Origin: Casimicrobiaceae bacterium
GTDB taxonomy: Bacteria > Pseudomonadota > Gammaproteobacteria > Burkholderiales > Casimicrobiaceae
Direction: 5' to 3'
DNA length: 64,000 bases
Assembly (NCBI GenBank): GCA_026646885.1
Contig: JAPKHK010000001.1
Location: forward strand, 664,501 to 728,500
Numbering within the stretch: position 1 is the first letter of the stretch; the number at the start of each line of letters is the position of its first letter. The position numbers and the translations under genes were made by a program. This document shows, in pieces, positions 1 through 64,000 of this stretch. The notes under the pieces are model-generated. The model was not told the origin of the DNA. It did not search any database and was given only the letters and a program-made list of their open reading frames with translations.

Positions 1-111
1 GGCGATGTCGTGCTGGAACGCTCGGCGCCCGCACCAAGCTGCCCAAGCTTGCTCCGCAAACGATGAATCGCTCGAAATCGCCTCTTTCGCGTCATCTCGG
101 ACCACCAACGT

Positions 112-1569
112 TCACGCATGCCCACTCCGGCGCAGGGCACGACCCAGGACCTTCCCCCCCAAAGCTAGACTGGCCCGCCAACCGCGCCGCCTGATCTGTC
201 TAGCCAGTGCGCCAAACGCCGCTTGCACGAACCCGGGCAGCGATTCCACCCGCGCATAGGTCTGGGCCTCCTCCGGACCAGGAGCGCTGCCGGAGGCGAG
301 CCAGTGCAGGCGCTCGATGCGCACACGCCAATTCTCCGCGGGCGCTGATGATGGCGGCAGACTTCTCGAATCTGCGGCACTCGCTTGGTATTGCTGCCGC
401 AAGGACGACAGGAAACAGGGCGGCACTTCAATCGAAATTTCCGCCTCGCGCAAAAGCCATTGCAGGTACGCTACACGCTGGCTTCGCAGATCAGGAAAAC
501 GTTCCTGGGCTTCGCGGTGAACGCCCCACAGTGCTTCCGCGAAGGCGTTGAGTCCGCTGCTCCGTATCGTACTGAAGGCGGCCAGATTCCGGAAAGGGTC
601 TGCACCCGCCTCTTCGGCCAGTGTGCGATCTCGGCGGTAATGTCGGCGCAGAACATTGGGAATGGGTGTGCCATCAGAAAAACAGCCGAAGGCGTAGGGC
701 AAGCGCCGAAAGTCCGCATAACCCGACTCCAGCAAGCGCTGGGCATACTCGCGCACCAGGGTTTCGCCCTCGCCCAAGTCGCGCAGGCGAAACCGATCCT
801 GATGGCGAGACAATGCCTCCGGGTACTCCGGATCGAGTCCGCTGAAATGAAAGAACCGCAGCGGCACCGAGGCCGCTTGCCAGCGGCCGTCGCGATGGGT
901 GAGCGGCCGGTGCATCAAATTCCAATACGCGACGTTGTAGCCGGGGTCCGACAAGACCCGGAACTCGGAGAACAAGCGCGGGACCGCATCCACCCATTTT
1001 TGATCGGTGAAAGTGCCGGCGGCGACATCGATCCCGGCGCCGAACTCGAGCTTCTCCTGCCACCAGTTCAGAAAGCGCTGGGTTTCCTCGCTGCGGCGCA
1101 GGGCTAAGAATCCGAGATTGTAGGTCCCGCAGCGCAAAATCTCCTGCTCACTGGGCCGCCGGTCGTCATCGATAGGAGCGGTAAGGTGCGGCGTTAGCAG
1201 GCCGTTGGCACCGCTGTCCAGTTCCTCCGCCATCTCGCTCAGTGGGCTCAGGAGCAGAATGTCCGGGTCGAGGTAAAGCACGCGTTCCGCGCCGCGCCCG
1301 AAGAGCGCTTCGAACATCCAGGGCTTGGCCGCTGTGTTCATTTCGAGAATGTCATAGCGGAAGAGAAACTCTCGATGCTTCGGCAGACCAAGGCTCTCGA
1401 CGTCGATGGTCTGCCAGTTGCCCGCGGGCTCCCTGCCTTGCGACAAAGGCCGATCTACCCGCAGCAGCCACCGCTCCCAATCCGGATGGCATTGTGCCAC
1501 CGACTTCATGAGTACCCGCACATGCGGCAGATAGTTGTTGGAAGCGATGGTGAAAACCGCCGTGCGCAT
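112..1569 (-). CDS. glycosyltransferase (GT-A/GT8-like)
   Basis: Predicted cytoplasmic glycosyltransferase of 485 residues that probably adds a sugar to the glycan handled by the adjacent ABC exporter. The N-terminal 130 residues look like a GT-A nucleotide-sugar fold, and the acidic DPD motif at residues 101-103 follows a hydrophobic VLYL strand, as at the metal/nucleotide site of GT8-type enzymes. From about residue 290 the chain is helical and basic, with no domain I recognise. There are no membrane segments. The gene follows the permease after 78 bases and is the last readable gene of that unit. The donor and acceptor cannot be deduced. The role as a glycosyltransferase is fairly secure, the exact family less so. 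Confidence 0.7.
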   Translation of the reverse strand: MRTAVFTIASNNYLPHVRVLMKSVAQCHPDWERWLLRVDRPLSQGREPAGNWQTIDVESLGLPKHREFLFRYDILEMNTAAKPWMFEALFGRGAERVLYLDPDILLLSPLSEMAEELDSGANGLLTPHLTAPIDDDRRPSEQEILRCGTYNLGFLALRRSEETQRFLNWWQEKLEFGAGIDVAAGTFTDQKWVDAVPRLFSEFRVLSDPGYNVAYWNLMHRPLTHRDGRWQAASVPLRFFHFSGLDPEYPEALSRHQDRFRLRDLGEGETLVREYAQRLLESGYADFRRLPYAFGCFSDGTPIPNVLRRHYRRDRTLAEEAGADPFRNLAAFSTIRSSGLNAFAEALWGVHREAQERFPDLRSQRVAYLQWLLREAEISIEVPPCFLSSLRQQYQASAADSRSLPPSSAPAENWRVRIERLHWLASGSAPGPEEAQTYARVESLPGFVQAAFGALARQIRRRGWRASLALGGKVLGRALRRSGHA

Positions 1570-1647
1570 CAGAACGCTCCCGCGGGTGTCGTCTTCGCCT
1601 TGGGGTGGCCGAGCCTCCCGCGCCCGATCGCTCGCGCGAGCTCAGGT

Positions 1648-2466
1648 TCAAAGCACATCGGCGAAGCCTCGGCGAGTTCTTTGAAACCAGGCGAAGCCCA
1701 GCCAGGCGAGTGCGGCACCGACTGCGCCGAAAAGCGCCAACCCGGACCAGTCCGGCAGACGGCCGTGAATGAGTACCTCGCGTGCTTGCTCGATGACGAA
1801 ACCCAGGGGGTTGATTTGCGCCAGCAAGCGATAATCGCTGGGCAGCATCGAAGCGGGAAAGAAAATGGGCGACAAGAACATCATCAGTGTCGTGATGATG
1901 CCCACCGCCTGGCCAATATCCCGCACATAGACGCCCAGCGAGGCCAAGAACCAGCAAAGACCCAGTATGCCTAGCAACAGCGGCAAGAGCACCACCGGTA
2001 GGAGCAGCGCCGTGACGTGAATCACGCCGTTGACCCAGGCATTGAAAGCAAGCCACACCGTCAATCCCGCGCAGAAATGGAACAGGGCCACGCCCAGCGA
2101 CACCCAGGGCAAAATCTCCAGCGGGAAAATCACCTTCTTCACGTAATTGGGGTGATCGAGCACCATCGAAGGCGCGCGATTCACGCATTCCGCAAAAACG
2201 TTGTAAATGATCATGCCGGCAAAAACCGCCACCGCGAATTGCGTCTTGTCCGGCGCCATGCCTGGCCAGCGCGCCTGAAAGACCACGCCAAAAACAAACG
2301 TGAACGCCGCAAGCATGAGCAAGGGATTGACCACGATCCAGAATAGACCCGCAAATGCACCGCGATACCGCCCCGCCACCTCGCGCTGCGCCATGGCCAG
2401 AATGAGTCCCCGGTTCTCTACCAGGCTGCGCACCGCATCAAGGGGGGAAACTGAAAACCTTCTCAT
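1648..2466 (-). CDS. ABC-2 type polysaccharide export permease
   Basis: Membrane subunit of an ABC exporter for a lipid-linked polysaccharide (Wzm/KpsM/RfbD class), 272 residues. A cytoplasmic amphipathic start containing an REVAGRYRG motif is typical of ABC-2 glycan permeases, followed by about six hydrophobic segments; a PFVxE-like stretch lies near the C-terminus. I chose ATG 2466 (MRRFSVSP); the frame stays open to a GTG at 2508, but the extra residues do not look like family sequence. Its ATPase partner is the fused protein at 4931-7072, separated from it by gmd and a glycosyltransferase. The 213-base leader upstream carries its own promoter-like site and a perfect inverted repeat. Confidence 0.85.
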   Translation of the reverse strand: MRRFSVSPLDAVRSLVENRGLILAMAQREVAGRYRGAFAGLFWIVVNPLLMLAAFTFVFGVVFQARWPGMAPDKTQFAVAVFAGMIIYNVFAECVNRAPSMVLDHPNYVKKVIFPLEILPWVSLGVALFHFCAGLTVWLAFNAWVNGVIHVTALLLPVVLLPLLLGILGLCWFLASLGVYVRDIGQAVGIITTLMMFLSPIFFPASMLPSDYRLLAQINPLGFVIEQAREVLIHGRLPDWSGLALFGAVGAALAWLGFAWFQRTRRGFADVL

Positions 2467-2577
2467 CGCCCTGACCCCAGCCAAGCGGGGAGTCGCGCCA
2501 AGCAACACATCATAGAACCTCGAAACGCGGCCCTTCGGCCAGTTCTCCCGACTCGCATTCGCCTACCCGAGCCGACC

Positions 2578-2602
2578 GCGCCCATGATCTTGTCATGGGC
2601 GC
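2578..2602. repeat. perfect inverted repeat at the permease promoter
   Basis: Ten-base arms GCGCCCATGA (2578-2587) and TCATGGGCGC (2593-2602) are separated by TCTTG. The repeat abuts the -10-like hexamer at 2604-2609 and would cover the transcription start of the permease gene. It could be an operator for a dimeric repressor or a hairpin at the 5' end of the mRNA. There is no T-tract on either side, so a terminator is unlikely. Confidence 0.6.
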
Positions 2603-2603
2603 A

Positions 2604-2632
2604 ATTATACGCCTCGCCACCGAAGCGCCCAA
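2604..2632 (-). promoter_or_regulatory. sigma70-like promoter for the permease unit
   Basis: On the minus strand TTGGGC (2632-2627) and TATAAT (2609-2604) are 17 bases apart. The -10 is perfect and the -35 matches three of six positions. The predicted start near 2597 gives a leader of about 130 bases before the permease ATG. This would make the permease and the 485-residue glycosyltransferase a separate transcription unit. Confidence 0.5.
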
Positions 2633-2679
2633 AAAGCCGTGGGCAGGAGGCGTCCGGCTGCCCCCGCCCGTTGTCGACT

Positions 2680-3843
2680 CTAGGCGAGCCGCGCCTGTTC
2701 ATAAACCGCAACGGTCTTGCGCGCGCACTCCTGCCATGTGTAAGTCGACGCGCGCATCAAGCCCAGAGCTGCCGCGTGCCGCACCCAAGCCTTGTCCTCG
2801 GCACAACGCCCGATCAAGGTGCTGATGGCACCACTGTCCATCGGATCGGCATATAGCGCGCAGTCGCCGCAGACTTCCACCAACACTGCCAGTTGCGAAG
2901 CAACGACCGGAACCCCGCTGGCCATTGCTTCCAGCACTGGCAGGCCAAACCCTTCATAGTGAGAAAAGAAAAGAAACCCGCGAGCGCTGGCGTAGAGCGG
3001 GGGCAATTCATCCTCCTCGACGTAGCCGAGCCACCGCAGCCAGCCTTCGCTCACGCCCTGATCGATATGCTGTCGCAAATCATCGCTGCGCCACCCCAAT
3101 GCCCCGGCCAGCACCAAAGGAAGGCGCCGCCGCAGCGCAGGCGGCAAATTGCGATAGGCGCGCAGTACGGTCACGAGATTCTTGCGCGGCTCCAAAGTCG
3201 CGACACTGAGCATATAGTTGCCTCGTGTCAATCCATGGCGCTCAAGGAATGGCGCACAATCGGCGGCGCCTAGCGGTCTAAACCGGGGATCGACCCCCAG
3301 GGGAACGGCGACGACCTGGGCCTCGGCAAGCCCAAAATGCCCAATGACCTCGCGCCGCACGGCCTCGGAGTCGGTGATGATGCGCGCTGCCCTGCTCACC
3401 GAGTGCTCCATGGCGCGAGTTACCCTCGCCGCTCGGCCGGGAGCGTGCCATTGCGGGTGGTCGATGGTGGACAAGTCGTGAAAGGTTACCACGCCGCGCG
3501 CATCGTGCAGAGGCGGCAGATAATATTTCGGCCCATGCACGACATCGACGCCGAAGCGGCGCGGCAAAGCACGCCCGCTCCAATCCAGCGCGTCTTGCGC
3601 CAGTCGTGCCAAGGTAGCATTGCTCAACAAAGTCCGGCGCAGAAAATCGGAGTGTCTCCGCCCGACTCCGGCCCCCGCGGGACGCAGTAGCTCGGCTACC
3701 GCCCGCGCCTCGCGCAGCCGCCCGCAGAGCGCAAAGCGCAATTCCTCGATGCCTCCAGGCAGGTGCCGAGCTAGCTCACGGATGTAACGACCAACGCCTG
3801 CCGGCTCCGCCGCCAGACCGTCAAGTGCCAGGGCTACTCGCAT
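2680..3843 (-). CDS. glycosyltransferase family 4 (GT-B)
   Basis: Retaining GT-B glycosyltransferase of 387 residues, probably a mannosyl- or related transferase building the exported glycan from nucleotide sugars in the cytoplasm. The N-terminus has the glycine-rich GVGRYIREL loop of GT4 enzymes. The middle has the SVATLEPRKNL donor-domain motif, and the C-terminal half has the EGFGLPVLEA motif (the E-x7-E signature) followed by SGVPVVAS. Length is normal for the family. It follows gmd by 36 bases, consistent with a GDP-sugar donor, although specificity cannot be read from sequence. Confidence 0.87.
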   Translation of the reverse strand: MRVALALDGLAAEPAGVGRYIRELARHLPGGIEELRFALCGRLREARAVAELLRPAGAGVGRRHSDFLRRTLLSNATLARLAQDALDWSGRALPRRFGVDVVHGPKYYLPPLHDARGVVTFHDLSTIDHPQWHAPGRAARVTRAMEHSVSRAARIITDSEAVRREVIGHFGLAEAQVVAVPLGVDPRFRPLGAADCAPFLERHGLTRGNYMLSVATLEPRKNLVTVLRAYRNLPPALRRRLPLVLAGALGWRSDDLRQHIDQGVSEGWLRWLGYVEEDELPPLYASARGFLFFSHYEGFGLPVLEAMASGVPVVASQLAVLVEVCGDCALYADPMDSGAISTLIGRCAEDKAWVRHAAALGLMRASTYTWQECARKTVAVYEQARLA

Positions 3844-3879
3844 AACGCGCCGGCGCGCTCGCAGGCTAGAACCACCAGA

Positions 3880-4917
3880 TTATCGACGAAGTCCGTCACG
3901 GGTGCGACGCAAATCGGCTTCCACCATCATTCTGCAAAGATCCTCCAGGCCGGTTCGCGGCTCCCAGCCCAATTCCGCGTGCGCCTTGGCAGGATTTCCC
4001 TGGAGAAGAAACACCTCAGCCGGCCGGTAATGCGAGGCGTTGATGCGAATGAGCCGTCGCCCGCTCAGGCGTTCAACTCCGACTTCCTGCGGCCCGCTGC
4101 CTTCGAACACCAGATCGATGCCTGCAGCGGCGAAAGCAAGTTGTGCGAACTGGCGCACCGTGGCGGTGCGATTGGTGGCAAGAACATAGGTAGAGGGCTG
4201 TTCGGTTTGGAGCATGCGCCACATCCCTTCGACGTATTCTGGAGCGTAACCCCAATCCCTCTTGGCTTCGAGATTCCCGAGTTCGATGTGGTCGAGTTGT
4301 CCCAGGGCAATTCGCGCCGCACCCAGAGTGATCTTGCGGGTGACGAACTCTTCGCCGCGCAAGGGCGATTCATGATTGAACAAGATCCCCGAGACCCCAA
4401 AGATTCCATGCGCCTCGCGATAGTTAATCGTCAGCCAGTGAGCAAATAGCTTGGCCGCACCATAAGGACTGCGCGGATAAAATTCGGTGCTTTCCGTTTG
4501 AGGTGCCTCCTTCGCCGCGCCAAACATTTCCGAGGTGGACGCCTGGTAGTAGCGTATCTCACGATCGACCAGGCGAATCCCTTCCAGTAGGTGCAGCGGA
4601 CCAAGGGCATTGATTTCCGCCGTGCTCACTGGCTGATCGAAGGACGCGCCCACGAAACTCTGAGCGGCAAGGTTGTAGACCTCCTGCGGCCGGAGCTTGT
4701 CGAGCAGACGCACGCAGCTGCTGCCGTCGGTCAGATCGAACTCGACCAGCGCAAGGTTGGAATGCTGTCGAATGCCGAGTTCATCGAGGCGCCAGAAACG
4801 CAGCTCGCTGGTGCGACGGTAGCCGCCATAAACGCGGTACCCCTTTTCCAGCAGAAGCTTCGCGAGGTAGGCTCCGTCCTGCCCGGTAATGCCAGTAATC
4901 AATACGCGCCGCTGCAT
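3880..4917 (-). CDS. gmd: GDP-mannose 4,6-dehydratase
   Basis: Converts GDP-D-mannose to GDP-4-keto-6-deoxy-D-mannose, the branch point to GDP-rhamnose, GDP-fucose and perosamine. The 345-residue protein has an N-terminal Rossmann motif [11 protein letters not shown], the active-site ASTSEMFG loop and the catalytic YGAAK (Tyr-x3-Lys), all intact, plus the GMD-specific FNHESPLRG stretch. No partner reductase or epimerase (rmd, fcl) lies in the window, so the final sugar is unknown. The gene starts 13 bases after the ABC-fusion gene and clearly belongs to that operon. Confidence 0.95.
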
Positions 4918-4930
4918 GCTTCGTCCTCAA

Positions 4931-7072
4931 TTAGGTCTGACTTGGCTCACCGAGGTGATCCGCCAGGCGGAAGAGCAAGGGAACCTCGAGCACCCTGGGA
5001 TGATGGAAGCCGTGCTCCCACAGTCCATCTTCACCCCAGCAATCGCCGTGATCGGCACAGACGACGATGGTGCCTTGGGCAAATGCATCCAGCAGCGGGG
5101 CAAGGGCTGCGTCGACATGCTCCAGACACGCGATCTGTCGGCGGCGACATTCCGCCGCATCGTTGGCGGTGCCAAAGGGTATGCAGGGATTCCACGAGGC
5201 ATCCCAAGGGGCGCCCTCGTAATGATACGGTACATGCGTCTCACCGATGTTCAGGAAAGCAAATACGGGCCGCTCCGGCGACAGCTCGTCTTTGAGCCAA
5301 GCCAGTTGCCGGCGCAAACCGGCAGTATCGGCGGCAAAGAAGAAGCGATCGAAATCCCGCGTAAGCTGCCGCCCCGTGAGGCTGCCTGGGTTGAACCAGC
5401 CGACGGCGGCAGCGCCGACGGTGAAATAGCCGGCACGCCGCAACCCATCGATGATGCTGCGCCCTTCCAGGGACTTGAATTCGCCGCCCTTGCCGCCATG
5501 CCCCGCCCCCACCAGCTTGAAGAGCTTGGCAAACTTGGGGTTGAGGTGCGGGACTGCCACCTCGGCAATGCCCGGCGTGAAACCCATGAACATAGCCGCG
5601 TGCGAGCCATAGGTGAAGTACGATGGCGCCATCGCTCGGTGCAGCGGGCCAACGACTTTGAGATGCGGCGCGCGGGCGGCCTCGAACGTGTCGTAGCGAC
5701 ATGAATCCAGGGTAATGAACAAGATCGACCGGCGGTGCTGCTGCTGGAAAACGGCGACCCCGGGCGCAGGCTCGCGCTCCACGACGATGCCAGTATCCAC
5801 CATGCCGATAAACTGGTGCCGCGGTGGGCGCACCACGCTCAACACAAGCGCAGCGACCTGCTTGTCGATCGGCACGAAATTGGCCTCGGCTACCCGATCT
5901 TCGAGCCGAACGGTCAGAAAGTAATTGCCCCTGTTGAAAGGCGCCTCCAACGAAAAGCGCAACTTACGGCGGGTGCCACCCGGATCGCGATCGCTGTGGG
6001 GCAACTCGAAGTAGCGGCCCGAGACTTCGATCATCCGATGGTCGCAGATGATAACGCTGGCCGAAGGCCGCTTCACCGTCGCATCGTACTCGACCTCCAA
6101 CGTGACTTGAATCAAATCGCCCGTAGCGCATGAGGCCTGACGACTACCCGTATCGCTGAAGACGGCATCGATCACCGCACCCTGATCAGTGCCAAACGCC
6201 ACCGCGCCTTCGGAACCCAACGGGGTCTTCGCCCGAATACCCTGACCCAAGGGTGCGCCGCGCCGATCCTCGTCGCGCAGATCCATGATATATTTTTCTG
6301 TTACCTCAGGCGCTGATCCGAAGCCGCGCAATTCGCCCTGCTTCAGATAGGCAACGCTGCGGCAATGGGCCTTGATCGTTCCGAGGTCATGCGAGACCAG
6401 CAGCAGCGTCGCGCCCGAGTCGGTGAGCCGCGCCAAGCGCTCGTAACACTTGGCCTGGAAAGCCATGTCGCCAACCGCCAAGGCCTCGTCGATGATCAAG
6501 ATTTCCGGCTCGACGCTGACCGAAACCGCGAAAGCCAGACGCATCAGCATGCCGCTCGAATACGTGCGCACGGGCTGGTCGAGAAAGTCGCCGATGTCGG
6601 CAAAGGCGGCCACGGCATCGAAGCGCTCGTCGATCTCGCGGCGATCGAGGCCGAGCAGCATGGCGTTCATGTAGACGTTTTCGCGACCGGTGAAGTCCGG
6701 GCGAAATCCGCTGCCCAGTTCCAGCAGCGCGGCGACGCGGCCATTGACCTCGACTTCACCGGAGGAGGGTGCGAGGGTGCCAGCGAGAACCTGCAACAGC
6801 GTGCTTTTCCCCGCCCCGTTACGGCCGATGATCCCGACGGTTTCGCCCCGCTGAACACTGAAGCTGACGTCCCGCAATGCCCAGAACTCGCGGTAGAATT
6901 GGCGTCGCCCGCGCCACAGGGTTTGCTTCAGGCGGTCGATGGGGCGCTCGTAGATTTCGTAGGCCTTGCTGAGGCGGCGAATGGCGATCGCGGGCAGATT
7001 GTCCGCTGCCTCGCTACTGTGCCCGCCTTCTTGGCCCAAATTCGGCTTGCTACCCTTATCCCGCGCACTCAC
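4931..7072 (-). CDS. polysaccharide ABC ATPase fused to an alkaline-phosphatase-superfamily domain
   Basis: A 713-residue, apparently trimodular protein. Residues about 28-270 are a Wzt/KpsT-type ATPase: Walker A GRNGAGKS at 83-90, signature YSSGM at 171-175, Walker B ILIIDEA at 191-197, switch His228. Residues about 295-430 resemble the Wzt C-terminal beta-sandwich that binds the glycan end. Residues about 448-713 resemble the sulfatase/phosphoethanolamine-transferase superfamily, with a LDSCRYD metal-site strand near 455-461 and ADHGD at 673-677. The position of the usual nucleophile appears to be Thr487 (T-Y-G-S-H), not Cys or Ser, which argues against a formylglycine sulfatase. The frame is uninterrupted. 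The gene overlaps cysC by four bases. The catalytic function of the third domain is inference. Confidence 0.85.
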   Translation of the reverse strand: MSARDKGSKPNLGQEGGHSSEAADNLPAIAIRRLSKAYEIYERPIDRLKQTLWRGRRQFYREFWALRDVSFSVQRGETVGIIGRNGAGKSTLLQVLAGTLAPSSGEVEVNGRVAALLELGSGFRPDFTGRENVYMNAMLLGLDRREIDERFDAVAAFADIGDFLDQPVRTYSSGMLMRLAFAVSVSVEPEILIIDEALAVGDMAFQAKCYERLARLTDSGATLLLVSHDLGTIKAHCRSVAYLKQGELRGFGSAPEVTEKYIMDLRDEDRRGAPLGQGIRAKTPLGSEGAVAFGTDQGAVIDAVFSDTGSRQASCATGDLIQVTLEVEYDATVKRPSASVIICDHRMIEVSGRYFELPHSDRDPGGTRRKLRFSLEAPFNRGNYFLTVRLEDRVAEANFVPIDKQVAALVLSVVRPPRHQFIGMVDTGIVVEREPAPGVAVFQQQHRRSILFITLDSCRYDTFEAARAPHLKVVGPLHRAMAPSYFTYGSHAAMFMGFTPGIAEVAVPHLNPKFAKLFKLVGAGHGGKGGEFKSLEGRSIIDGLRRAGYFTVGAAAVGWFNPGSLTGRQLTRDFDRFFFAADTAGLRRQLAWLKDELSPERPVFAFLNIGETHVPYHYEGAPWDASWNPCIPFGTANDAAECRRRQIACLEHVDAALAPLLDAFAQGTIVVCADHGDCWGEDGLWEHGFHHPRVLEVPLLFRLADHLGEPSQT

Positions 7073-7710
7073 CTGCGGACTGCCTCCAGCACCGCCGCTT
7101 CGAGCGAGGCCAGCGCGTCCGGCAACGAAAGTTGCGCGGTATCTATCACCACCTCGGGGTGTTCCGGAGTCTCATAGGGCGCGTCGATGCCCGTGAATTC
7201 CTTGAGTCTACCGCTGCGGGCCAGGCGATAAAGGCCGCGTGGGTCGCGCGCCTCGCAGGTGGCCAAATCCGCCGCCACGTGCACCTCGAGAAATGGCGCG
7301 CCGCTCGCTGCCGCTCTTGCCCTGGCACGGTCAGCACGATAAGGCGAAATCAGCGCCACGATGCAGATCAGGCCGGCGTCGGCGAACAGCGCGGCGACCT
7401 CGCCCACGCGGCGAATGTTCTCCGATCGGTCTTCCGGTGCGAAGCCAAGATCGCCATTGAGGCCATGCCGCAGGTTGTCCCCGTCGAGCACATACGCCGC
7501 GCACCCGTGTTCGAACAATGCACTCTCCAGACCCATCGCCAGGGTGGTCTTGCCGGCTCCAGACAGACCCGTGAGCCAAACTACGGCGCCGAGGTGCGAA
7601 AACCTCGCGACACGTGCGGCGCTATCGACCCGGTGCCGATGCTGGGCAAGATGCCGCTCCATGGGGGTTAAACCGAGCCCTTGGGCGGAGTCCGTGGGAG
7701 GTTCGGGCAT
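7069..7710 (-). CDS. cysC: adenylylsulfate kinase
   Basis: Phosphorylates adenosine 5'-phosphosulfate to PAPS, the donor for sulfotransferases and for sulfate reduction. From ATG 7710 the protein has 213 residues, close to the family norm of about 200. It has Walker A GLSGAGKT at 48-55, the DGDNLRHGLN substrate loop near 76-85, and DPRGLYRLAR, corresponding to the family KGLYxKAR stretch. The frame is open to 7848, but those upstream residues are not family sequence. The stop overlaps the ATG of the ABC fusion gene, so they are translationally coupled. No ATP sulfurylase (cysD/cysN or sat) or sulfotransferase is in the window, so PAPS here may serve glycan sulfation or a function encoded elsewhere. 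Confidence 0.9.
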   Translation of the reverse strand: MPEPPTDSAQGLGLTPMERHLAQHRHRVDSAARVARFSHLGAVVWLTGLSGAGKTTLAMGLESALFEHGCAAYVLDGDNLRHGLNGDLGFAPEDRSENIRRVGEVAALFADAGLICIVALISPYRADRARARAAASGAPFLEVHVAADLATCEARDPRGLYRLARSGRLKEFTGIDAPYETPEHPEVVIDTAQLSLPDALASLEAAVLEAVRR

Positions 7711-7782
7711 TTTCAAAGCTCGGTGGGCGGTAGCTGCGAAGGATGCAGAGTAAATGGCATCCGATGCTTGCAAAAGCCGAAC

Positions 7783-7811
7783 ATTATATGCCGCAATCAT
7801 GAAGCGTGAAA
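7783..7811 (-). promoter_or_regulatory. candidate promoter for the cysC operon
   Basis: A perfect TATAAT lies on the minus strand at 7788-7783, about 73 bases before the cysC ATG. The hexamer 17 bases upstream, TTTCAC at 7811-7806, is a poor -35, so an activator may be needed. The site sits in the 289-base divergent region between cysC and the DUF1800 gene. Confidence 0.4.
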
Positions 7812-7999
7812 GGCGGACACGCACTGGACATCGCGCTTCCCCTGCCATCGGCCGCGAAATTCAAATTGTACCCAAATGGCATAAGATGGGTTATGCTGTT
7901 AGCATTGCGGAAGGGGAAAATGGTGCGCTGCTGCACTCGCGCTTCGCACCGGAGGGTGCCCTGCTCGCAACGCAATTCGCCCGACGTCAGGAGAAGGCA

Positions 8000-9847
8000 A
8001 TGTCTACGCTCCCCAAGGCCAAGCGCACTTTACCAGGCCTACTCGTTCTGGTAGCCGTGCTCGCCCTGCCAGCAGGCGTGGGCGCCGCCAACAAGGTGGT
8101 AACGGCCAATGACCCTTTGACCGCGGAGACCAAGGCCTTCATCCCGCTCGACGATCACTTCCTCGTCTTCACCGGCGGACTGCGAAAACGCGCCCAAGCA
8201 GCGGCACGATTTCTCAGGCAGACCACGTTCGGCTACACTCGAGATGATATCGTCGCGCTCATGAACCAGAGCCCCCAGGCCTGGATCGAGGCTCAGTTCG
8301 CGCTTCCCGCGACGTCTCACTTGGCGACCGTGCAGGCCGACCCGGAACGCATCAACCGTCCTTGGGACGTGGTGATGCCCTCGATCTGGAAGCAGTATTT
8401 CGAGGGGCAGGACCAATTTCGCCAGCGCGTCGCCTACGCACTTTCGCAGATTTTCGTCATTTCCTTGGTCAACAACGCCATCAACGATGCCCCCTGCGGC
8501 GCTGCCGCCTATCTCGACATCCTCAACACTCAGGCGTTTGGCAACGTGCGTACTTTGCTGCGTGACGTGACCTTAAACGCCGCCATGGGCGAATACCTGA
8601 GCATGCGCGAAAGCGCCAAAGGTGATCCCGTCTTGCAGACGCAGCCCGACGAGAACTACGCCCGGGAGATCATGCAGCTGTTCTCCATCGGATTGTGGAT
8701 GCTGAATCTCGATGGCACGCGAAAGCTCGACGGCAACGGCAATCCGATTCCGACCTATGCCGAGGAAACGGTCAGAGAATTCGCGCGCGTGCTTTCAGGC
8801 TGGACTTTTAGCAATCAGGACCAACAGAACCCCAACCGCTGGTTGAACCCTGATCTATGGGATTCCGATCCGACCATCCGGGCGGCCAAATCCTGCGCGG
8901 CTTGGGGGGCCCCAATGGCGCCTTGGATCGAAGTCTACAAGTCGGTGGACAACACTCGCTACATTTCGGGCCCAGCGCATGATACGGGTCCCAAGACCCT
9001 GCTCACCTACCCCAATGCGCCGCACACCCAGATCCCGGCCCATGTCTGGGGCCAGTCCCTCGACGAATATGTACGCGGCAGTCTGGAGAAGGCGATCGAC
9101 AACATCTTCTATCATCCCAATGTGGGGCCGTTCCTTTCTCGCCAGCTGATTCAGCGCCTGGTCACTTCCAACCCATCCCCCGAGTACATCGCACGTGTGA
9201 GCCAGAAGTTCAACGACAACGGACAGGGCGTGCGCGGGGACATGCGGGCAATACTGCGGGCGATTCTGCTCGACCAAGAAGCGCGCAACAGCAGCATTGC
9301 GCAGCGTCGGGGCTACGGCAAACTCACCGAGCCAGTGATTCGCTTCGTGCAGATGCACAGGGCCTTTCGGGCGATTCGCCCCAATGGATATCGCGGCCTG
9401 TACGATTTCAGCTCGCCGACCAATTTGAATCAGAATCCCTTGCGATCGCCTTCGGTATTCAACTTCTACCACCCGGATTTCGTGCCTACGGGGCCTCTGT
9501 CCCAGAACGGTCTTTTCGGCCCGGAATTCGAGATCACCGATGCTTCGTCGATCGCCGGCTACGCCAACTTCAGCAAGTACGCCATGATCGACGGCTTCGA
9601 TCACAGCAGCAGCACACCCGGCAATCGCATGATTCCTGACTACAGCTTCTATCTTGGCTTGACCAACGACCCGGCACTGCTGATAGAGGAACTGGACTTG
9701 TTGCTCTGCGCCGGCGGCATGACCCGGGAGTACAAATCCCAGCTCGCCGAGTCGATCGGCAAGATTCCCCCGACCAGCGGCTCGGATCGTCTGCATGTGG
9801 CACTGTGGATGATCATCAACTCTCCCGACTATCTGGTTCAAAAGTAA
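8000..9847 (+). CDS. DUF1800 family secreted protein
   Basis: Member of the DUF1800 family, 615 residues, exported by a Sec signal peptide (basic start, hydrophobic core about residues 11-27, cleavage near GVGAA-NK). The family has no established enzymatic activity; members are typically encoded directly before a DUF1501 protein, as here. Family features include the FLRQTTFGYTRDDI stretch near the N-terminus, the ENYAREIMQLFSIG core and the LSGWTF motif. I chose ATG 8000 because an AGGAGAAGG ribosome site lies at 7989-7997; the frame is open 246 bases further upstream, but those codons lack family similarity. Nine bases separate it from the DUF1501 gene. Confidence 0.85.
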   Translation: MSTLPKAKRTLPGLLVLVAVLALPAGVGAANKVVTANDPLTAETKAFIPLDDHFLVFTGGLRKRAQAAARFLRQTTFGYTRDDIVALMNQSPQAWIEAQFALPATSHLATVQADPERINRPWDVVMPSIWKQYFEGQDQFRQRVAYALSQIFVISLVNNAINDAPCGAAAYLDILNTQAFGNVRTLLRDVTLNAAMGEYLSMRESAKGDPVLQTQPDENYAREIMQLFSIGLWMLNLDGTRKLDGNGNPIPTYAEETVREFARVLSGWTFSNQDQQNPNRWLNPDLWDSDPTIRAAKSCAAWGAPMAPWIEVYKSVDNTRYISGPAHDTGPKTLLTYPNAPHTQIPAHVWGQSLDEYVRGSLEKAIDNIFYHPNVGPFLSRQLIQRLVTSNPSPEYIARVSQKFNDNGQGVRGDMRAILRAILLDQEARNSSIAQRRGYGKLTEPVIRFVQMHRAFRAIRPNGYRGLYDFSSPTNLNQNPLRSPSVFNFYHPDFVPTGPLSQNGLFGPEFEITDASSIAGYANFSKYAMIDGFDHSSSTPGNRMIPDYSFYLGLTNDPALLIEELDLLLCAGGMTREYKSQLAESIGKIPPTSGSDRLHVALWMIINSPDYLVQK

Positions 9848-9856
9848 GAGGTCCGC

Positions 9857-11326
9857 ATGGCACCCGTAGATCAAAAGAAGCTTTCGCGCCGCGAGTTTCT
9901 GCGCTTGACTACCGCCCTTGCGGCTACACCGATGGTCGGTTCCTTCACGGAAATGGCGCTCGCCGCCGGACCGTTTAACGATTACCGCGCCCTGGTTTGT
10001 GTCTTTCTCCTGGGCGGCAACGATTCCCACAACATGATCGTGCCGCTGGACGGTCGGTACGCAAGCTATGCCTCCAACCGCGGGCCGCTGGCGCTCCCCC
10101 AAGCGAGCCTCCAGGCCAATGCCATAACCGATGCGGTGCAAGGCAGCTTTGGACTGCACCCCCGGCTCCTCAAGACAGCGGCGCTGTACACCGGCGGACG
10201 GCTGGCAATCGTCAACAATGTTGGCATCCTCCTGCGCCCCACATCGAAGTCGGATTACCAAAACAAGTTCCAATTGCCGCCGCAGCTGTTCTCGCACTCC
10301 GACATGCAAATGCACTGGCATACCATGCATCCCCAGGCACCGGCATTATCGGGGTGGGGCGGCCGCCTCGGCGACCTTTTGCAATCATCGAACAACGAAC
10401 AACTGCTGGTCTCGGTGGCGACCGCGAGTTCCAGCTTATTCCTGAAGGGGGGTCAGTCGGTAGTGCACCAAATTGGCACATGGCGACCCAATTCAGCCTC
10501 CTCGACCATCGTGCAGCGCATACGCGCCTGGCGCGACTGGGATGTCACGCGTTCAAACCCTCAAGCCTTGTACGAGAGTTCCCTCGTCATGCCCCGGCGC
10601 AACCTCCTGGAAGCTCAGTTCGGTCAAATCGCCAACCGGTCGGTGAGCACCAATGATTTGCTGCTCGAGACCCTTTATAGCGGCCCAGTCAACGGCAATT
10701 ACACTGAGCAATTCCCGATCACCACGCCCTACCCCGCAAGCAACAATCTGGCGGCGCAACTGCGTTCGGTAGCGATGATGATCGCCGCGCGGTCGGCTCT
10801 GGGGGTGAAGCGCCAAATCTTTTTCGTCGCCATGAGCGGCTTCGACAATCATTCTGATCAATACGACACCAGTTCCAGCGCACGTCGCCCAGCAGCCGGC
10901 GAGCCTGCGATTCTCTACGGCAAGCATGCTGACCTCTTGGAGCAACTCGACGACGCCCTCAAAGCCTTTTATGACACGACGGTCGAATTGGGCGTGCAGA
11001 ACAACGTCACGACCTTCACCGCCTCCGACTTCGGGCGCACCTTGACTTCAAACGGCAAGGGCTCGGACCACGGTTGGGGGGGCCATCATTTCGTCCTGGG
11101 CGGCGCCGTTCGAGGCGGACAGCTTTACGGCAGCTTCCACAACCTGCAAGTGGGCAGCGGCAACCCGTCCGACGCCGGTCAAGGCCGCTTGATCCCAGCC
11201 TATTCTTGCGATCAGTACGCCGCAACACTGGGTAAGTGGCTCGGCGCATCGCCTTCGGAACTGGGGAATGTTCTGCCCAATCTTGGCAACTTCTCCGGGC
11301 AAACTGACTTGGGCTTCATGCTGTAA
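9857..11326 (+). CDS. DUF1501 family Tat-exported protein
   Basis: DUF1501 protein of 489 residues, a family distantly related to the alkaline phosphatase/sulfatase fold with no firmly assigned reaction. A twin-arginine signal is visible (SRREFLRLTTALAAT), with cleavage likely after ALAAG near residue 37, so it is folded before export. Typical features are the LLGGNDSHNMIVPL block near 50-65, SGFDNHSDQ in the middle and a C-terminal DFGRT...GSDHGWGGHH metal-ligand-like block. It forms an operon with the DUF1800 gene. A perfect hairpin follows four bases after the stop. Confidence 0.87.
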   Translation: MAPVDQKKLSRREFLRLTTALAATPMVGSFTEMALAAGPFNDYRALVCVFLLGGNDSHNMIVPLDGRYASYASNRGPLALPQASLQANAITDAVQGSFGLHPRLLKTAALYTGGRLAIVNNVGILLRPTSKSDYQNKFQLPPQLFSHSDMQMHWHTMHPQAPALSGWGGRLGDLLQSSNNEQLLVSVATASSSLFLKGGQSVVHQIGTWRPNSASSTIVQRIRAWRDWDVTRSNPQALYESSLVMPRRNLLEAQFGQIANRSVSTNDLLLETLYSGPVNGNYTEQFPITTPYPASNNLAAQLRSVAMMIAARSALGVKRQIFFVAMSGFDNHSDQYDTSSSARRPAAGEPAILYGKHADLLEQLDDALKAFYDTTVELGVQNNVTTFTASDFGRTLTSNGKGSDHGWGGHHFVLGGAVRGGQLYGSFHNLQVGSGNPSDAGQGRLIPAYSCDQYAATLGKWLGASPSELGNVLPNLGNFSGQTDLGFML

Positions 11327-11329
11327 AAG

Positions 11330-11355
11330 GATCATCGGCAACGGCGACGATGATC
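11330..11355 (+). repeat. hairpin between the DUF1501 gene and the small secreted gene
   Basis: Arms GATCATCG (11330-11337) and CGATGATC (11348-11355) can form a perfect eight-pair stem with a ten-base loop. There is no following T-run, so it is more likely an mRNA 3'-end stabiliser or attenuator than a full terminator. It lies four bases after the DUF1501 stop and 35 bases before the next start codon. Confidence 0.5.
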
Positions 11356-11390
11356 ATCTTGGCAAAAACGTGTTTACGTGAAAGGAGCGG

Positions 11391-11771
11391 ATGATGAGTG
11401 TGAAGCGATATTCCCCGGCGGCGGCCAGGTTCCTTGCCAGCGTGGTTCTAGCGGGCGCGATGCTGAGTGGGCCGAGCTCGGCAGCGATTGTCAATCAACC
11501 GATCGGCGAGATCCTGCAGATCGTGACTCGCGACACCGGACAGACGTCAGTATTTTTGGTCAATAGCGGATTCAATTCCGCTGACGGCTGTAGCTACGAC
11601 CGTGGCGTGATTCTCGACACCGACCTGGGGGCGAAGTCCCTGCTCGCGGCGACGATGATGGCGTTCTCGCTCGAAAAGACCGTCGAAATAGCCGTGGACG
11701 GCTGCGTGCTGCTCAGCGGCAGCAATAGCCTCTATGTCCCGCGGATTGTTAAGGTCAGAGTCCTGCGCTGA
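11391..11771 (+). CDS. small secreted protein with a cysteine pair
   Basis: Protein of 126 residues with no function I can assign. The start has an AAAGGAG ribosome site at 11381-11387; ATG 11391 or 11394 are both possible. A Sec signal peptide (hydrophobic core about residues 13-25, cleavage near PSSAA) leaves a mature domain of roughly 95 residues with two cysteines, in DGCSYDRG and VDGCVLL, placed to form one disulfide. Alternating hydrophobic strands suggest a small beta-rich fold. It follows the DUF1800/DUF1501 pair on the same strand and may be part of that unit. Confidence 0.7.
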   Translation: MMSVKRYSPAAARFLASVVLAGAMLSGPSSAAIVNQPIGEILQIVTRDTGQTSVFLVNSGFNSADGCSYDRGVILDTDLGAKSLLAATMMAFSLEKTVEIAVDGCVLLSGSNSLYVPRIVKVRVLR

Positions 11772-11977
11772 GTCACATCGAAACCCGCCCGGCACACCGG
11801 ACGCCCAGTGCGACGTGGCACGGGTCCATGAGCCCTCGCTGAGCCGTCTCGCCTGGACCAGGGGAACGACGAAAGGGCCGCCCGATCGCTCCTGCTATTC
11901 TGGGCCCGGGCATCACGCGAAACGCCGCCGATTGCCCTGAAGCGCCGCCAAACCCGGCCTGCACCCTCGCCCCTTCC

Positions 11978-12583
11978 TCAGGGCTCGTTTGGTGAGCGGA
12001 CCGTCCCGAGTGCCGCGGCAGCGTTGCCTTCGCTGACTGCGCTTTCGCCGATGGATTCAAGCAATACCTCTCCGTTTGGTCCCCATCGCACGCGCGTGAT
12101 GCCCGGTTCTTGCTTCTCCAGTCGCTTGCGCTCGAACTCCTGTGGACTCATGCGCCGCTCCTGGAGCCGCGCGCGGTCCATGAGGCGCTCGTCTTCCGTC
12201 GTCCGCGTGTACCAATCCAGCCCTTGCTCAATTGCCTGCACCAATTCGAGGTCGTTCCAGGGCTTGGCCAAAAAGCGCAGGATCTGCGCCTCGTTGATCG
12301 CACCGATCAGCGCCTCCTGATCCGCCTGCGCGCTCAAGATCAGGCGCGCGGCTTGCGGTTGAATGGCCTTGAAGCGCTTCAGGAAGGCTACGCCGTCCAG
12401 CCCCGGCATGCGGTAGTCGGACATCACCAGGGCGAACGGCACCTCGGCAGCGCGCGCGAGCGCCCTTTTGGGATCTTCGTAGGTCTCGATACTTACCCCA
12501 GTATTGGCCAGATGCAGATGAAGCACGCGCTGCAGGGCGCGCAGTACGTTCGTTTCGTCATCGACCAGAAGAATGCGATCCAT
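11978..12583 (-). CDS. response regulator, receiver-only type
   Basis: Two-component receiver of 201 residues. The acidic pair is at residues 8-9 (LLVDDE), the phospho-acceptor Asp56 lies in MSDYRMPG, and the conserved lysine is in FLAKPWND. The KPW form matches the receivers of the neighbouring HD-GYP and GGDEF-EAL proteins. Residues 125-201 have a coiled-coil-like stretch and then a tail without a known output domain, so it probably acts through protein contacts. It follows the HD-GYP gene after a single base and is the last gene of the signalling operon. Confidence 0.88.
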   Translation of the reverse strand: MDRILLVDDETNVLRALQRVLHLHLANTGVSIETYEDPKRALARAAEVPFALVMSDYRMPGLDGVAFLKRFKAIQPQAARLILSAQADQEALIGAINEAQILRFLAKPWNDLELVQAIEQGLDWYTRTTEDERLMDRARLQERRMSPQEFERKRLEKQEPGITRVRWGPNGEVLLESIGESAVSEGNAAAALGTVRSPNEP

Positions 12584-12584
12584 A

Positions 12585-13919
12585 TCACCTCCTCTTCACG
12601 TAAACCACGAGAGGCGCCCCATCCGCCTCTTCGTATTCGCGAATCTGCCGTATGAGCGAAGCTTCGAGCATGTAGTCCGCCGCCAGCAGCAGCACCCCAT
12701 GCCGACTGATGAGGTCACGCGCCAGCACCATACCCGGCTCGAGCTCCGCGGCCGCGACAGCCACACTCCCGCTGGGTGCCACCTCCTGCTCCGGACTGTG
12801 GCTGGTGAGAAACGCTTCCACCACCTTGGGATCGTAGCGCTTGCTCTTGTATTGCAGGATGTACGCCTTGGCCTCCTCGACGCTGAGTTTCGCGGTCTTC
12901 AGCGTGCCCATCTGCAACTCGTCGAAATCGTTGGCCACGGCAAGAATGCGCGCGCCCAGCGGAATGGCTTCACCAGCCAGTCCGTCGGGGTAGCCGGTGC
13001 CATCCCAGCGCTCTTGGTGGGCGCGCAGAATCTTCGCCGCTTCGCGTAATTGCTCCAGTGCCATCACAGCAATCTGGCCTTGCGCCGGGAATTTGCGGAA
13101 CTCCGCCTGTTCGTCGGTACTCATCTGCACCATGGCTTTGGACAAGAGCGAATCGGGCAGGCCGATCTTGCCCACTTCGTGCAGAAGGCCGGCCAGCATC
13201 ACATCCTGAATGGCGCTTCGCTCCAGTCCCAGACCGCGCGCGAGGCTACGCGCCGCCTCGGCCACGCGCCGCGAGTGACCGGCAAAAGCGCCTCGCCGCA
13301 ACTCGATGAGATTGGAGAACACTTTCACCGAAGTCAGGAACGCGGTCTTGAGACGCTCGTTGGCATCCTCCAGAAAGCTCATGGTCTGCTGCAGCTCGGC
13401 GGTGCGCTCGGCCACCTTGGCTTCGAGATTCGCGTTGAGCTCTTTCAATTCCTCGTTCTGCCGCTGCAGCAAAGTCTCGAGGCGCGCCTTTTCGCGCTCG
13501 AGCTGTTTTCTTTCCAATGCGCTGCCGACGATGGTGAGCACTTCCGCGTCGTCCCAGGGCTTGGCGATGTAGCGAAAAATTTCTCCGCGATTGATGGCGG
13601 CAATGGTGGAATTGACGTCCGCGTAGCCCGTGAGGAGAATGCGCAGAATGCCTGGCCAGCGCCCACGCACTTGCTCGAGGAAAGTGGCGCCGTCCATGTG
13701 CGGCATGCGCATGTCGGAAATCACCAGGTCCACACTCTCGGCGGCGAGCACCTCGAGCCCCTCGGCGGCGTTATTGGCCACCAGTACGCGATACCCCGCC
13801 GGCCGGAAGAGCCGCCGCAAGGCCGCAAGAATATTGGCCTCGTCATCCACGCATAAGAGCGTGAGCGGCGCCTCGGGCGAGGCCGCCGCAGCAGGAGAAC
13901 TGAGCGTACTCTCGTTCAT
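12585..13919 (-). CDS. receiver plus degenerate HD-GYP protein
   Basis: 444 residues: receiver at about 18-135 (Asp69 in ISDMRMPH, KPW lysine at 120), coiled coil at about 140-195, and an HD-GYP domain at about 200-375. HD-GYP enzymes hydrolyse c-di-GMP. Here several usual metal ligands are altered: LLHE at 245-248 in place of HD, FPAQG near 278 in place of HPxxG, HQE at 301-303 in place of HHE, and AND in place of AD near 329-331. The GTGYP loop (307-311) is intact. I infer that catalysis is lost or changed and that the domain senses nucleotide or acts as a scaffold. The gene overlaps the kinase upstream by four bases, which suggests that it is the cognate regulator. Confidence 0.88.
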   Translation of the reverse strand: MNESTLSSPAAAASPEAPLTLLCVDDEANILAALRRLFRPAGYRVLVANNAAEGLEVLAAESVDLVISDMRMPHMDGATFLEQVRGRWPGILRILLTGYADVNSTIAAINRGEIFRYIAKPWDDAEVLTIVGSALERKQLEREKARLETLLQRQNEELKELNANLEAKVAERTAELQQTMSFLEDANERLKTAFLTSVKVFSNLIELRRGAFAGHSRRVAEAARSLARGLGLERSAIQDVMLAGLLHEVGKIGLPDSLLSKAMVQMSTDEQAEFRKFPAQGQIAVMALEQLREAAKILRAHQERWDGTGYPDGLAGEAIPLGARILAVANDFDELQMGTLKTAKLSVEEAKAYILQYKSKRYDPKVVEAFLTSHSPEQEVAPSGSVAVAAAELEPGMVLARDLISRHGVLLLAADYMLEASLIRQIREYEEADGAPLVVYVKRR

Positions 13920-16900
13920 GTCGTCGTCTCAGGTTCCGCGGTCGCCATGCGGGCTTGGCTCACTGGCAAGCATACTCGGAAGCTGGTGCCCTGCCCGACC
14001 GTGCTCTGCACTTCGATACGCCCATGATGCTTCTGCACGATCCCATAAGCAAGTGACAAGCCCAAGCCGGTGCCTTTGCCCACCGGCTTGGTAGTGAAGA
14101 ATGGATCGAAGATCCGCTTCAAGTTCTCTGGCGCAATCCCGCAGCCATCGTCGGCCACCTCGACCCACACCTCTTTTTCGGCCTCGGCTCGGCCGGTGCG
14201 CACGGTGATGGTGCCGCGCTCCTTTTCGCTCATCGCGTGCGCAGCATTGACCAAGAGGTTCATGAACACCTGATTGAGCTGCGAAGGCAGGCACTCTACC
14301 GGCGGCAATTCGCCATAGGCCTTGACGACCTCGGCCTTGTACTTGATTTCGTTCCGCACGATGTTGAGCGTGCTGTCGATGCCCGCATGCAGGTCCGCCA
14401 TCTGCCATTCCTGGGAGCTATCCACCCGGGAGAAATCCTTTAGGTCCTGAACGATCTTCTTCACCCGGGTGATGCCCTCTTTCGATTCCTCCAGCAGGGC
14501 CGGCAAATCCTCTTTCAGGTAGGCCAAATCGAACTGTTCGCGCAGCGCCGTGACGCGCTGGCGCAGCGCAGCGCTTTCCGGCAGTTCGGATACCAGCTTT
14601 TCGACCTGGTCGATCAACCCGAACAAATCGCCGATGTAGTTGCCCAGCGACCCCAGGTTGGAATGCACATAGCCTATGGGGTTGTTGATTTCGTGCGCCA
14701 CCCCGGCGGCCAGCTGGCCGATCGAGGCAAGCTTTTCCGATTGCAGCAACTGCTCCTGCGCTTCGGAGAGCCTGAGGTTCAATTCGGTCAGCTCGGCGTT
14801 GCGCGCGAGCAGCACGCGCTCCACTTCCTGGCGATGCGTGTTGTCCGCCTCCAGCGCCTCCTTGGCCTGGGCCAGTTGGGAAGTTCGCTTCTGCACCAGT
14901 ACTTCGAGGTTCTGCTTGGTCTGCCGCAGTTCGTCCTCGACCAGCCGGCGGCTGGTCACGTCTTGAAGCGTTTCGATCGCCCCGATCACCTTGCCCTCGG
15001 AGTCTTTGAGCGGCGCGGCGGTGAAGTGCAGCCACATACCGCGCGCTCCGAATTGCGGGAAGAAATCCTCGGCCTCGTAGGCGCTTTTTGCGAAGGTCGA
15101 TTGCCGCAGCTTCTTGCCGGCATAATGCATTTCGCCCGCGTTGCCCGTGGCCCCGGAAAGCACGATGTCCGCAAGCACGGGGCGCTCCAGCGCGTAGAAC
15201 GGTCGCCACTGCTCGCGGGTGCCGATGATGTCCGCCGCCGGCATGTCGAAAGCGCTCTCGCAGGCGCCATTCCAATAGCGTACGCGATGTTCGGCATCGA
15301 GCACGAAGGTGGGCGATGGGTTTCCCTGGAGCACTTGTTCGATCATCTCGCGCGCTTGCCTGCTTTCGGTGATGTCGTGGCAGTTCCCCAGGATGGCGGG
15401 GGCGCCGAAGTAGTCGATGAGCGTGCCCCCGACCTCCACCCAGCGGTAACTGCCGTCCTTATGCTGCAAGCGCGCTTCATAACGATTGGGAGCCTCTTCT
15501 CCGCGCAGCCGGCGCAGCGCGCGTTCGTGTATGGCAATCCGGTCCTCGGGCACGAATAGATCCGCGAAATGCATGCTCAGCAAGTCCTCGCGTGACCGGC
15601 CGGTCGCCTGCACCAGCGAGGCATTCACGTAAATAAGCCGCTCGCCGCGATGAATCAGGATGATGGAAAAGACACTGTCCATCACCGCGCGCAGCGCCGC
15701 CTCGCCCTCGCGTGCCAGCCGCTCGGCCTGGCGCCGCGCGGTGATGTCCCACCACGTGATCAACGCGCCCGGTTGGCCGTCGACGACGATGCGGGTTCCC
15801 GCGGAACCAACCCAGCGCTCCGCACCATCCGCCGTGGCCAGCGGAAATTCGATGACGTCGTCCACCGGGCCCCCGGCCATGCGTCGTGTCATACGGTCGA
15901 TAATGAACTGCTGATGGTCCGGCCGCACCATCTCCCAGGGCCTCATTCCCAGCAATTCCTCCTGCGGTCGCCCGGTCATGCGCTCCACCACCCGATTGAC
16001 GAAACGCACTTTCTCGCCTTCATAGAGCAAGATGCCACAGGCCGACTGCTCAGCCACGGCGCGAAACAAGGTTTCGTTGCGCTGGGCTTCCTGTCGGGCG
16101 TCATCGAGTGCCTGAAACTGCTCCGCGAGACGCGCGGCCATGCGGTCGAAGTCGCGTGCGAGTTCCCCGAGTTCGCCGCCTTCATGCTGCAAACCACTGC
16201 GCCTTGCCAGGTCGCCATCGGCCACGGCACGGGTCATTCGTCCGAGACGAATGACCGGCTTAACCAACAGCCGGCCGCCAAGAATCCAAACGACCCCGAG
16301 CAGTGCGAGCGCTGCCAGCAAGAGAGCGATTAGGGCATTGCGCGTCTGTGCGCGCACCGGAGCAAGCACTACGTCCGCCGGCACGCCGACATGGACGTAC
16401 GATCCGTTGGTGGGCCCGTTCTGCTCCAGCGTCGCGAATGCCCAGAGACGATTGATACCGTCCAGACCGCGCGCCTCGACGCCGTCTCGCCCCTTCCGCC
16501 ATAACACTTCCGCCTCGGGCGCGATCTGCCCCTGCAGGCGCGCCGGATCGGGGTAGCGGCGCAGCACCCGCCGCTGCGCGTCGAGCACCGCGGTCACCGC
16601 TCCCTCAGGAACAGCGGCTGCCGCCACCAGTTCTTCGATTTGCCCCAGGGGGTCGACGACCGCGTAAAGCACACGATCCGTCACCGCTTCGCTTGGCGGG
16701 AGCAGCAAGGCCACCGTGACCACGCCGCGCCGCCAGGCGTTGGCATAGCGATAGGGACCAAGAACTACGCCTTCGTCCTGGCCCGCGCGCAGGATGACGG
16801 GGCGCTCGTCTACTTGCGGATGAGGCGTACCCGGCGCGCTACACAGCACATTGCCTTGCGCGTCGGTCACTCCCAGCGCCAGGATGGCCCGGTCCATTTC

Positions 16901-17200
16901 CTGCGGCCCGATGAGCGCCCGTGCACAGACCTCCGGGTCCGCGTTGCGCAATTCTTCGAGTGCCGCCAGCGCCAACAATGCCTGGCGGGCGCGCCGCAAT
17001 TCCGAGGCGTACTCCAGAGCCACCAAGCGCGCCTCGTGGGCCACGCGATCGGTCGCATCGCTTTGCGCATGCTGCACCTGGCTCCAGCCCAAAAAGCCAA
17101 CCAACACCAAGGCCGGCCCCAGGCTCAGAAGCACGAGCAGCATCAAGCGGCCGCGCAGCCCGAGCAGCTTGTTCAGAAGGATACGCGGCTGCGCTTCCAT
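13916..17200 (-). CDS. membrane sensor histidine kinase with three PAS domains
   Basis: 1094-residue sensor kinase. TM1 is at about 18-39, then a periplasmic sensing domain of about 240 residues, TM2 in the stretch beginning [11 protein letters not shown], and a HAMP linker. Three PAS domains follow (starting near [27 protein letters not shown] and [14 protein letters not shown]), then a coiled coil, the phospho-acceptor box [13 protein letters not shown] and an HATPase with DDGCGI and [12 protein letters not shown] 17200 is preferred because it follows the HDOD gene by 11 bases; the frame is open to 17287 but would overlap that gene. The INNPIGYV-type kinase and the downstream HD-GYP receiver probably form a pair. 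Confidence 0.9.
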
Positions 17201-17211
17201 GGTCCGCGCCC

Positions 17212-18051
17212 TCAAATGACGGAGAACCCCTGCAAATCCCGGCTCTGATTTTCCGCCTGCAAGAGGCACGCCTTGAAGCGCGCCCAATCAAGTCCCAAGC
17301 GGTTCCAGGCGGCGGCATCGAGCGCGGGCACGAGGTCGTATTGCACACCGGTGAGATCGAGCGCATGCGCCATTACGTCAGCGACGTGGACCAGCCCGGC
17401 CGTTCCGTCACCGCTTTCGCCGGGCGCATGATGTCTTGCGATCCCCTCGCGCAGGGTGAGAGGCAGGTTCCAGCGCTCGGCGATGGCGGCTCCCACTTGG
17501 GCGTGATCGATGCCCAGAACGCGAGTCTCGGCTTCGATGGGATAACAATCCTCATGCCGCCGAACCGCCTCGACCTGGGCATATTCTGACGGGAAGCAAC
17601 CGGCCAGCGCGAGGCGACCGACATCGTGCAATAGCCCGGCGGTAAAGGCGCCATCGGGCCGTTGCCCGCAGGCGCGCGCCAGAGTTTGCGCGCACAGGCC
17701 GACCAGCAAGCCGTGCTGCCAGAATGTCTTGCCCAGCGTACCCCCCTGCTCGGCCCCGGGAATGCGGGCGTTGACCGAGGCGGCAACCACCAGTGTGCGC
17801 AACTGCCGGAAGCCCAGCACCACGAGCGCATCTTGGATGGTTTCCACCTGACCTTGCAAACCATAAAAGGAAGAATTGGCGACGCGCAGGGTTTTCACCA
17901 CCAGTGCCTGGTCTTGGGAAATCTTGCGCACCAATCCGCCCACATCGGCATCGTCGTTCTCCAACGAGGCGAGCAACTCCAGCACCACCCCCGGCAGGGA
18001 AGGCAGTTGCCGGATGCGGGCCAATACGGCATCGGCGGTCAAGGCGATCAT
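17212..18051 (-). CDS. HDOD domain signalling protein
   Basis: 279 residues made almost entirely of an HDOD domain, a divergent HD-type fold without proven phosphohydrolase activity that is used in bacterial signalling. The typical start LPSLPGVVLELLASL and the segment QDQALVVKTLRVANSSFYG are present. Helical blocks with GLLHDVGRLAL and IDHAQVGAAIAERWNLP follow as in the family. It overlaps the preceding 96-residue gene by four bases (ATGA), so the two are translationally coupled. Confidence 0.88.
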   Translation of the reverse strand: MIALTADAVLARIRQLPSLPGVVLELLASLENDDADVGGLVRKISQDQALVVKTLRVANSSFYGLQGQVETIQDALVVLGFRQLRTLVVAASVNARIPGAEQGGTLGKTFWQHGLLVGLCAQTLARACGQRPDGAFTAGLLHDVGRLALAGCFPSEYAQVEAVRRHEDCYPIEAETRVLGIDHAQVGAAIAERWNLPLTLREGIARHHAPGESGDGTAGLVHVADVMAHALDLTGVQYDLVPALDAAAWNRLGLDWARFKACLLQAENQSRDLQGFSVI

Positions 18052-18338
18052 TTCGGGCGCTCCTCGCGATATTCCCGCATCACCCGCAGCAAAACCTGGC
18101 TCATGGCCTCGCCTTGGCAGCGCCGAAAAAGGTAGTCCAAGCGTTCATGCCCCGCGGCGCCGCTTGCCGCGCCAGGCACGACACTCACGGTCACGATGCC
18201 CACTTCGCGCGCCAGCGTGAGCAGCGCTTCACCCACGGTCTCCCCTCGTGCGGCGAGCTTCCGCCCGGTGGCATCGACGACATCCTCAGCGAGGTGCATT
18301 CCCGGGCGCACCAAGTCGATGGAAATTCTCTGGCTCAT
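18048..18338 (-). CDS. small protein resembling the accessory segment of HD-GYP proteins
   Basis: 96 residues from ATG 18338, which has an AAGGAGG ribosome site about eight bases upstream. The first half, ISIDLVRPGMHLAEDV...GRKLAARGETV, has the LxPGMxLAxDV...G pattern that flanks many HD-GYP domains and is thought to be structural; here it stands alone. The second half is helical. No catalytic motif is visible. It is coupled to the HDOD gene by a four-base overlap and lies 27 bases after the GGDEF-EAL gene. The function is unknown; a partner of the HDOD or HD-GYP proteins is plausible. Confidence 0.6.
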   Translation of the reverse strand: MSQRISIDLVRPGMHLAEDVVDATGRKLAARGETVGEALLTLAREVGIVTVSVVPGAASGAAGHERLDYLFRRCQGEAMSQVLLRVMREYREERPK

Positions 18339-18365
18339 GGCATGGCCCTCCTTCGCGAGCATCCG

Positions 18366-21356
18366 TCAGTGCAAGGGCTCGAACACCAACAGCGAACCCG
18401 ACGCCGTGGAGTGCGTGCCCATGGGGCGCCGACTCAGATGAAACGGTATTCCGGCAACCTGCAATTCCAACTTCGCGGCCGACTCATCCTCCAGCCAAGC
18501 GAGCAGTTCGGGCGGCAGCATCTCCTCGGCAAAACGGCCGAACATCGGCAGATCCTTGCCGAAAAGGCCCTCCGCCGCCGCGTTGGCCACGGCCACCAGG
18601 CCATCCGGGGCAATACCGATGATCGGCCAAGGAATGTTCTGCACCACTTCGTGCACCGTGCACAGCACCGTCTCGCCCAGGCGCAGGCGCCGCGACTTGT
18701 CTTCGATCATTTCCGCGAGCCGCGCGTTGGCCTTCCCCAATTCGGAGTTGGCGGACTGGATCTCCAGGGTGAGGCGGCGGTTCTCGTCGGCCATCTCCTT
18801 GCGCCGAAACGCTTCCTGGATGTTGGCACGCAAGTGCTCGTCGTCCCAGGGCTTGGTGAGAAACTTGTAGATCGCGCCTTCGTTGATGGCATCGGTCACC
18901 GATTGCAGCTCGGTGTAGCCCGAGAGCACGATACTCACCGCCTCGGGATGAATGTCCTTGACCCGTCCGAGAAATTCGACGCCGGTCATTCCCGGCATGC
19001 GCTGGTCCGAGACGATCACGTCGACGCGGTTGCGGGAGAGCACATCGAGTCCCTCGCGGCCGCTCGTGGCTGTGAGTATGCGATAGCCATCGCGGCGCAG
19101 GAGTCGCTTCAGGGCCATGAGAATGTTCTCTTCGTCATCCACCAGCAGGAGCGTGCGCTCAGGATTAAGCCCAGCCATGAGGTTGGAGGCGAGTCGCTTG
19201 TCGGCGTGCAGGAAAGCGACCAATTCCTCGGCGGGCAAGGGCTTGCTGAAGTAGTATCCCTGGATGGCATCGCATTTGTTGGCGATCAAGAGCCCCAGTT
19301 GCCCCTCGGTTTCCACGCCCTCGGCGATCACCTTGAGCTGCAAGTTGTGCGCCATGGTGATCACCGCGCGAGTGATCGAGGCATCGCTGGGGTCGGCGGT
19401 GATGTCCTGCACGAAGGAGCGATCGACTTTGACCCAGTCGAGCGGAATGCGCTTCAAATACGAAAGGCTCGAGTAGCCGGTGCCGAAATCGTCCACGGAA
19501 ATGTGCACGCCGATCGCCTTGAGGCGGTCGAGCGTGGCGATGGCCTGTTCGGCATCACGCATCAGCAGGCTCTCGGTCAGTTCCAGATCGAGGTACTGGG
19601 GCTCGAGACCGGTAGCGTTCAGGGCGGCTTTTACGACCTCGTCGAGCCCCCCCGAATTGAGTTGCGCGCCAGAAACATTCACCGAGACACTGAGCGGCGG
19701 CAGGCGCTCGCGATGCCACTGCGCGACGGTCGCGCAGGCGTTGCGCAACACCCACTCGCCGACCGGGACGATCAGGCCAGTCTCTTCCAGCATGGGAATG
19801 AAATGGGCCGGGGAGACCAGCCCCCGAGTGGGGTGCTGCCAGCGCAGAAGCGCTTCGACGCCAAAAACCTTGCCGGAAACACAGCTCGCCTTGGGCTGAA
19901 AATGGAGCACGAACTCGTCGTTGGCCAAGGCCCGCCGTAGATCCGCCTCGAGTTGCATCTTCTCCAGCGCCCGCTCGTTCATGGCCGCGGTATAGAACTG
20001 GTAGTTGTTTCTCCCCAGTTCCTTGGCTCTATACATCGCGGTGTCGGCATGCCGAAGCAGGTTTTCGCTGTCCTCGGCATCGGTCGGAAAGACGGTAATG
20101 CCGAGGCTTCCAGAGGTGAAGGCCTCGGTGCCTTCAAGCGAAAAGGGCGCCGCCAGCACATCCAGAATTTTGCGGGCGACGACCGCGGCCTCCTGGTTAT
20201 CCTCGATCTTGGGGATGAGCACCGCAAATTCGTCGCCACCCAGGCGCCCCACGGTATCGCTGGCGCGCAGCGTGTCGCGCAAGCGACGGCTGACTTCCTG
20301 CAAGAGCCGGTCACCGGCCAGATGGCCCAGAGTGTCGTTGACGACCTTGAAGCGGTCGAGGTCGATGAAGATTAACCCGAGCTTCCATTCATTGCGACGC
20401 GCGAGGTTCAATCCATGATCCAAGCGATCACGGAAAAGAAGACGATTGGGCAGTTCGGTGAGATTGTCGTAGTGCGCCAACTGAACCAGGCGCTCCTCCG
20501 CCAGCATGCTCGCGGTGATGTCATGTGCCACGCCGCCGACGCTATGGACCTCGCCGTCAGCACTGCGCATTGGAAACGTGAATACGTGCAGCCAGCGTGT
20601 CTCCCCGCCGGCGCGCAAGACCCGGAACCTCTCGTCAACGCCGCCGTGGGGCTGCTCATCCATCACCGCAGCCATGCGCTCACGATCGTCGGGATGCACA
20701 TGGCGCAGCCAATCCATGCGATCGGCAAGGAGATCCGCGCAGCGCTCGCCCCAAATCCGCTCGTAGGCGGGATTGACGAAGACGACGCAACGGGAAGCCA
20801 CGTCGATCAGCCAGAAGCACTCGGGCATGGCTTCGGCGAGTTGCAGGAAACGCAGCTCGCTTTGCTTGAGCGCGTCTTCCGCCCGCGCCTGAGCCAGCGC
20901 CGCCAACTCGCCGCGGGCGCGATTCCTGGCCTCCCCGACTTCGCGGTCGATGCTGGGCAACAGGCGCGCCATGTCGCCTTTTTTGACGTAATCCTTGGCG
21001 CCGGCGCGCATCGCCGCCACGGCGGCTTCTTCCGAGATCGCCCCGGAGACGATGATCAGCGGCAGACCGGGTTGAGTCTCCTGCACCAAGCACAAGGCGT
21101 CGAGGCCGGTGAAGCCGGGCAGCGAATAGTCCGAGATGACCAGATCCCAGGTGCCTTGGGCAAGCGCCGCGCCCAGTTCCGCCGCCGTATCCACGCGTCG
21201 GCAGACGGCGGTGTAGCCACCGCGACGCAGCAGCAATTCGAGGAGCAGGAAATCATCTTCCGAGTCCTCCACCACCAAGAGCTTCAACACCGCCTTCGCG
21301 GTTTGCGCATCCTCGCCCACCCCCACCTCGCTAGGGAATACCTCGGTGCTATTCAC
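18366..21356 (-). CDS. receiver-PAS-GGDEF-EAL-receiver protein
   Basis: 996-residue c-di-GMP enzyme. In order: receiver at about 25-140 (Asp76), PAS at about 168-285, GGDEF at about 293-455 with intact GGDEF at 373-377, EAL at about 465-715 with EALLRW at 501-506, a second receiver at about 733-850 (Asp784, KPW lysine), a coiled coil, and a C-terminal PAS-like domain at about 895-995. Both catalytic motifs are canonical, so synthesis and hydrolysis are both possible. There is no membrane segment. I place the start at GTG 21356; the frame is open to 21839, but those codons are the shadow of the preceding small gene and leader. Flanking receivers on one GGDEF-EAL chain are unusual. Confidence 0.88.
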   Translation of the reverse strand: MNSTEVFPSEVGVGEDAQTAKAVLKLLVVEDSEDDFLLLELLLRRGGYTAVCRRVDTAAELGAALAQGTWDLVISDYSLPGFTGLDALCLVQETQPGLPLIIVSGAISEEAAVAAMRAGAKDYVKKGDMARLLPSIDREVGEARNRARGELAALAQARAEDALKQSELRFLQLAEAMPECFWLIDVASRCVVFVNPAYERIWGERCADLLADRMDWLRHVHPDDRERMAAVMDEQPHGGVDERFRVLRAGGETRWLHVFTFPMRSADGEVHSVGGVAHDITASMLAEERLVQLAHYDNLTELPNRLLFRDRLDHGLNLARRNEWKLGLIFIDLDRFKVVNDTLGHLAGDRLLQEVSRRLRDTLRASDTVGRLGGDEFAVLIPKIEDNQEAAVVARKILDVLAAPFSLEGTEAFTSGSLGITVFPTDAEDSENLLRHADTAMYRAKELGRNNYQFYTAAMNERALEKMQLEADLRRALANDEFVLHFQPKASCVSGKVFGVEALLRWQHPTRGLVSPAHFIPMLEETGLIVPVGEWVLRNACATVAQWHRERLPPLSVSVNVSGAQLNSGGLDEVVKAALNATGLEPQYLDLELTESLLMRDAEQAIATLDRLKAIGVHISVDDFGTGYSSLSYLKRIPLDWVKVDRSFVQDITADPSDASITRAVITMAHNLQLKVIAEGVETEGQLGLLIANKCDAIQGYYFSKPLPAEELVAFLHADKRLASNLMAGLNPERTLLLVDDEENILMALKRLLRRDGYRILTATSGREGLDVLSRNRVDVIVSDQRMPGMTGVEFLGRVKDIHPEAVSIVLSGYTELQSVTDAINEGAIYKFLTKPWDDEHLRANIQEAFRRKEMADENRRLTLEIQSANSELGKANARLAEMIEDKSRRLRLGETVLCTVHEVVQNIPWPIIGIAPDGLVAVANAAAEGLFGKDLPMFGRFAEEMLPPELLAWLEDESAAKLELQVAGIPFHLSRRPMGTHSTASGSLLVFEPLH

Positions 21357-21672
21357 GGCAGGACACCGTCCTGACTTGACCCGCCAGCCAGAACCAGAAG
21401 GCCGCGCCCTTGCTCTGCCGCGCCACGGCGGCGATCCGGCCACGGGGTGGTTCGAGAGTGCCGGCGACGCCAGCCAAAATGCGGGCCAGCGAGGTGCCGG
21501 CCAAGCCCCGCGCATCTGGAAAATCCCCCACCAGAGCAACGCGCGTGTACTCCGACGCCGGCGCGTCGACGTCGCGGAAGACCAGACAGCGGTCATTCCC
21601 GGCCCACGCGAAGCGCGCGCCTTGCGGGTGTCCTTGCCGATCGATGCGCGCCATCCCAGGTTTCCCGTCCAT
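21349..21672 (-). CDS. small hypothetical protein before the GGDEF-EAL gene
   Basis: 107 residues with no recognised domain. Codons in this frame end mostly in G or C, as in the neighbouring real genes, and the segment GTSLARILAGVAGTLEPPRGRIAAVA reads as ordinary protein, so I consider it coding. The stop overlaps the GTG start of the GGDEF-EAL gene by eight bases, which suggests coupling. The start is either ATG 21672 or ATG 21654. It lies in a 442-base stretch that otherwise has no gene. Confidence 0.45.
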   Translation of the reverse strand: MDGKPGMARIDRQGHPQGARFAWAGNDRCLVFRDVDAPASEYTRVALVGDFPDARGLAGTSLARILAGVAGTLEPPRGRIAAVARQSKGAAFWFWLAGQVRTVSCRE

Positions 21673-21798
21673 TGAGCCAGCCGCGGCCCGGTTTCAAAAT
21701 GGCGCAACGGGGTTTGGGTTGCGGTGTCGCGGCAGCGCCCAACGGCCCGGCGCTGCTGATCAGCTTCTACGGCGCTTGCGCGCCGAACTTGAGCCGGC

Positions 21799-22401
21799 TC
21801 ACTCGAAATCGGCCTCGGCCAAATCCAGCGCTTCGGCACCGTTCACCAGCGCATTCGCCAGCTCCACGAGGCGCCGCCGGTTGGTACGGGCCTTCTTGCG
21901 CAGTGCCTCGAATGCCGCTTCGGCGCTGACACCGTGGCGCTGCATCACCATCCCCACCGCCATGCCGATTTCGCGATTGCTTACCAGGGCCGTGGCCAGG
22001 CTCTGCTCGGCCTGACGAAGCGCGAAAATCTCCTTGGCACGCGCCAGCGCTGCTCGCACCTGCGGAACGACTTGAGCGACGTCCAGTGGTTTCACCAGGT
22101 AACCGAGTGCCCCGGACTCGGTGACCTGTCGGACGAGAGCGTCTTCGCTGTAGGCGCTGAGGAACATGAATGGCACCGCGGTTTCGGCCCGCAGACGCTC
22201 CGCCAGCGCCACACCGTCCATGCGCGGCATGCGAATGTCCAGTAGCGCCAGCTCGGGCCGTTCTTCGCGCGCAATCTCCAAGGCTTCCACCCCGTCGCGC
22301 GCGGTCAGTACTTCGAAACCCGCCACCTCCAGGCCTTCGGCCAGAGTCATCAGAATTAGCCGGTCATCGTCGGCGACGAGAATTCTGGGTCTTTGATTCA
22401 C
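21799..22401 (-). CDS. ANTAR-domain response regulator (antiterminator type)
   Basis: 200 residues: a receiver at 1-120 with Asp55 in LLDIRMPR and the conserved lysine in YLVKPLD, then an ANTAR RNA-binding domain at about 130-190 (AIGMVMQRHGVSAEAAFEALRKKA pattern). ANTAR regulators bind paired hairpins in nascent mRNA and prevent termination. The gene overlaps the upstream histidine kinase by four bases; such HisKA_2 kinase/ANTAR pairs are established two-component systems (EutW/EutV, for example). The RNA targets are not identified in this window. Confidence 0.9.
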   Translation of the reverse strand: MNQRPRILVADDDRLILMTLAEGLEVAGFEVLTARDGVEALEIAREERPELALLDIRMPRMDGVALAERLRAETAVPFMFLSAYSEDALVRQVTESGALGYLVKPLDVAQVVPQVRAALARAKEIFALRQAEQSLATALVSNREIGMAVGMVMQRHGVSAEAAFEALRKKARTNRRRLVELANALVNGAEALDLAEADFE

Positions 22402-23714
22402 GATGTCATCTCCCTGTTATCAACTCCGCCCACACAAACCACCGGCGGGCTCAGAACCAACTCGGCAACCAAAACGCCGGGGCGCTTGCGGTACCACGTC
22501 ACGGTCGTACCCTGGGGCGGCAGCAGCGCCCGCACCAGCTTCAGGCCATGGCCATGCACGCCGCCAACATGCTCCATCGGTCCTCCTGAATCGCTAAAAC
22601 CGTTTTCGATGCGCAAGCTCACGGTGTTCTCGCGGCGCGCCACCTCGAGCCTTGCCGGCTCGGGGTCGACTCCAACGGACCCGTGCTTGAGGGCGTTGAG
22701 AATCAACTCATTGAGCACCATGGCGATCGGCACGGCTTCGTCGGCGGCGAGGGCAATGCCGTCCAAACCCGCGAAGGAAGGCAAGAGGAGAGTGCCCTCC
22801 AGCTCTTTCTCCGCCGCGACACCGATCCCCGCCAAGACATCGACCAGCCGCACCGCCTCATGGTCTGCGCGGCTTTGCAGACCATGCACGATGGCCATGG
22901 TGTTGACTTGGCCGATCGCGCTTTCCAGTGGCGCAGCCAGTTCCGGGTGGACTCCCAACTGCCGACGCAAGAGACCGGCGACCGCTTGCAAGTTGTTCTT
23001 GATGCGGTGATGCACCTCGCGCACCAGGGCCTCGCGCTGGGCGCCGAGGGCGGCCGCGGCCTCGACCTCCATGCGCCGCAAGCTATCCATGTCTTCGACC
23101 CAGCCGAGGAGGCCGCACGACGAATCGCGGCGGTCGCCGGCCACGGCGAGCTTCACTCGGGCCCCGAAGGTCTTGCCGGCTGGGCCGACGAGCCGCGTCT
23201 GCAGCAGGAGAGTCTCGCCGTGGCCCGCTCGCAGGGTGCCGAGCCCGTCAACAAACTCCGATCGGCCTTCCGGCGCGACCAAGTGCACGAGGTTCATGCC
23301 GCTGAGAGCCCGCGCTCCCAGACCGAACATCTGGCACAAGGCCGGGCTCACCTCGCGCAGCTCGCCATCGAGGCCGGTGAGCATGATGCCTGAGGGGGAC
23401 TGCTCGAAGAGAATGCGCCAGCCTTCCTCGTTCGCGCCATTGCGATCCTTTGGAGCCGAATCCCGCAGGAACCAGGCCAAAGGCAGCACTGGACATGCCA
23501 AGCGCGCGGCCAGCGCTTGTCTCGCGGCTCGCGTCGGGCACAGGCTGGCATCGATCGCCACTACATCGAATGACGACTCGACGCTCAGGCGATCCAGCTC
23601 GCTCAAATCGGCACAGCAGCCCGCGAGAGTGATACCGCGCTCCGCGAATGTAGCGGCGAGACGTTCCCGCGACGCACGGTCGGGAGTAGCGAGGGCTACG
23701 CGCTCCGAGGACAT
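22398..23714 (-). CDS. HisKA_2-type sensor histidine kinase
   Basis: 438-residue soluble kinase from ATG 23714. The N-terminal ~100 residues resemble a receiver-like or REC-derived domain without the full acidic set. A PAS domain (ILFEQSPSGIMLTGLDG) follows, then the HisKA_2 phospho-acceptor box REVHHRIKNNLQ and a short HATPase with the asparagine box in ELILNALKHG. There are no membrane segments. The frame is open to 23843, but the extra residues overlap the promoter. Its partner is the overlapping ANTAR regulator. Confidence 0.88.
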   Translation of the reverse strand: MSSERVALATPDRASRERLAATFAERGITLAGCCADLSELDRLSVESSFDVVAIDASLCPTRAARQALAARLACPVLPLAWFLRDSAPKDRNGANEEGWRILFEQSPSGIMLTGLDGELREVSPALCQMFGLGARALSGMNLVHLVAPEGRSEFVDGLGTLRAGHGETLLLQTRLVGPAGKTFGARVKLAVAGDRRDSSCGLLGWVEDMDSLRRMEVEAAAALGAQREALVREVHHRIKNNLQAVAGLLRRQLGVHPELAAPLESAIGQVNTMAIVHGLQSRADHEAVRLVDVLAGIGVAAEKELEGTLLLPSFAGLDGIALAADEAVPIAMVLNELILNALKHGSVGVDPEPARLEVARRENTVSLRIENGFSDSGGPMEHVGGVHGHGLKLVRALLPPQGTTVTWYRKRPGVLVAELVLSPPVVCVGGVDNREMTS

Positions 23715-23745
23715 GGCAACCTTAACGGTGTTGCTTCTGTGTGCC

Positions 23746-23774
23746 AGTATAGACCGCCCGGGGAAGTTTCCTAA
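23746..23774 (-). promoter_or_regulatory. sigma70-like promoter for the kinase/ANTAR pair
   Basis: On the minus strand TTAGGA (23774-23769) and TATACT (23751-23746) are spaced by 17 bases. The expected start near 23740 gives a leader of about 25 bases before ATG 23714. The -10 is good and the -35 weak. Confidence 0.4.
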
Positions 23775-23861
23775 GCCCTGAATTAAGGGGCAAACACGGG
23801 CTTTCCCCGCTCGGTCGCTCCCGACAGCGGCTTTTTGCGCCACTTCACCGAGCGCCGCGAC

Positions 23862-25859
23862 TTAGCGACTGGACGGGTTGGCTGCGCGGCCGGAGAGGCG
23901 GTCCTGAGGCAGGGCGCGCTCGAAAGCGCCTTCGCCAGCAAGGCCGAGCGGGCGGCGTGCCTCGCTGAAGCGGCGCGCCTGCGGCAAGGCATTGGGCACG
24001 GCTTCGCCCAACTGGCGCAGCCGTTCGCGCGCGCGCGGCTCACCCAATTCCGCGGCGCGCCGATAGAGCCGCAGCGCCTCCGCCTGGTCACGTGGAACGG
24101 TGCGACCGATTTCGTGCATGTAGGCGAGATACACCATCGCCCCAGGGTCGCCCTTGAGCGCGGCTTGGCGAAAATAGGACACGGCCTGCTCGTCGTTCTG
24201 CGGGACGTCTTCGCCCTTGAAATGCAGGATACCCAATTGTACGAGTGCGCGAGGGTGTCCGGCACTTGCCGCTTTTTGATACAGCTGCACGGCCTTATCG
24301 GTATTCCTCGGCACGCCTTGGCCCTCGCGATACATCCCGGCCAAGGCGACGGTTGCATGGAGATTGCCTCCGGCTACGGCCTTTTCGAACCACTGTGCAG
24401 CCTGGAGCAGATCCTGCTCCACCCCTCTGCCCTCCTTGAGCAGATTGCCAAGACGATTCATCGCGCGCACATCACCTCGTTCCGCCGCGCGACGCAATAA
24501 TCCCAGAGCGATTTCACGGGGCGGCAGCGCGCTCTCCTTGCCCCAATCGCCAGGCGCCTCGGCAACATCGCCAGCGGGTAGAGCGGGCGGCGGCGCCGTA
24601 CGCGACGGGGTGGACCGCAGTGTGAGCGGCGCGCGTTCGCGTTTGTCGGTCTTGGGCGCCGTGGCCACCGTCTCCTCGCGCGGCTTCGCGGTGGTCACGG
24701 CGACTTCGGGCGTGGACTTCGGCGCCGGGGTCGCGGCGGACTCCGTTCCCCTCTGCAGCGCTGTCGTTGCGGCCTGTGCGAGGGCGGGGGTTTGCGTGGC
24801 CGGCACTGGCAGCCCCGCGACCGCTCCCGTTGGCTCCCGCGCCGGTTTTTCGGTCTCGCCGGTGAACCACCAGCCCCAAGCGAGCAGCGCGGCGACGCCG
24901 GCCAAGGCCGCGGCGCCCCACCACGGGCGGCGCGCCGAGTGCCTTGCCCGGCTCTGGCCGGTGGGCGCCGCCAGGGGCCCAGCTGCCGTGCCAGGCAGCG
25001 CATCGAGCCGCAGGGTGGTCGCAGTCCCGCCGTGCAGTGTCTGTGCAGCGTCGTCGAGCGCGGTGGCGAACGCCTGGGCGTCCTGGAAGCGCTCCGCTGG
25101 GTCCTTCGCCAGAGCCTGCCGCACCACGTTGTCGATCCACTTCGGCACCGGCAAATCGAGCTGCGACGGAAGCGGCGGGTCGGCGTGCAGCACCTGATAG
25201 ATCACGGAATAGGTTGAGTCGCCCACGAAAGGCCGACGACCGGCAAGCAATTCGTAGAGGATGACCCCCGCGGAGAACAAGTCGGCACGCCGATCGACCG
25301 TCTGCCCGGCAAGCTGTTCGGGAGCCATGTAGCTGGGCGTACCCAGGATGGTGCCGGCGCGCGTGACCGTCGAGCTCTCCAACCGCGCCACGCCGAAGTC
25401 GGCGATCTTCAAGTGCCCGTCGGGCAAGAGCAGCAGATTGGAGGGTTTGATATCGCGATGCACCACGCCGTGCGCGTGAGCTGCTTGCAGACCAGCGAGG
25501 AGTTGCTTCATGAGCGCCAGGATGCGCTCGAAATCGAGCCGCCCGCGTGCGCTGATCTCGGTCGCTAGCGATGACCCGGCGATCAGTTCCATCACGATAA
25601 AGGCGGTATCGCTCTCGTGGCCGAAATCATAAATGGTCACGATATTGGGGTGGGCAAGGCGCGCTGCCGCGGTTGCCTCGCGCTTGAATCGAGCCAAGAG
25701 GTCCTGCTTCTCATGCCCGTCGAGCCCCGCCGTGCTGACTGCCTTGAGCGCAACCTGCCGCTCCAGCGAAGTATCGAGCGCTTGGTAGACGATACCCGAA
25801 GCGCCCCGGCCCAATTCGCGCTCGATGCGATACCGTCCCAAGCTCTGCGCTTCCACCAT
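23862..25859 (-). CDS. membrane Ser/Thr protein kinase with C-terminal Sel1 repeats
   Basis: 665 residues. A eukaryotic-type kinase domain spans about 8-275: glycine loop GRGASG at 18-23, lysine 39, HRDIKPSN at 134-141, DFG at 154-156 and an APE-type MAPEQ at 178-182. A Pro/Ala-rich linker leads to one transmembrane helix at about 313-332. After a low-complexity Ala/Thr/Pro region come about five Sel1-like repeats (about 465-625), here predicted outside the membrane. Sel1 repeats bind proteins, so the extracytoplasmic part probably senses or recruits a partner. No PASTA domains and no phosphatase neighbour are present. It stands alone, 147 bases before the ANTAR kinase gene. Confidence 0.9.
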   Translation of the reverse strand: MVEAQSLGRYRIERELGRGASGIVYQALDTSLERQVALKAVSTAGLDGHEKQDLLARFKREATAAARLAHPNIVTIYDFGHESDTAFIVMELIAGSSLATEISARGRLDFERILALMKQLLAGLQAAHAHGVVHRDIKPSNLLLLPDGHLKIADFGVARLESSTVTRAGTILGTPSYMAPEQLAGQTVDRRADLFSAGVILYELLAGRRPFVGDSTYSVIYQVLHADPPLPSQLDLPVPKWIDNVVRQALAKDPAERFQDAQAFATALDDAAQTLHGGTATTLRLDALPGTAAGPLAAPTGQSRARHSARRPWWGAAALAGVAALLAWGWWFTGETEKPAREPTGAVAGLPVPATQTPALAQAATTALQRGTESAATPAPKSTPEVAVTTAKPREETVATAPKTDKRERAPLTLRSTPSRTAPPPALPAGDVAEAPGDWGKESALPPREIALGLLRRAAERGDVRAMNRLGNLLKEGRGVEQDLLQAAQWFEKAVAGGNLHATVALAGMYREGQGVPRNTDKAVQLYQKAASAGHPRALVQLGILHFKGEDVPQNDEQAVSYFRQAALKGDPGAMVYLAYMHEIGRTVPRDQAEALRLYRRAAELGEPRARERLRQLGEAVPNALPQARRFSEARRPLGLAGEGAFERALPQDRLSGRAANPSSR

Positions 25860-26075
25860 ACCCCTTCGCCCCTGCTCAATCGAGTGCGTATGCTACGCCA
25901 TGCGGCCTTCGCTGCCGAGTGCCGGCACCTCTGGCGATGGTACTTCCACGCCTGAGATGGCGCCACGGTTGACCGCTGGCGGTGTGCCCGCCCACCGGCC
26001 AGTGAGCGATTCGGGTCGCGTTTCGGCTGCGCCCCGGCGAGGAAGCGCGAGTGCCGCAAGGCCCGTCGTTTCAGT

Positions 26076-26104
26076 TTGCGTCGCACAAAATCTGCCGCTA
26101 TAAT
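26076..26104 (+). promoter_or_regulatory. promoter of the tRNA-Ala/tRNA-Glu unit
   Basis: TTGCGT (26076-26081) and a perfect TATAAT (26099-26104) are separated by 17 bases, and the first base of the tRNA is 13 bases after the -10. The remainder of the 258-base gap from 25860 holds nothing else that I recognise. Confidence 0.65.
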
Positions 26105-26117
26105 TCGCCCTTCGCGT

Positions 26118-26193
<76 letters not shown>

Positions 26194-26247
26194 CGGTGAC
26201 ATCCGGCCGCCTCGGGCACGGAGAGAACCAGAAGAGTCGTAAACCGG

Positions 26248-26323
26248 GTCCCCATCGTCTAGAGGCCTAGGACATCGCCCTTTCACGGCGGTAACCGGGG
26301 TTCGAATCCCCGTGGGGACGCCA
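26248..26323 (+). tRNA. tRNA-Glu (anticodon TTC)
   Basis: 76 bases with an encoded CCA. The acceptor stem GTCCCCA pairs with TGGGGAC, the anticodon loop CTTTCAC gives TTC, and the T arm CCGGGGTTCGAATCCCCG is perfect. It is 54 bases after tRNA-Ala and is probably cotranscribed with it. Confidence 0.97.
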
Positions 26324-26330
26324 AGCAAGA

Positions 26331-26355
26331 AGCCACCGGAAGCGGTGGCTTTTTT
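26331..26355 (+). terminator. rho-independent terminator after tRNA-Glu
   Basis: Stem AGCCACCG (26331-26338) with CGGTGGCT (26343-26350), loop GAAG, followed by a T-run to 26355. It starts eight bases after the tRNA-Glu CCA and ends the tRNA transcript. Confidence 0.9.
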
Positions 26356-26458
26356 GTTCGGCATCGCCGCCGCTGCAGCGCGAACCCCGCCGAGGTTCGG
26401 CCAGCGCCCAAGCCGGGAGAGCTTGGAAGCGGATCGGGATGCAGCCGCCCGTTGTGCG

Positions 26459-26935
26459 CTACTTCCGGGGGTTCGCCCCGCAAAAAGCAAACAGATGCGG
26501 CAAGAGTTCCCTTTCCCCGGCACCCGTTAGTTCCAGTACTCGCCCTTCACATTCTTGCAACCATCCGGCTGCGAGCAAATGCTGCAAAATCTCCTCACCC
26601 AGTTGCCCTGCCAAGTGCGCTCTGCGCTCCGAGCCATCGCAACAGACAAATGCATAGCGGCGCCGCGGGCGCGCCGAGACAGGATGGAATCCGAGGCGGC
26701 CGAGCCATTCTCTCCCAGCCTCGGTCAGATGCAATTCCTGCTGTGACTGCCGCAACCCCCGCGCACCGTCCAGGGCGGCGAAGAGCTCCACGCCGAGGAT
26801 GCCTGCCAGATGGCCGTAGCAGCGTCGCGCAAAGCGCAAGCGCTGGCGATCCGGACACGCCCACAGCGCCTCATGCCGCGCTTGCGATAACCCGCGCGAC
26901 GGCTCGCTCGTTGGTCGTCGCGGCATAGACATCAA
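26459..26935 (-). CDS. ArsR-like protein lacking the DNA-binding domain
   Basis: 158 residues resembling only the C-terminal part of a two-part ArsR-family regulator: RLRFARRCYGHLAGILGVEL and, repeated later, the ERRAHLAGQLGEEIL block with LT-x-AG turns after each. The winged-helix DNA-binding half that normally precedes this is absent, and the space upstream is occupied by the divergent arsC gene only four bases away. It may be a degraded regulator, or a domain that now acts without binding DNA. Similarity to the ArsR C-terminal region is from memory and moderately sure. Confidence 0.55.
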   Translation of the reverse strand: MMSMPRRPTSEPSRGLSQARHEALWACPDRQRLRFARRCYGHLAGILGVELFAALDGARGLRQSQQELHLTEAGREWLGRLGFHPVSARPRRRYAFVCCDGSERRAHLAGQLGEEILQHLLAAGWLQECEGRVLELTGAGERELLPHLFAFCGANPRK

Positions 26936-26983
26936 GCCATGCTACGCTTGATCGGTTGTCGCCTCCCCAGATTGCGAGGTCGA

Positions 26984-27397
26984 ATGCCTGCCGAAAAAAC
27001 CGTTCTGGTGCTCTGCACCGGCAACTCCTGCCGCTCGCAAATGGCCGAGGCGATATTGAACCACGAATTCAGCGGCAAGGTGCGCGCGCTCTCCGCAGGC
27101 ACCCGCCCACAAGAGCGCGTTTCCCCAGGGGCCATCGAAGCCCTGCGCCTGGCGGGGCTGCCCACCGAGGGACTCTATCCCAAGGATATAGACGCCGTGC
27201 GCCAGGAGCCCATCGATCTCGTGGTCACGGTTTGCGACAACGCGCGCGAAACCTGCCCGGTCTTGCCACGGCGGATGCCGGCGCTGCACTTGCCTTTCCA
27301 CGACCATCATGGGGAGCCGCTCGCAAGCTTCGTTGCCGTGCGCGAGGACTTGCGCGCCCGGCTCGTGCCGGCGGTGCGCGAGGCGCTGGGTTTTTGA
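26984..27397 (+). CDS. arsC: thioredoxin-type arsenate reductase
   Basis: Reduces arsenate to arsenite using a low-molecular-weight tyrosine-phosphatase fold. The 137-residue protein has the P-loop CTGNSCR at residues 11-17 with nucleophile Cys11, and the redox pair Cys84 and Cys91 in VTVCDNARETCP, matching the three-cysteine mechanism of the pI258 ArsC family. I chose ATG 26984 because the family sequence begins there; the frame is open to ATG 26939. No arsenite efflux pump (arsB/acr3) lies nearby, so arsenite export would need a gene elsewhere. The truncated ArsR-like gene is divergent and adjacent. Confidence 0.85.
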   Translation: MPAEKTVLVLCTGNSCRSQMAEAILNHEFSGKVRALSAGTRPQERVSPGAIEALRLAGLPTEGLYPKDIDAVRQEPIDLVVTVCDNARETCPVLPRRMPALHLPFHDHHGEPLASFVAVREDLRARLVPAVREALGF

Positions 27398-27716
27398 ACC
27401 CGGCGTTGCCTGCGTTCATTTCATCCAGCGCGGGAGTCCATTCGAGATAAGCCCATTCGAGCGCTGCCTCTCTGCCAGGCAGCATCGCCGAAATTTTGCT
27501 GGGGCAAGCCCACCCGATCCCATTCCGGTTCCGGGAGGCATGGAAGTCGCACAGGTGAACCTCAGGCGGGTTTGCTGATCCGGGTCATGATCATCCCCAT
27601 GCCGATGCGCGTCGATCTGGGCGCGCTGGGCGAACTCCGCCGCCGCTGAACCCTGGGGAACCCTCGCGCGGTTATAATTCCGCCCATTCGACCCGGGGCA
27701 CCTGTCGCATTCAAGC
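27398..27716. other. intergenic stretch, no gene recognised
   Basis: 319 bases between arsC and the SDR gene. I see no coding frame with family similarity. A TATAAT at 27673-27678, about 40 bases before the SDR start, may be its -10, but no good -35 sits at the right distance. The rest holds nothing I can name. Confidence 0.5.
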
Positions 27717-28499
27717 ATGGTCTCATCCGCCGTTGCCACTCTTGCCGAGCGCATCGTTCTGGTCACTGGAGCGGGACAGGGTTTAGGCAAGGCGCTGGCA
27801 AGCGGCTTCGCGGCCGCGGGCGCCACGGTGATCTTGCATGGGCGCCACGCGCGCAAACTTGAGAAGTCCTACGACGCGCTGGTGGCGCAGGGCTACCCTG
27901 AGCCGGCAATATTCCCGCTCGACTTTGCCCGGGCAACGGACGCGGATCTCCAGGGCATGGCGGACGCGATCCGCGCGCAGTTCGGACGTCTCGATCACCT
28001 GGTGCACTGCGCGGTCGAACTCGGTACCCTGGGCCCGTTTTACCAGCAGAATCTCGCCCAGTGGCAGGAAGTGCTAGGGGTCAACCTCAGCGTGCCGGCG
28101 GCACTCACCCGGGCGACGGTCGAACTGCTCAAGGCTTCGGGACACGGCCGGGTGATCTTCACACTCGCCGATCGGGGTCTTGATCCGAAAGCCTATTGGG
28201 GGGCTTATGCCGCTGCCAAAGCGGGGCTTGTTGCATTGGTGAAGGTCTTGTCAGACGAATGGGAAAATGAATCCGCGCTGCGCGCTTATGGCGTAGTGCC
28301 AGGTCCCATGCGTTCCCCGCTGCGCCTCAAGACCCATCCGGGGAGCCACCTGGCGGCACAGGTTCAAGCGGCGGATCTGGTCCCCTTGTACCTCGAACTC
28401 TTGACACAAGAGCCCGCGCCGCCCGGCGGCATCATCCTCGCCCCGGAATGGTTGAAGGGGCATCCGCCACAGGTGTTGGTCGAGGGTGCCGCAACCTGA
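27717..28499 (+). CDS. YciK-like short-chain dehydrogenase/reductase
   Basis: 260-residue SDR protein of the YciK type. The NAD(P) motif TGAGQGLG is at residues 17-24, the structural asparagine is in GVNLSVPA, and the active-site Tyr-x3-Lys is in WGAYAAAK. The residue 13 places before that tyrosine, where the catalytic serine is expected, is alanine within FTLADRG, so oxidoreductase activity may be lost or altered. The substrate is unknown in this family. The 3' end overlaps the convergent YgfX-like gene by 68 bases. Confidence 0.85.
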   Translation: MVSSAVATLAERIVLVTGAGQGLGKALASGFAAAGATVILHGRHARKLEKSYDALVAQGYPEPAIFPLDFARATDADLQGMADAIRAQFGRLDHLVHCAVELGTLGPFYQQNLAQWQEVLGVNLSVPAALTRATVELLKASGHGRVIFTLADRGLDPKAYWGAYAAAKAGLVALVKVLSDEWENESALRAYGVVPGPMRSPLRLKTHPGSHLAAQVQAADLVPLYLELLTQEPAPPGGIILAPEWLKGHPPQVLVEGAAT

Positions 28500-28908
28500 T
28501 GCGCAAGACGCGCAGATCGTCAGCGGAGCACATATCCGCGAGCAACAACAGACGGCGTGACCAGCGCTCACGCCCCAAGCGATAGTGCAGGACAACCAGC
28601 CAAGGAAGAACGACGCTGCCCGGCAGCACGTGCCCGGACATCGTTCGACCGATGCGGTCCACGAGGCGCAGCTTGCCGCCGGCGCCCAGCTCCAACTGGA
28701 CGACCGCGGCACGCTCACGCAACAGCGCGTCGGCGTAGATTCTCCATACCGCATGCGCGGCAAGGAGCACCATCAAGCCGGCGCGAATCGCCGTGGGCAG
28801 CGGCAGATAGAGCACCGCAGCGCCGCTCACGCCATGGACTAGCAACAAGGCCAGGCTCAGTAAGCGCGAAGGAGCGCGCTTGATACGCAGTGGCGCTTCG
28901 CGTCGCAT
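28432..28908 (-). CDS. YgfX-like two-TM membrane protein
   Basis: 158 residues with two adjacent hydrophobic segments (about 15-34 and 42-56), then a cytoplasmic domain with VLPGSVVLPWLVVLHYRLG and a C-terminal LLLADMCSADDLRVLRIRLRH pattern. This layout fits the YgfX/CptA family, whose E. coli member is reported to affect cytoskeletal proteins and succinate dehydrogenase assembly. Its usual partner YgfY/SdhE is not visible nearby. It lies 38 bases after ppsA on the same strand and could be read with it. Family assignment is by pattern only. Confidence 0.6.
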   Translation of the reverse strand: MRREAPLRIKRAPSRLLSLALLLVHGVSGAAVLYLPLPTAIRAGLMVLLAAHAVWRIYADALLRERAAVVQLELGAGGKLRLVDRIGRTMSGHVLPGSVVLPWLVVLHYRLGRERWSRRLLLLADMCSADDLRVLRIRLRHPRPTPVADAPSTIPGRG

Positions 28909-28946
28909 CGCTCACCCCGCCCCTGCCAACAATTGCGATCCCGGGT

Positions 28947-31340
28947 TCATTGCGCGGCGCGACCTCGCTTGGCGAGCCGCAACCAGGTGTCGGCCACGGT
29001 GTCGGGATTGAGGGAGATGCTCTCGATCCCTATATCGACCAGCCACTCCGCCAGATCGGGGTGATCGGAGGGGCCTTGGCCGCAGATGCCGATGTACTTG
29101 CCGGCTTTGTTGCAGGCAGCGATTGCCATGCCTAGCATGGTCTTGACGGCTTCGTCGCGTTCATCGAAGGTGCTGGCGATCGGCCCGCCGGAGTCGCGGT
29201 CCACACCCAGGGTCAATTGCGTCATGTCGTTCGAGCCGATGCTCATGCCGTCGAAGTGCTCCAGAAAACGCTCGGCCAGCAGCGCGTTGGAGGGGATTTC
29301 GCACATCATTATCACGCGCAGCCCGTTGTCGCCACGCCGCAGGCCGTTAGCCGCAAGCAATTCCACCACCCTGGCGCCTTCGGTAACGGTGCGCACGAAC
29401 GGGATCATCACTTCGACGTTGGTGAGCCCCATCGCGTCGCGCACGCGCTTGACCGCCTGGCATTCGAGCTGAAAGCAGTCATAGAAGCTCTCGGCAATGT
29501 AGCGGGACGCGCCCCGGAAACCGAGCATGGGGTTTTCCTCGTGCGGCTCGTAGCGCTCGCCGCCAAGCAAATTGGCGTATTCGTTCGATTTGAAGTCGGA
29601 CAGTCGCACGATCACCTTCTTGGGCCAGAACGCGGCAGCGATGGTGGCGATGCCCTCGGCCAGGCGCGCGACGTAGAACTCGACTGGCGAGCCATAGGCG
29701 GCAACCCGATCGGCAACCTTCGCCTTGAGTCCGACTGGCAACTGGTCGAACTCCAAGAGCGCTTTGGGGTGGACACCGATGGTGTTGTTGATGATCATCT
29801 CCAGGCGCGCGAGGCCGACCCCTTCATTGGGCAGAGCGCGGAATTCGAAGGCGAGTTCGGGACTGGCAACGTTCATCATCAGCTTCACGGGCGCCACAGG
29901 CATGTTGCCCAAATGGGTTTCGGTCACCTCGACCTTCAGCCTGCCTTCATAAACGTTGCCGGTGTCGCCTTCGCAACAGGCGACGGTCACGTCCTGGCCG
30001 TCATGCAACTTCGCGGTCGCGTCGCCGCAGCCCACCACGGCCGGAATACCCAGCTCTCGGGCGATGATGGCGGCATGGCAGGTACGGCCGCCGCGGTTGG
30101 TGACGATGGCCGCAGCGCGTTTCATGACCGGCTCCCAGTCGGGATCGGTCATGTCGGTGACGAGCACGTCACCCGCTTTCACGCGGTCCATCTGGCTGGC
30201 GCTCTTGACCAGCCGAACGGTGCCTTGCCCCACCTTCTGGCCGATCGCCCTCCCACTGGCGAGAATCTGGGAGCGCTCCAGCAGCTTGTAGCGCTTCATC
30301 GCACCATGCGCGTCGCCCTGCGATTTCACCGTCTCCGGTCGCGCCTGAAGGATATAGAGCCTGCCATCCGCGCCGTCGCGACCCCACTCGATGTCCATGG
30401 GACGTCCATAGTGTTTTTCGATGGTGACCGCATAGCTGGCCAGTTCCTCGACTTCAGCGTCGCTGATCGAGTACTGCCGCCGCTCGGCCTCCGGTACATC
30501 AAGCGTCTTCACCGAGCGCCCCGCCGCCCGGGCATCGGTGAACACCATCTTGATCGCCTTCTCGCCGAGGCCCCGGCGCAATATGGCGGGGCGCTTGGCG
30601 GCGAGATTGGGCTTGTAGACGTAGAACTCGTCCGGGTTGACCGCACCCTGAACGATGGTCTCGCCCAGGCCGTAGGACGCGGTGATGAAAACGACCTGAT
30701 CGAAGCCAGATTCGGTATCGAGGGAAAACATCACCCCGCTGGCGCCCAGGTCGCTACGGACCATTCGCTGCACGCCCGCCGACAAGGCCACGTCGCCATG
30801 GGCAAAGCCCTTGTGAACACGGTAGGCGATCGCCCGATCATTGTAGAGGGAGGCAAATACCTCACGTATAGCGTGAATTACGTTCTCTAACCCATTAATA
30901 TTTAGAAATGTCTCTTGCTGGCCAGCGAAGGAGGCATCGGGTAGGTCCTCGGCCGTCGCCGAGGAACGCACGGCCAGGGAGAGATCTCCCCCGCCCTCCT
31001 CGGCCAGGCGAGCATGAGCAACCTCGATCGCCCTCTGCAGCGCGGGCTGCAAAGGCGCCTCGGCCACCCAGCCGCGAATCTGCGCGCCAGCCTCGGCCAG
31101 CGCCTCGACGTCATCCACATCCAGCGTCGCGAGGCGCTGGCTTATGCGTTCAGTGAGCTGGTTGTGCGCCAGAAACTCTCGGTAGGCGTGCGCGGTGGTG
31201 GCAAAGCCGCCCGGAACACGCACACCGAGGTGGGCCAGCTGGCTGATCATCTCGCCCAGGGAGGCGTTCTTGCCGCCGACCGACTCGACGTCGGACATGC
31301 GGAGGTCCTGAAACCAGGTCACGTAGGCAGGAGTACTCAT
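28947..31340 (-). CDS. ppsA: phosphoenolpyruvate synthase
   Basis: Makes PEP from pyruvate and ATP (giving AMP and phosphate), the entry to gluconeogenesis. It has 797 residues, the normal length. The N-terminal ATP-binding domain ([27 protein letters not shown]) is followed by the mobile phosphohistidine domain with GGRTCHAA, whose histidine carries the phosphate and whose preceding threonine is the PpsR target in this family. The C-terminal barrel has [16 protein letters not shown] and CGQGPSDHP. An internal patch at 30855-30908 uses strikingly AT-rich codons. The XRE-type gene lies 182 bases upstream. Confidence 0.97.
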
Positions 31341-31405
31341 CGGGATTCAAAGAGATTGGGGGTGGACGTCCGAGCGCCGGCGCCTTCGCGCCGCGCAAGG
31401 TCGTC

Positions 31406-31435
31406 ATTTTAACCTGGCCAGAGGGGCCGGAGAAA
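31406..31435 (-). promoter_or_regulatory. candidate ppsA promoter
   Basis: A TAAAAT hexamer on the minus strand (31411-31406) has TTTCTC (31435-31430) 18 bases upstream. The leader to ATG 31340 contains the ten-base palindrome GCGCCGGCGC at 31374-31383. The -10 is plausible and the -35 weak. Confidence 0.35.
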
Positions 31436-31522
31436 TGGTTTATTGCGCCGCAACAGAGGCGCTGGCCTGGCGGTCGGCCGCACCGCAGCTTTGCGTCTAG
31501 TGGCGCGCCCGCGGATGAATGC

Positions 31523-31858
31523 TCAGACGGTCGGTTGCTCGTCGGGCGCCTTTTCCGGACGCTCCCGCGACCGGACGGCCTTGCGCAGACTCTTGTAAAG
31601 ATCGGGATGATGAGACTTCAGGTAGCTGATGACCTCGAAGTCTTCACGTTTCACTTGGGAAAGATCGATCTGCTCGACGTGAACCAGCCGCAGCAACTCA
31701 CGCACCGGCTTGGGCATGTCTCGACCGCTTTCGTAGCGGGAGCCGCCGCTTTGCGTGACACCGATCTTGGTCCAGAACTGTTCTTGGTTCAGGCCCAAGC
31801 GGCGCCGTATTTCGCGCGGGTTGAGAATTTTGTCGAAAACCTTCACGAAAACCCCCAA
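31523..31858 (-). CDS. XRE-type helix-turn-helix regulator
   Basis: 111 residues with an N-terminal helix-turn-helix, LNPREIRRRLGLNQEQFWTK then VTQSGGSRYESG, which fits the XRE/HigA pattern of recognition followed by an ExGR-type turn. The C-terminal half is charged, with HHPDLYKSLRKAV, and has no known domain. No toxin-like partner gene is adjacent, so an antitoxin role is unsupported. It lies upstream of ppsA in the same direction and could be cotranscribed with it or regulate it. Confidence 0.75.
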   Translation of the reverse strand: MGVFVKVFDKILNPREIRRRLGLNQEQFWTKIGVTQSGGSRYESGRDMPKPVRELLRLVHVEQIDLSQVKREDFEVISYLKSHHPDLYKSLRKAVRSRERPEKAPDEQPTV

Positions 31859-32068
31859 TCAATAAGTTGCCGCCACCTCCACCCGGTCTAACTCCGGAAA
31901 GCCGGATTCTGCCGGTTTTATGCAGGAGTAATTCTTCCGTACCAGAGCCAATCTGGCAAGTGGCTTTGCGCAACTTCCCCGAAAAGAGGAGTTTCCCGAC
32001 GCCGTCAGGGTGTGCACGGGTGCCCCTGCCACGGGCATCTGGTAGGATGTTGGCAAACGGACACACCT

Positions 32069-32932
32069 ATGCTGCGCTACGACCTGCATTCCCATTCCAC
32101 CCACTCCGATGGGCTTTTGACCCCTACCGCTCTGGTAAAAAGGGCGGCTGCCCGCAGGGTCGATGTCCTGGCTCTGACCGATCACGACGAAATCAGCGGC
32201 TTGGCGGAAGCGGGCGACGTCGCGCAGGCGGTAGGCATCGACTTCGTTACCGGCACGGAGCTTTCGGTGAGCTGGCGGGACATCACCATCCATGTGGTCG
32301 GATTGGCCATCGACCCCGCCAATCAGGCTCTGCAAGAGGGACTCAAGGCCATCCGCGACGGCCGAAGCACCCGAGGCCAACGGATCGGCGATGCGCTCGC
32401 CGCCGCTGGAATCCCCGGCGCCTTTGCCGGCGCGATGCGCTATGTGACGAGTGAAAACCTCATTTCGCGGACACATTTCGCCCGCTTCCTGGTCGATGCC
32501 GGGTATGTGAGCGACGTACGCGAAGTCTTCAAGTGCTATCTGACACCCGGAAAGCCGGGCTATGTCGGCCATGAATGGGCGAGCTTGCCGCAGGCCATCG
32601 CCTGGATCCATGGCGCAAAGGGCGTGGCGGTGCTGGCGCACCCGGGCCGCTATCCCATCAGTGCTCCACGGATGCGCGAACTCCTGAGCGAATTTAGCCA
32701 AGCGGGCGGGGACGGGATCGAGGTTCTCACCTCCAGCCATACGCCCGAACAATACGTCGAGTACGCCACTCTCGCACGACGCTACGGCCTGCGCGCCTCA
32801 GTCGGCTCGGATTACCACGGACCCGGCGAGTCCTGGATGGACCTGGGTGACCTGCCACCCTTGCCCGGCGGCCTCACCCCGATCTGGCAGGACTGGCCCC
32901 GCCGCCGTGAACCCGTGGCGAGTACGGCCTAA
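32069..32932 (+). CDS. PHP-domain phosphoesterase (RNase AM/TrpH-like)
   Basis: 287-residue PHP-family metal hydrolase resembling YciV/RNase AM and 3',5'-nucleotide bisphosphate phosphatases. The first metal block DLHSHSTHSDG is at residues 5-15, followed by ALTDHDEI, TGTELS, the LAHPGRYP block and the C-terminal GSDYHGPGE ligand pair. I chose ATG 32069, where the PHP motif begins shortly after; an upstream ATG at 32012 adds unrelated residues. The stop codon shares one base with the ppsR start (TAATG), so the two are coupled. Confidence 0.88.
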   Translation: MLRYDLHSHSTHSDGLLTPTALVKRAAARRVDVLALTDHDEISGLAEAGDVAQAVGIDFVTGTELSVSWRDITIHVVGLAIDPANQALQEGLKAIRDGRSTRGQRIGDALAAAGIPGAFAGAMRYVTSENLISRTHFARFLVDAGYVSDVREVFKCYLTPGKPGYVGHEWASLPQAIAWIHGAKGVAVLAHPGRYPISAPRMRELLSEFSQAGGDGIEVLTSSHTPEQYVEYATLARRYGLRASVGSDYHGPGESWMDLGDLPPLPGGLTPIWQDWPRRREPVASTA

Positions 32933-33756
32933 TGCCCAGCCGGCGCACGGTATTCTTCGTTTCCGACCGCACCGGCATCACTGCGGAGATGCTGGGCAAT
33001 AGCCTGCTGTCTCAGTTCGAGGGCTTCGCTTTCCAGCGTCACAACTTGCCTTTCGTGGACAGCATGGCCAAGTTGGAAGAAGCCATTGCGCGCATCGAAG
33101 CTCAAGCGAGCGAAGAAGGCCGGCGGCCGATCGTATTCAGCTCCCTGGTCGATACCGCCATGAGCGCGCGTCTGGCACAGGCCCCGGCCCTGTTCTTGGA
33201 CTTCTTCCAGGTGTTCATCGCCCCCCTGGAGGCAGAGCTTGCCGCCAAGTCCTCGCACGCGGCGGGCAAATCCCATGGCGTGGCCGACCCACGGCAGTAT
33301 TTCGCGCGCATGGAAGCTATCAATTTCTCGCTCGAACACGACGACGGCGCGTCCACCCGAGGACTGGCCAAGGCGCAGGTCATCCTGGTCGGCGTGTCAC
33401 GCTGCGGGAAAACTCCGACCTGCCTCTATCTGGCGATGCAGTTCGGGATACGCGCCGCCAATTTTCCCTTGACCCCGGACGATTTCGAAGAGCGCAAGCT
33501 GCCGGACTCCCTTCTACCCCATCGCGACCGTCTCTTCGGCCTAACCATTGCAGCCGAGCGCCTGCATCGCATCCGCAGCGAGCGCCGTCCCGACAGCAAA
33601 TACGCGACGCTGGCCAATTGCCAGCACGAGCTGCGGGAAGCCGATGCGCTGATGCGCCGGGAAGGTATCTCGGTGCTCGACACCACGAGCCGATCGATCG
33701 AGGAACTTGCGACCACCATCTTGCAGCAAGCAAGGGTGGAGCGGCACATCTACTAG
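32932..33756 (+). CDS. ppsR: PEP synthase regulatory kinase/pyrophosphorylase
   Basis: Bifunctional regulator (DUF299 family) that inactivates PEP synthase by ADP-dependent phosphorylation of the threonine beside its catalytic histidine and reactivates it by phosphate-dependent removal. The 274-residue protein begins with the family signature VFFVSDRTGITAEMLG, has the P-loop GVSRCGKTPT in the middle and the C-terminal DTTSRSIEELA block. It lies about 1.6 kb from its substrate gene ppsA and is transcribed in the opposite direction, with the XRE and PHP genes between them. Confidence 0.96.
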   Translation: MPSRRTVFFVSDRTGITAEMLGNSLLSQFEGFAFQRHNLPFVDSMAKLEEAIARIEAQASEEGRRPIVFSSLVDTAMSARLAQAPALFLDFFQVFIAPLEAELAAKSSHAAGKSHGVADPRQYFARMEAINFSLEHDDGASTRGLAKAQVILVGVSRCGKTPTCLYLAMQFGIRAANFPLTPDDFEERKLPDSLLPHRDRLFGLTIAAERLHRIRSERRPDSKYATLANCQHELREADALMRREGISVLDTTSRSIEELATTILQQARVERHIY

Positions 33757-33773
33757 GGTCGCGGAGGCGAAGC

Positions 33774-34940
33774 TCAGCTCGCCGGAGCCGGCTCCCGGCC
33801 AGCCAGAAGAAATTCGATCAGCTCATGAACGCTGCGGATGGCCGAACCGAAAGGCAGAGAATCGGCGCCGCGGAAGAACAGGCCCTTGGCAACCTCACCG
33901 CGCAGCGCCGCCGCCAGTTGGTTGTCGATACAGAACTGACCGATCTTGGCCAAGCCGTCACGCCAACCGCATACGGACAAACACTGCAGCCCGGCTACAC
34001 AGCGTTTGAGGTCGGCGCGCGCGCGCGATTGCAACCAAGCCTCGCTCTTGAGATAGCTCGTAAGCCAAGGCGTGAGCACGCCCCGCGCCGGCAACCCGGC
34101 AACGCTCATGAAAGTGACGATGTCTTCCTTCTTGGCCTCGGCCAGGACCTTCTTGAAATTGGGATGGGCGTCACCTTCCTGCGTCACCGCAAAAGCGGTG
34201 CCCACTTGCACCGCGCTCGCGCCCAACCTGATGAGATCTTTGACTTTCTCGTGGCTGTTCACTCCGCCCGCCGCAATCAGGGGGATACGTTCCCTATCGA
34301 TACCCAATTCGGCGAGAACCTTCTGCACTTCGGGTAGGACGACTTCGAATTCGAAACGGGCATCGCCGATCTCCGACGCCCTCGCGGCCCCCAGATGCCC
34401 GCCCGCATGCGCGGGGTGCTCGATGACGATCGCATCGGGAAGGCGATTCTTGCGCATCCACTTACGCAGAACGATGCTCACGCCGCGCGCGTCCGACAAT
34501 ATTGGAACCAATGCCACCTCGGGGAAATCGGCCGTCAACTCCGGCAACTCGAGCGGCAGTCCCGCCCCCATCACGATCGCCTGGGCGCCGCTTTCGCAGG
34601 ATTGACGCACATGATCGGCATAGGCCGACACGGCTTTCATCACATTCACGGCCACGACACCATTGCCTTGGGCAATGTCCAGGGCCGCACGAACCTCACG
34701 ATCGAGGGCGACCAAATTGAGGCGATCGAGCGTGGCCCGCTCCCGACTCTTGCCGGCTTCGGCCAGCAAATCCGGATGGTGATGGCGCAGGTCGACGCTG
34801 GCGATGGTGCCCACCGCCCCCTCCTTGGCCACTGCCCCGGCCAACCGGTGCGCGGAGATGCCCACACCCATTCCACCCTGTACGATAGGCAAAAGGCTGC
34901 GATTCTTCAGCTGCAGAAATGGAAAGGGGATGGCGAGCAT
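33774..34940 (-). CDS. nitronate monooxygenase-like flavoprotein
   Basis: 388-residue FMN-dependent TIM-barrel protein of the nitronate monooxygenase/2-nitropropane dioxygenase family, which oxidises alkyl nitronates; close homologues also include enoyl-ACP-reductase-like proteins, so the substrate is uncertain. Visible features are IVQGGMGVGIS near the start, VMGAGLPLELPEL, the HPAHAGGHLGA block with the active-site histidine, and AAGGVNSHEKV with LGASAVQVGTAF for FMN phosphate binding. ATG 34940 is chosen because it leaves a 28-base gap after the CRP-type gene; ATG 34985 would overlap that gene. Confidence 0.82.
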   Translation of the reverse strand: MLAIPFPFLQLKNRSLLPIVQGGMGVGISAHRLAGAVAKEGAVGTIASVDLRHHHPDLLAEAGKSRERATLDRLNLVALDREVRAALDIAQGNGVVAVNVMKAVSAYADHVRQSCESGAQAIVMGAGLPLELPELTADFPEVALVPILSDARGVSIVLRKWMRKNRLPDAIVIEHPAHAGGHLGAARASEIGDARFEFEVVLPEVQKVLAELGIDRERIPLIAAGGVNSHEKVKDLIRLGASAVQVGTAFAVTQEGDAHPNFKKVLAEAKKEDIVTFMSVAGLPARGVLTPWLTSYLKSEAWLQSRARADLKRCVAGLQCLSVCGWRDGLAKIGQFCIDNQLAAALRGEVAKGLFFRGADSLPFGSAIRSVHELIEFLLAGREPAPAS

Positions 34941-34968
34941 GATCGATCCGTTCGGGAAAGGATGAGAG

Positions 34969-35667
34969 CTATTCGCCGCCCTCAAGTCGCGCCGGGTCGC
35001 GCACGGTCAGCACGCGCCCCTGAACTTCGATGATGCCTTGCTCGGTGAGCCTGTGCAGCAATCGGGAAAAGGTTTCCGGAGTCAGATTCAAGCGCGAGGC
35101 GATGACACGCTTGCTGGCGGGAAGCCGAATCTGCACCGGTGCCGTCTTCGTTTCAGCACTCATCACTAGCCCGCTCAGGAATCCGAGCACCCGCTGCATC
35201 GCCGATTGCACCGAATACGCCTCGACATCCTTGACCAGACCGTGCAGTTTCATGCTCAGGCCAGCAAGCATGCGCCGGGCCAACAGCGGGGTGCGCTCGA
35301 TCGCCTGCAGCAGCGGCCGCCCAGGAATCAGCAGCACGGAGGAATCGGCGACGGCCTGTGCCGAAACTGGATACCTGCCTTCGAGGAACACGATGGCCGC
35401 GCCAAAGCTCTTCCCCGGTCCGAGAAGATCGACCACTTTCTCGGCGTCCGGCGGTGCCGGCATGGAGAGCTTGATTTGCCCGTGTACGACGATGCAAAGA
35501 CCGCGCGCCGGATCGCCCCGGTGAAAGAGGTATTCGCCCTTGAGCGGGCGCAATAGTTCGGTCGCTTGGCTGAGCGCGTTGAGTTCCGCGGAGGACAATT
35601 CGCGGAATAGAGGCTGCGCCGCGAGAAGATCCGGAATGCGCCCGGGCTTGCCAATGGTGATGGTCAT
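34969..35667 (-). CDS. CRP/FNR family transcription regulator
   Basis: 232 residues: an N-terminal cyclic-nucleotide-binding fold at about 12-130 (FHRGDPARGLCIVVHGQIKL), a long dimer helix at about 130-160 and a C-terminal winged helix with LPASKRVIASRLNLTPETFSR. There is no N-terminal cysteine cluster, so it is not an oxygen-sensing FNR of the iron-sulfur type; it resembles Dnr/Crp-like members that respond to nitric oxide or another effector. It precedes the nitronate monooxygenase-like gene and may control it. The 260 bases upstream (35668-35927) hold no gene that I recognise. Confidence 0.87.
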   Translation of the reverse strand: MTITIGKPGRIPDLLAAQPLFRELSSAELNALSQATELLRPLKGEYLFHRGDPARGLCIVVHGQIKLSMPAPPDAEKVVDLLGPGKSFGAAIVFLEGRYPVSAQAVADSSVLLIPGRPLLQAIERTPLLARRMLAGLSMKLHGLVKDVEAYSVQSAMQRVLGFLSGLVMSAETKTAPVQIRLPASKRVIASRLNLTPETFSRLLHRLTEQGIIEVQGRVLTVRDPARLEGGE

Positions 35668-35927
35668 CGCGTGCAGCCACCCCCCTCGCGCTGCCGCCGC
35701 GAGGCATCAGCAAAAAACTGCCCAAACATCACAAATCCCCCGCCGTATCGCGCTTTGGGTTGAAGAGGCGCGCCCCCATCGTTTCGCCAGTCTTTCATTG
35801 CCAGAAGGGAATGTCCTTGTTCTGGATCAAGAGTGCCGGCCAAATTACCTCGCCTGGAAACAAAGCGCAAGACGAATCTGCTACCCCGCTCCCTGGGAGG
35901 CGCCGCCAAGCTGATCGCTTCGATGCC

Positions 35928-36740
35928 TCATCCCGCTGTATCGGTTGGCCGTCGGCCAACCGGTGCAGCGAGGTCCTGGCGCAGTTTCTCGAATATCACC
36001 ACGGCCGCCGCGGTCGCAACGTTGAGCGACTCGATTCCGCCGGGCATCGGAATGGTGACCCGCAGATCGACGGTCGCGGACAGTGCTGGGCTCAACCCCG
36101 CACCCTCGTTGCCAAACATCAGGGCGACGGGGCCATGAAGGTCCGCAGCGAACAAAGAGGTGCCGCCGCGTACCACGGCGGCCACCCGCCGCCCAGGGAA
36201 TTGCGTGGCGATAACCTCCAGGTCCGCGCCGTCCGCGACCTCGATGAAAAAATGCGCGCCTTGTCCAGCCCGCAGTGTCTTGGCCGACCAGGCATAGGCA
36301 CTCTGCGGCGAGAGGTACGCACGGCGTATCCCCGCGGCGGCGCCAATCCGCAAGAGAACACCTACGTTTCCGGGATCCTGGATGTCTTCGAGCAGCAGGC
36401 AGGACGCGCCGCCGGACATTTCCGGCAATCTCCGCGGCACGCTGACCAGGGCGAGAGATCCAGAGGGTGTGACGGTTTGCGCGAGCGCGCGGAAGAGCGT
36501 CGGACTGAGCTGCCAGACCTCCGCACCCGCGCAACGGACGAGCAGGCTCTCCGCCTCCGTTGCCGCGGCGGCCTCGCTGAGAATCAAGCGCAGCGGGCAT
36601 CCGTGCCGCGCGACATAGGATTCGATCAGATGCTGCCCTTCGAGCAGAGCGAGACCTTTGTGTCGCAGATGGCGAGCCGAGCGGACAAGCTGGAGCAACT
36701 CGCGGTAGCCCGGGTTTTCCGGCGAGCGGATTGTCTTCAC
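35928..36740 (-). CDS. TrmH/SpoU-family RNA 2'-O-methyltransferase
   Basis: 270 residues of a SPOUT-fold rRNA or tRNA ribose methyltransferase using S-adenosylmethionine. All three family motifs are visible: EDIQDPGNVG near 118-127, MFGNEGAGLS and IPMPGGIESLNVATAAA near the C-terminus. An N-terminal RNA-binding substrate domain (LRHKGLALLEGQHLI) is typical of the RlmB/TrmH group. The target nucleotide cannot be assigned. The start overlaps the ftsB stop by four bases. Confidence 0.88.
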   Translation of the reverse strand: MKTIRSPENPGYRELLQLVRSARHLRHKGLALLEGQHLIESYVARHGCPLRLILSEAAAATEAESLLVRCAGAEVWQLSPTLFRALAQTVTPSGSLALVSVPRRLPEMSGGASCLLLEDIQDPGNVGVLLRIGAAAGIRRAYLSPQSAYAWSAKTLRAGQGAHFFIEVADGADLEVIATQFPGRRVAAVVRGGTSLFAADLHGPVALMFGNEGAGLSPALSATVDLRVTIPMPGGIESLNVATAAAVVIFEKLRQDLAAPVGRRPTDTAG

Positions 36741-37045
36741 CGCGTCTTGGGCGCGCCTTCGCCCGCCCCCAGGGGTCTCTCCGAGTACTGGAAAAAGACC
36801 TCGTCTTGCCGAATCATGCCTAAATCCTGGCGGGCACGTTCCTCAACCGCCTCCAAGCCCTGCTTGAGATTTCGCACCTCCGCATCCAGAGCGTCATTGC
36901 GCGCCTTGAGACGCGCGTTTTCTTCGCCCTGCGCCTCGACCTGGCGCGCCAGTTCGAGTAGCCTCAGCCTACCGCCCTTGCCGAACCATAGTGGGTATTG
37001 CAGCGCCAACAATAGGGCGAAGAGAATCAGCGCCAGCACTCGCAT
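36737..37045 (-). CDS. ftsB: cell division protein FtsB
   Basis: 102-residue divisome protein that forms the FtsQLB complex in the inner membrane. One N-terminal transmembrane helix (about residues 3-18) precedes a long coiled coil, ELARQVEAQGEENARLKARNDALDAEV, as in the family. The position downstream of eno is the conserved proteobacterial arrangement. Its last codons overlap the methyltransferase gene, so the two are cotranscribed. Confidence 0.9.
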   Translation of the reverse strand: MRVLALILFALLLALQYPLWFGKGGRLRLLELARQVEAQGEENARLKARNDALDAEVRNLKQGLEAVEERARQDLGMIRQDEVFFQYSERPLGAGEGAPKTR

Positions 37046-37234
37046 GGCCGAGGCTCGCTCATGAAATCGCGTGGCTGCGCCGGTTGTCGCCCCTCATTGC
37101 GGCGCATACGGCGGCAATGCGTCCACCCCGCCAGCTTGACAGAGTCCGCGGGATGGTCCGCCGAGCCGTGCCTCGCCGCCGCTGAAGCTCGGGCGTCATC
37201 GCACCGGATCGGCCCCGCCAACACCCTGCGCGTG

Positions 37235-38831
<1,597 letters not shown>

Positions 38832-38835
<4 letters not shown>

Positions 38836-39686
38836 GAGGCCGCCCCCCCAAGCCAAGCGTCTTCGAGGAATCCGCTTCGTTTGACCACCGCGTCAATGGC
38901 CACGAGCGTTTCCAGCAGTTCGCGCATGCGCGCCAGCGGCCAGGCGTTGGGGCCATCGGAGCGCGCCCGTTCGGGATCGGGGTGAGTCTCCATGAACAGC
39001 CCCGACACCCCGGCGGCCACCGCGGCGCGAGCCAGAACCGGCACAAACTCGCGCTGGCCGCCGCTGGCATGACCCTGTCCGCCAGGCAGCTGCACCGAAT
39101 GGGTGGCGTCGAAAACCACCGGACAACCCGTTTGGCGCATGATTGCCAGGGAGCGCATGTCTGACACCAGGTTGTGGTAGCCAAAAGACACGCCGCGCTC
39201 GCACACAAGGATGTTGTCTACACCGCTCGCCGCTCTCGCCTTGGCGACCACGTTGTGCATGTCTTCAGGGGCAAGAAACTGACCCTTCTTGATGTTCACG
39301 GGCTTGCCCGCACTCGCCACCGCTTGAATGAAATCGGTCTGACGGCAAAGAAACGCGGGGGTTTGCAGGACATCGACGACCGCGGCGGCCTCTGCGATTT
39401 CCTCCACCGTGTGTACATCGGTGACCACCGGGACGCCGAGCTGGCGCTTCACCTCGGCAAGGATGCGCAAGCCCTCTTCTCGCCCCAGGCCACGGAAGGA
39501 CTGCGCCGAGCTGCGGTTGGCTTTGTCGAAGGAGGACTTGAAGATGAATGGCAGACCCAGATCGACACAGATCTCCTGAAGAGCGCCGGCAGTGTCGATC
39601 TGCAATTGCTCGGACTCGACGACACATGGCCCCAGCATCGCGAAGAGGGGCCGATCGGGGCCGATGTCGTAGCCGCAAAGCCGCAT
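38832..39686 (-). CDS. kdsA: 3-deoxy-D-manno-octulosonate 8-phosphate synthase
   Basis: Condenses PEP with arabinose 5-phosphate to make KDO 8-phosphate for lipopolysaccharide. 284 residues with GPCVVESEQ near 19-27, the [12 protein letters not shown] block near 49-60, and the C-terminal [13 protein letters not shown]. This marks the organism as Gram-negative. It begins one base after the pyrG stop, in the conserved pyrG-kdsA-eno order. Confidence 0.97.
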
Positions 39687-39687
39687 A

Positions 39688-41439
<1,752 letters not shown>

Positions 41440-42822
41440 TCAATCTGCCAGGCCCGTACTCAAGCGCTCCATGGTGGTCGCTCGGCCAAGAATTTCCAGC
41501 ACTGCATCCACCGCCGGCGTGGACGCCTGCCCAGCGACCAGTACCCGGATCGGCATCATGACCTGAGGCAGCCTGAGTCCGTGCGCCGCAGCAACCTCTT
41601 TGATCGCGCCAGCGAGCTGGGCGCGGTTCCATTCGACCGTGCCCAAGCGTTCCAGCAGATCGCGCAATGCCAGACGCGCCGCGGCGCTCAGATGCTGGGC
41701 CTTGAGTTCGGGCGCGGGATGCAGGCTCTGATAGAAATAGATCGACTCTTCGCCCATCTCGGCCAGTGTCGGCACGCGATCGCGCAAAAGCCCCGCAACC
41801 GCGTCAGGTGCCGGCCCCCCCGCGGTCGACACGCCGCGGCGGGCCAGCTGCTCGCGCAGCAATCCGCCCAGCCTCTCCGGGTCGGCGCGTTTCATGTGCT
41901 CGTGATTGAGCCACTTCAACTTCTCGGCATTGAAGCGCGAAGGTGCCGGGTTGATTCCGGATAGGTCGAACCACATGACCAACTGCTCGCGCGAAAACAC
42001 TTCCTCGTCGCCGTAGCCCCAGCCCAAGCGCGCGAGAAAGTTGATCATCGCCTCGGGCAAATAGCCTTCCTCCGCGTACTGCATCACGCTTACCGCGCCA
42101 TGACGCTTTGAGAGCTTCTGCCCGTCCTCGCCAAGCACCGTAGGCACATGGGCATACAACGGCGGCTCCCGACCGAGCGCGCGGATGATATTGATCTGGC
42201 GCGGCGTATTATTGACGTGGTCATCACCCCGAACGACATGGGTAATAGCCATGTCGAGATCATCCACCACCACGCAGAAGTTGTAGGTGGGTGTGCCATC
42301 GGGCCGGGCAATCACCAAGTCGTCGAGCTCGCTATTGGCGATCTCGATTCGCCCTTTGACTCCGTCATCCCAGGCGACCGCACCCTCCATGGGGTTCTTG
42401 AAGCGAATCACTGGCTTTACGCCGGCCGGCGGCGTGGCGCTGGCGTCGCGCCAGCGTCCGTCGTAGCGGGGCTTTTCGCCTCGCGCCATCTGTTCGGCGC
42501 GCAGCGCATCGAGTTCTTCCGGGCTCATGTAGCAGCGATAAGCGGTGCCCTCCTCCAGCATACGCGCGATGACCTCTCGGTAACGATCCATGCGCTCCAT
42601 CTGGTAGTAAGGTCCCTCGTCATAGTCGAGATGTAGCCAATCCATCGCGTCAAGGATGGCTTGGACGGCCTCGGGCGTGGAGCGCTCGAGATCGGTGTCT
42701 TCGATACGCAGAATGAATTGGCCACCGTGGCGGCGAGCGAAGGCCCAGGAAAAAAGCGCCGTGCGTGCGCCGCCCAGATGCAAGAAGCCAGTCGGGCTGG
42801 GCGCGAAGCGGGTGCGGATCAT
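41440..42822 (-). CDS. gltX: glutamyl-tRNA synthetase
   Basis: Charges tRNA-Glu. From ATG 42822 it has 460 residues, the usual size. [16 protein letters not shown] at residues 5-20 holds the HIGH-type motif (HLGG) and [11 protein letters not shown] holds the KMSKS-type motif. The C-terminal anticodon-binding domain is helical. No cysteine-rich zinc site between the motifs is evident in the way seen in E. coli. It precedes pyrG in the same direction. Confidence 0.95.
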
Positions 42823-42896
42823 GCGTGCTTGTCCTCGCAAAAGCGCGGTGCGCGGGTCGCGCACCCAAAGCTGCCTATTCTACCGGAACGGAACGA

Positions 42897-45800
42897 TCAG
42901 GCAGCCGCGCCCAGAGTGAAATAGAAGGTCGCGCCCTTGTTCACCGCCGCTTCCGCCCAGATGCGCCCGCCGTGCCGCGCGATGATACGATGCACCGTGG
43001 CAAGCCCGATGCCGTTGCCGGCAAACTCTTCCGGGCCATGCAGGCGCTGAAAAGGGCTGAAGAGTTTGCTCGCGTAGGCCATGTCGAAGCCCGCGCCGTT
43101 GTCCTTAATGCAAAATGCCTTGCCTCCCGGAGTGTCGGCGCGGCCAAAGGCGATGCGCGCCCTGGACTTCTTGCGCGTGAACTTCCAAGCGTTGCCGATG
43201 AGATTCTCGAACACCGCGTGCAGGAGGATGGCATCGCCATTGCCCATCAGTCCAGGCTCGATCTCGATCTCCACTGTCCGTCGCGGTTCCGCCTGGCGTA
43301 GCGTGAAGACGATCTCCTGCGCCAATTGCGACAGATCGATTTCCTGCCGGCGCAATTCGCCGCGCGTCACGCGCGCCAGGCGCAAGAGGTCGTCGATCAT
43401 CCGGCCCATGCGCTGACTGGCGGCGCGTACCCGATCGAGAGATTGGCGCATGGACTCATCGATCGGCGTCTTACTTTGCAGCAGTACGGCCTGACTGAAC
43501 CCGTCGATGGCGCGCAGCGGTGTGCGCAGGTCGTGCGCGACCGAATAGGCGAAAGCTTCGAGTTCGCGGTTCGAGGCTTCGAGTTCCGCCGTTCGGTCCG
43601 CCACTCGCCGCTCCAAATCTGCATTCAGGCGGCGCACCTCGGCTTCGGCAACCTTTTGTGCGGTGATATCGTAACCAAAGTAATAGAATCCGGCGATTTT
43701 CCGGTCACCGTCGTATTGGGGCAAATAGGTTGAATGAACCACCCGATTGCCATTGAAGACGCTGGAGGACTCCAGGCTGAACTCATGGCCTTCCAGCACT
43801 CTCTCGAACAGCGGCTCGAGCCGCGCATAGCGCTCCGGCCCGTAGATCTCCGCGATCGAATGGCCGACCACGGCCTCGGGAGCCATCCCTATCGCTTCGA
43901 GATACCCACGGTTGACGAATGTAATCCTCTGCTCGCGGTCGGCGGCAATGATGACGCCGGGAATCATGTCCGCGATGGTGCGCATCCTCTCTTCGCCGGC
44001 GCGCAGCGCCTGCTCCGCGGCAAACCGTTCGGTCACGTCATTTCCGAATACATAGATCCCGACGACCTCTCCGGCCAGGCCGCGGCGAGGCAAATAGGTC
44101 ATGGCGACCCGCCGCCCCGGCACCAAGACGCTCTCGCCTTCATGGTGCGCACTGTCACCGGCAAGGACGCGCCTATACCGTCGCTCCATTACTGAAAACG
44201 CTGCTGCGGGCACGGCTTGCTGCAAGGGGTAGCCGATGATTTCAGCGGCTGATTTGCCCAGACGCGTAGCAGCGGCGCGATTGGCGAAGCGCACCACTAG
44301 GTCGGCATCGAGTTCAAACACGAAGGTTGGAATGGTATCCATGACCGCGCGCAGTCGCTCTTCGCTCTCAGCCCGCGCGCGTTCCGCTTCCACTCGGGCG
44401 GTAATGTCATAACCGAAAAGATACACGCCCTGGACTCTGCCCCCGGCATCGAGGCGCGGTCGCAAAGTCTCGTGCAGCTGCCGCGCCGTGCTCAGCCAGT
44501 TCGCGCCTTCGCGCTCGACGATCTCGCCGCGCAGCGCGCGCTCGAGCTCAGCTTCGATGCCCCGGTAGCGGACCTTCGGCAATACATCAGCAATGCTGCG
44601 ACCGACAACTTCCTCACTGCGCCGGCCCAGTGCCGCTAGAGCGGCAGCATTGGCGAATTCGATACACAGCTCACGATCGAATTGCATCAATATCGCGGGC
44701 ACCGTCTCCGCCATCGCGCTCAACAGCTCCTCGCGCGCATGCAGCGCGCGCTCCGCCTGCTTGCGCTCGGAAATGTCCCGCGCTACCGTCAAAATGGCGC
44801 TGCCGTCGGCAAAATCGACGATGGCTGCGGTAGCTTCCACATTGACGGCCGCCCCTTGAAGTGTGACGTAAACTTGCTCGGCACTGGGCAGGCGCAGGCC
44901 AGTAGCGAGGTGCGCTTCGAGGTAGCGGATGCGCTGGATTGCTTGTTCCTGAAAATCGGGATGTACACATTCGGCGATATCGCGCCCCACCAGTTCCTCA
45001 TTGCGCAGCGCGCCGAACAGAGTGAGCGCGGCGCGATTGACCATGACGATGCGGCGGTTACGATGGATAAGCACAGCGTCTGGCAAGAGCTCCATCAACA
45101 TGCGCTGGCGCGCTTCATTGGTGCGCAGGGCATCCTCGGCCTGACGCCGCGCGGTGATATCCTCAACCACCGCGATGAACGCTTCGGGAGCGCCGTCCCC
45201 TGCCCGCTGCACCGAGACGGTGAGTTGGCACCACACTGTCGATGCATCGCTCTTGAGGCACCGACGCTCGCCGGAAAATACCGCCAGCGCACCCTCGCGC
45301 AGCTGTTCGAGGGCTTGACGGTCGCGCCCGATATGCTCGGGATACAGGAGCTGCTCGAAGAGCTTGCCTTCGAGCTGGGCGGCGTCGAATCCAAGAATCA
45401 CGCACAAGCGCTGGTTGACGCGAGATAGCCGCGTATCCAAAGCCAAATGCGCCATGCCCACCGCCGCTTGGTCGAAAGTGCTCCTCAGGCGCCGCTCGCT
45501 CGCCTCGATCCGCCCTTCCACCTGTTTGCGAGCGGTGATGTCCCGGCCCACGCCGCGATAGCCTGTAAAATCGCCGCGCTCGTCGAAAAGGGGTTCACCG
45601 CTGATCGAGAAGTACCGCCATCCTCCCTGTGCGTTCTGCCGCTCATAGACAAAGTCAGTAAAGGGTTCGCGCGCCGCAAGGGCCCTCTGGTGCTCGGCAA
45701 GCTCCTTGTCCTCGAAGCGGATGTTCGAAAGCTCCCAGCGGGCCTTGCCCAGATGCTCTTCCACCTGCACGCCGGCAATCTCGCCGACTTCCTGGGAAAC

Positions 45801-46589
45801 ATAGGTGAAGCGCAGGTCGCGGTCTTGCTCCCAATACCAGTCGGCGGCAATCCGGGTCAGCGCCCGAAAGCGCTGCTCGCTCTCACGCAAGGCGGCAAAA
45901 TGGTCCTGTAGCGACCGCGCCATGTGGTTGAATGCCTGGGTGAGCTCGCCCACTTCGTCGCGGCTTTTCACCGAAACCTGGAGGCGGTACTTGCCGTGTT
46001 CGATCATGCGCGAGGCGGCCGCAAGCTTGCCCAGACCGCGGGTCAGCAAGTGCGTGACGAAATAAAGCAAAAGGGCCGTGCATAGGATGGCAAACGCCGC
46101 GATGCCGATGCTGTCGACCAGAAAGCGGTCGCGCAAGCTCGCCGAGAGCCCCACGGGAATGCCAACTTGCACCGAGCCCAGGCGTTCGCCGCCGGATTCG
46201 ATGAGCGCCAGCCCGTCGAAACGCTCGCCGCCGTCGGCCAGCTGCCCCTGCCGTGTGGCCGAAGGGAGCACGGCGAGCGGTTCCCGGCTGGAGTGCGCCA
46301 GCAGTGTGCCTTGTGCGGAAAGGACTGCGATGTAGCTCAGATTGGCGCCCTGGAAAACCGCGTCGATCACTCCCTGGGCGGCCTGCGCATCGTCACGCGC
46401 CATGGCCGGTCCAAGGGTCGCTTGCAGCGCGGGCAGCAGATGCGCCAGCCGCAAACGGGCTTCGTCGCGCTGGTAATCGCGTAGCACTCCGGCGCCGTGC
46501 CACAACAGCAGCGCGAGCATGCCTACCTCGACCAAAGTGGCGGCGGCGATGAGTTTGCTGCGCAGGGAAATTCGGAATCCTGTGGCCAT
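42897..46589 (-). CDS. membrane histidine kinase with six PAS domains
   Basis: 1230 residues. TM1 at about 13-34 and TM2 in the stretch SIGIAAFAILCTALLLYFV frame a periplasmic domain of about 125 residues, followed by a HAMP linker. Six PAS domains follow in a row, beginning near LTRIAADWYWEQD, STFDQAAVGMAHL, MELLPDAVLIHRN, MAETVPAILMQFD, MDTIPTFVFELD and IADMIPGVIIAAD. HisKA has FAYSVAHDLRTPLRAIDGFS and HATPase has FKDNGAGFD-type and NGIGLATVHRI motifs. No receiver gene is adjacent, so its partner is elsewhere. It starts 74 bases upstream of gltX and may use a separate promoter in the region shared with tRNA-Val. Confidence 0.9.
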   Translation of the reverse strand: MATGFRISLRSKLIAAATLVEVGMLALLLWHGAGVLRDYQRDEARLRLAHLLPALQATLGPAMARDDAQAAQGVIDAVFQGANLSYIAVLSAQGTLLAHSSREPLAVLPSATRQGQLADGGERFDGLALIESGGERLGSVQVGIPVGLSASLRDRFLVDSIGIAAFAILCTALLLYFVTHLLTRGLGKLAAASRMIEHGKYRLQVSVKSRDEVGELTQAFNHMARSLQDHFAALRESEQRFRALTRIAADWYWEQDRDLRFTYVSQEVGEIAGVQVEEHLGKARWELSNIRFEDKELAEHQRALAAREPFTDFVYERQNAQGGWRYFSISGEPLFDERGDFTGYRGVGRDITARKQVEGRIEASERRLRSTFDQAAVGMAHLALDTRLSRVNQRLCVILGFDAAQLEGKLFEQLLYPEHIGRDRQALEQLREGALAVFSGERRCLKSDASTVWCQLTVSVQRAGDGAPEAFIAVVEDITARRQAEDALRTNEARQRMLMELLPDAVLIHRNRRIVMVNRAALTLFGALRNEELVGRDIAECVHPDFQEQAIQRIRYLEAHLATGLRLPSAEQVYVTLQGAAVNVEATAAIVDFADGSAILTVARDISERKQAERALHAREELLSAMAETVPAILMQFDRELCIEFANAAALAALGRRSEEVVGRSIADVLPKVRYRGIEAELERALRGEIVEREGANWLSTARQLHETLRPRLDAGGRVQGVYLFGYDITARVEAERARAESEERLRAVMDTIPTFVFELDADLVVRFANRAAATRLGKSAAEIIGYPLQQAVPAAAFSVMERRYRRVLAGDSAHHEGESVLVPGRRVAMTYLPRRGLAGEVVGIYVFGNDVTERFAAEQALRAGEERMRTIADMIPGVIIAADREQRITFVNRGYLEAIGMAPEAVVGHSIAEIYGPERYARLEPLFERVLEGHEFSLESSSVFNGNRVVHSTYLPQYDGDRKIAGFYYFGYDITAQKVAEAEVRRLNADLERRVADRTAELEASNRELEAFAYSVAHDLRTPLRAIDGFSQAVLLQSKTPIDESMRQSLDRVRAASQRMGRMIDDLLRLARVTRGELRRQEIDLSQLAQEIVFTLRQAEPRRTVEIEIEPGLMGNGDAILLHAVFENLIGNAWKFTRKKSRARIAFGRADTPGGKAFCIKDNGAGFDMAYASKLFSPFQRLHGPEEFAGNGIGLATVHRIIARHGGRIWAEAAVNKGATFYFTLGAAA

Positions 46590-46731
46590 GGAGTGTCGTT
46601 ATGGGAAAGCGCGGCACCTTGCCCGGCGCGGAGTTAACCACGCCCAGCGATACTGCGCCGCTCCTCATTGTCGCCGCAAAGTCGCGGCCGCAAAAGCCTC
46701 GCAAGGGCCGCGCTTGCGGCTTTACTTCCAA

Positions 46732-46760
46732 TTGACCCGATCGACTCGCGGTGCGATAAT
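46732..46760 (+). promoter_or_regulatory. promoter of tRNA-Val
   Basis: TTGACC (46732-46737) and GATAAT (46755-46760) with a 17-base spacer form a near-consensus sigma70 promoter. The tRNA begins 13 bases after the -10, the same geometry as at tRNA-Ala. Confidence 0.8.
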
Positions 46761-46773
46761 GCGCGACTTTGTC

Positions 46774-46848
46774 GGGTGGTTAGCTCAGCGGTAGAGCACT
46801 GCCTTCACACGGCAGGGGCCACTGGTTCGATCCCAGTACCACCCACCA
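46774..46848 (+). tRNA. tRNA-Val (anticodon CAC)
   Basis: 75 bases with encoded CCA. Acceptor stem GGGTGGT pairs with ACCACCC; anticodon stem CTGCC/GGCAG encloses TTCACAC with anticodon CAC. The T arm has CTGGTTCGATCCCAG. All stems close. Confidence 0.97.
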
Positions 46849-46865
46849 GCGCACCCCGAAAGCAC

Positions 46866-46888
46866 CCGCCGTCCTGGCGGTTTTTTTT
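46866..46888 (+). terminator. rho-independent terminator after tRNA-Val
   Basis: CCGCC (46866-46870) pairs with GGCGG (46876-46880) around loop GTCCT and is followed by eight T residues. The stem is short but GC-only. The adjacent convergent ATPase gene ends at 46892, so the element could also serve that transcript only weakly. Confidence 0.8.
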
Positions 46889-46891
46889 CGT

Positions 46892-47668
46892 CTACTCAGG
46901 TACGAACGCCCAACGCGTCCCATCACGCAGCGCCCTGATGGGGTGCTGAAAGCAGGTTTCGAGAATCTGCGGATGCATCAGATCGCGCACCGCCCCAACG
47001 CGCGTGGCTTCCCCCGCCAGCAGCACCACATGGTCGCAATAGCGCGCCGCCATGGTGAGATCGTGGAGAACCATGACCAAGGCCTTGCCCCGTTCCCGCA
47101 AGGCCGCCAGCAAATCCAGAACCGCCGCCTGATGATGCAGATCGAGGCTTGCCGTCGGCTCGTCCAGCAGCATCAGGGGCGGATCTTGAGCCAGCAGCGT
47201 GGCCAGTGCCAAACGCCGTCGCTCGCCGCCCGAAAGCGTGAGCGCATCTCGGCTCGCACAATGATCCAGATCCACCGCCACCAGGGCTGCCCAGGCAGCG
47301 GCCTCGTCGGCGCGCGTCTCCCAAGCCCAAGGTCCCAGATGCGGATGTCTTCCGACCAACGCGGTTTCCAGGACCGTGCTGCCGAAGGCATCGAAACTCG
47401 TCTGCTCGAGGAGTCCGCGCCGCAGCGCCAGCTCGCGCGGAGCGAAACTCGCCAACGGCCGCCCCGAGAGGTGGATGCATCCGGCATCTGGTTGGCGAAC
47501 ACCGGCAAGCGCGTGCAAGAGACTGGTCTTGCCTGCACCATTGAGTCCCAGGATACCCCAAGATTCGCCACGACCAACCTGGAAGCTCAGGTCGGAAAAG
47601 AGCCTGCGGCCCGCGATACCCATGTGCAGACCGGTGACCTCGAGCAACGGTGCCGCGGAGTCGCTCAC
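46892..47668 (-). CDS. BtuD/FecE-type ABC transporter ATPase
   Basis: 258-residue ATPase of an importer for vitamin B12, ferric siderophore or heme (BtuD/FecE/HmuV class). Walker A LNGAGKTS, Q-loop LLEQTSFDAFG, signature LSGGERRRLALA, Walker B MLLDEPTASLD and switch VLHDL are all intact. I place the start at GTG 47668, eight bases after the permease stop; the frame runs on to 48496, but that upstream part is a shadow of the permease. Which ligand it imports cannot be read from sequence. Confidence 0.9.
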   Translation of the reverse strand: MSDSAAPLLEVTGLHMGIAGRRLFSDLSFQVGRGESWGILGLNGAGKTSLLHALAGVRQPDAGCIHLSGRPLASFAPRELALRRGLLEQTSFDAFGSTVLETALVGRHPHLGPWAWETRADEAAAWAALVAVDLDHCASRDALTLSGGERRRLALATLLAQDPPLMLLDEPTASLDLHHQAAVLDLLAALRERGKALVMVLHDLTMAARYCDHVVLLAGEATRVGAVRDLMHPQILETCFQHPIRALRDGTRWAFVPE

Positions 47669-47676
47669 CTTTCGCT

Positions 47677-48732
47677 TCAACTCGGCCGGCGCCGCAGCAA
47701 ATAGATGAAAAGAGGAACGCCGACCAGCGCGGTAACCGCCCCGACCGGCAGCTGGCGCGGTGCCAGCGCCACCCGAGCCAAGGTATCGGCGAAGGTCAGG
47801 TATGCGCCTCCAAGAAGGGCGCTGGCCGGCAGCAGGAAGCGGTGATCCGTTCCGTAAGCCAAACGCAGGAGGTGCGGGATCAAGAGCCCCACGAAACCTA
47901 CGGCGCCAGCTGTGGTGACGGCCGCAGCGGTCAGCAGGGAAGCAAGGGCATAGATTACCCAGCGCAGACGCACCACACCGATTCCGAGCGTGCTGGCCAA
48001 GATTTCGCCACGCGCCAACAGGTTGAGATCGCGACCCAGGGGAACGGCCGCGGCAAGGGCAAGGAGCAGCGCGGCAAGCGGCATCCACACCGTCTCGGAG
48101 ATGGACAAGTCGCCAATCAGCCAAAAGAGCATGCCGCGCAGGTGCGCGTCGGGCGCGAGTGCCAGAAACAGCGTGATCAGGGCGCCCCAGCCGGCGGCGA
48201 TGATCACCCCGGTGAGAAGCATTCGACCGTGCGACCAGCTTCCGTCGCCTCGACCGAGCTGAAAGACCAGGGCCACGGAGAGCATTGCGCCGGCAAATGC
48301 CAGAAATTGTTGGCCCGGCAAGCTCAAGCCCACGAGCATGGCACCCAAGGCCGCAACCGCGGCCCCGCCCGAAGCGCCCAGCACGTACGGATCTGCCAGC
48401 GGATTGCGCAGGAGCACTTGCATCAGACAGCCGGCCACGGCAAGCGCGGCGCCCGTTCCAAATGCCGCCAGCGCACGCGGTGCCCGCAGTTGCCAAACGA
48501 TACTCAGCGCCACGGAGCGCGCCTCACCATCCTCCCCCCTCCAGATGGCGCGCCAATCCACCGGTACACTGCCGGCGAGGAGCGCAAGCAGTAGCGCGGC
48601 CAGCCCCAAGGCCAACAGTCCGGCCAGGGAAGCAGCAAGGCGCAACCGCTTCCAACGCGCGGCTTCGCGCAAAAAAAGAGGCGCCACCGCGCCCCTTTCT
48701 TGGCCAACAATTGGTTCGATGCCGGAACTCAC
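47677..48732 (-). CDS. BtuC/FecCD-type ABC importer permease
   Basis: 351-residue polytopic permease of the FecCD/BtuC family with about ten hydrophobic segments. The family blocks LRAPRALAAFGTGAALAVAGCLMQ, NPLADPYVLGASGGAAVAA and GFVGLLIPHLLRL...GTDHR are present. It begins with GTG 48732, overlapping the thiolase stop by four bases. No periplasmic binding protein or TonB receptor is encoded within the window, so the importer is incomplete here. Confidence 0.93.
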   Translation of the reverse strand: MSSGIEPIVGQERGAVAPLFLREAARWKRLRLAASLAGLLALGLAALLLALLAGSVPVDWRAIWRGEDGEARSVALSIVWQLRAPRALAAFGTGAALAVAGCLMQVLLRNPLADPYVLGASGGAAVAALGAMLVGLSLPGQQFLAFAGAMLSVALVFQLGRGDGSWSHGRMLLTGVIIAAGWGALITLFLALAPDAHLRGMLFWLIGDLSISETVWMPLAALLLALAAAVPLGRDLNLLARGEILASTLGIGVVRLRWVIYALASLLTAAAVTTAGAVGFVGLLIPHLLRLAYGTDHRFLLPASALLGGAYLTFADTLARVALAPRQLPVGAVTALVGVPLFIYLLRRRPS

Positions 48733-49916
48733 ATGCGCTCAAAGATCGCAGCGATACCCTGTCCCCCTCCGATGCACATCGTCACCAAGGCGTAGCGGCC
48801 ACCGCTGCGCTGTAACTCGTAGAGCGCTTTGACCGTGACCAGTGCGCCGGTGGCGCCGATCGGATGGCCTAGGCCCACGGCGCCGCCATTGGGATTGGTT
48901 TTGGCGAGGTCAAAACCGAGCTGACGCGCCACCGCCAGCGCCTGCGCGGCAAACGCTTCGTTGGCTTCGATTACATCCATGTCCGTGATCTTTAGGCCGG
49001 CGCGTTCGAGCACGCGCGTGACCGCCGGAACGGGTCCGATCCCCATGAATTTGGGGTCGACACCGGCATGCGCATAGGCGACCAGGCGCGCCATGGGCTT
49101 CAGGCCCCGAGCCGCCGCGGCATTCTTTTCAGCCAACACGAGAATGGCCGCACCATCATTGATGCCGGAGGCATTGCCCGCAGTCACCGTGCCGTCCTTC
49201 TGAAACACGGGTTTGAGCTTCGTCATGTCGTCCAAGGTGGTACCGGGGCGCACGTGCTCGTCCTTATCGACGACGACTACACCCTTGCGAGTCTGAATGC
49301 TGATGGGAAGAATCTGCTCCTTGAAGCGCCCGGCTTCCGTCGCTTCGGCCGCGCGGCGATGGCTCTCCACGGCTAGCGCATCCTGGTCGGCCCGGGAAAT
49401 GCCGTACTTGGCGGCAACGTTCTCGGCGGTTACTCCCATGTGAACGTTGTCAAAGGGATCGGTGAGGGCGCCCACCATCGCATCCTGCACCTTGCCGTCG
49501 CCCATGCGCTGCCCCCAGCGGCCACCCGGCAGCATATAGGTGCCTCGACTCATGGACTCAGCCCCTCCGGCGGCACCAAAGTCGCAATCCCCCAGGATGA
49601 TGTTTTGGGATACCGTGACAATGGCTTGCATGCCGCTACCACAGAGGCGATTGACGGTAACGGCGGGCGTTTCGTGGGGCAGCCCGCCATTGACGCAAGC
49701 CACTCGCGAAATATACATATCGCGCGGCTCCGAATGAATCACGCTGCCCAAAGCGAAGTGCCCGATATCCTTTGGATCCACTTTGGCGCGGGCCACCGCC
49801 TCACGCACGCATTGCGCCGCCAGATCACTGGCGGGCACGTCCTTGAGCGCACCGCCGAAATCGCCGATCGCCGTCCGCACACCGCTCAGAATCACCACTT
49901 CTCGATTGCCGCTCAT
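48729..49916 (-). CDS. acetyl-CoA acetyltransferase (thiolase)
   Basis: Condenses two acetyl-CoA to acetoacetyl-CoA or runs the reverse thiolysis (PhaA/AtoB/BktB type), 395 residues. The catalytic Cys92 lies in VNRLCGSGMQA, His351 in GHPIGATG and Cys381 in CIGGGQG, the complete triad. It stands without phaB or phaC; the next gene downstream is a BtuC-type permease that overlaps its stop. Whether it serves polyhydroxybutyrate or fatty-acid/branched-chain breakdown cannot be told from the neighbourhood. Confidence 0.93.
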   Translation of the reverse strand: MSGNREVVILSGVRTAIGDFGGALKDVPASDLAAQCVREAVARAKVDPKDIGHFALGSVIHSEPRDMYISRVACVNGGLPHETPAVTVNRLCGSGMQAIVTVSQNIILGDCDFGAAGGAESMSRGTYMLPGGRWGQRMGDGKVQDAMVGALTDPFDNVHMGVTAENVAAKYGISRADQDALAVESHRRAAEATEAGRFKEQILPISIQTRKGVVVVDKDEHVRPGTTLDDMTKLKPVFQKDGTVTAGNASGINDGAAILVLAEKNAAAARGLKPMARLVAYAHAGVDPKFMGIGPVPAVTRVLERAGLKITDMDVIEANEAFAAQALAVARQLGFDLAKTNPNGGAVGLGHPIGATGALVTVKALYELQRSGGRYALVTMCIGGGQGIAAIFERM

Positions 49917-49967
49917 GACCCAACCCCCGATGTTCTAACCTTGAAAAACCCGTGTATGTTGCGGTGC

Positions 49968-49984
49968 GATAATAATCCATTATC
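49968..49984. promoter_or_regulatory. inverted repeat at a -10-like site upstream of the thiolase
   Basis: GATAAT (49968-49973) and ATTATC (49979-49984) are perfect arms around AATCC. On the minus strand the first arm contains TATTAT, a plausible -10 about 50 bases before the thiolase ATG. It may be an operator overlapping the promoter, but the arms are only six bases. Confidence 0.3.
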
Positions 49985-50058
49985 CCTGGCGCCGAAAGCG
50001 CCTGCACCAAGCCGGCCTCGGCGCGCCGCAGGCCATCGCTATGCTTGCGCTGCCCGGC

Positions 50059-50481
50059 TCACTGCTTCGCTTCTCGGCTATCTATCTGATATTGCGCACG
50101 GTTGCCATCTTGCCTGTCCCACAGGCCACCCCGGGATGCGACCCACACCGCCGCACCCAGGCCCAGGAGGGCGGACAAAAAGTCCAGCCAATCGCCCGCT
50201 CGCAAGCCCATCATTGCCTGGACGATCTCCATTCCACCGGCATAAAGCGCCCAAACCACCAGGTTGCGCTGACGACTCCATCCCGCGTGGTGGGCAAGCA
50301 GCCCCCCGATGAATGTACCCAGCGCATGCGCAAGCTTGTCCAGCGGCACCGCGCTGCTCGCCTCAAGGGAATGCCACCCTTCGGGCAGCGGGACGAGCAA
50401 GGCGCAGGTAGCCAGGAAGAACCAAGCCAACAAGAGGCGCTTCCAGGCACGGCGCGAGAGGACAAAGAAGGCGGGAGGCAT
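50059..50481 (-). CDS. VanZ-like membrane protein
   Basis: 140 residues from ATG 50481 (a GTG at 50517 is the alternative). Four hydrophobic segments surround a PLDKLAHALGTFIGGLLA stretch and a GDWLDFLSALLGLGAA stretch that match the VanZ pattern (DKLxHxxxF, then DxxxNxxG-like). VanZ proteins are small integral membrane proteins; outside teicoplanin resistance their role is unknown. It is transcribed away from the glycan locus that follows. Confidence 0.75.
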   Translation of the reverse strand: MPPAFFVLSRRAWKRLLLAWFFLATCALLVPLPEGWHSLEASSAVPLDKLAHALGTFIGGLLAHHAGWSRQRNLVVWALYAGGMEIVQAMMGLRAGDWLDFLSALLGLGAAVWVASRGGLWDRQDGNRAQYQIDSREAKQ

Positions 50482-50650
50482 CACGTTGGAGAGTGTCCAA
50501 GGCCATAATCGGCGCACGGCGCATCATGCCCCATCCCCCGCTTGCGAGCCAGTGCCTGCCGCAGCATTGCCAAGCGACACCGAAGCAATTCACTTGACCA
50601 CTGCGAGCTCTTTCGGGTTAGCATTGGGCAAACCGATCTTGAGAGCCGCA

Positions 50651-50899
50651 ATGCTGGAACGGCCGGAATCCAGTTCCAATCTGGGGATAGCCATCGTGGT
50701 GTGGATTGCCTGGTTCGCGGCGGGGTGGGTGCTGGTTGCCTCGTTTAGCGGATCGCAGGGCTTGGGGCTGGTCTGGGGGGTCTTCATTGCCTTGGCTGCC
50801 TTCGAGATCGGCAGACGTTCCTTTCGCGCCGGCGCGGTGCTGATTTTTTTCGCCTTGCTGTCTTTGCTAGGCCGCGGCATCTACGGGCTTTTTTCGTGA
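50651..50899 (+). CDS. small two-TM membrane protein
   Basis: 82 residues with two hydrophobic stretches, at about 10-32 and about 35-78 split by a GRRSFRAG turn. Start ATG 50651 follows a GAGAG that may be a weak ribosome site. It lies 28 bases before the polyprenyl sugar transferase and could be the first gene of that operon. I recognise no family. Confidence 0.55.
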   Translation: MLERPESSSNLGIAIVVWIAWFAAGWVLVASFSGSQGLGLVWGVFIALAAFEIGRRSFRAGAVLIFFALLSLLGRGIYGLFS

Positions 50900-50927
50900 T
50901 TTCCGGCCGTCTCGTTTCTCGCCAACC

Positions 50928-52388
50928 ATGAATGCTTCGCGCAGCCGCTTCATCTATCAAGCCAATGTCATCGCCGACCTCGCCGCACTGGCCTTCACCT
51001 GGCTCTATGCGGCCAAGGTCGCCGGCGGCTATGAGACCGGATTTTCGCTGCGCTACATGATGGAGATGCGCCTGTCGCTCGCCAACCTCGTCGGGGCGGG
51101 TTTGCTCGCGCTGCTCTGGATACTGATCTTCCGGGCCCGCGGGCTTTATGCCCCTCGCCGCGCCAAATTCGACCTTGGGCTGGAGACCCTGGACATCGCC
51201 ATCACCGCCGGCATCGGCACGGTGATGTTCGCCGCCCTCGGATTGTTCCTCAGGATCACGCTCTTCACGCCACTGTTTCTAGCGGTCTTCTGGGGCGTGG
51301 TCACCGTCGTCGAAGTGGTGTTCCGCCTGGGCCTGCATACGCTTCTGAGCAAGCTGCATCTAGGCGACCGCAACCAGCGCAATATCGTTATCGTCGGCAC
51401 CAACGAAGCCGCCTGGGAATACGCGCGCAAGATCGAGGCCAGCGCCAGCCTGGGATATCACCTCTTGGGTTTCATCGACGACCTGGTCATCATCTCCGGA
51501 CCGGAAATGAAGCGACTCGGACAGCTCAGGGATTTTTCCCAGCTACTGAAAGACCATGTCGTCGATGAAGTCGCCATCGCCATGCCCATGTATTCCTATT
51601 CCAAGCCCATCCAGGACATCATCGATCAAGCGCACGAGCGCGGCATCGCGGTGCGATTCCCGCTCTCGCAGATATTCTCTGGCATGACTCGCAATAAGGT
51701 CTGGCGCGTGCGGCAGGAATCTACTCTGGGGCCGGGCGGGGAGTTCTCATCGGATCTGGTCGTCTATTCCGGTTTCGAGTTGGGCGGACGTTACCTCGTG
51801 AAGCGCTTGTTCGACATCGTTTTCGCCGGAACGCTGCTCCTGGTGACGGCACCGATCACGCTCACCGCCGCCCTCCTCATCCTCGTCACCATGGGTCGGC
51901 CGGTGGTTTTCGTCCAGCGACGCTATGGCTACAACGGCCGGGTATTCAAGCTCTACAAGTTCCGCACCATGGTCAGGAATGCCGACGCGATGCAGGCCCA
52001 GCTCAGAACCATGAACGAGCGCGACGGGGCCGCGTTCAAGATGGAAAACGATCCACGCGTGACTCGCCTCGGGCGCCTCCTGCGTAAAACCAGCATCGAT
52101 GAGTTGCCACAACTCATCAACGTCATCAAGGGCGACATGAGCATAGTCGGCCCGCGCCCCTTGCCCCTGGCCGATTATGAGCGCATGGACAATATCTCGC
52201 ACCGGCGGCGCCTTTCGGTGCTGCCCGGAATCACCGGCACCTGGCAGATTTCCGGACGGGACAACATCACTTTTGACGAATGGATGAAGATGGATTTGGA
52301 CTACATCGACAATTGGCGCCTCGCCACCGATCTAAAGATCATCCTTCTCACCGTGCCGATCGTGCTTTTCGGGCGGGGCGCCAAGTAG
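50928..52388 (+). CDS. polyprenyl glycosylphosphotransferase, initiating enzyme
   Basis: Transfers a sugar 1-phosphate from a nucleotide sugar to undecaprenyl phosphate, starting exopolysaccharide assembly. 486 residues: four to five N-terminal membrane helices, a soluble CoA-binding-like domain (VIVGTNEAAWEYARKI), one more membrane segment near 290-315, then the catalytic domain with FKLYKFRTMVRNAD, the TSIDELPQLINVIKGDMSIVGPRP block and the C-terminal LPGITGTWQISGRD. This is the full-length WcaJ/EpsB type. It starts the second glycan locus. Confidence 0.93.
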   Translation: MNASRSRFIYQANVIADLAALAFTWLYAAKVAGGYETGFSLRYMMEMRLSLANLVGAGLLALLWILIFRARGLYAPRRAKFDLGLETLDIAITAGIGTVMFAALGLFLRITLFTPLFLAVFWGVVTVVEVVFRLGLHTLLSKLHLGDRNQRNIVIVGTNEAAWEYARKIEASASLGYHLLGFIDDLVIISGPEMKRLGQLRDFSQLLKDHVVDEVAIAMPMYSYSKPIQDIIDQAHERGIAVRFPLSQIFSGMTRNKVWRVRQESTLGPGGEFSSDLVVYSGFELGGRYLVKRLFDIVFAGTLLLVTAPITLTAALLILVTMGRPVVFVQRRYGYNGRVFKLYKFRTMVRNADAMQAQLRTMNERDGAAFKMENDPRVTRLGRLLRKTSIDELPQLINVIKGDMSIVGPRPLPLADYERMDNISHRRRLSVLPGITGTWQISGRDNITFDEWMKMDLDYIDNWRLATDLKIILLTVPIVLFGRGAK

Positions 52389-52406
52389 ATCGAAAGAGAA
52401 CCATCC

Positions 52407-53372
52407 ATGACTCTGCGCTCCTTCGCCGAAGCGGTGCTGCGTGTGCTCGATTATGTCTTGTTGCTGCCGCTCCTGCCCGCGGCACTGCTGCTCAAGTTCG
52501 TGCGCCGCGCCGGCGTGCATCGACTGCCGCGAAGCCGCGAACTGTTGCGCCGCCTTGGCGTGTTTGCACTGCGCGCGCACTACTATGAACCGCAGTTCGA
52601 CTTCCGCGGCCTGGCGCGCCCGCTCGCCGACGTTCGGCCCTTGCCCGGCATCGACCTCGATCTGCCCGGCCAGCTCGCACTCCTCGACCGAATGCGCTTC
52701 GCCGAGGAACTGCGCGATCTGCCGCGCGAGCGGCGCGGCGAGCTCGAATACCACCTCGACAACCGCTTCTTTGAGGCTGGGGACGCGGAATTCCTCTACC
52801 AGATCATTCGCCTCAAGCAGCCACGTCAGATCATCGAAATCGGCAGCGGCAACTCGACTGTTATGGCCATGAAGGCGCTAGCGCGCAACCGGCAAGACAA
52901 CGCGGATTACCGGTGTGAGCACATCTGCATCGAGCCCTACGAAATGCCTTGGCTGGAAAAGACAGGAGCGCGAATCATCCGGCGCCGGGTGGAGGACGTC
53001 GGAAAGGAGATCTTCGCCACACTCGGTCCGAACGATCTGCTGTTCATCGATTCGTCTCACGTGATCCGCCCGCAAGGCGACGTTTTGTTCGAAGTCCTGG
53101 AATTGCTACCCACGTTGCCGCCGGGCGTGATCGTGCATGTGCACGATATTTTCACACCGCGGGACTATCCGACCCAGTGGGTGATCAACGAGGTCAGGTT
53201 CTGGAACGAGCAGTATCTTCTGGAGGCATTCTTGAGTGGCAACGGCCGATGGCGTGTTCTGGCCGCACTCAACCACCTCTACCATGAAGAATTCGCCGCG
53301 CTCAAAGCCGTCTGCCCCCATTTGCAGCCGGACAGTGCGCCGTCCTCGTTCTACTTGCAGCGGCTCAATTGA
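52407..53372 (+). CDS. class I SAM-dependent methyltransferase, membrane anchored
   Basis: 321 residues. An N-terminal hydrophobic stretch at about 13-31 is followed by a Rossmann methyltransferase fold: EIGSGNSTVMA at 144-154, the acidic end of strand 2 near CIEPYE, and DLLFIDSSHVIRPQGDVLFEV, as in Methyltransf_24 proteins. The target is probably a sugar of the lipid-linked glycan, by context. The gene starts 18 bases after the initiating transferase and its last eight bases overlap the convergent glycosyltransferase. Confidence 0.82.
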   Translation: MTLRSFAEAVLRVLDYVLLLPLLPAALLLKFVRRAGVHRLPRSRELLRRLGVFALRAHYYEPQFDFRGLARPLADVRPLPGIDLDLPGQLALLDRMRFAEELRDLPRERRGELEYHLDNRFFEAGDAEFLYQIIRLKQPRQIIEIGSGNSTVMAMKALARNRQDNADYRCEHICIEPYEMPWLEKTGARIIRRRVEDVGKEIFATLGPNDLLFIDSSHVIRPQGDVLFEVLELLPTLPPGVIVHVHDIFTPRDYPTQWVINEVRFWNEQYLLEAFLSGNGRWRVLAALNHLYHEEFAALKAVCPHLQPDSAPSSFYLQRLN

Positions 53373-54594
53373 GTGCTTCCGCGACACCGGAGGCGCTCTT
53401 GCGCTGGATTTGGGCCATTTCGCGCAGCAATTCGGCAAAGCGCAAGTGATTTGGCACCAGCGCGTAGTCCTTGGCGATGAGTGCCTGGCCACGAGCGATC
53501 AATGGCGCGACCTCGATCTGGCCGCTGATGAAGCGATCGACGGCTGCGGCCAGCGCCGCAGCGTCCCCCGGCGGCACCAGCACGCCGGCATCGCGCACCA
53601 GCTCTGGAATGGCGGTGATGGCGCTGGCGATCACCGGCACACCAGCGCGCATTGCTTCCATGAGCACGATTGGCATGCCCTCGGTAACGCTGCACAGCAC
53701 GAAGAGATCTGCATCCCCGTAAAGGGCGAGCACCTGGTCATGGAAGCGCGACCCAAGCAGCCGCACCCTCTCCTGCAAACCCCTGGCCGCAATCTGGGCC
53801 TCCAACTGCGGTCGCGCCGGCCCTTCGCCGACGATGTCGCAGCGAAAGTCGGCGCCACGCGCGGCAAGAAGCGCGCAGGCCTCGATCAGCACATGCTGCG
53901 CCTTGTGCTCCGAGAGCCGCCCGACGTTGAGGATGCGCCACGGACCGGTGCCGCGCGGTATCCGCGTCGGCGGTGGCAGGGCCGGCACCCCCATGCCGAT
54001 CACCTCCAGCCGCCGGGGTTGAACGGCCGGGAAATGTTCGCGCAGGTAAGCCACGTTGAACTGGGAGATCGACACCAGAAGGTCGGCTCCCGCGAGTTTC
54101 TCCTGGAGATCCGGGGGAAAGTCGAAACTCAGATCGGAGCCGTGGAGGGTGAGCCCGTAGGGCAACCCCGACAACGCGCTGGCCCACCGCGCCACAGCGG
54201 CCGCACCGTAAGTGAAATGTGCATGCAGCCGCACCCCCGGCAAACGCCCAAACCGCTTGAGCACCACCGCGGCGCCAGCCAGATGCGCCAGCGTGGTCCT
54301 CAGTGCCTCCTCGCCCGCCAAGGCGGCACGCATGGCCCGCAAGCAGCGCAAGGGATGGCGGAACACGGCCGCCAACAACGCCAAGAGAATTTCTCCGGCA
54401 CGAATTTCATTGAGATAGAGTACATCACTCAGAATCGCCCGCATGCGCGGGTGGATTTCCTTCTCCGCGGGCCGATGGTTTGCGACCAGCCGCAACTCGA
54501 TACCGGCCTCGCGCAGGACTTCGAACTGATCGAAGACAAAGGTCTCGCTCAGACAAGGGAAAGTGGAGTTGAGAAAGACCACGCTGGGTTTCAC
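53365..54594 (-). CDS. glycosyltransferase family 4 (WcaL-like)
   Basis: 409-residue GT-B glycosyltransferase, similar in pattern to colanic-acid WcaL. Features are FLNSTFPCLSETFVFDQF at the N-terminus, GLTLHGSDLSF in the middle, ILNVGRLSEHKAQHVLIEA, and the E-x7-E motif SVTEGMPIVLMEAMRAG near the C-terminus. It is the only gene of this region transcribed on the minus strand between the methyltransferase and the GT2 gene. Confidence 0.88.
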   Translation of the reverse strand: MKPSVVFLNSTFPCLSETFVFDQFEVLREAGIELRLVANHRPAEKEIHPRMRAILSDVLYLNEIRAGEILLALLAAVFRHPLRCLRAMRAALAGEEALRTTLAHLAGAAVVLKRFGRLPGVRLHAHFTYGAAAVARWASALSGLPYGLTLHGSDLSFDFPPDLQEKLAGADLLVSISQFNVAYLREHFPAVQPRRLEVIGMGVPALPPPTRIPRGTGPWRILNVGRLSEHKAQHVLIEACALLAARGADFRCDIVGEGPARPQLEAQIAARGLQERVRLLGSRFHDQVLALYGDADLFVLCSVTEGMPIVLMEAMRAGVPVIASAITAIPELVRDAGVLVPPGDAAALAAAVDRFISGQIEVAPLIARGQALIAKDYALVPNHLRFAELLREMAQIQRKSASGVAEALN

Positions 54595-54674
54595 GCCGCT
54601 ATAATGCCAGAAGCTTCGTTCGGCAGCGATGTCCTAGCCCCGCGCCGAGCCGGGCACGCCGATCCGAGGAGTAC

Positions 54675-55850
54675 ATGAGCTTGGTTTCCGCCCTGTCCTG
54701 GGTTTGTCTGGCCCTGGCCATCCCGCCGCTGATCTACTTGGCGGCGGTTACACTCGCGGCATTGTTGCCTCGCCCCCCAGTGGTGCACGGCGCCAAGCCG
54801 CGCCGCATCGCCATCATCATTCCCGCTCACAACGAGGCTTTGCTCATCGCCGACACCGTGGCTCGGGCCCGGGAACTCAACTACCCGATCGAGGCCTTCA
54901 CCGTGCTCGTCATTGCCGACAACTGCACGGATGAGACTGCCGCTCTGGCGCGCACCGCAGGCGCGCGGGTACTTGAACGGAAGGGCAATCCGGGCAAGGG
55001 CCAAGGCCTCAACGATGCGCTCAAGCTGTTGCACGACGAACCTTGGGACGCCTTTCTGATTCTCGACGCCGACTCTCACCTGCACGCGCAGACTCTCTAC
55101 GCGATCGACGGCGCGCTCACCGCGGGCGCCCCCGCCGTGCAAATCCGCTATGGCGTCTCCAACCCCCGCGACTCACTGCGCACGCGCGCCATGGAACTGT
55201 CGACCGCTTCCTTCAATGCCCTTAGACCCCGAGGCAAGACGGCGCTGGGGCTGTCTGCCGGCATCAACGGCAACGGCTTCTGCCTGGCCCGCGACACCGT
55301 GCAACGCGTTCCGTATCTCGCCCACTCGATCGTCGAAGACATCGAGTATCACATTCTGCTGCTTAAGGCGGGCTACCGCGTCGCCTTCCTGGACGAGGTC
55401 TGGGTCAAGGCCCAGATGCCTCTGGGCGGACGCGGATCTCAAGTCCAGCGCGTTCGCTGGGAACGAGGGCGCATCATTACGTTGCGCAATTATGCGCCGA
55501 GCTTCTTGCGCGATCTGCTCGCCGGCCACCCCAAGGCGCTCGACGGGCTGATCGATGTACTCATGCCGCCGGTGAGCCTGTTGTTTCTGCTGCTGCTTCC
55601 GCCTGCGATCTGGGGAAGCGTCTGGGCGCAAGCGCTCGCTATCGGGGGGTTCGGCGTTCTTGCCGCGCACTATGCCTTGGCAGCCTGGCGCTACGGAAGT
55701 CTGGGTTCCGCCGCTTTGCTTCTCGCCTACATACCATGGTACGTGATCTGGAAAACATGGGTCGTGCTGCACTCCTTGCTGACTGAGCGTAACTTGCCTT
55801 GGATCCGCACCGACCGTCACAAACCACACTCCCCCCCCGCCGAGCGCTGA
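54675..55850 (+). CDS. glycosyltransferase family 2, membrane processive-type
   Basis: 391 residues. One N-terminal membrane helix at about 7-31, a GT-A domain with IIIPAHNEA at 48-56, ADNCTDET at 81-88 and DAD at 131-133, then QVQRVRWERGR as the Q-x-x-RW-type motif, and three to four C-terminal membrane segments. That layout fits processive synthases or dolichol-type GT2 enzymes that work at the membrane. A synthase role for polymer extension is possible. The next gene (GH16) begins two bases after its stop. Confidence 0.87.
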   Translation: MSLVSALSWVCLALAIPPLIYLAAVTLAALLPRPPVVHGAKPRRIAIIIPAHNEALLIADTVARARELNYPIEAFTVLVIADNCTDETAALARTAGARVLERKGNPGKGQGLNDALKLLHDEPWDAFLILDADSHLHAQTLYAIDGALTAGAPAVQIRYGVSNPRDSLRTRAMELSTASFNALRPRGKTALGLSAGINGNGFCLARDTVQRVPYLAHSIVEDIEYHILLLKAGYRVAFLDEVWVKAQMPLGGRGSQVQRVRWERGRIITLRNYAPSFLRDLLAGHPKALDGLIDVLMPPVSLLFLLLLPPAIWGSVWAQALAIGGFGVLAAHYALAAWRYGSLGSAALLLAYIPWYVIWKTWVVLHSLLTERNLPWIRTDRHKPHSPPAER

Positions 55851-55852
55851 CC

Positions 55853-56707
55853 GTGATTCGCAGAGGAACCAGGCCACTGGCCACGGCCGCGTTGTTGCTT
55901 TCAGGCATGATCTACGCGCCGCTCCCTGCGCAAGCCGACACGCCCCCCGGCAAGATTTGGATGCCAGTCCCAGAACTGTCGGATGAATTCAACGGCGACG
56001 TACTCGACGAACGCAGATGGGAAACGCACAACCGTTACTACGCCGGCAAGAAACCCGGACTCTACGTACCTCGCAACGTGCGCGTATCCGCCGGCATGCT
56101 CGAGCTTTGGGCCCGACCCGAGTCCATGCCGGGAGCCCCATCGGGCTACCGCGACTACACCGTGGCCTACGCTTCCAGCAAGGCCATGGTGCACTATGGC
56201 TACTTGGAGGTGCGGGCCAGGCCGATGGCCGCGCGCATTGACTGTGGCTTCTGGCTCTACCGCTGGACCGAGACCGGCACCTATGAGATCGACATCTTCG
56301 AAATCGGCGGGACGGCACCGGGGCACGAAAACCTGGTGCACACCAACCTTCACTACTACCTCGGCGATCCGGCGCGCGAAAACGACCAGAACCGCCGCTC
56401 CGCCCCGTTGGCCTGGATTGCCCAGCGCGCTCTGGCCGCGGACTTCAATACCTATGGCCTCGAATGGAACGACCGCGAACTTCGATTCTATTTCAACGAT
56501 CGCTTGATCCGCAGCGTGCCCAACCGGCACTTCCATCATGCCATGAGCGCGCGTTTTTCCGCAGAAACTCAGCCCGATTGGTTCGGTTTGCCCCGCCGCG
56601 GAGAATTGCCGGCAAGCTTCCAGATCGATTACCTTCGGGTTTGGCGCGAAGCTGACCCTGTGGCACCTGCAACCTCACCTCGGTCAGTGAAGGGAACGGT
56701 GCCATGA
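55853..56707 (+). CDS. secreted glycoside hydrolase family 16
   Basis: 284-residue beta-glucanase-type enzyme exported by a Sec signal (hydrophobic core about residues 9-21, cleavage near PAQA-DT). The catalytic signature E-x-D-x-x-E is intact as EIDIFE at 145-150 in a beta-jelly-roll domain, with DYLRVW near the C-terminus. GH16 enzymes cleave beta-1,3/1,4-glucans or galactans. I chose GTG 55853, which follows the GT2 stop by two bases; the ATG at 55799 would overlap the previous gene by 52 bases. It overlaps the deacetylase by four bases, so it probably trims or releases the locus glycan. Confidence 0.85.
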   Translation: MIRRGTRPLATAALLLSGMIYAPLPAQADTPPGKIWMPVPELSDEFNGDVLDERRWETHNRYYAGKKPGLYVPRNVRVSAGMLELWARPESMPGAPSGYRDYTVAYASSKAMVHYGYLEVRARPMAARIDCGFWLYRWTETGTYEIDIFEIGGTAPGHENLVHTNLHYYLGDPARENDQNRRSAPLAWIAQRALAADFNTYGLEWNDRELRFYFNDRLIRSVPNRHFHHAMSARFSAETQPDWFGLPRRGELPASFQIDYLRVWREADPVAPATSPRSVKGTVP

Positions 56708-57648
56708 GCTTGAGGACACTCATTGATCGCGCCGTGCTTGCCGCCGGCCTGGTGCGCCTGGCGCGGCAACGCCACCATGATGCCGTGCCGGTGCTGATGT
56801 ACCACGGCGTCGTTGCCGACGATGAACCGCTGGCGGATGGTGATTGGCTGCAAGTTCGGGTCAGCGAGTTTCGGGAGCACATGGCCCATCTAGCCGAAAA
56901 CTATACGGTCTGCCGAATCGACGAGATCTTCGCTCAGCCCCCGCTCCCCAGCGAGCGTCCCCGCGCCTTGATCACCTTCGATGATGGCTACGCCAACAAT
57001 CTTCACCACGCACTGCCGGTTCTCAAGGAGTTCGGCCTTCCCGCGCTCATCTTCTTGGTGACGGGTCACATCGACACTCAACGCCTGTTTTGGTGGGATC
57101 GCTTGCATCTGGCCTGCCTCGGCGCGGCCGCACCCGACCCCGCGCAAGTGCGCGCTCTCAAGCAGCGCAGCCCACGCGACATCAAGTCCGCGGTGGATGC
57201 CTACCTCGCCGCCAAGCGCCTGAGCGCACCCGATTCCGCCCCCGAACCCTACCGCGCGCTTACTCTGAAGGAACTCGCCACGCTGGCAGACTCCGGGCTG
57301 ATCGAGTTTGGGTCCCACACTCATGGGCACGAAATTCTGGAACGCCTAAGCGCCGAGGAGGTCAGCGCGACACTTGAGGTTTCCGCCGAGCGCTTGCACA
57401 AGTGGGGACAAAAGGCGCGCCACTTCGCCGCACCGAATGGCGATTATCGCGATGACCAAATTCCGCTGATCGAGGCCGCCGGATACGCCTCCTGCTTCGC
57501 CACCGAAGAGGGGCTTTGGCGGCCACGAGAGCGGCCGTATCGAATCCCCCGTGTCGGTATCGGCCGCGGCACCACTCTCGAACGGTTCGCATTGCAGCTC
57601 TCGGGGCTCAAGTACTGGCTCAAACGGCCGGCCCAGGCGGAAGGCTGA
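56704..57648 (+). CDS. polysaccharide deacetylase (NodB fold)
   Basis: 314-residue carbohydrate esterase family 4 protein. The metal/nucleophile motif TFDDGY is at 91-96, LMYHGVV near 31-37, and the metal histidines are in SHTHGHEI. It removes N-acetyl groups from glycan amino sugars. No clear Sec signal is present (an N-terminal hydrophobic patch at 9-20 is weak), so it may be membrane associated or cytoplasmic. Four-base overlap with the GH16 gene. Confidence 0.88.
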   Translation: MSLRTLIDRAVLAAGLVRLARQRHHDAVPVLMYHGVVADDEPLADGDWLQVRVSEFREHMAHLAENYTVCRIDEIFAQPPLPSERPRALITFDDGYANNLHHALPVLKEFGLPALIFLVTGHIDTQRLFWWDRLHLACLGAAAPDPAQVRALKQRSPRDIKSAVDAYLAAKRLSAPDSAPEPYRALTLKELATLADSGLIEFGSHTHGHEILERLSAEEVSATLEVSAERLHKWGQKARHFAAPNGDYRDDQIPLIEAAGYASCFATEEGLWRPRERPYRIPRVGIGRGTTLERFALQLSGLKYWLKRPAQAEG

Positions 57649-57651
57649 ACC

Positions 57652-58755
57652 TTGGCCGCGACCGCTCGCGCTCGCCCTGTGACCCGCGCGGAGGCCGCGG
57701 TACGAGCCGCGGAATGGAATGCTCTGGCCGCCGCACTACCGTTTGCCTCGGTCTTCACGACCTGGGAGTGGGTGGATACATGGTGGAACCACTTCGGTGA
57801 AACCTACGAGCCCTGCACCCTTTTTGTCGAGCGCGGTGAAGAACTGCTGGGCGTCTTGCCCCTCGCGTTCAAAAAGCTCGGGTGGCATCGCGATGGTTTG
57901 GGAGGCCGGGTGCTGCTATACGCCAGCAGCTTGGAGCTATCCCCCGATCACCTCGATCTGATCGCCAAACCAGAGGAAGCCTCGGTCTGTCTCAAGGCCC
58001 TTGTCGACTACCTGCATCGCACTCCTGCCGCCTGGGACGTTCTCGATCTCTCCGGCCTTGCCGCTGGCGGAAACCTAGATCGACTATTCGCCAGCGGGTC
58101 GCTCTCCGGCAACCGGACGACACTCTCGCGAGCGCCCTATCTTGCGCTGGCGGGAACGTTTGACGACTATTTGCAGGCCTTCTCCGCCAAGGCCCGCTAT
58201 AACTTTGGACGTGCACTTCGCCAACTCGAGGCCCAAGGATTCACATTCGTCGAAGTGCAACCCGCGGAGGCAGACGCCTTCTTCCTGGACCTCTATGCAC
58301 TGCACGCTCGGCGATCCAGTGCGAAGGGCGTCGCCAGCACGTTTCAGGGAGAGTCCATCGCTCGCTTCCATCGCGAGCTGCTCCAGCGTACCGCGGGCCT
58401 TGGCTGGCATTGGAATCGCGCGCTGCGCGGCCCAAATGGCATGGTGGCCGGGATCTATGCCTACTTGGTCGCCGGCCGGATTGCCTATTATCAGATCGCC
58501 ATCGACCCGGTCTGGGAACGTTATAGCCCCGGGACGGCCCTGATCTTCGGGGCTTTGCGCGACGCCTATGCGAGCCGCGCCGCCGAATTCGACTTTCTCC
58601 GCGGCGAGGAAGAATACAAGCGGCGCTGGACCCGGGACGCCCGCGAGGTGGTTCGCTGGCGGCTCTTTGCCGCTACCCCGCGCGGCCTGCTCGCCAGATT
58701 CTGGAGCAGCGCATACGGGTGGGCCCGTCGCGCCAAACATCGCTGGCACGGTTGA
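57652..58755 (+). CDS. FemAB/CelD-type GNAT acyltransferase
   Basis: 367 residues of the BioF2-like GNAT family (CelD/FemAB-related) seen in exopolysaccharide loci. Family features: an N-terminal WNALAAALPFASVFTTWEWVDTWW block, a central YARRSSAKGVASTFQ-like stretch, and a C-terminal SPGTALIFGALRDAYASRAAEFDFLRGEEEYKRRW block. It starts at TTG 57652, three bases after the deacetylase stop. A role in acylating or aminoacylating the glycan is inferred from context only. Confidence 0.82.
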   Translation: MAATARARPVTRAEAAVRAAEWNALAAALPFASVFTTWEWVDTWWNHFGETYEPCTLFVERGEELLGVLPLAFKKLGWHRDGLGGRVLLYASSLELSPDHLDLIAKPEEASVCLKALVDYLHRTPAAWDVLDLSGLAAGGNLDRLFASGSLSGNRTTLSRAPYLALAGTFDDYLQAFSAKARYNFGRALRQLEAQGFTFVEVQPAEADAFFLDLYALHARRSSAKGVASTFQGESIARFHRELLQRTAGLGWHWNRALRGPNGMVAGIYAYLVAGRIAYYQIAIDPVWERYSPGTALIFGALRDAYASRAAEFDFLRGEEEYKRRWTRDAREVVRWRLFAATPRGLLARFWSSAYGWARRAKHRWHG

Positions 58756-58790
58756 CCAAGCCCAGGCGCGAAGGGCAGTGCGCGGGGCAA

Positions 58791-58809
58791 GTGTCCACTA
58801 GTAGGACAC
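58791..58809. repeat. short inverted repeat between convergent genes
   Basis: GTGTCC (58791-58796) and GGACAC (58804-58809) around ACTAGTA lie between the GNAT gene and the convergent ATPase gene. There is no T-run, so it is at most a weak bidirectional stop signal. Confidence 0.3.
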
Positions 58810-58852
58810 CTAGGATCGCCACCGCTCGAAGCGAGGGTCGCAGCCGGTTGGG

Positions 58853-60502
58853 CTATTGAACCGCTGGAACGGCGCTCAGTGTGGGCAGAAACTTGAACCA
58901 AAGGGCGCTCACCACGCTTTCCACTTCCGGCTCCGCCTCAAAGGGCCCCAAGTAGACTCGATAGACCCTGCCGCCCGTGCGCTCGGCCGCCACCAGTTTT
59001 ACCTTGGTCCACACTCGGCCCAAGGACTCCATCTCGGCCGACGCTGCCTCTTCAGAATCGAAGCTTGCATAATAGACGAAGCGGCGACCGGCAGCGTCTT
59101 GCACAACCATCATTTTCCGATTCAGGACCGGCAGCGACACTCTGCTCCCTGGCGCCAAGGCGTCGAGATTTTGGAGTTGCGGGTTTGCTGCGGTGAGGAT
59201 ATCGCGCACGGTAGCATTCCATGCGCCAAAGTGCTGTGAGGCCAGCAAGGCGAGACTGAGATCCGTTGTCGTCATGACCGTTCGCGCTTCGCTACCGCTC
59301 TTGCCTGGTACGTCCACCCCCAATCGTTGAGCCGATTCCAGAGTGGACACCGCAGTATCCATGCGCCGCGGCGCGTCGCCAAAGGAACTCGCCGATCGCC
59401 CGGAGGGTGGCGGCGTCGATTCGTGCTTTTGCAAACTGAACCATAGCGCGATGCCCCCCGTGAGCAACGCCAGCAGCCCCAGCAAGCCCACGATCAGAAG
59501 TAGGCCCCGCCCTGGCACAGAGCCCAGCGGCTCACCTTCCTGAAGCAGCCTGCCCGCGCCGGGAATGACGATCGGCAACGGCGCCGATTGGTTCGTGGCC
59601 GGCGCTTGGCTTGGACTTGTGCTTGCGCTGCGGATCACCGGCTCAGACGCGGCGGGAGCGGTCGAATTCGGAGAGTTTTCAGGCAGGTGCGAAATACCGC
59701 GTGTCGCTTTCATATTCGCCAAAGCTTCACGGGCCAGATGCTCGTCTATGGCGGGTGCGAACTTTCCATAAGCGTAGAGGAGACAATAGTCGCACGCTTG
59801 GTTGATAAGCCGAGGGCAACCACCGGAATAGTTGAACACTTGATCTGCGGCGGCCGGCGAAAAAAGCTCGGGATTGCCGTTGGCGATATGCAGGCGGTGG
59901 CGAATATAGTCAGCCGTCTCCACTCGATTGAGAGGACGCAAGTGGCAGGAGAGCGCAATACGCTGCTGCACTTGACGGAGCGAATATTGCGACAGGAGCG
60001 CGCCTAATTCATCCTGCCCGAGCAGGATGATCTGCAAGAGTTTGCGCGTGCTCGATTCGATATTCGAAATCAGCCGGATACCCTCGAGCGTCTTCACTGG
60101 CAATTGGTGCGCCTCGTCGATTACCAGCACCACATCGCGTTTCTCGGCCGCGAGTTCTGTCAGGCGTTGGCGCAAGGCGTCGATGGCCTCGGGGCCCTCG
60201 GATGTCACCGCCGGCAGGCCCACACGCGCGCGCACAGCGGCGATGATCTCCTCGGCAGAAACCCAGGGATATGCCACTTCGACGACCAGTGCGCCATCAC
60301 CCAACTCGGCCTTGAGCGCCTGTACCAGCATGGTCTTCCCAGTACCCACGTCGCCGGTGACAAGCAGAAACCCCTTGCCTTCGCGTATACCGTAAGTGAG
60401 CATCGCCAACGCGTCTCTGTGATTCGCGCTGCGATAGAAGAAACTGGGGTCGGGAGAATTCCGGAAGGGATGGGTCGCGAAACGAAAGAACTCCTCGTAC
60501 AT
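58853..60502 (-). CDS. ExeA-like AAA ATPase with periplasmic SPOR domain
   Basis: 549 residues. The cytoplasmic AAA domain at about 1-270 starts MYEEFFRF.THPF, with Walker A GDVGTGKT at 50-57, Walker B VVLVIDEAHQL at 124-134 and a sensor R-x-L region. A linker leads to one transmembrane helix at about 333-356. The periplasmic part has a short LysM-like segment (about 428-457, DILTAANPQLQNLDALAPGS) and a SPOR-like domain at about 466-545, with GGRVYRVYLGPFE near 510-522. It resembles the secretion ATPase of exosortase/PEP-CTERM loci and ExeA. SPOR domains bind denuded peptidoglycan. It lies two bases after the 174-residue gene, in the UXS operon. Confidence 0.85.
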   Translation of the reverse strand: MYEEFFRFATHPFRNSPDPSFFYRSANHRDALAMLTYGIREGKGFLLVTGDVGTGKTMLVQALKAELGDGALVVEVAYPWVSAEEIIAAVRARVGLPAVTSEGPEAIDALRQRLTELAAEKRDVVLVIDEAHQLPVKTLEGIRLISNIESSTRKLLQIILLGQDELGALLSQYSLRQVQQRIALSCHLRPLNRVETADYIRHRLHIANGNPELFSPAAADQVFNYSGGCPRLINQACDYCLLYAYGKFAPAIDEHLAREALANMKATRGISHLPENSPNSTAPAASEPVIRSASTSPSQAPATNQSAPLPIVIPGAGRLLQEGEPLGSVPGRGLLLIVGLLGLLALLTGGIALWFSLQKHESTPPPSGRSASSFGDAPRRMDTAVSTLESAQRLGVDVPGKSGSEARTVMTTTDLSLALLASQHFGAWNATVRDILTAANPQLQNLDALAPGSRVSLPVLNRKMMVVQDAAGRRFVYYASFDSEEAASAEMESLGRVWTKVKLVAAERTGGRVYRVYLGPFEAEPEVESVVSALWFKFLPTLSAVPAVQ

Positions 60503-60504
60503 CG

Positions 60505-61029
60505 CTATTCGTCCTCGACGACCTCGACGCCCTTGATCGGCAGCCTCTGCCTCACGCCGATCAAATGCACCCAGACGATGTCGCCTTTGTAGTTGTTGAT
60601 ATTGATGGGAACGCGATTGATGCCCTTCTCCAGCGGTATCCCACGCACGATCACCTGATTGGCGGGGACCATGTTGTTGGCGCGATCGTAATGGCCGATC
60701 GTGACGCGAAGGTCGATCTCGGCCTTGCTATAGTAAAAAGTGCTGTCGTCCTGCATGAAGACCGTGATGAAGCTGGGCGGGTCCTGCTCCCAGTGGGAAA
60801 CGTAAATCTTCCAGGCCCGCGTGTCGCGCGTGTCATTGTATGAGGTCGGGTAGTTCGGAACGTGAGTGACTTCATCGCCTTGAATGTAGAGCTTGCGGCG
60901 ATAGAGGAGGCCAGTGCGTGAGTGCTCGAAGACTTTGCCCTCCTCCACAACCTCGAAATCCTCTTCGTCCTCGGCCACCGCTGCCAGCGGCAGCGCAAAC
61001 ACGAATACGAACAGAAGGCGCCTGAACAT
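60505..61029 (-). CDS. secreted hypothetical protein of the UXS operon
   Basis: 174 residues with a Sec signal peptide (hydrophobic core at about 5-16, cleavage near AAVAEDE). The mature part is rich in aromatic beta-strand segments (LLYRRKLYIQG, WKIYVSHWEQDPPSF, FYYSKAEIDLRVTIG) and has no cysteines or metal motif. No family known to me. It sits between the ATPase and UXS genes with gaps of two and eight bases, so a periplasmic role in the glycan pathway is likely but not demonstrated. The open frame upstream to 61146 adds no family sequence. Confidence 0.7.
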   Translation of the reverse strand: MFRRLLFVFVFALPLAAVAEDEEDFEVVEEGKVFEHSRTGLLYRRKLYIQGDEVTHVPNYPTSYNDTRDTRAWKIYVSHWEQDPPSFITVFMQDDSTFYYSKAEIDLRVTIGHYDRANNMVPANQVIVRGIPLEKGINRVPININNYKGDIVWVHLIGVRQRLPIKGVEVVEDE

Positions 61030-61037
61030 GTTCGCCG

Positions 61038-61991
61038 CTACTTGAGGAGCCTGTCGAAATAGGCGATGGTCTGCACCAAGCCCTCCCGCAGAGGCACTTT
61101 CGGTTCCCAGCCCAGCTTGGTCTGCGCCAAGGAGATGTCCGGGCAACGACGTACCGGATCATCAGTCGGCAGCGGATGATAAACGATCTGCGAACGCGAT
61201 CCGGTAAGTTCCACTACCGTCTCGGCCAAACTGCGGATGGTAAATTCTCCCGGATTGCCAAGATTCACCGGCCCGCAGAAATCGTCAGGTGTATCCATCA
61301 GCCTTTGGAAACCATCGATCAAGTCGTCGACGTAGCAGAAAGACCGAGTCTGGGAACCGTCGCCGTAAATCGTTATTGGCTCGTTCTTCAAGGCCTGGAC
61401 GATGAAATTCGACACCACACGGCCGTCGTTGGGGTGCATGTTGGGTCCATAGGTGTTGAAAATACGGGCCACCTTGATGCGCACGTGATGCTGCTGAAAG
61501 TAATCGAAAAAGAGCGTTTCCGCGCAGCGCTTGCCCTCGTCATAACAGGAGCGACGCCCGATGGGGTTGACATGCCCCCAGTAATCCTCGCGCTGTGGAT
61601 GGACCTTGGGGTCGCCGTACACCTCGCTGGTCGAGGCCTGAAAGATCTTCGCCTTCACGCGCTTAGCCAGCCCCAGCATGTTGATCGCGCCGTGGACGCT
61701 CGTTTTGGTGGTCTGAACGGGGTCGAACTGGTAATGAACCGGAGAGGCCGGGCACGCCAAGTTATAGATCTCGTCGACCTCTACATAGAGCGGAAAAGTG
61801 ACGTCATGGCGCATGAATTCGAAGCGCTTGTAATCGAAGAGCGAGAGAATGTTTTCCTTGCTTCCGGTGAACAGATTGTCGGCGCAAACGATGTCATGGC
61901 CCTGTTCGAGTAGAGTTCGACAAAGATGCGAGCCGAGAAAGCCCGCGCCCCCGGTCACTAAAACCCGCTTGCCATAGAGTTGTTTCATCAT
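61038..61991 (-). CDS. UDP-glucuronate decarboxylase (UDP-xylose synthase)
   Basis: Converts UDP-glucuronate to UDP-xylose with internal NAD recycling. 317 residues, the usual size of the UXS group. [11 protein letters not shown] is at 13-23, the active-site loop is [10 protein letters not shown], the catalytic Tyr-x3-Lys is in SCYDEGKR, and [21 protein letters not shown] is characteristic. No UDP-glucose dehydrogenase is present in the window, so UDP-glucuronate is made elsewhere. It heads the three-gene operon UXS, hypothetical, ATPase. Confidence 0.93.
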
Positions 61992-62047
61992 CTACCCCCT
62001 GCGCGCAGTTTAACCCTTCTCACCTCACGGCGGAACAACGCACGGAT

Positions 62048-62077
62048 TTGGCATTCCCTATCGATGTTTGTTATTGT
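62048..62077 (+). promoter_or_regulatory. tentative promoter of the carbamoyltransferase
   Basis: TTGGCA (62048-62053) and TATTGT (62072-62077) are 18 bases apart in the 179-base gap between the divergent UXS gene and the carbamoyltransferase. Both hexamers are imperfect. Confidence 0.3.
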
Positions 62078-62170
62078 AACCTGATAAGATGCGCCGTCGC
62101 GTGCCAGAAGCGGCTCCGGAAGACGGGGCGGGGTTTTCGGAACGCGCGCCGCGGGGGAGTTTTGGGGTCC

Positions 62171-64000
62171 ATGCATATTCTCGGTCTTTCGGCCTACTAC
62201 CACGACAGTGCTGCAGCGTTGCTGCGCGACGGTGAGATCGTCGCCGCCATTCAAGAAGAACGCCTGTCCCGGAAGAAGCATGACCCGCGTTTTCCCGCCC
62301 ACGCCATCCGTGCGTGTCTCGACGAAGCAGGGATCACTCTGGCGGATGTCAGCGACATCGTTTTTTATGATAAGCCACTCCTGAAGTTCGAACGTCTGCT
62401 CGAAACCTATATCGCCAGCGCCCCCCGTGGCTTCATCTCGTTTCTTGCGGCGATGCCGGCCTGGCTCAAGGAGAAGCTTTATCTCAAGAGTATCCTGCGC
62501 AAGGCGCTGAGCGAACTCTTGCCGGCGGGCAGCGGGTCGCTGCCGCCGTTGCGCTTTGCCGAGCATCACCAATCGCATGCGGCATCGGCGTTTTTCCCCA
62601 GCCCCTACGAGCGCGCGGCGGTACTATGCCTGGATGGAGTCGGTGAATGGGCCACCACCTCCGTTTGGCTCGGCGAGGGCAATCGACTCACCCCCCGATG
62701 GGAAATCAATTTTCCTCATTCACTGGGCTTGCTGTACTCCGCCATGACCTATTTCACCGGTTTCAAGGTCAATTCCGGGGAATACAAGTTGATGGGGCTC
62801 GCGCCCTATGGTGAGCCACGCTTCGTGGAAACCATCATGGAGAAGCTGCTTGACCTCAAAGAAGATGGCAGCTTTCGCCTCAACATGGGCTATTTTGATT
62901 TCGCCACGGGCCTGACCATGACCAATCGGCGCTTCGCCGAGCTCTTCGGTGGTCCGCCGCGCGCGCCCGAATCGCCGGTGACCCAGCGGGAAATGGACTT
63001 GGCACGGTCTATCCAGGCAGTCACCGAAGAGGTCGTGCTTCGATTGGCCCGCACGGTACACCGCGAGCTCGGCACTGAATTCCTCTGCCTGGCCGGTGGC
63101 GTTGCCCTCAACTGTGTTGCCAACGGGCGCTTGCTCCGCGAGGGTCCTTTTCGCGACATCTGGATTCAGCCTGCCGCCGGGGATGCCGGGGGGGCTCTGG
63201 GCGCCGCCCTCGCCTGCTGGCATCAATACCACGGCAAACCACGCCAAGCGCAATCGCCCGACGGCATGCGCGGCGCCTATCTGGGACCACAGAGCAGTCG
63301 GGAGCAAATCAAGGGTTATCTCGATTCCATTGGAGCGAAATATCGCGAACGCGACGCAGCGAGCCTGCCCGACGAAGTGGCCGGCCTGCTCGCCAGCGAG
63401 AACGTCGTCGGTTGGTTTCAGGGTCGCATGGAGTTCGGCCCCCGAGCATTGGGAGGGCGTTCCATTCTGGGCGACCCGCGCAGCCCAAGAATGCAGTCCG
63501 TGATGAATCTCAAGATCAAGTACCGCGAGTCGTTCCGGCCTTTTGCACCTGCCGTGCTGGCGGAGCACTTGGGCGAATGCTTCGAGCTCGATCGCCCGAG
63601 CCCCTACATGCTGATTGTCGCACCCGTACGCGAAAGCCTGCGAATCGCCATGACGCCGGAGCAGCACCGGCTCTTTGGCATCGAGAAACTCAATGTCCCG
63701 CGCTCGACGCTCCCGGCCATCACCCATGTTGACTATTCCGCACGGGTCCAGACCGTGCACGAGCAGACCAATCCGCGTTTCACCGCCGTCTTGCGGGCCT
63801 TTCACGCGCGCACTGGCTGCCCAGTACTGGTGAACACCTCCTTCAACGTGCGCGGCGAACCCATCGTTGGCTCGCCCCAGGACGCCTATCGCTGCTTCAT
63901 GCGCACTGAAATGGATTATCTAGTGCTTGAGGGTTTCGTCCTCGACAAGCGCGAGCAGCCCGCTTTCGCCGACTCCGGCGATTGGCGCAAGGAATTCGAA
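62171..64000 (+). CDS. carbamoyltransferase of the NodU/CmcH family (runs off window end)
   Basis: The frame opens at ATG 62171 and has no stop for 610 codons, to the last base of the window, so the C-terminus is cut. It transfers a carbamoyl group from carbamoyl phosphate, through an adenylate, to a hydroxyl on a sugar or natural product. An N-terminal TsaD-like domain starts ILGLSAYYHDSAAALLRDG, with HHQSHAASAF near 135-145; the C-terminal domain has WFQGRMEFGPRALGGRSI and VLVNTSFNVRGEPIV. The gene is divergent from UXS. Carbamoylation of the locus glycan is a reasonable inference. At 610 residues it is close to the complete family length. Confidence 0.92.
   Translation, partial: MHILGLSAYYHDSAAALLRDGEIVAAIQEERLSRKKHDPRFPAHAIRACLDEAGITLADVSDIVFYDKPLLKFERLLETYIASAPRGFISFLAAMPAWLKEKLYLKSILRKALSELLPAGSGSLPPLRFAEHHQSHAASAFFPSPYERAAVLCLDGVGEWATTSVWLGEGNRLTPRWEINFPHSLGLLYSAMTYFTGFKVNSGEYKLMGLAPYGEPRFVETIMEKLLDLKEDGSFRLNMGYFDFATGLTMTNRRFAELFGGPPRAPESPVTQREMDLARSIQAVTEEVVLRLARTVHRELGTEFLCLAGGVALNCVANGRLLREGPFRDIWIQPAAGDAGGALGAALACWHQYHGKPRQAQSPDGMRGAYLGPQSSREQIKGYLDSIGAKYRERDAASLPDEVAGLLASENVVGWFQGRMEFGPRALGGRSILGDPRSPRMQSVMNLKIKYRESFRPFAPAVLAEHLGECFELDRPSPYMLIVAPVRESLRIAMTPEQHRLFGIEKLNVPRSTLPAITHVDYSARVQTVHEQTNPRFTAVLRAFHARTGCPVLVNTSFNVRGEPIVGSPQDAYRCFMRTEMDYLVLEGFVLDKREQPAFADSGDWRKEFE

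What the first reader, a model, noticed from the sequence alone, without database searches (positions are those of the whole stretch)
58853..60502. ATPase with LysM-like and SPOR-like periplasmic domains in a glycan locus
An ExeA-like AAA ATPase spans the membrane and ends in a SPOR-like domain, which binds denuded peptidoglycan, preceded by a possible LysM-like segment. This would tie a cytoplasmic motor to cell-wall sites, perhaps to place a polysaccharide exporter at septa, in a way similar to DamX architecture. Exosortase-type loci have a related ATPase, but the SPOR ending is notable.
Basis: partly seen in the sequence, partly recalled or inferred. Interest (0 to 1): 0.5.

Follow-up and report, generated by a model that had tools for sequence, protein, structure and literature searches.

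The report
Wall-anchored ATPase in a sugar-export locus
A bacterial membrane ATPase encoded among slime-polymer export genes ends outside the inner membrane in two small cell-wall-binding folds, so it probably helps build or hold the sugar exporter across the wall; the parts are known, the combination is unusual.

Summary
The minus-strand gene 58853-60502 encodes a 549-residue protein with an ExeA-type AAA domain, one transmembrane helix and a C-terminal SPOR domain (PF05036 24.0 bits, 27.2 for the C-terminal piece; cut-off 21). The LysM-like part has no Pfam hit, but the predicted structure shows a LysM fold before a SPOR fold. Two Sterolibacterium MAGs carry the same architecture, one beside the same exopolysaccharide (EPS) genes. 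No other sampled genome of the family has it.

AAA+SPOR proteins exist (gltB-adjacent DamX-type; an MSHA-pilus type), but the AAA domain forms its own clade within the ExeA/XrtA-ATPase radiation, not with DamX. The signature SPOR glutamine that contacts denuded glycan is tyrosine in all three orthologues, so targeting to septal denuded glycan is doubtful. The genome's only exosortase found is XrtH, on another contig; no XrtA.

Best explanation: an ExeA-like assembly or gating factor for a Wzx/Wzy-type EPS exporter, anchored in peptidoglycan by LysM-SPOR instead of PG_binding_1. Related ATPases sit beside OPX/chain-length genes elsewhere, and an AAA+ ATPase of a similar Sphingomonas locus is needed for EPS. 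Function here is inferred. New variant of a known kind.

The parts
58853..60502 (-). ExeA/XrtA-type AAA ATPase with one TM helix and LysM-SPOR periplasmic tail, 549 aa
59708..60502 (-). cytoplasmic AAA domain, residues 1-265
   Evidence: PF13401 83.1 bits; TIGR03015 239.6 bits, below its 324.5 cut-off
60332..60355 (-). Walker A GDVGTGKT, residues 50-57
   Evidence: 7 of 8 positions incl. G50-T57 are invariant in the 3 orthologues
60107..60133 (-). Walker B VVLVIDEAH, residues 124-132
59444..59509 (-). transmembrane helix, about residues 332-353
   Evidence: Kyte-Doolittle peak 2.56
59129..59287 (-). LysM-like fold, about residues 406-458
   Evidence: AF2 model and VIA-align; no Pfam LysM hit
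58889..59086 (-). SPOR domain, residues about 473-538; Tyr477 at the signature Gln position
   Evidence: PF05036 24.0/27.2 bits; RlpA SPOR Z 8.2; invariant columns
60505..61032 (-). 175-aa protein with an apparent signal peptide, directly upstream of the ATPase; probably same transcript, not a dedicated partner
   Evidence: no Pfam or NCBIfam family; orthologues in two Sterolibacterium genomes lie outside the EPS locus
61038..61991 (-). SDR-family nucleotide-sugar enzyme
   Evidence: all matches below cut-off
57652..58755 (+). GNAT/FemAB-like acyltransferase
   Evidence: PF13480 78.2 bits
56704..57648 (+). polysaccharide deacetylase
   Evidence: PF01522 75.4 bits
55799..56707 (+). GH16 glycosyl hydrolase
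   Evidence: PF00722 46.3 bits
54675..55850 (+). GT2 glycosyltransferase
   Evidence: PF13641; NF041865 EpsU 247 bits, below cut-off
53365..54594 (-). GT4 glycosyltransferase
   Evidence: PF00534 132 bits
50928..52388 (+). initiating EPS sugar-phosphate transferase
   Evidence: TIGR03025 353 bits, over its cut-off

Best explanation
The protein is a bitopic ATPase of the ExeA/XrtA-ATPase radiation dedicated to the exopolysaccharide (EPS) locus around it. Its cytoplasmic AAA domain would oligomerise and hydrolyse ATP. Its periplasmic LysM-SPOR tail would hold the complex in the peptidoglycan, doing the job that PG_binding_1 does in ExeA/GspA. There it would assemble, position or gate the trans-envelope polysaccharide exporter (OPX/Wza-type protein plus Wzc-type co-polymerase, encoded about 5-7 kb beyond the window's end). 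Shown: the domains, the locus, co-conservation and the AAA relationships. Inferred: ATPase activity, peptidoglycan binding and exporter assembly.
For: Domains and fold. The locus encodes a nearly complete EPS pathway: TIGR03025 initiating transferase, GTs, GH16 and deacetylase in the window; WecG-type GT, OPX (TIGR03027 116.6 bits, below 180), PCP (TIGR03007 69.6, below 278.85), CpsD-like kinase and O-antigen-ligase-like protein just downstream. The same ATPase lies near GH16, GT2, GT4, sugar transferase and WecG genes in Sterolibacterium L032. Full-length ATPase and locus GH16 are both found only in G000 among 64 family genomes. Related AAA ATPases sit beside OPX, chain-length or CpsD genes in a Rhodovulum locus with no exosortase annotated in the stretch shown and in XrtA-type loci of Nitratidesulfovibrio and Sphingomonas. 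A Sphingomonas LM7 EPS locus of similar content needs its AAA+ ATPase PrmE for EPS production (PMC11340318, passages read). ExeA binds peptidoglycan and, with ExeB, is needed for secretin assembly (PMC4098917, passages read).
Against: No direct evidence of binding or activity. OPX proteins are not secretins. No conserved ExeB-like partner was found; the adjacent 175-aa protein is elsewhere in the two relatives. PrmE was not compared with this protein by sequence. In the relatives only L032 shows the wider locus; L031 is a 4.7-kb contig with one possible glycan gene.
Confidence: 0.5

Rival explanations
1. Septal placement: the SPOR domain reads denuded glycan at the division site and brings the exporter there, like DamX.
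For: SPOR domain over cut-off; AAA+SPOR architecture exists in gltB-adjacent DamX-type proteins; arginines 508 and 515 and Phe481, at or near positions that contact glycan in RlpA, are invariant in the three orthologues.
Against: The signature glutamine is Tyr477 and Tyr in both orthologues, whereas 30 of 34 rows with a letter there have Gln (seed domains were picked with Gln-containing anchors, so this is biased). The AAA domain is not of the DamX-type clade.
Confidence: 0.13
2. A second polymerisation ATPase: the AAA domain acts on the Wzc-type co-polymerase and chain-length control, and the LysM-SPOR tail only anchors it.
For: Related ATPase genes lie next to or near chain-length and CpsD genes; the kinase-like protein of this locus is only a weak family match (TIGR01007 35.2 bits); PMC11340318 discusses PrmE as a second ATPase beside the BYK kinase.
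Against: In this genome the ATPase is over 9 kb from the co-polymerase gene and on the other strand. The nearest functional precedent, ExeA, acts on the outer-membrane pore.
Confidence: 0.22
3. The tail binds the exported polysaccharide itself rather than peptidoglycan, so the ATPase senses or ratchets the polymer.
For: LysM and SPOR are both glycan-binding folds (established knowledge); the denuded-glycan glutamine is lost while the fold is kept; the ATPase travels with this locus's GH16.
Against: No sugar specificity can be read from sequence; related ATPases carry plain peptidoglycan-binding modules.
Confidence: 0.08

Closest known systems
ExeA/GspA (type II secretion assembly ATPase)
   Same: N-terminal AAA_22 domain, one TM helix, peptidoglycan-binding module at the C-terminus, about 550 aa
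   Different: LysM-SPOR instead of GspA_C39-like plus PG_binding_1; no GspB or secretin beside it; EPS locus; separate AAA clade
XrtA/PEP-CTERM system-associated ATPase (TIGR03015)
   Same: Closest named family for the AAA domain (239.6 bits over nearly the full model); same kind of locus and same deacetylase/FemAB-type neighbours
   Different: Below the family cut-off of 324.5; outside the clade of short ATPases; no XrtA found; adds LysM-SPOR
DamX-type AAA-SPOR protein (gltB neighbour; name recalled)
   Same: AAA_22, then C-terminal SPOR
   Different: AAA domain only distantly alike (best 27% identity), separate clade, other neighbourhood, no LysM-like fold tested there
SPOR-bearing ATPase of an MSHA-type pilus operon (L020/L082; MSHA name is my reading)
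   Same: ExeA-type AAA plus SPOR (21.8 bits) beside an envelope-export gene set
   Different: Beside secretin-like and GspE/GspF-like genes; separate AAA clade; keeps the SPOR Gln
PrmE of Sphingomonas sp. LM7 (PMC11340318)
   Same: AAA+ ATPase in a Wzy-type EPS locus with Wza, Wzz, BYK, WecG and GH16
   Different: Sequence and C-terminal domains not examined here

Membership tests
SPOR domain (PF05036) | Profile score over the gathering cut-off | tested here: met
   24.0 bits whole, 27.2 C-terminal piece, cut-off 21; orthologues 27.1 and 19.3
SPOR domain (PF05036) | RNP-like beta-alpha-beta-beta-alpha fold | tested here: met
   AF2 model; RlpA SPOR Z 8.2, 2.2 A over 66 residues
SPOR domain (PF05036) | Glutamine at the denuded-glycan contact (RlpA Q270) | tested here: not met
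   Tyr477, and Tyr in both orthologues; a conserved feature of the domain, not an absolute requirement for it
LysM domain (PF01476) | Profile score over cut-off | tested here: not met
   No PF01476 among the 25 of 28 matches shown for the whole protein, nor among the 2 for the C-terminal piece, up to E 10
LysM domain (PF01476) | beta-alpha-alpha-beta fold | tested here: met
   Kbp region Z 8.2 and 6.8; CBM50 7r1l Z 6.2, 1.6 A over 45 residues; predicted model only
XrtA/PEP-CTERM ATPase (TIGR03015) | Score over the curated cut-off | tested here: not met
   239.6 of 324.5 bits
XrtA/PEP-CTERM ATPase (TIGR03015) | XrtA in the genome | tested here: not met
   One exosortase found by PF09721; it is XrtH by TIGR04177 206.7 bits; draft genome, 98.93% complete
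XrtA/PEP-CTERM ATPase (TIGR03015) | PEP-CTERM substrates in the genome | tested here: inconclusive
   No PF07589 match, but controls were silent too
ExeA/GspA | PG_binding_1 (PF01471) C-terminal domain | tested here: not met
   Absent; present in L037 and L012
ExeA/GspA | Peptidoglycan binding and pore assembly | not testable with these tools
   Needs biochemistry
DamX-type AAA-SPOR | AAA_22 plus C-terminal SPOR | tested here: met
DamX-type AAA-SPOR | AAA domain of the DamX-type clade | tested here: not met
   Tree of 33 rows; five DamX-type rows, on long branches, lie apart at 99/99

The most novel reading that the evidence does not exclude
A separate lineage of ExeA-type ATPases has taken up a LysM-SPOR tandem and become a dedicated wall anchor for an EPS exporter, and the SPOR domain has traded the denuded-glycan glutamine for tyrosine, so that it reads non-septal peptidoglycan or the polymer itself. 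Together with the MSHA-type and DamX-type cases this would mean that wall-binding modules are swapped repeatedly on one family of envelope motors according to the machine served.
Probability: 0.25. Interest if true: 0.55.

Novelty: new variant of a known kind. Interest (0 to 1): 0.36.

Why it matters
How Wzx/Wzy-type exporters are built through the peptidoglycan is open, and ATPases of this family appear beside many EPS systems without a known job. A version with two recognisable wall-binding folds suggests a concrete, testable role: ExeA-like insertion or anchoring of the polysaccharide pore.

Tried and rejected
Profile-profile comparison of the LysM-SPOR alignment with the Desulfofervidaceae homologue L033 gave nothing useful (hhalign probability 1.5). 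Its own predicted model is poor (pLDDT 55.5) and only hints at LysM (Kbp Z 5.1) and SPOR (RlpA Z 4.7), so I make no claim that this architecture reaches beyond Sterolibacterium relatives. A PDB sequence search with the tail profile found no significant match (best E 0.16). The idea that the neighbouring 175-aa protein is an ExeB-like partner was dropped: its relatives in both Sterolibacterium genomes lie outside the EPS locus, among dehydratase-like, aldehyde-dehydrogenase-like and transport-like genes by my reading. The C-terminal profile hits in 14 other genomes of a 398-genome phylum sample are SPOR proteins in which the query's AAA domain finds no match. No plasmid record covers 80% of the protein (87 records match, all on part). 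The PEP-CTERM search cannot count as absence because its controls were silent. PMC1569441 (find only) holds none of the ATPase terms tried. Paper searches: SPOR domain+AAA+ExeA+ATPase (1 paper), DamX/SPOR domain/AAA ATPase, two of three (83 papers, 20 listed), ExeA+peptidoglycan+secretin+exopolysaccharide (none), ExeA+ExeB+peptidoglycan, exosortase/exopolysaccharide/ATPase/prsK, three of four (10 listed), SPOR domain+exopolysaccharide, LysM+SPOR domain+AAA, GspA+SPOR+ATPase+polysaccharide export (none): of these I saw search listings, and passages of PMC9712689, PMC4098917, PMC11340318 and PMC6895207 only; I saw no paper describing this protein. Most subscription journals are not in that library.

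Limits of counts. Tree: rows L050, L051, L052, L054 and L055 were dropped before building; C-terminal classes came from length and a crude motif, so 'short' is not a proven XrtA class. Tree: a chosen subset of 28 homologues plus five DamX-type rows with very long branches. For DamX-type proteins I fetched 13 regions chosen by long open frame from the listed matches of 75 genomes (the list was cut); 5 of 13 carry AAA_22 and SPOR over cut-off and 3 of these adjoin gltB-like genes. In one search L032 and L033 gave no row. The RlpA residue equivalences are gapless counting from Phe481 and Arg515 by me.

Full report
What is there. The finding lies on the minus strand at 58853-60502, one ORF of 549 aa. 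It has an AAA_22 domain (83.1 bits, residues 40-168), intact Walker A and B motifs, one hydrophobic helix at about 333-353, and a SPOR domain at 472-533 that passes Pfam's cut-off (24.0 bits; 27.2 for the C-terminal piece alone; cut-off 21). LysM is not detected by Pfam; NCBIfam shows only a weak tail match to a SafA-type model. The predicted structure of residues 402-549 settles this as far as a prediction can: mean pLDDT 78.3, a beta-alpha-alpha-beta unit and then a beta-alpha-beta-beta-alpha unit. VIA-align puts RlpA SPOR at Z 8.2 (2.2 A, 66 residues) on the second and Kbp (Z 8.2, 1.9 A, 57 residues) and the CBM50 LysM 7r1l (Z 6.2, 1.6 A, 45 residues) on the first. Foldseek's own E-values for the same model are not significant (best 0.12), so the fold call rests on VIA-align and topology, plus Pfam for SPOR.

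Orthologues. Among six relatives pulled from genome contigs, two Sterolibacterium MAGs, L031 and L032, carry the full architecture (588 and 582 aa; 48% and 45% identity over the alignment). Their SPOR scores are 27.1 and 19.3 bits against a cut-off of 21. In 64 genomes of the window's family, 16 have some match to the protein, but apart from the window's own genome none extends over the LysM-SPOR tail; the closest are ATPases with PG_binding_1 (L037, checked by Pfam) or short ones. A profile of the tail finds 15 of 398 phylum genomes, and only in the window's genome does the AAA domain match as well. The genome has a single match to the whole protein.

The locus. Around the gene lie an initiating EPS sugar transferase (TIGR03025 353 bits, over cut-off), a methyltransferase, GT4 and GT2 glycosyltransferases, a GH16 hydrolase, a polysaccharide deacetylase, a GNAT/FemAB-like protein and an SDR enzyme. 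Beyond the window follow an SxtJ-like protein, an OmpA-type lipoprotein, an amidotransferase-like protein, a WecG/TagA glycosyltransferase, an OPX protein, a PCP, a CpsD-like kinase, an O-antigen-ligase-like protein, a likely flippase and another GT4, then galU, ligA, a ZipA-like gene and an smc-like gene (the flippase, this GT4 and the last four genes are my reading of the translations). L032 has the ATPase near GH16, GT2, GT4, sugar transferase and WecG genes (my reading of the translations). The locus GH16 occurs in 1 of 64 family genomes, the same one that has the ATPase. So the ATPase travels with this EPS locus, though the number of independent cases is small.

Exosortase. One PF09721 match exists in the genome, on contig C23; it is XrtH (TIGR04177 206.7 bits, cut-off 86), next to a beta-helix-like protein and not in an EPS locus. 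No XrtA was found. The ATPase scores 239.6 bits on the XrtA-associated ATPase model, below its 324.5 cut-off. The gene order resembles XrtA-type loci, where the ATPase is followed directly, or after an outer-membrane protein gene, by a deacetylase and a FemAB protein.

Relationships. In a tree of 51 AAA domains the three LysM-SPOR proteins form one clade (100/100), apart from the clade of short ATPases, from the ExeA/GspA-type proteins with PG_binding_1 and from SPOR-bearing ATPases of an MSHA-type pilus operon (pilus operon). With five gltB-adjacent or similar AAA-SPOR proteins added, the DamX-type rows lie apart at 99/99, on very long branches. SPOR therefore sits on ExeA-superfamily ATPases in at least three separate AAA lineages; whether by independent gain or loss is not resolved.

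Mechanism. ExeA binds peptidoglycan, multimerises on it with ExeB and is needed for assembly of the secretin (PMC4098917, passages read). A related ATPase in a Rhodovulum plasmid locus, annotated without an exosortase in the stretch shown, sits directly before the chain-length and CpsD genes, with an OPX gene nearby. In Sphingomonas LM7 an AAA+ ATPase, PrmE, lying between Wza and Wzz genes, is required for EPS, and the authors call it an ATPase not previously associated with polysaccharide assembly (PMC11340318, passages read); I could not compare its sequence. By analogy, the window's protein most likely helps assemble, position or gate the EPS exporter, with LysM-SPOR as its wall anchor. This is inference; confidence 0.5.

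The septum question. In RlpA the denuded glycan is bound by Q270, R302 and R309 side chains, F274 and many main-chain contacts, and the glutamine is the most conserved feature (PMC6895207, passages read). Counting from the conserved Phe and Arg, the window's protein keeps Phe481, Arg508 and Arg515 but has Tyr477 at the glutamine; both orthologues have Tyr too. In a set of SPOR domains gathered here 30 of 34 rows with a letter at that column have Gln; the seed was picked with Gln-containing anchors and the window's own row began downstream of the column, so this is a guide only. SPOR binding to denuded glycan, and hence septal placement, is thus neither shown nor excluded, and less likely than for an ordinary SPOR domain.

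Verdict. The domain observation is right, including the uncertain LysM part. The reading as a DamX-like septal placer is one of several and not the best. The protein is a new variant of a known kind, an ExeA/XrtA-type ATPase with an exchanged wall-binding module in an EPS locus, and worth a modest interest score.

Noticed in passing
window 4931-7072, minus strand: A polysaccharide-type ABC ATPase appears fused to a C-terminal sulfatase/phosphatase-like domain (my reading of the translation), inside a second glycan locus at the left end of the window.
   Followed up: no
L079 (G000:C23:55501-75400), 9284-10009 minus and 9856-11964 minus: XrtH exosortase beside a beta-helix-like protein, far from the EPS locus.
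   Followed up: partly
L085 (G000:C83:160001-179900), 9024-9833 minus: A second GH16 gene, 51% identical to the locus GH16, without evident EPS genes around it.
   Followed up: partly
L078, 14051-20000: The EPS locus adjoins, by my reading, galU, ligA, zipA-like and smc-like genes.
   Followed up: no
L033 10001-11503: Desulfofervidaceae ExeA-type ATPase whose tail also looks LysM-SPOR-like, with weak structural support.
   Followed up: partly
L034 4032-6206: Acidobacterial ExeA-type AAA domain fused to a TonB C-terminal domain (PF03544 63.9 bits).
   Followed up: no
window 7754-9847 and 9857-11326, plus strand: Adjacent pair of large proteins that look like a DUF1800/DUF1501 pair (recalled names, not searched).
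   Followed up: no
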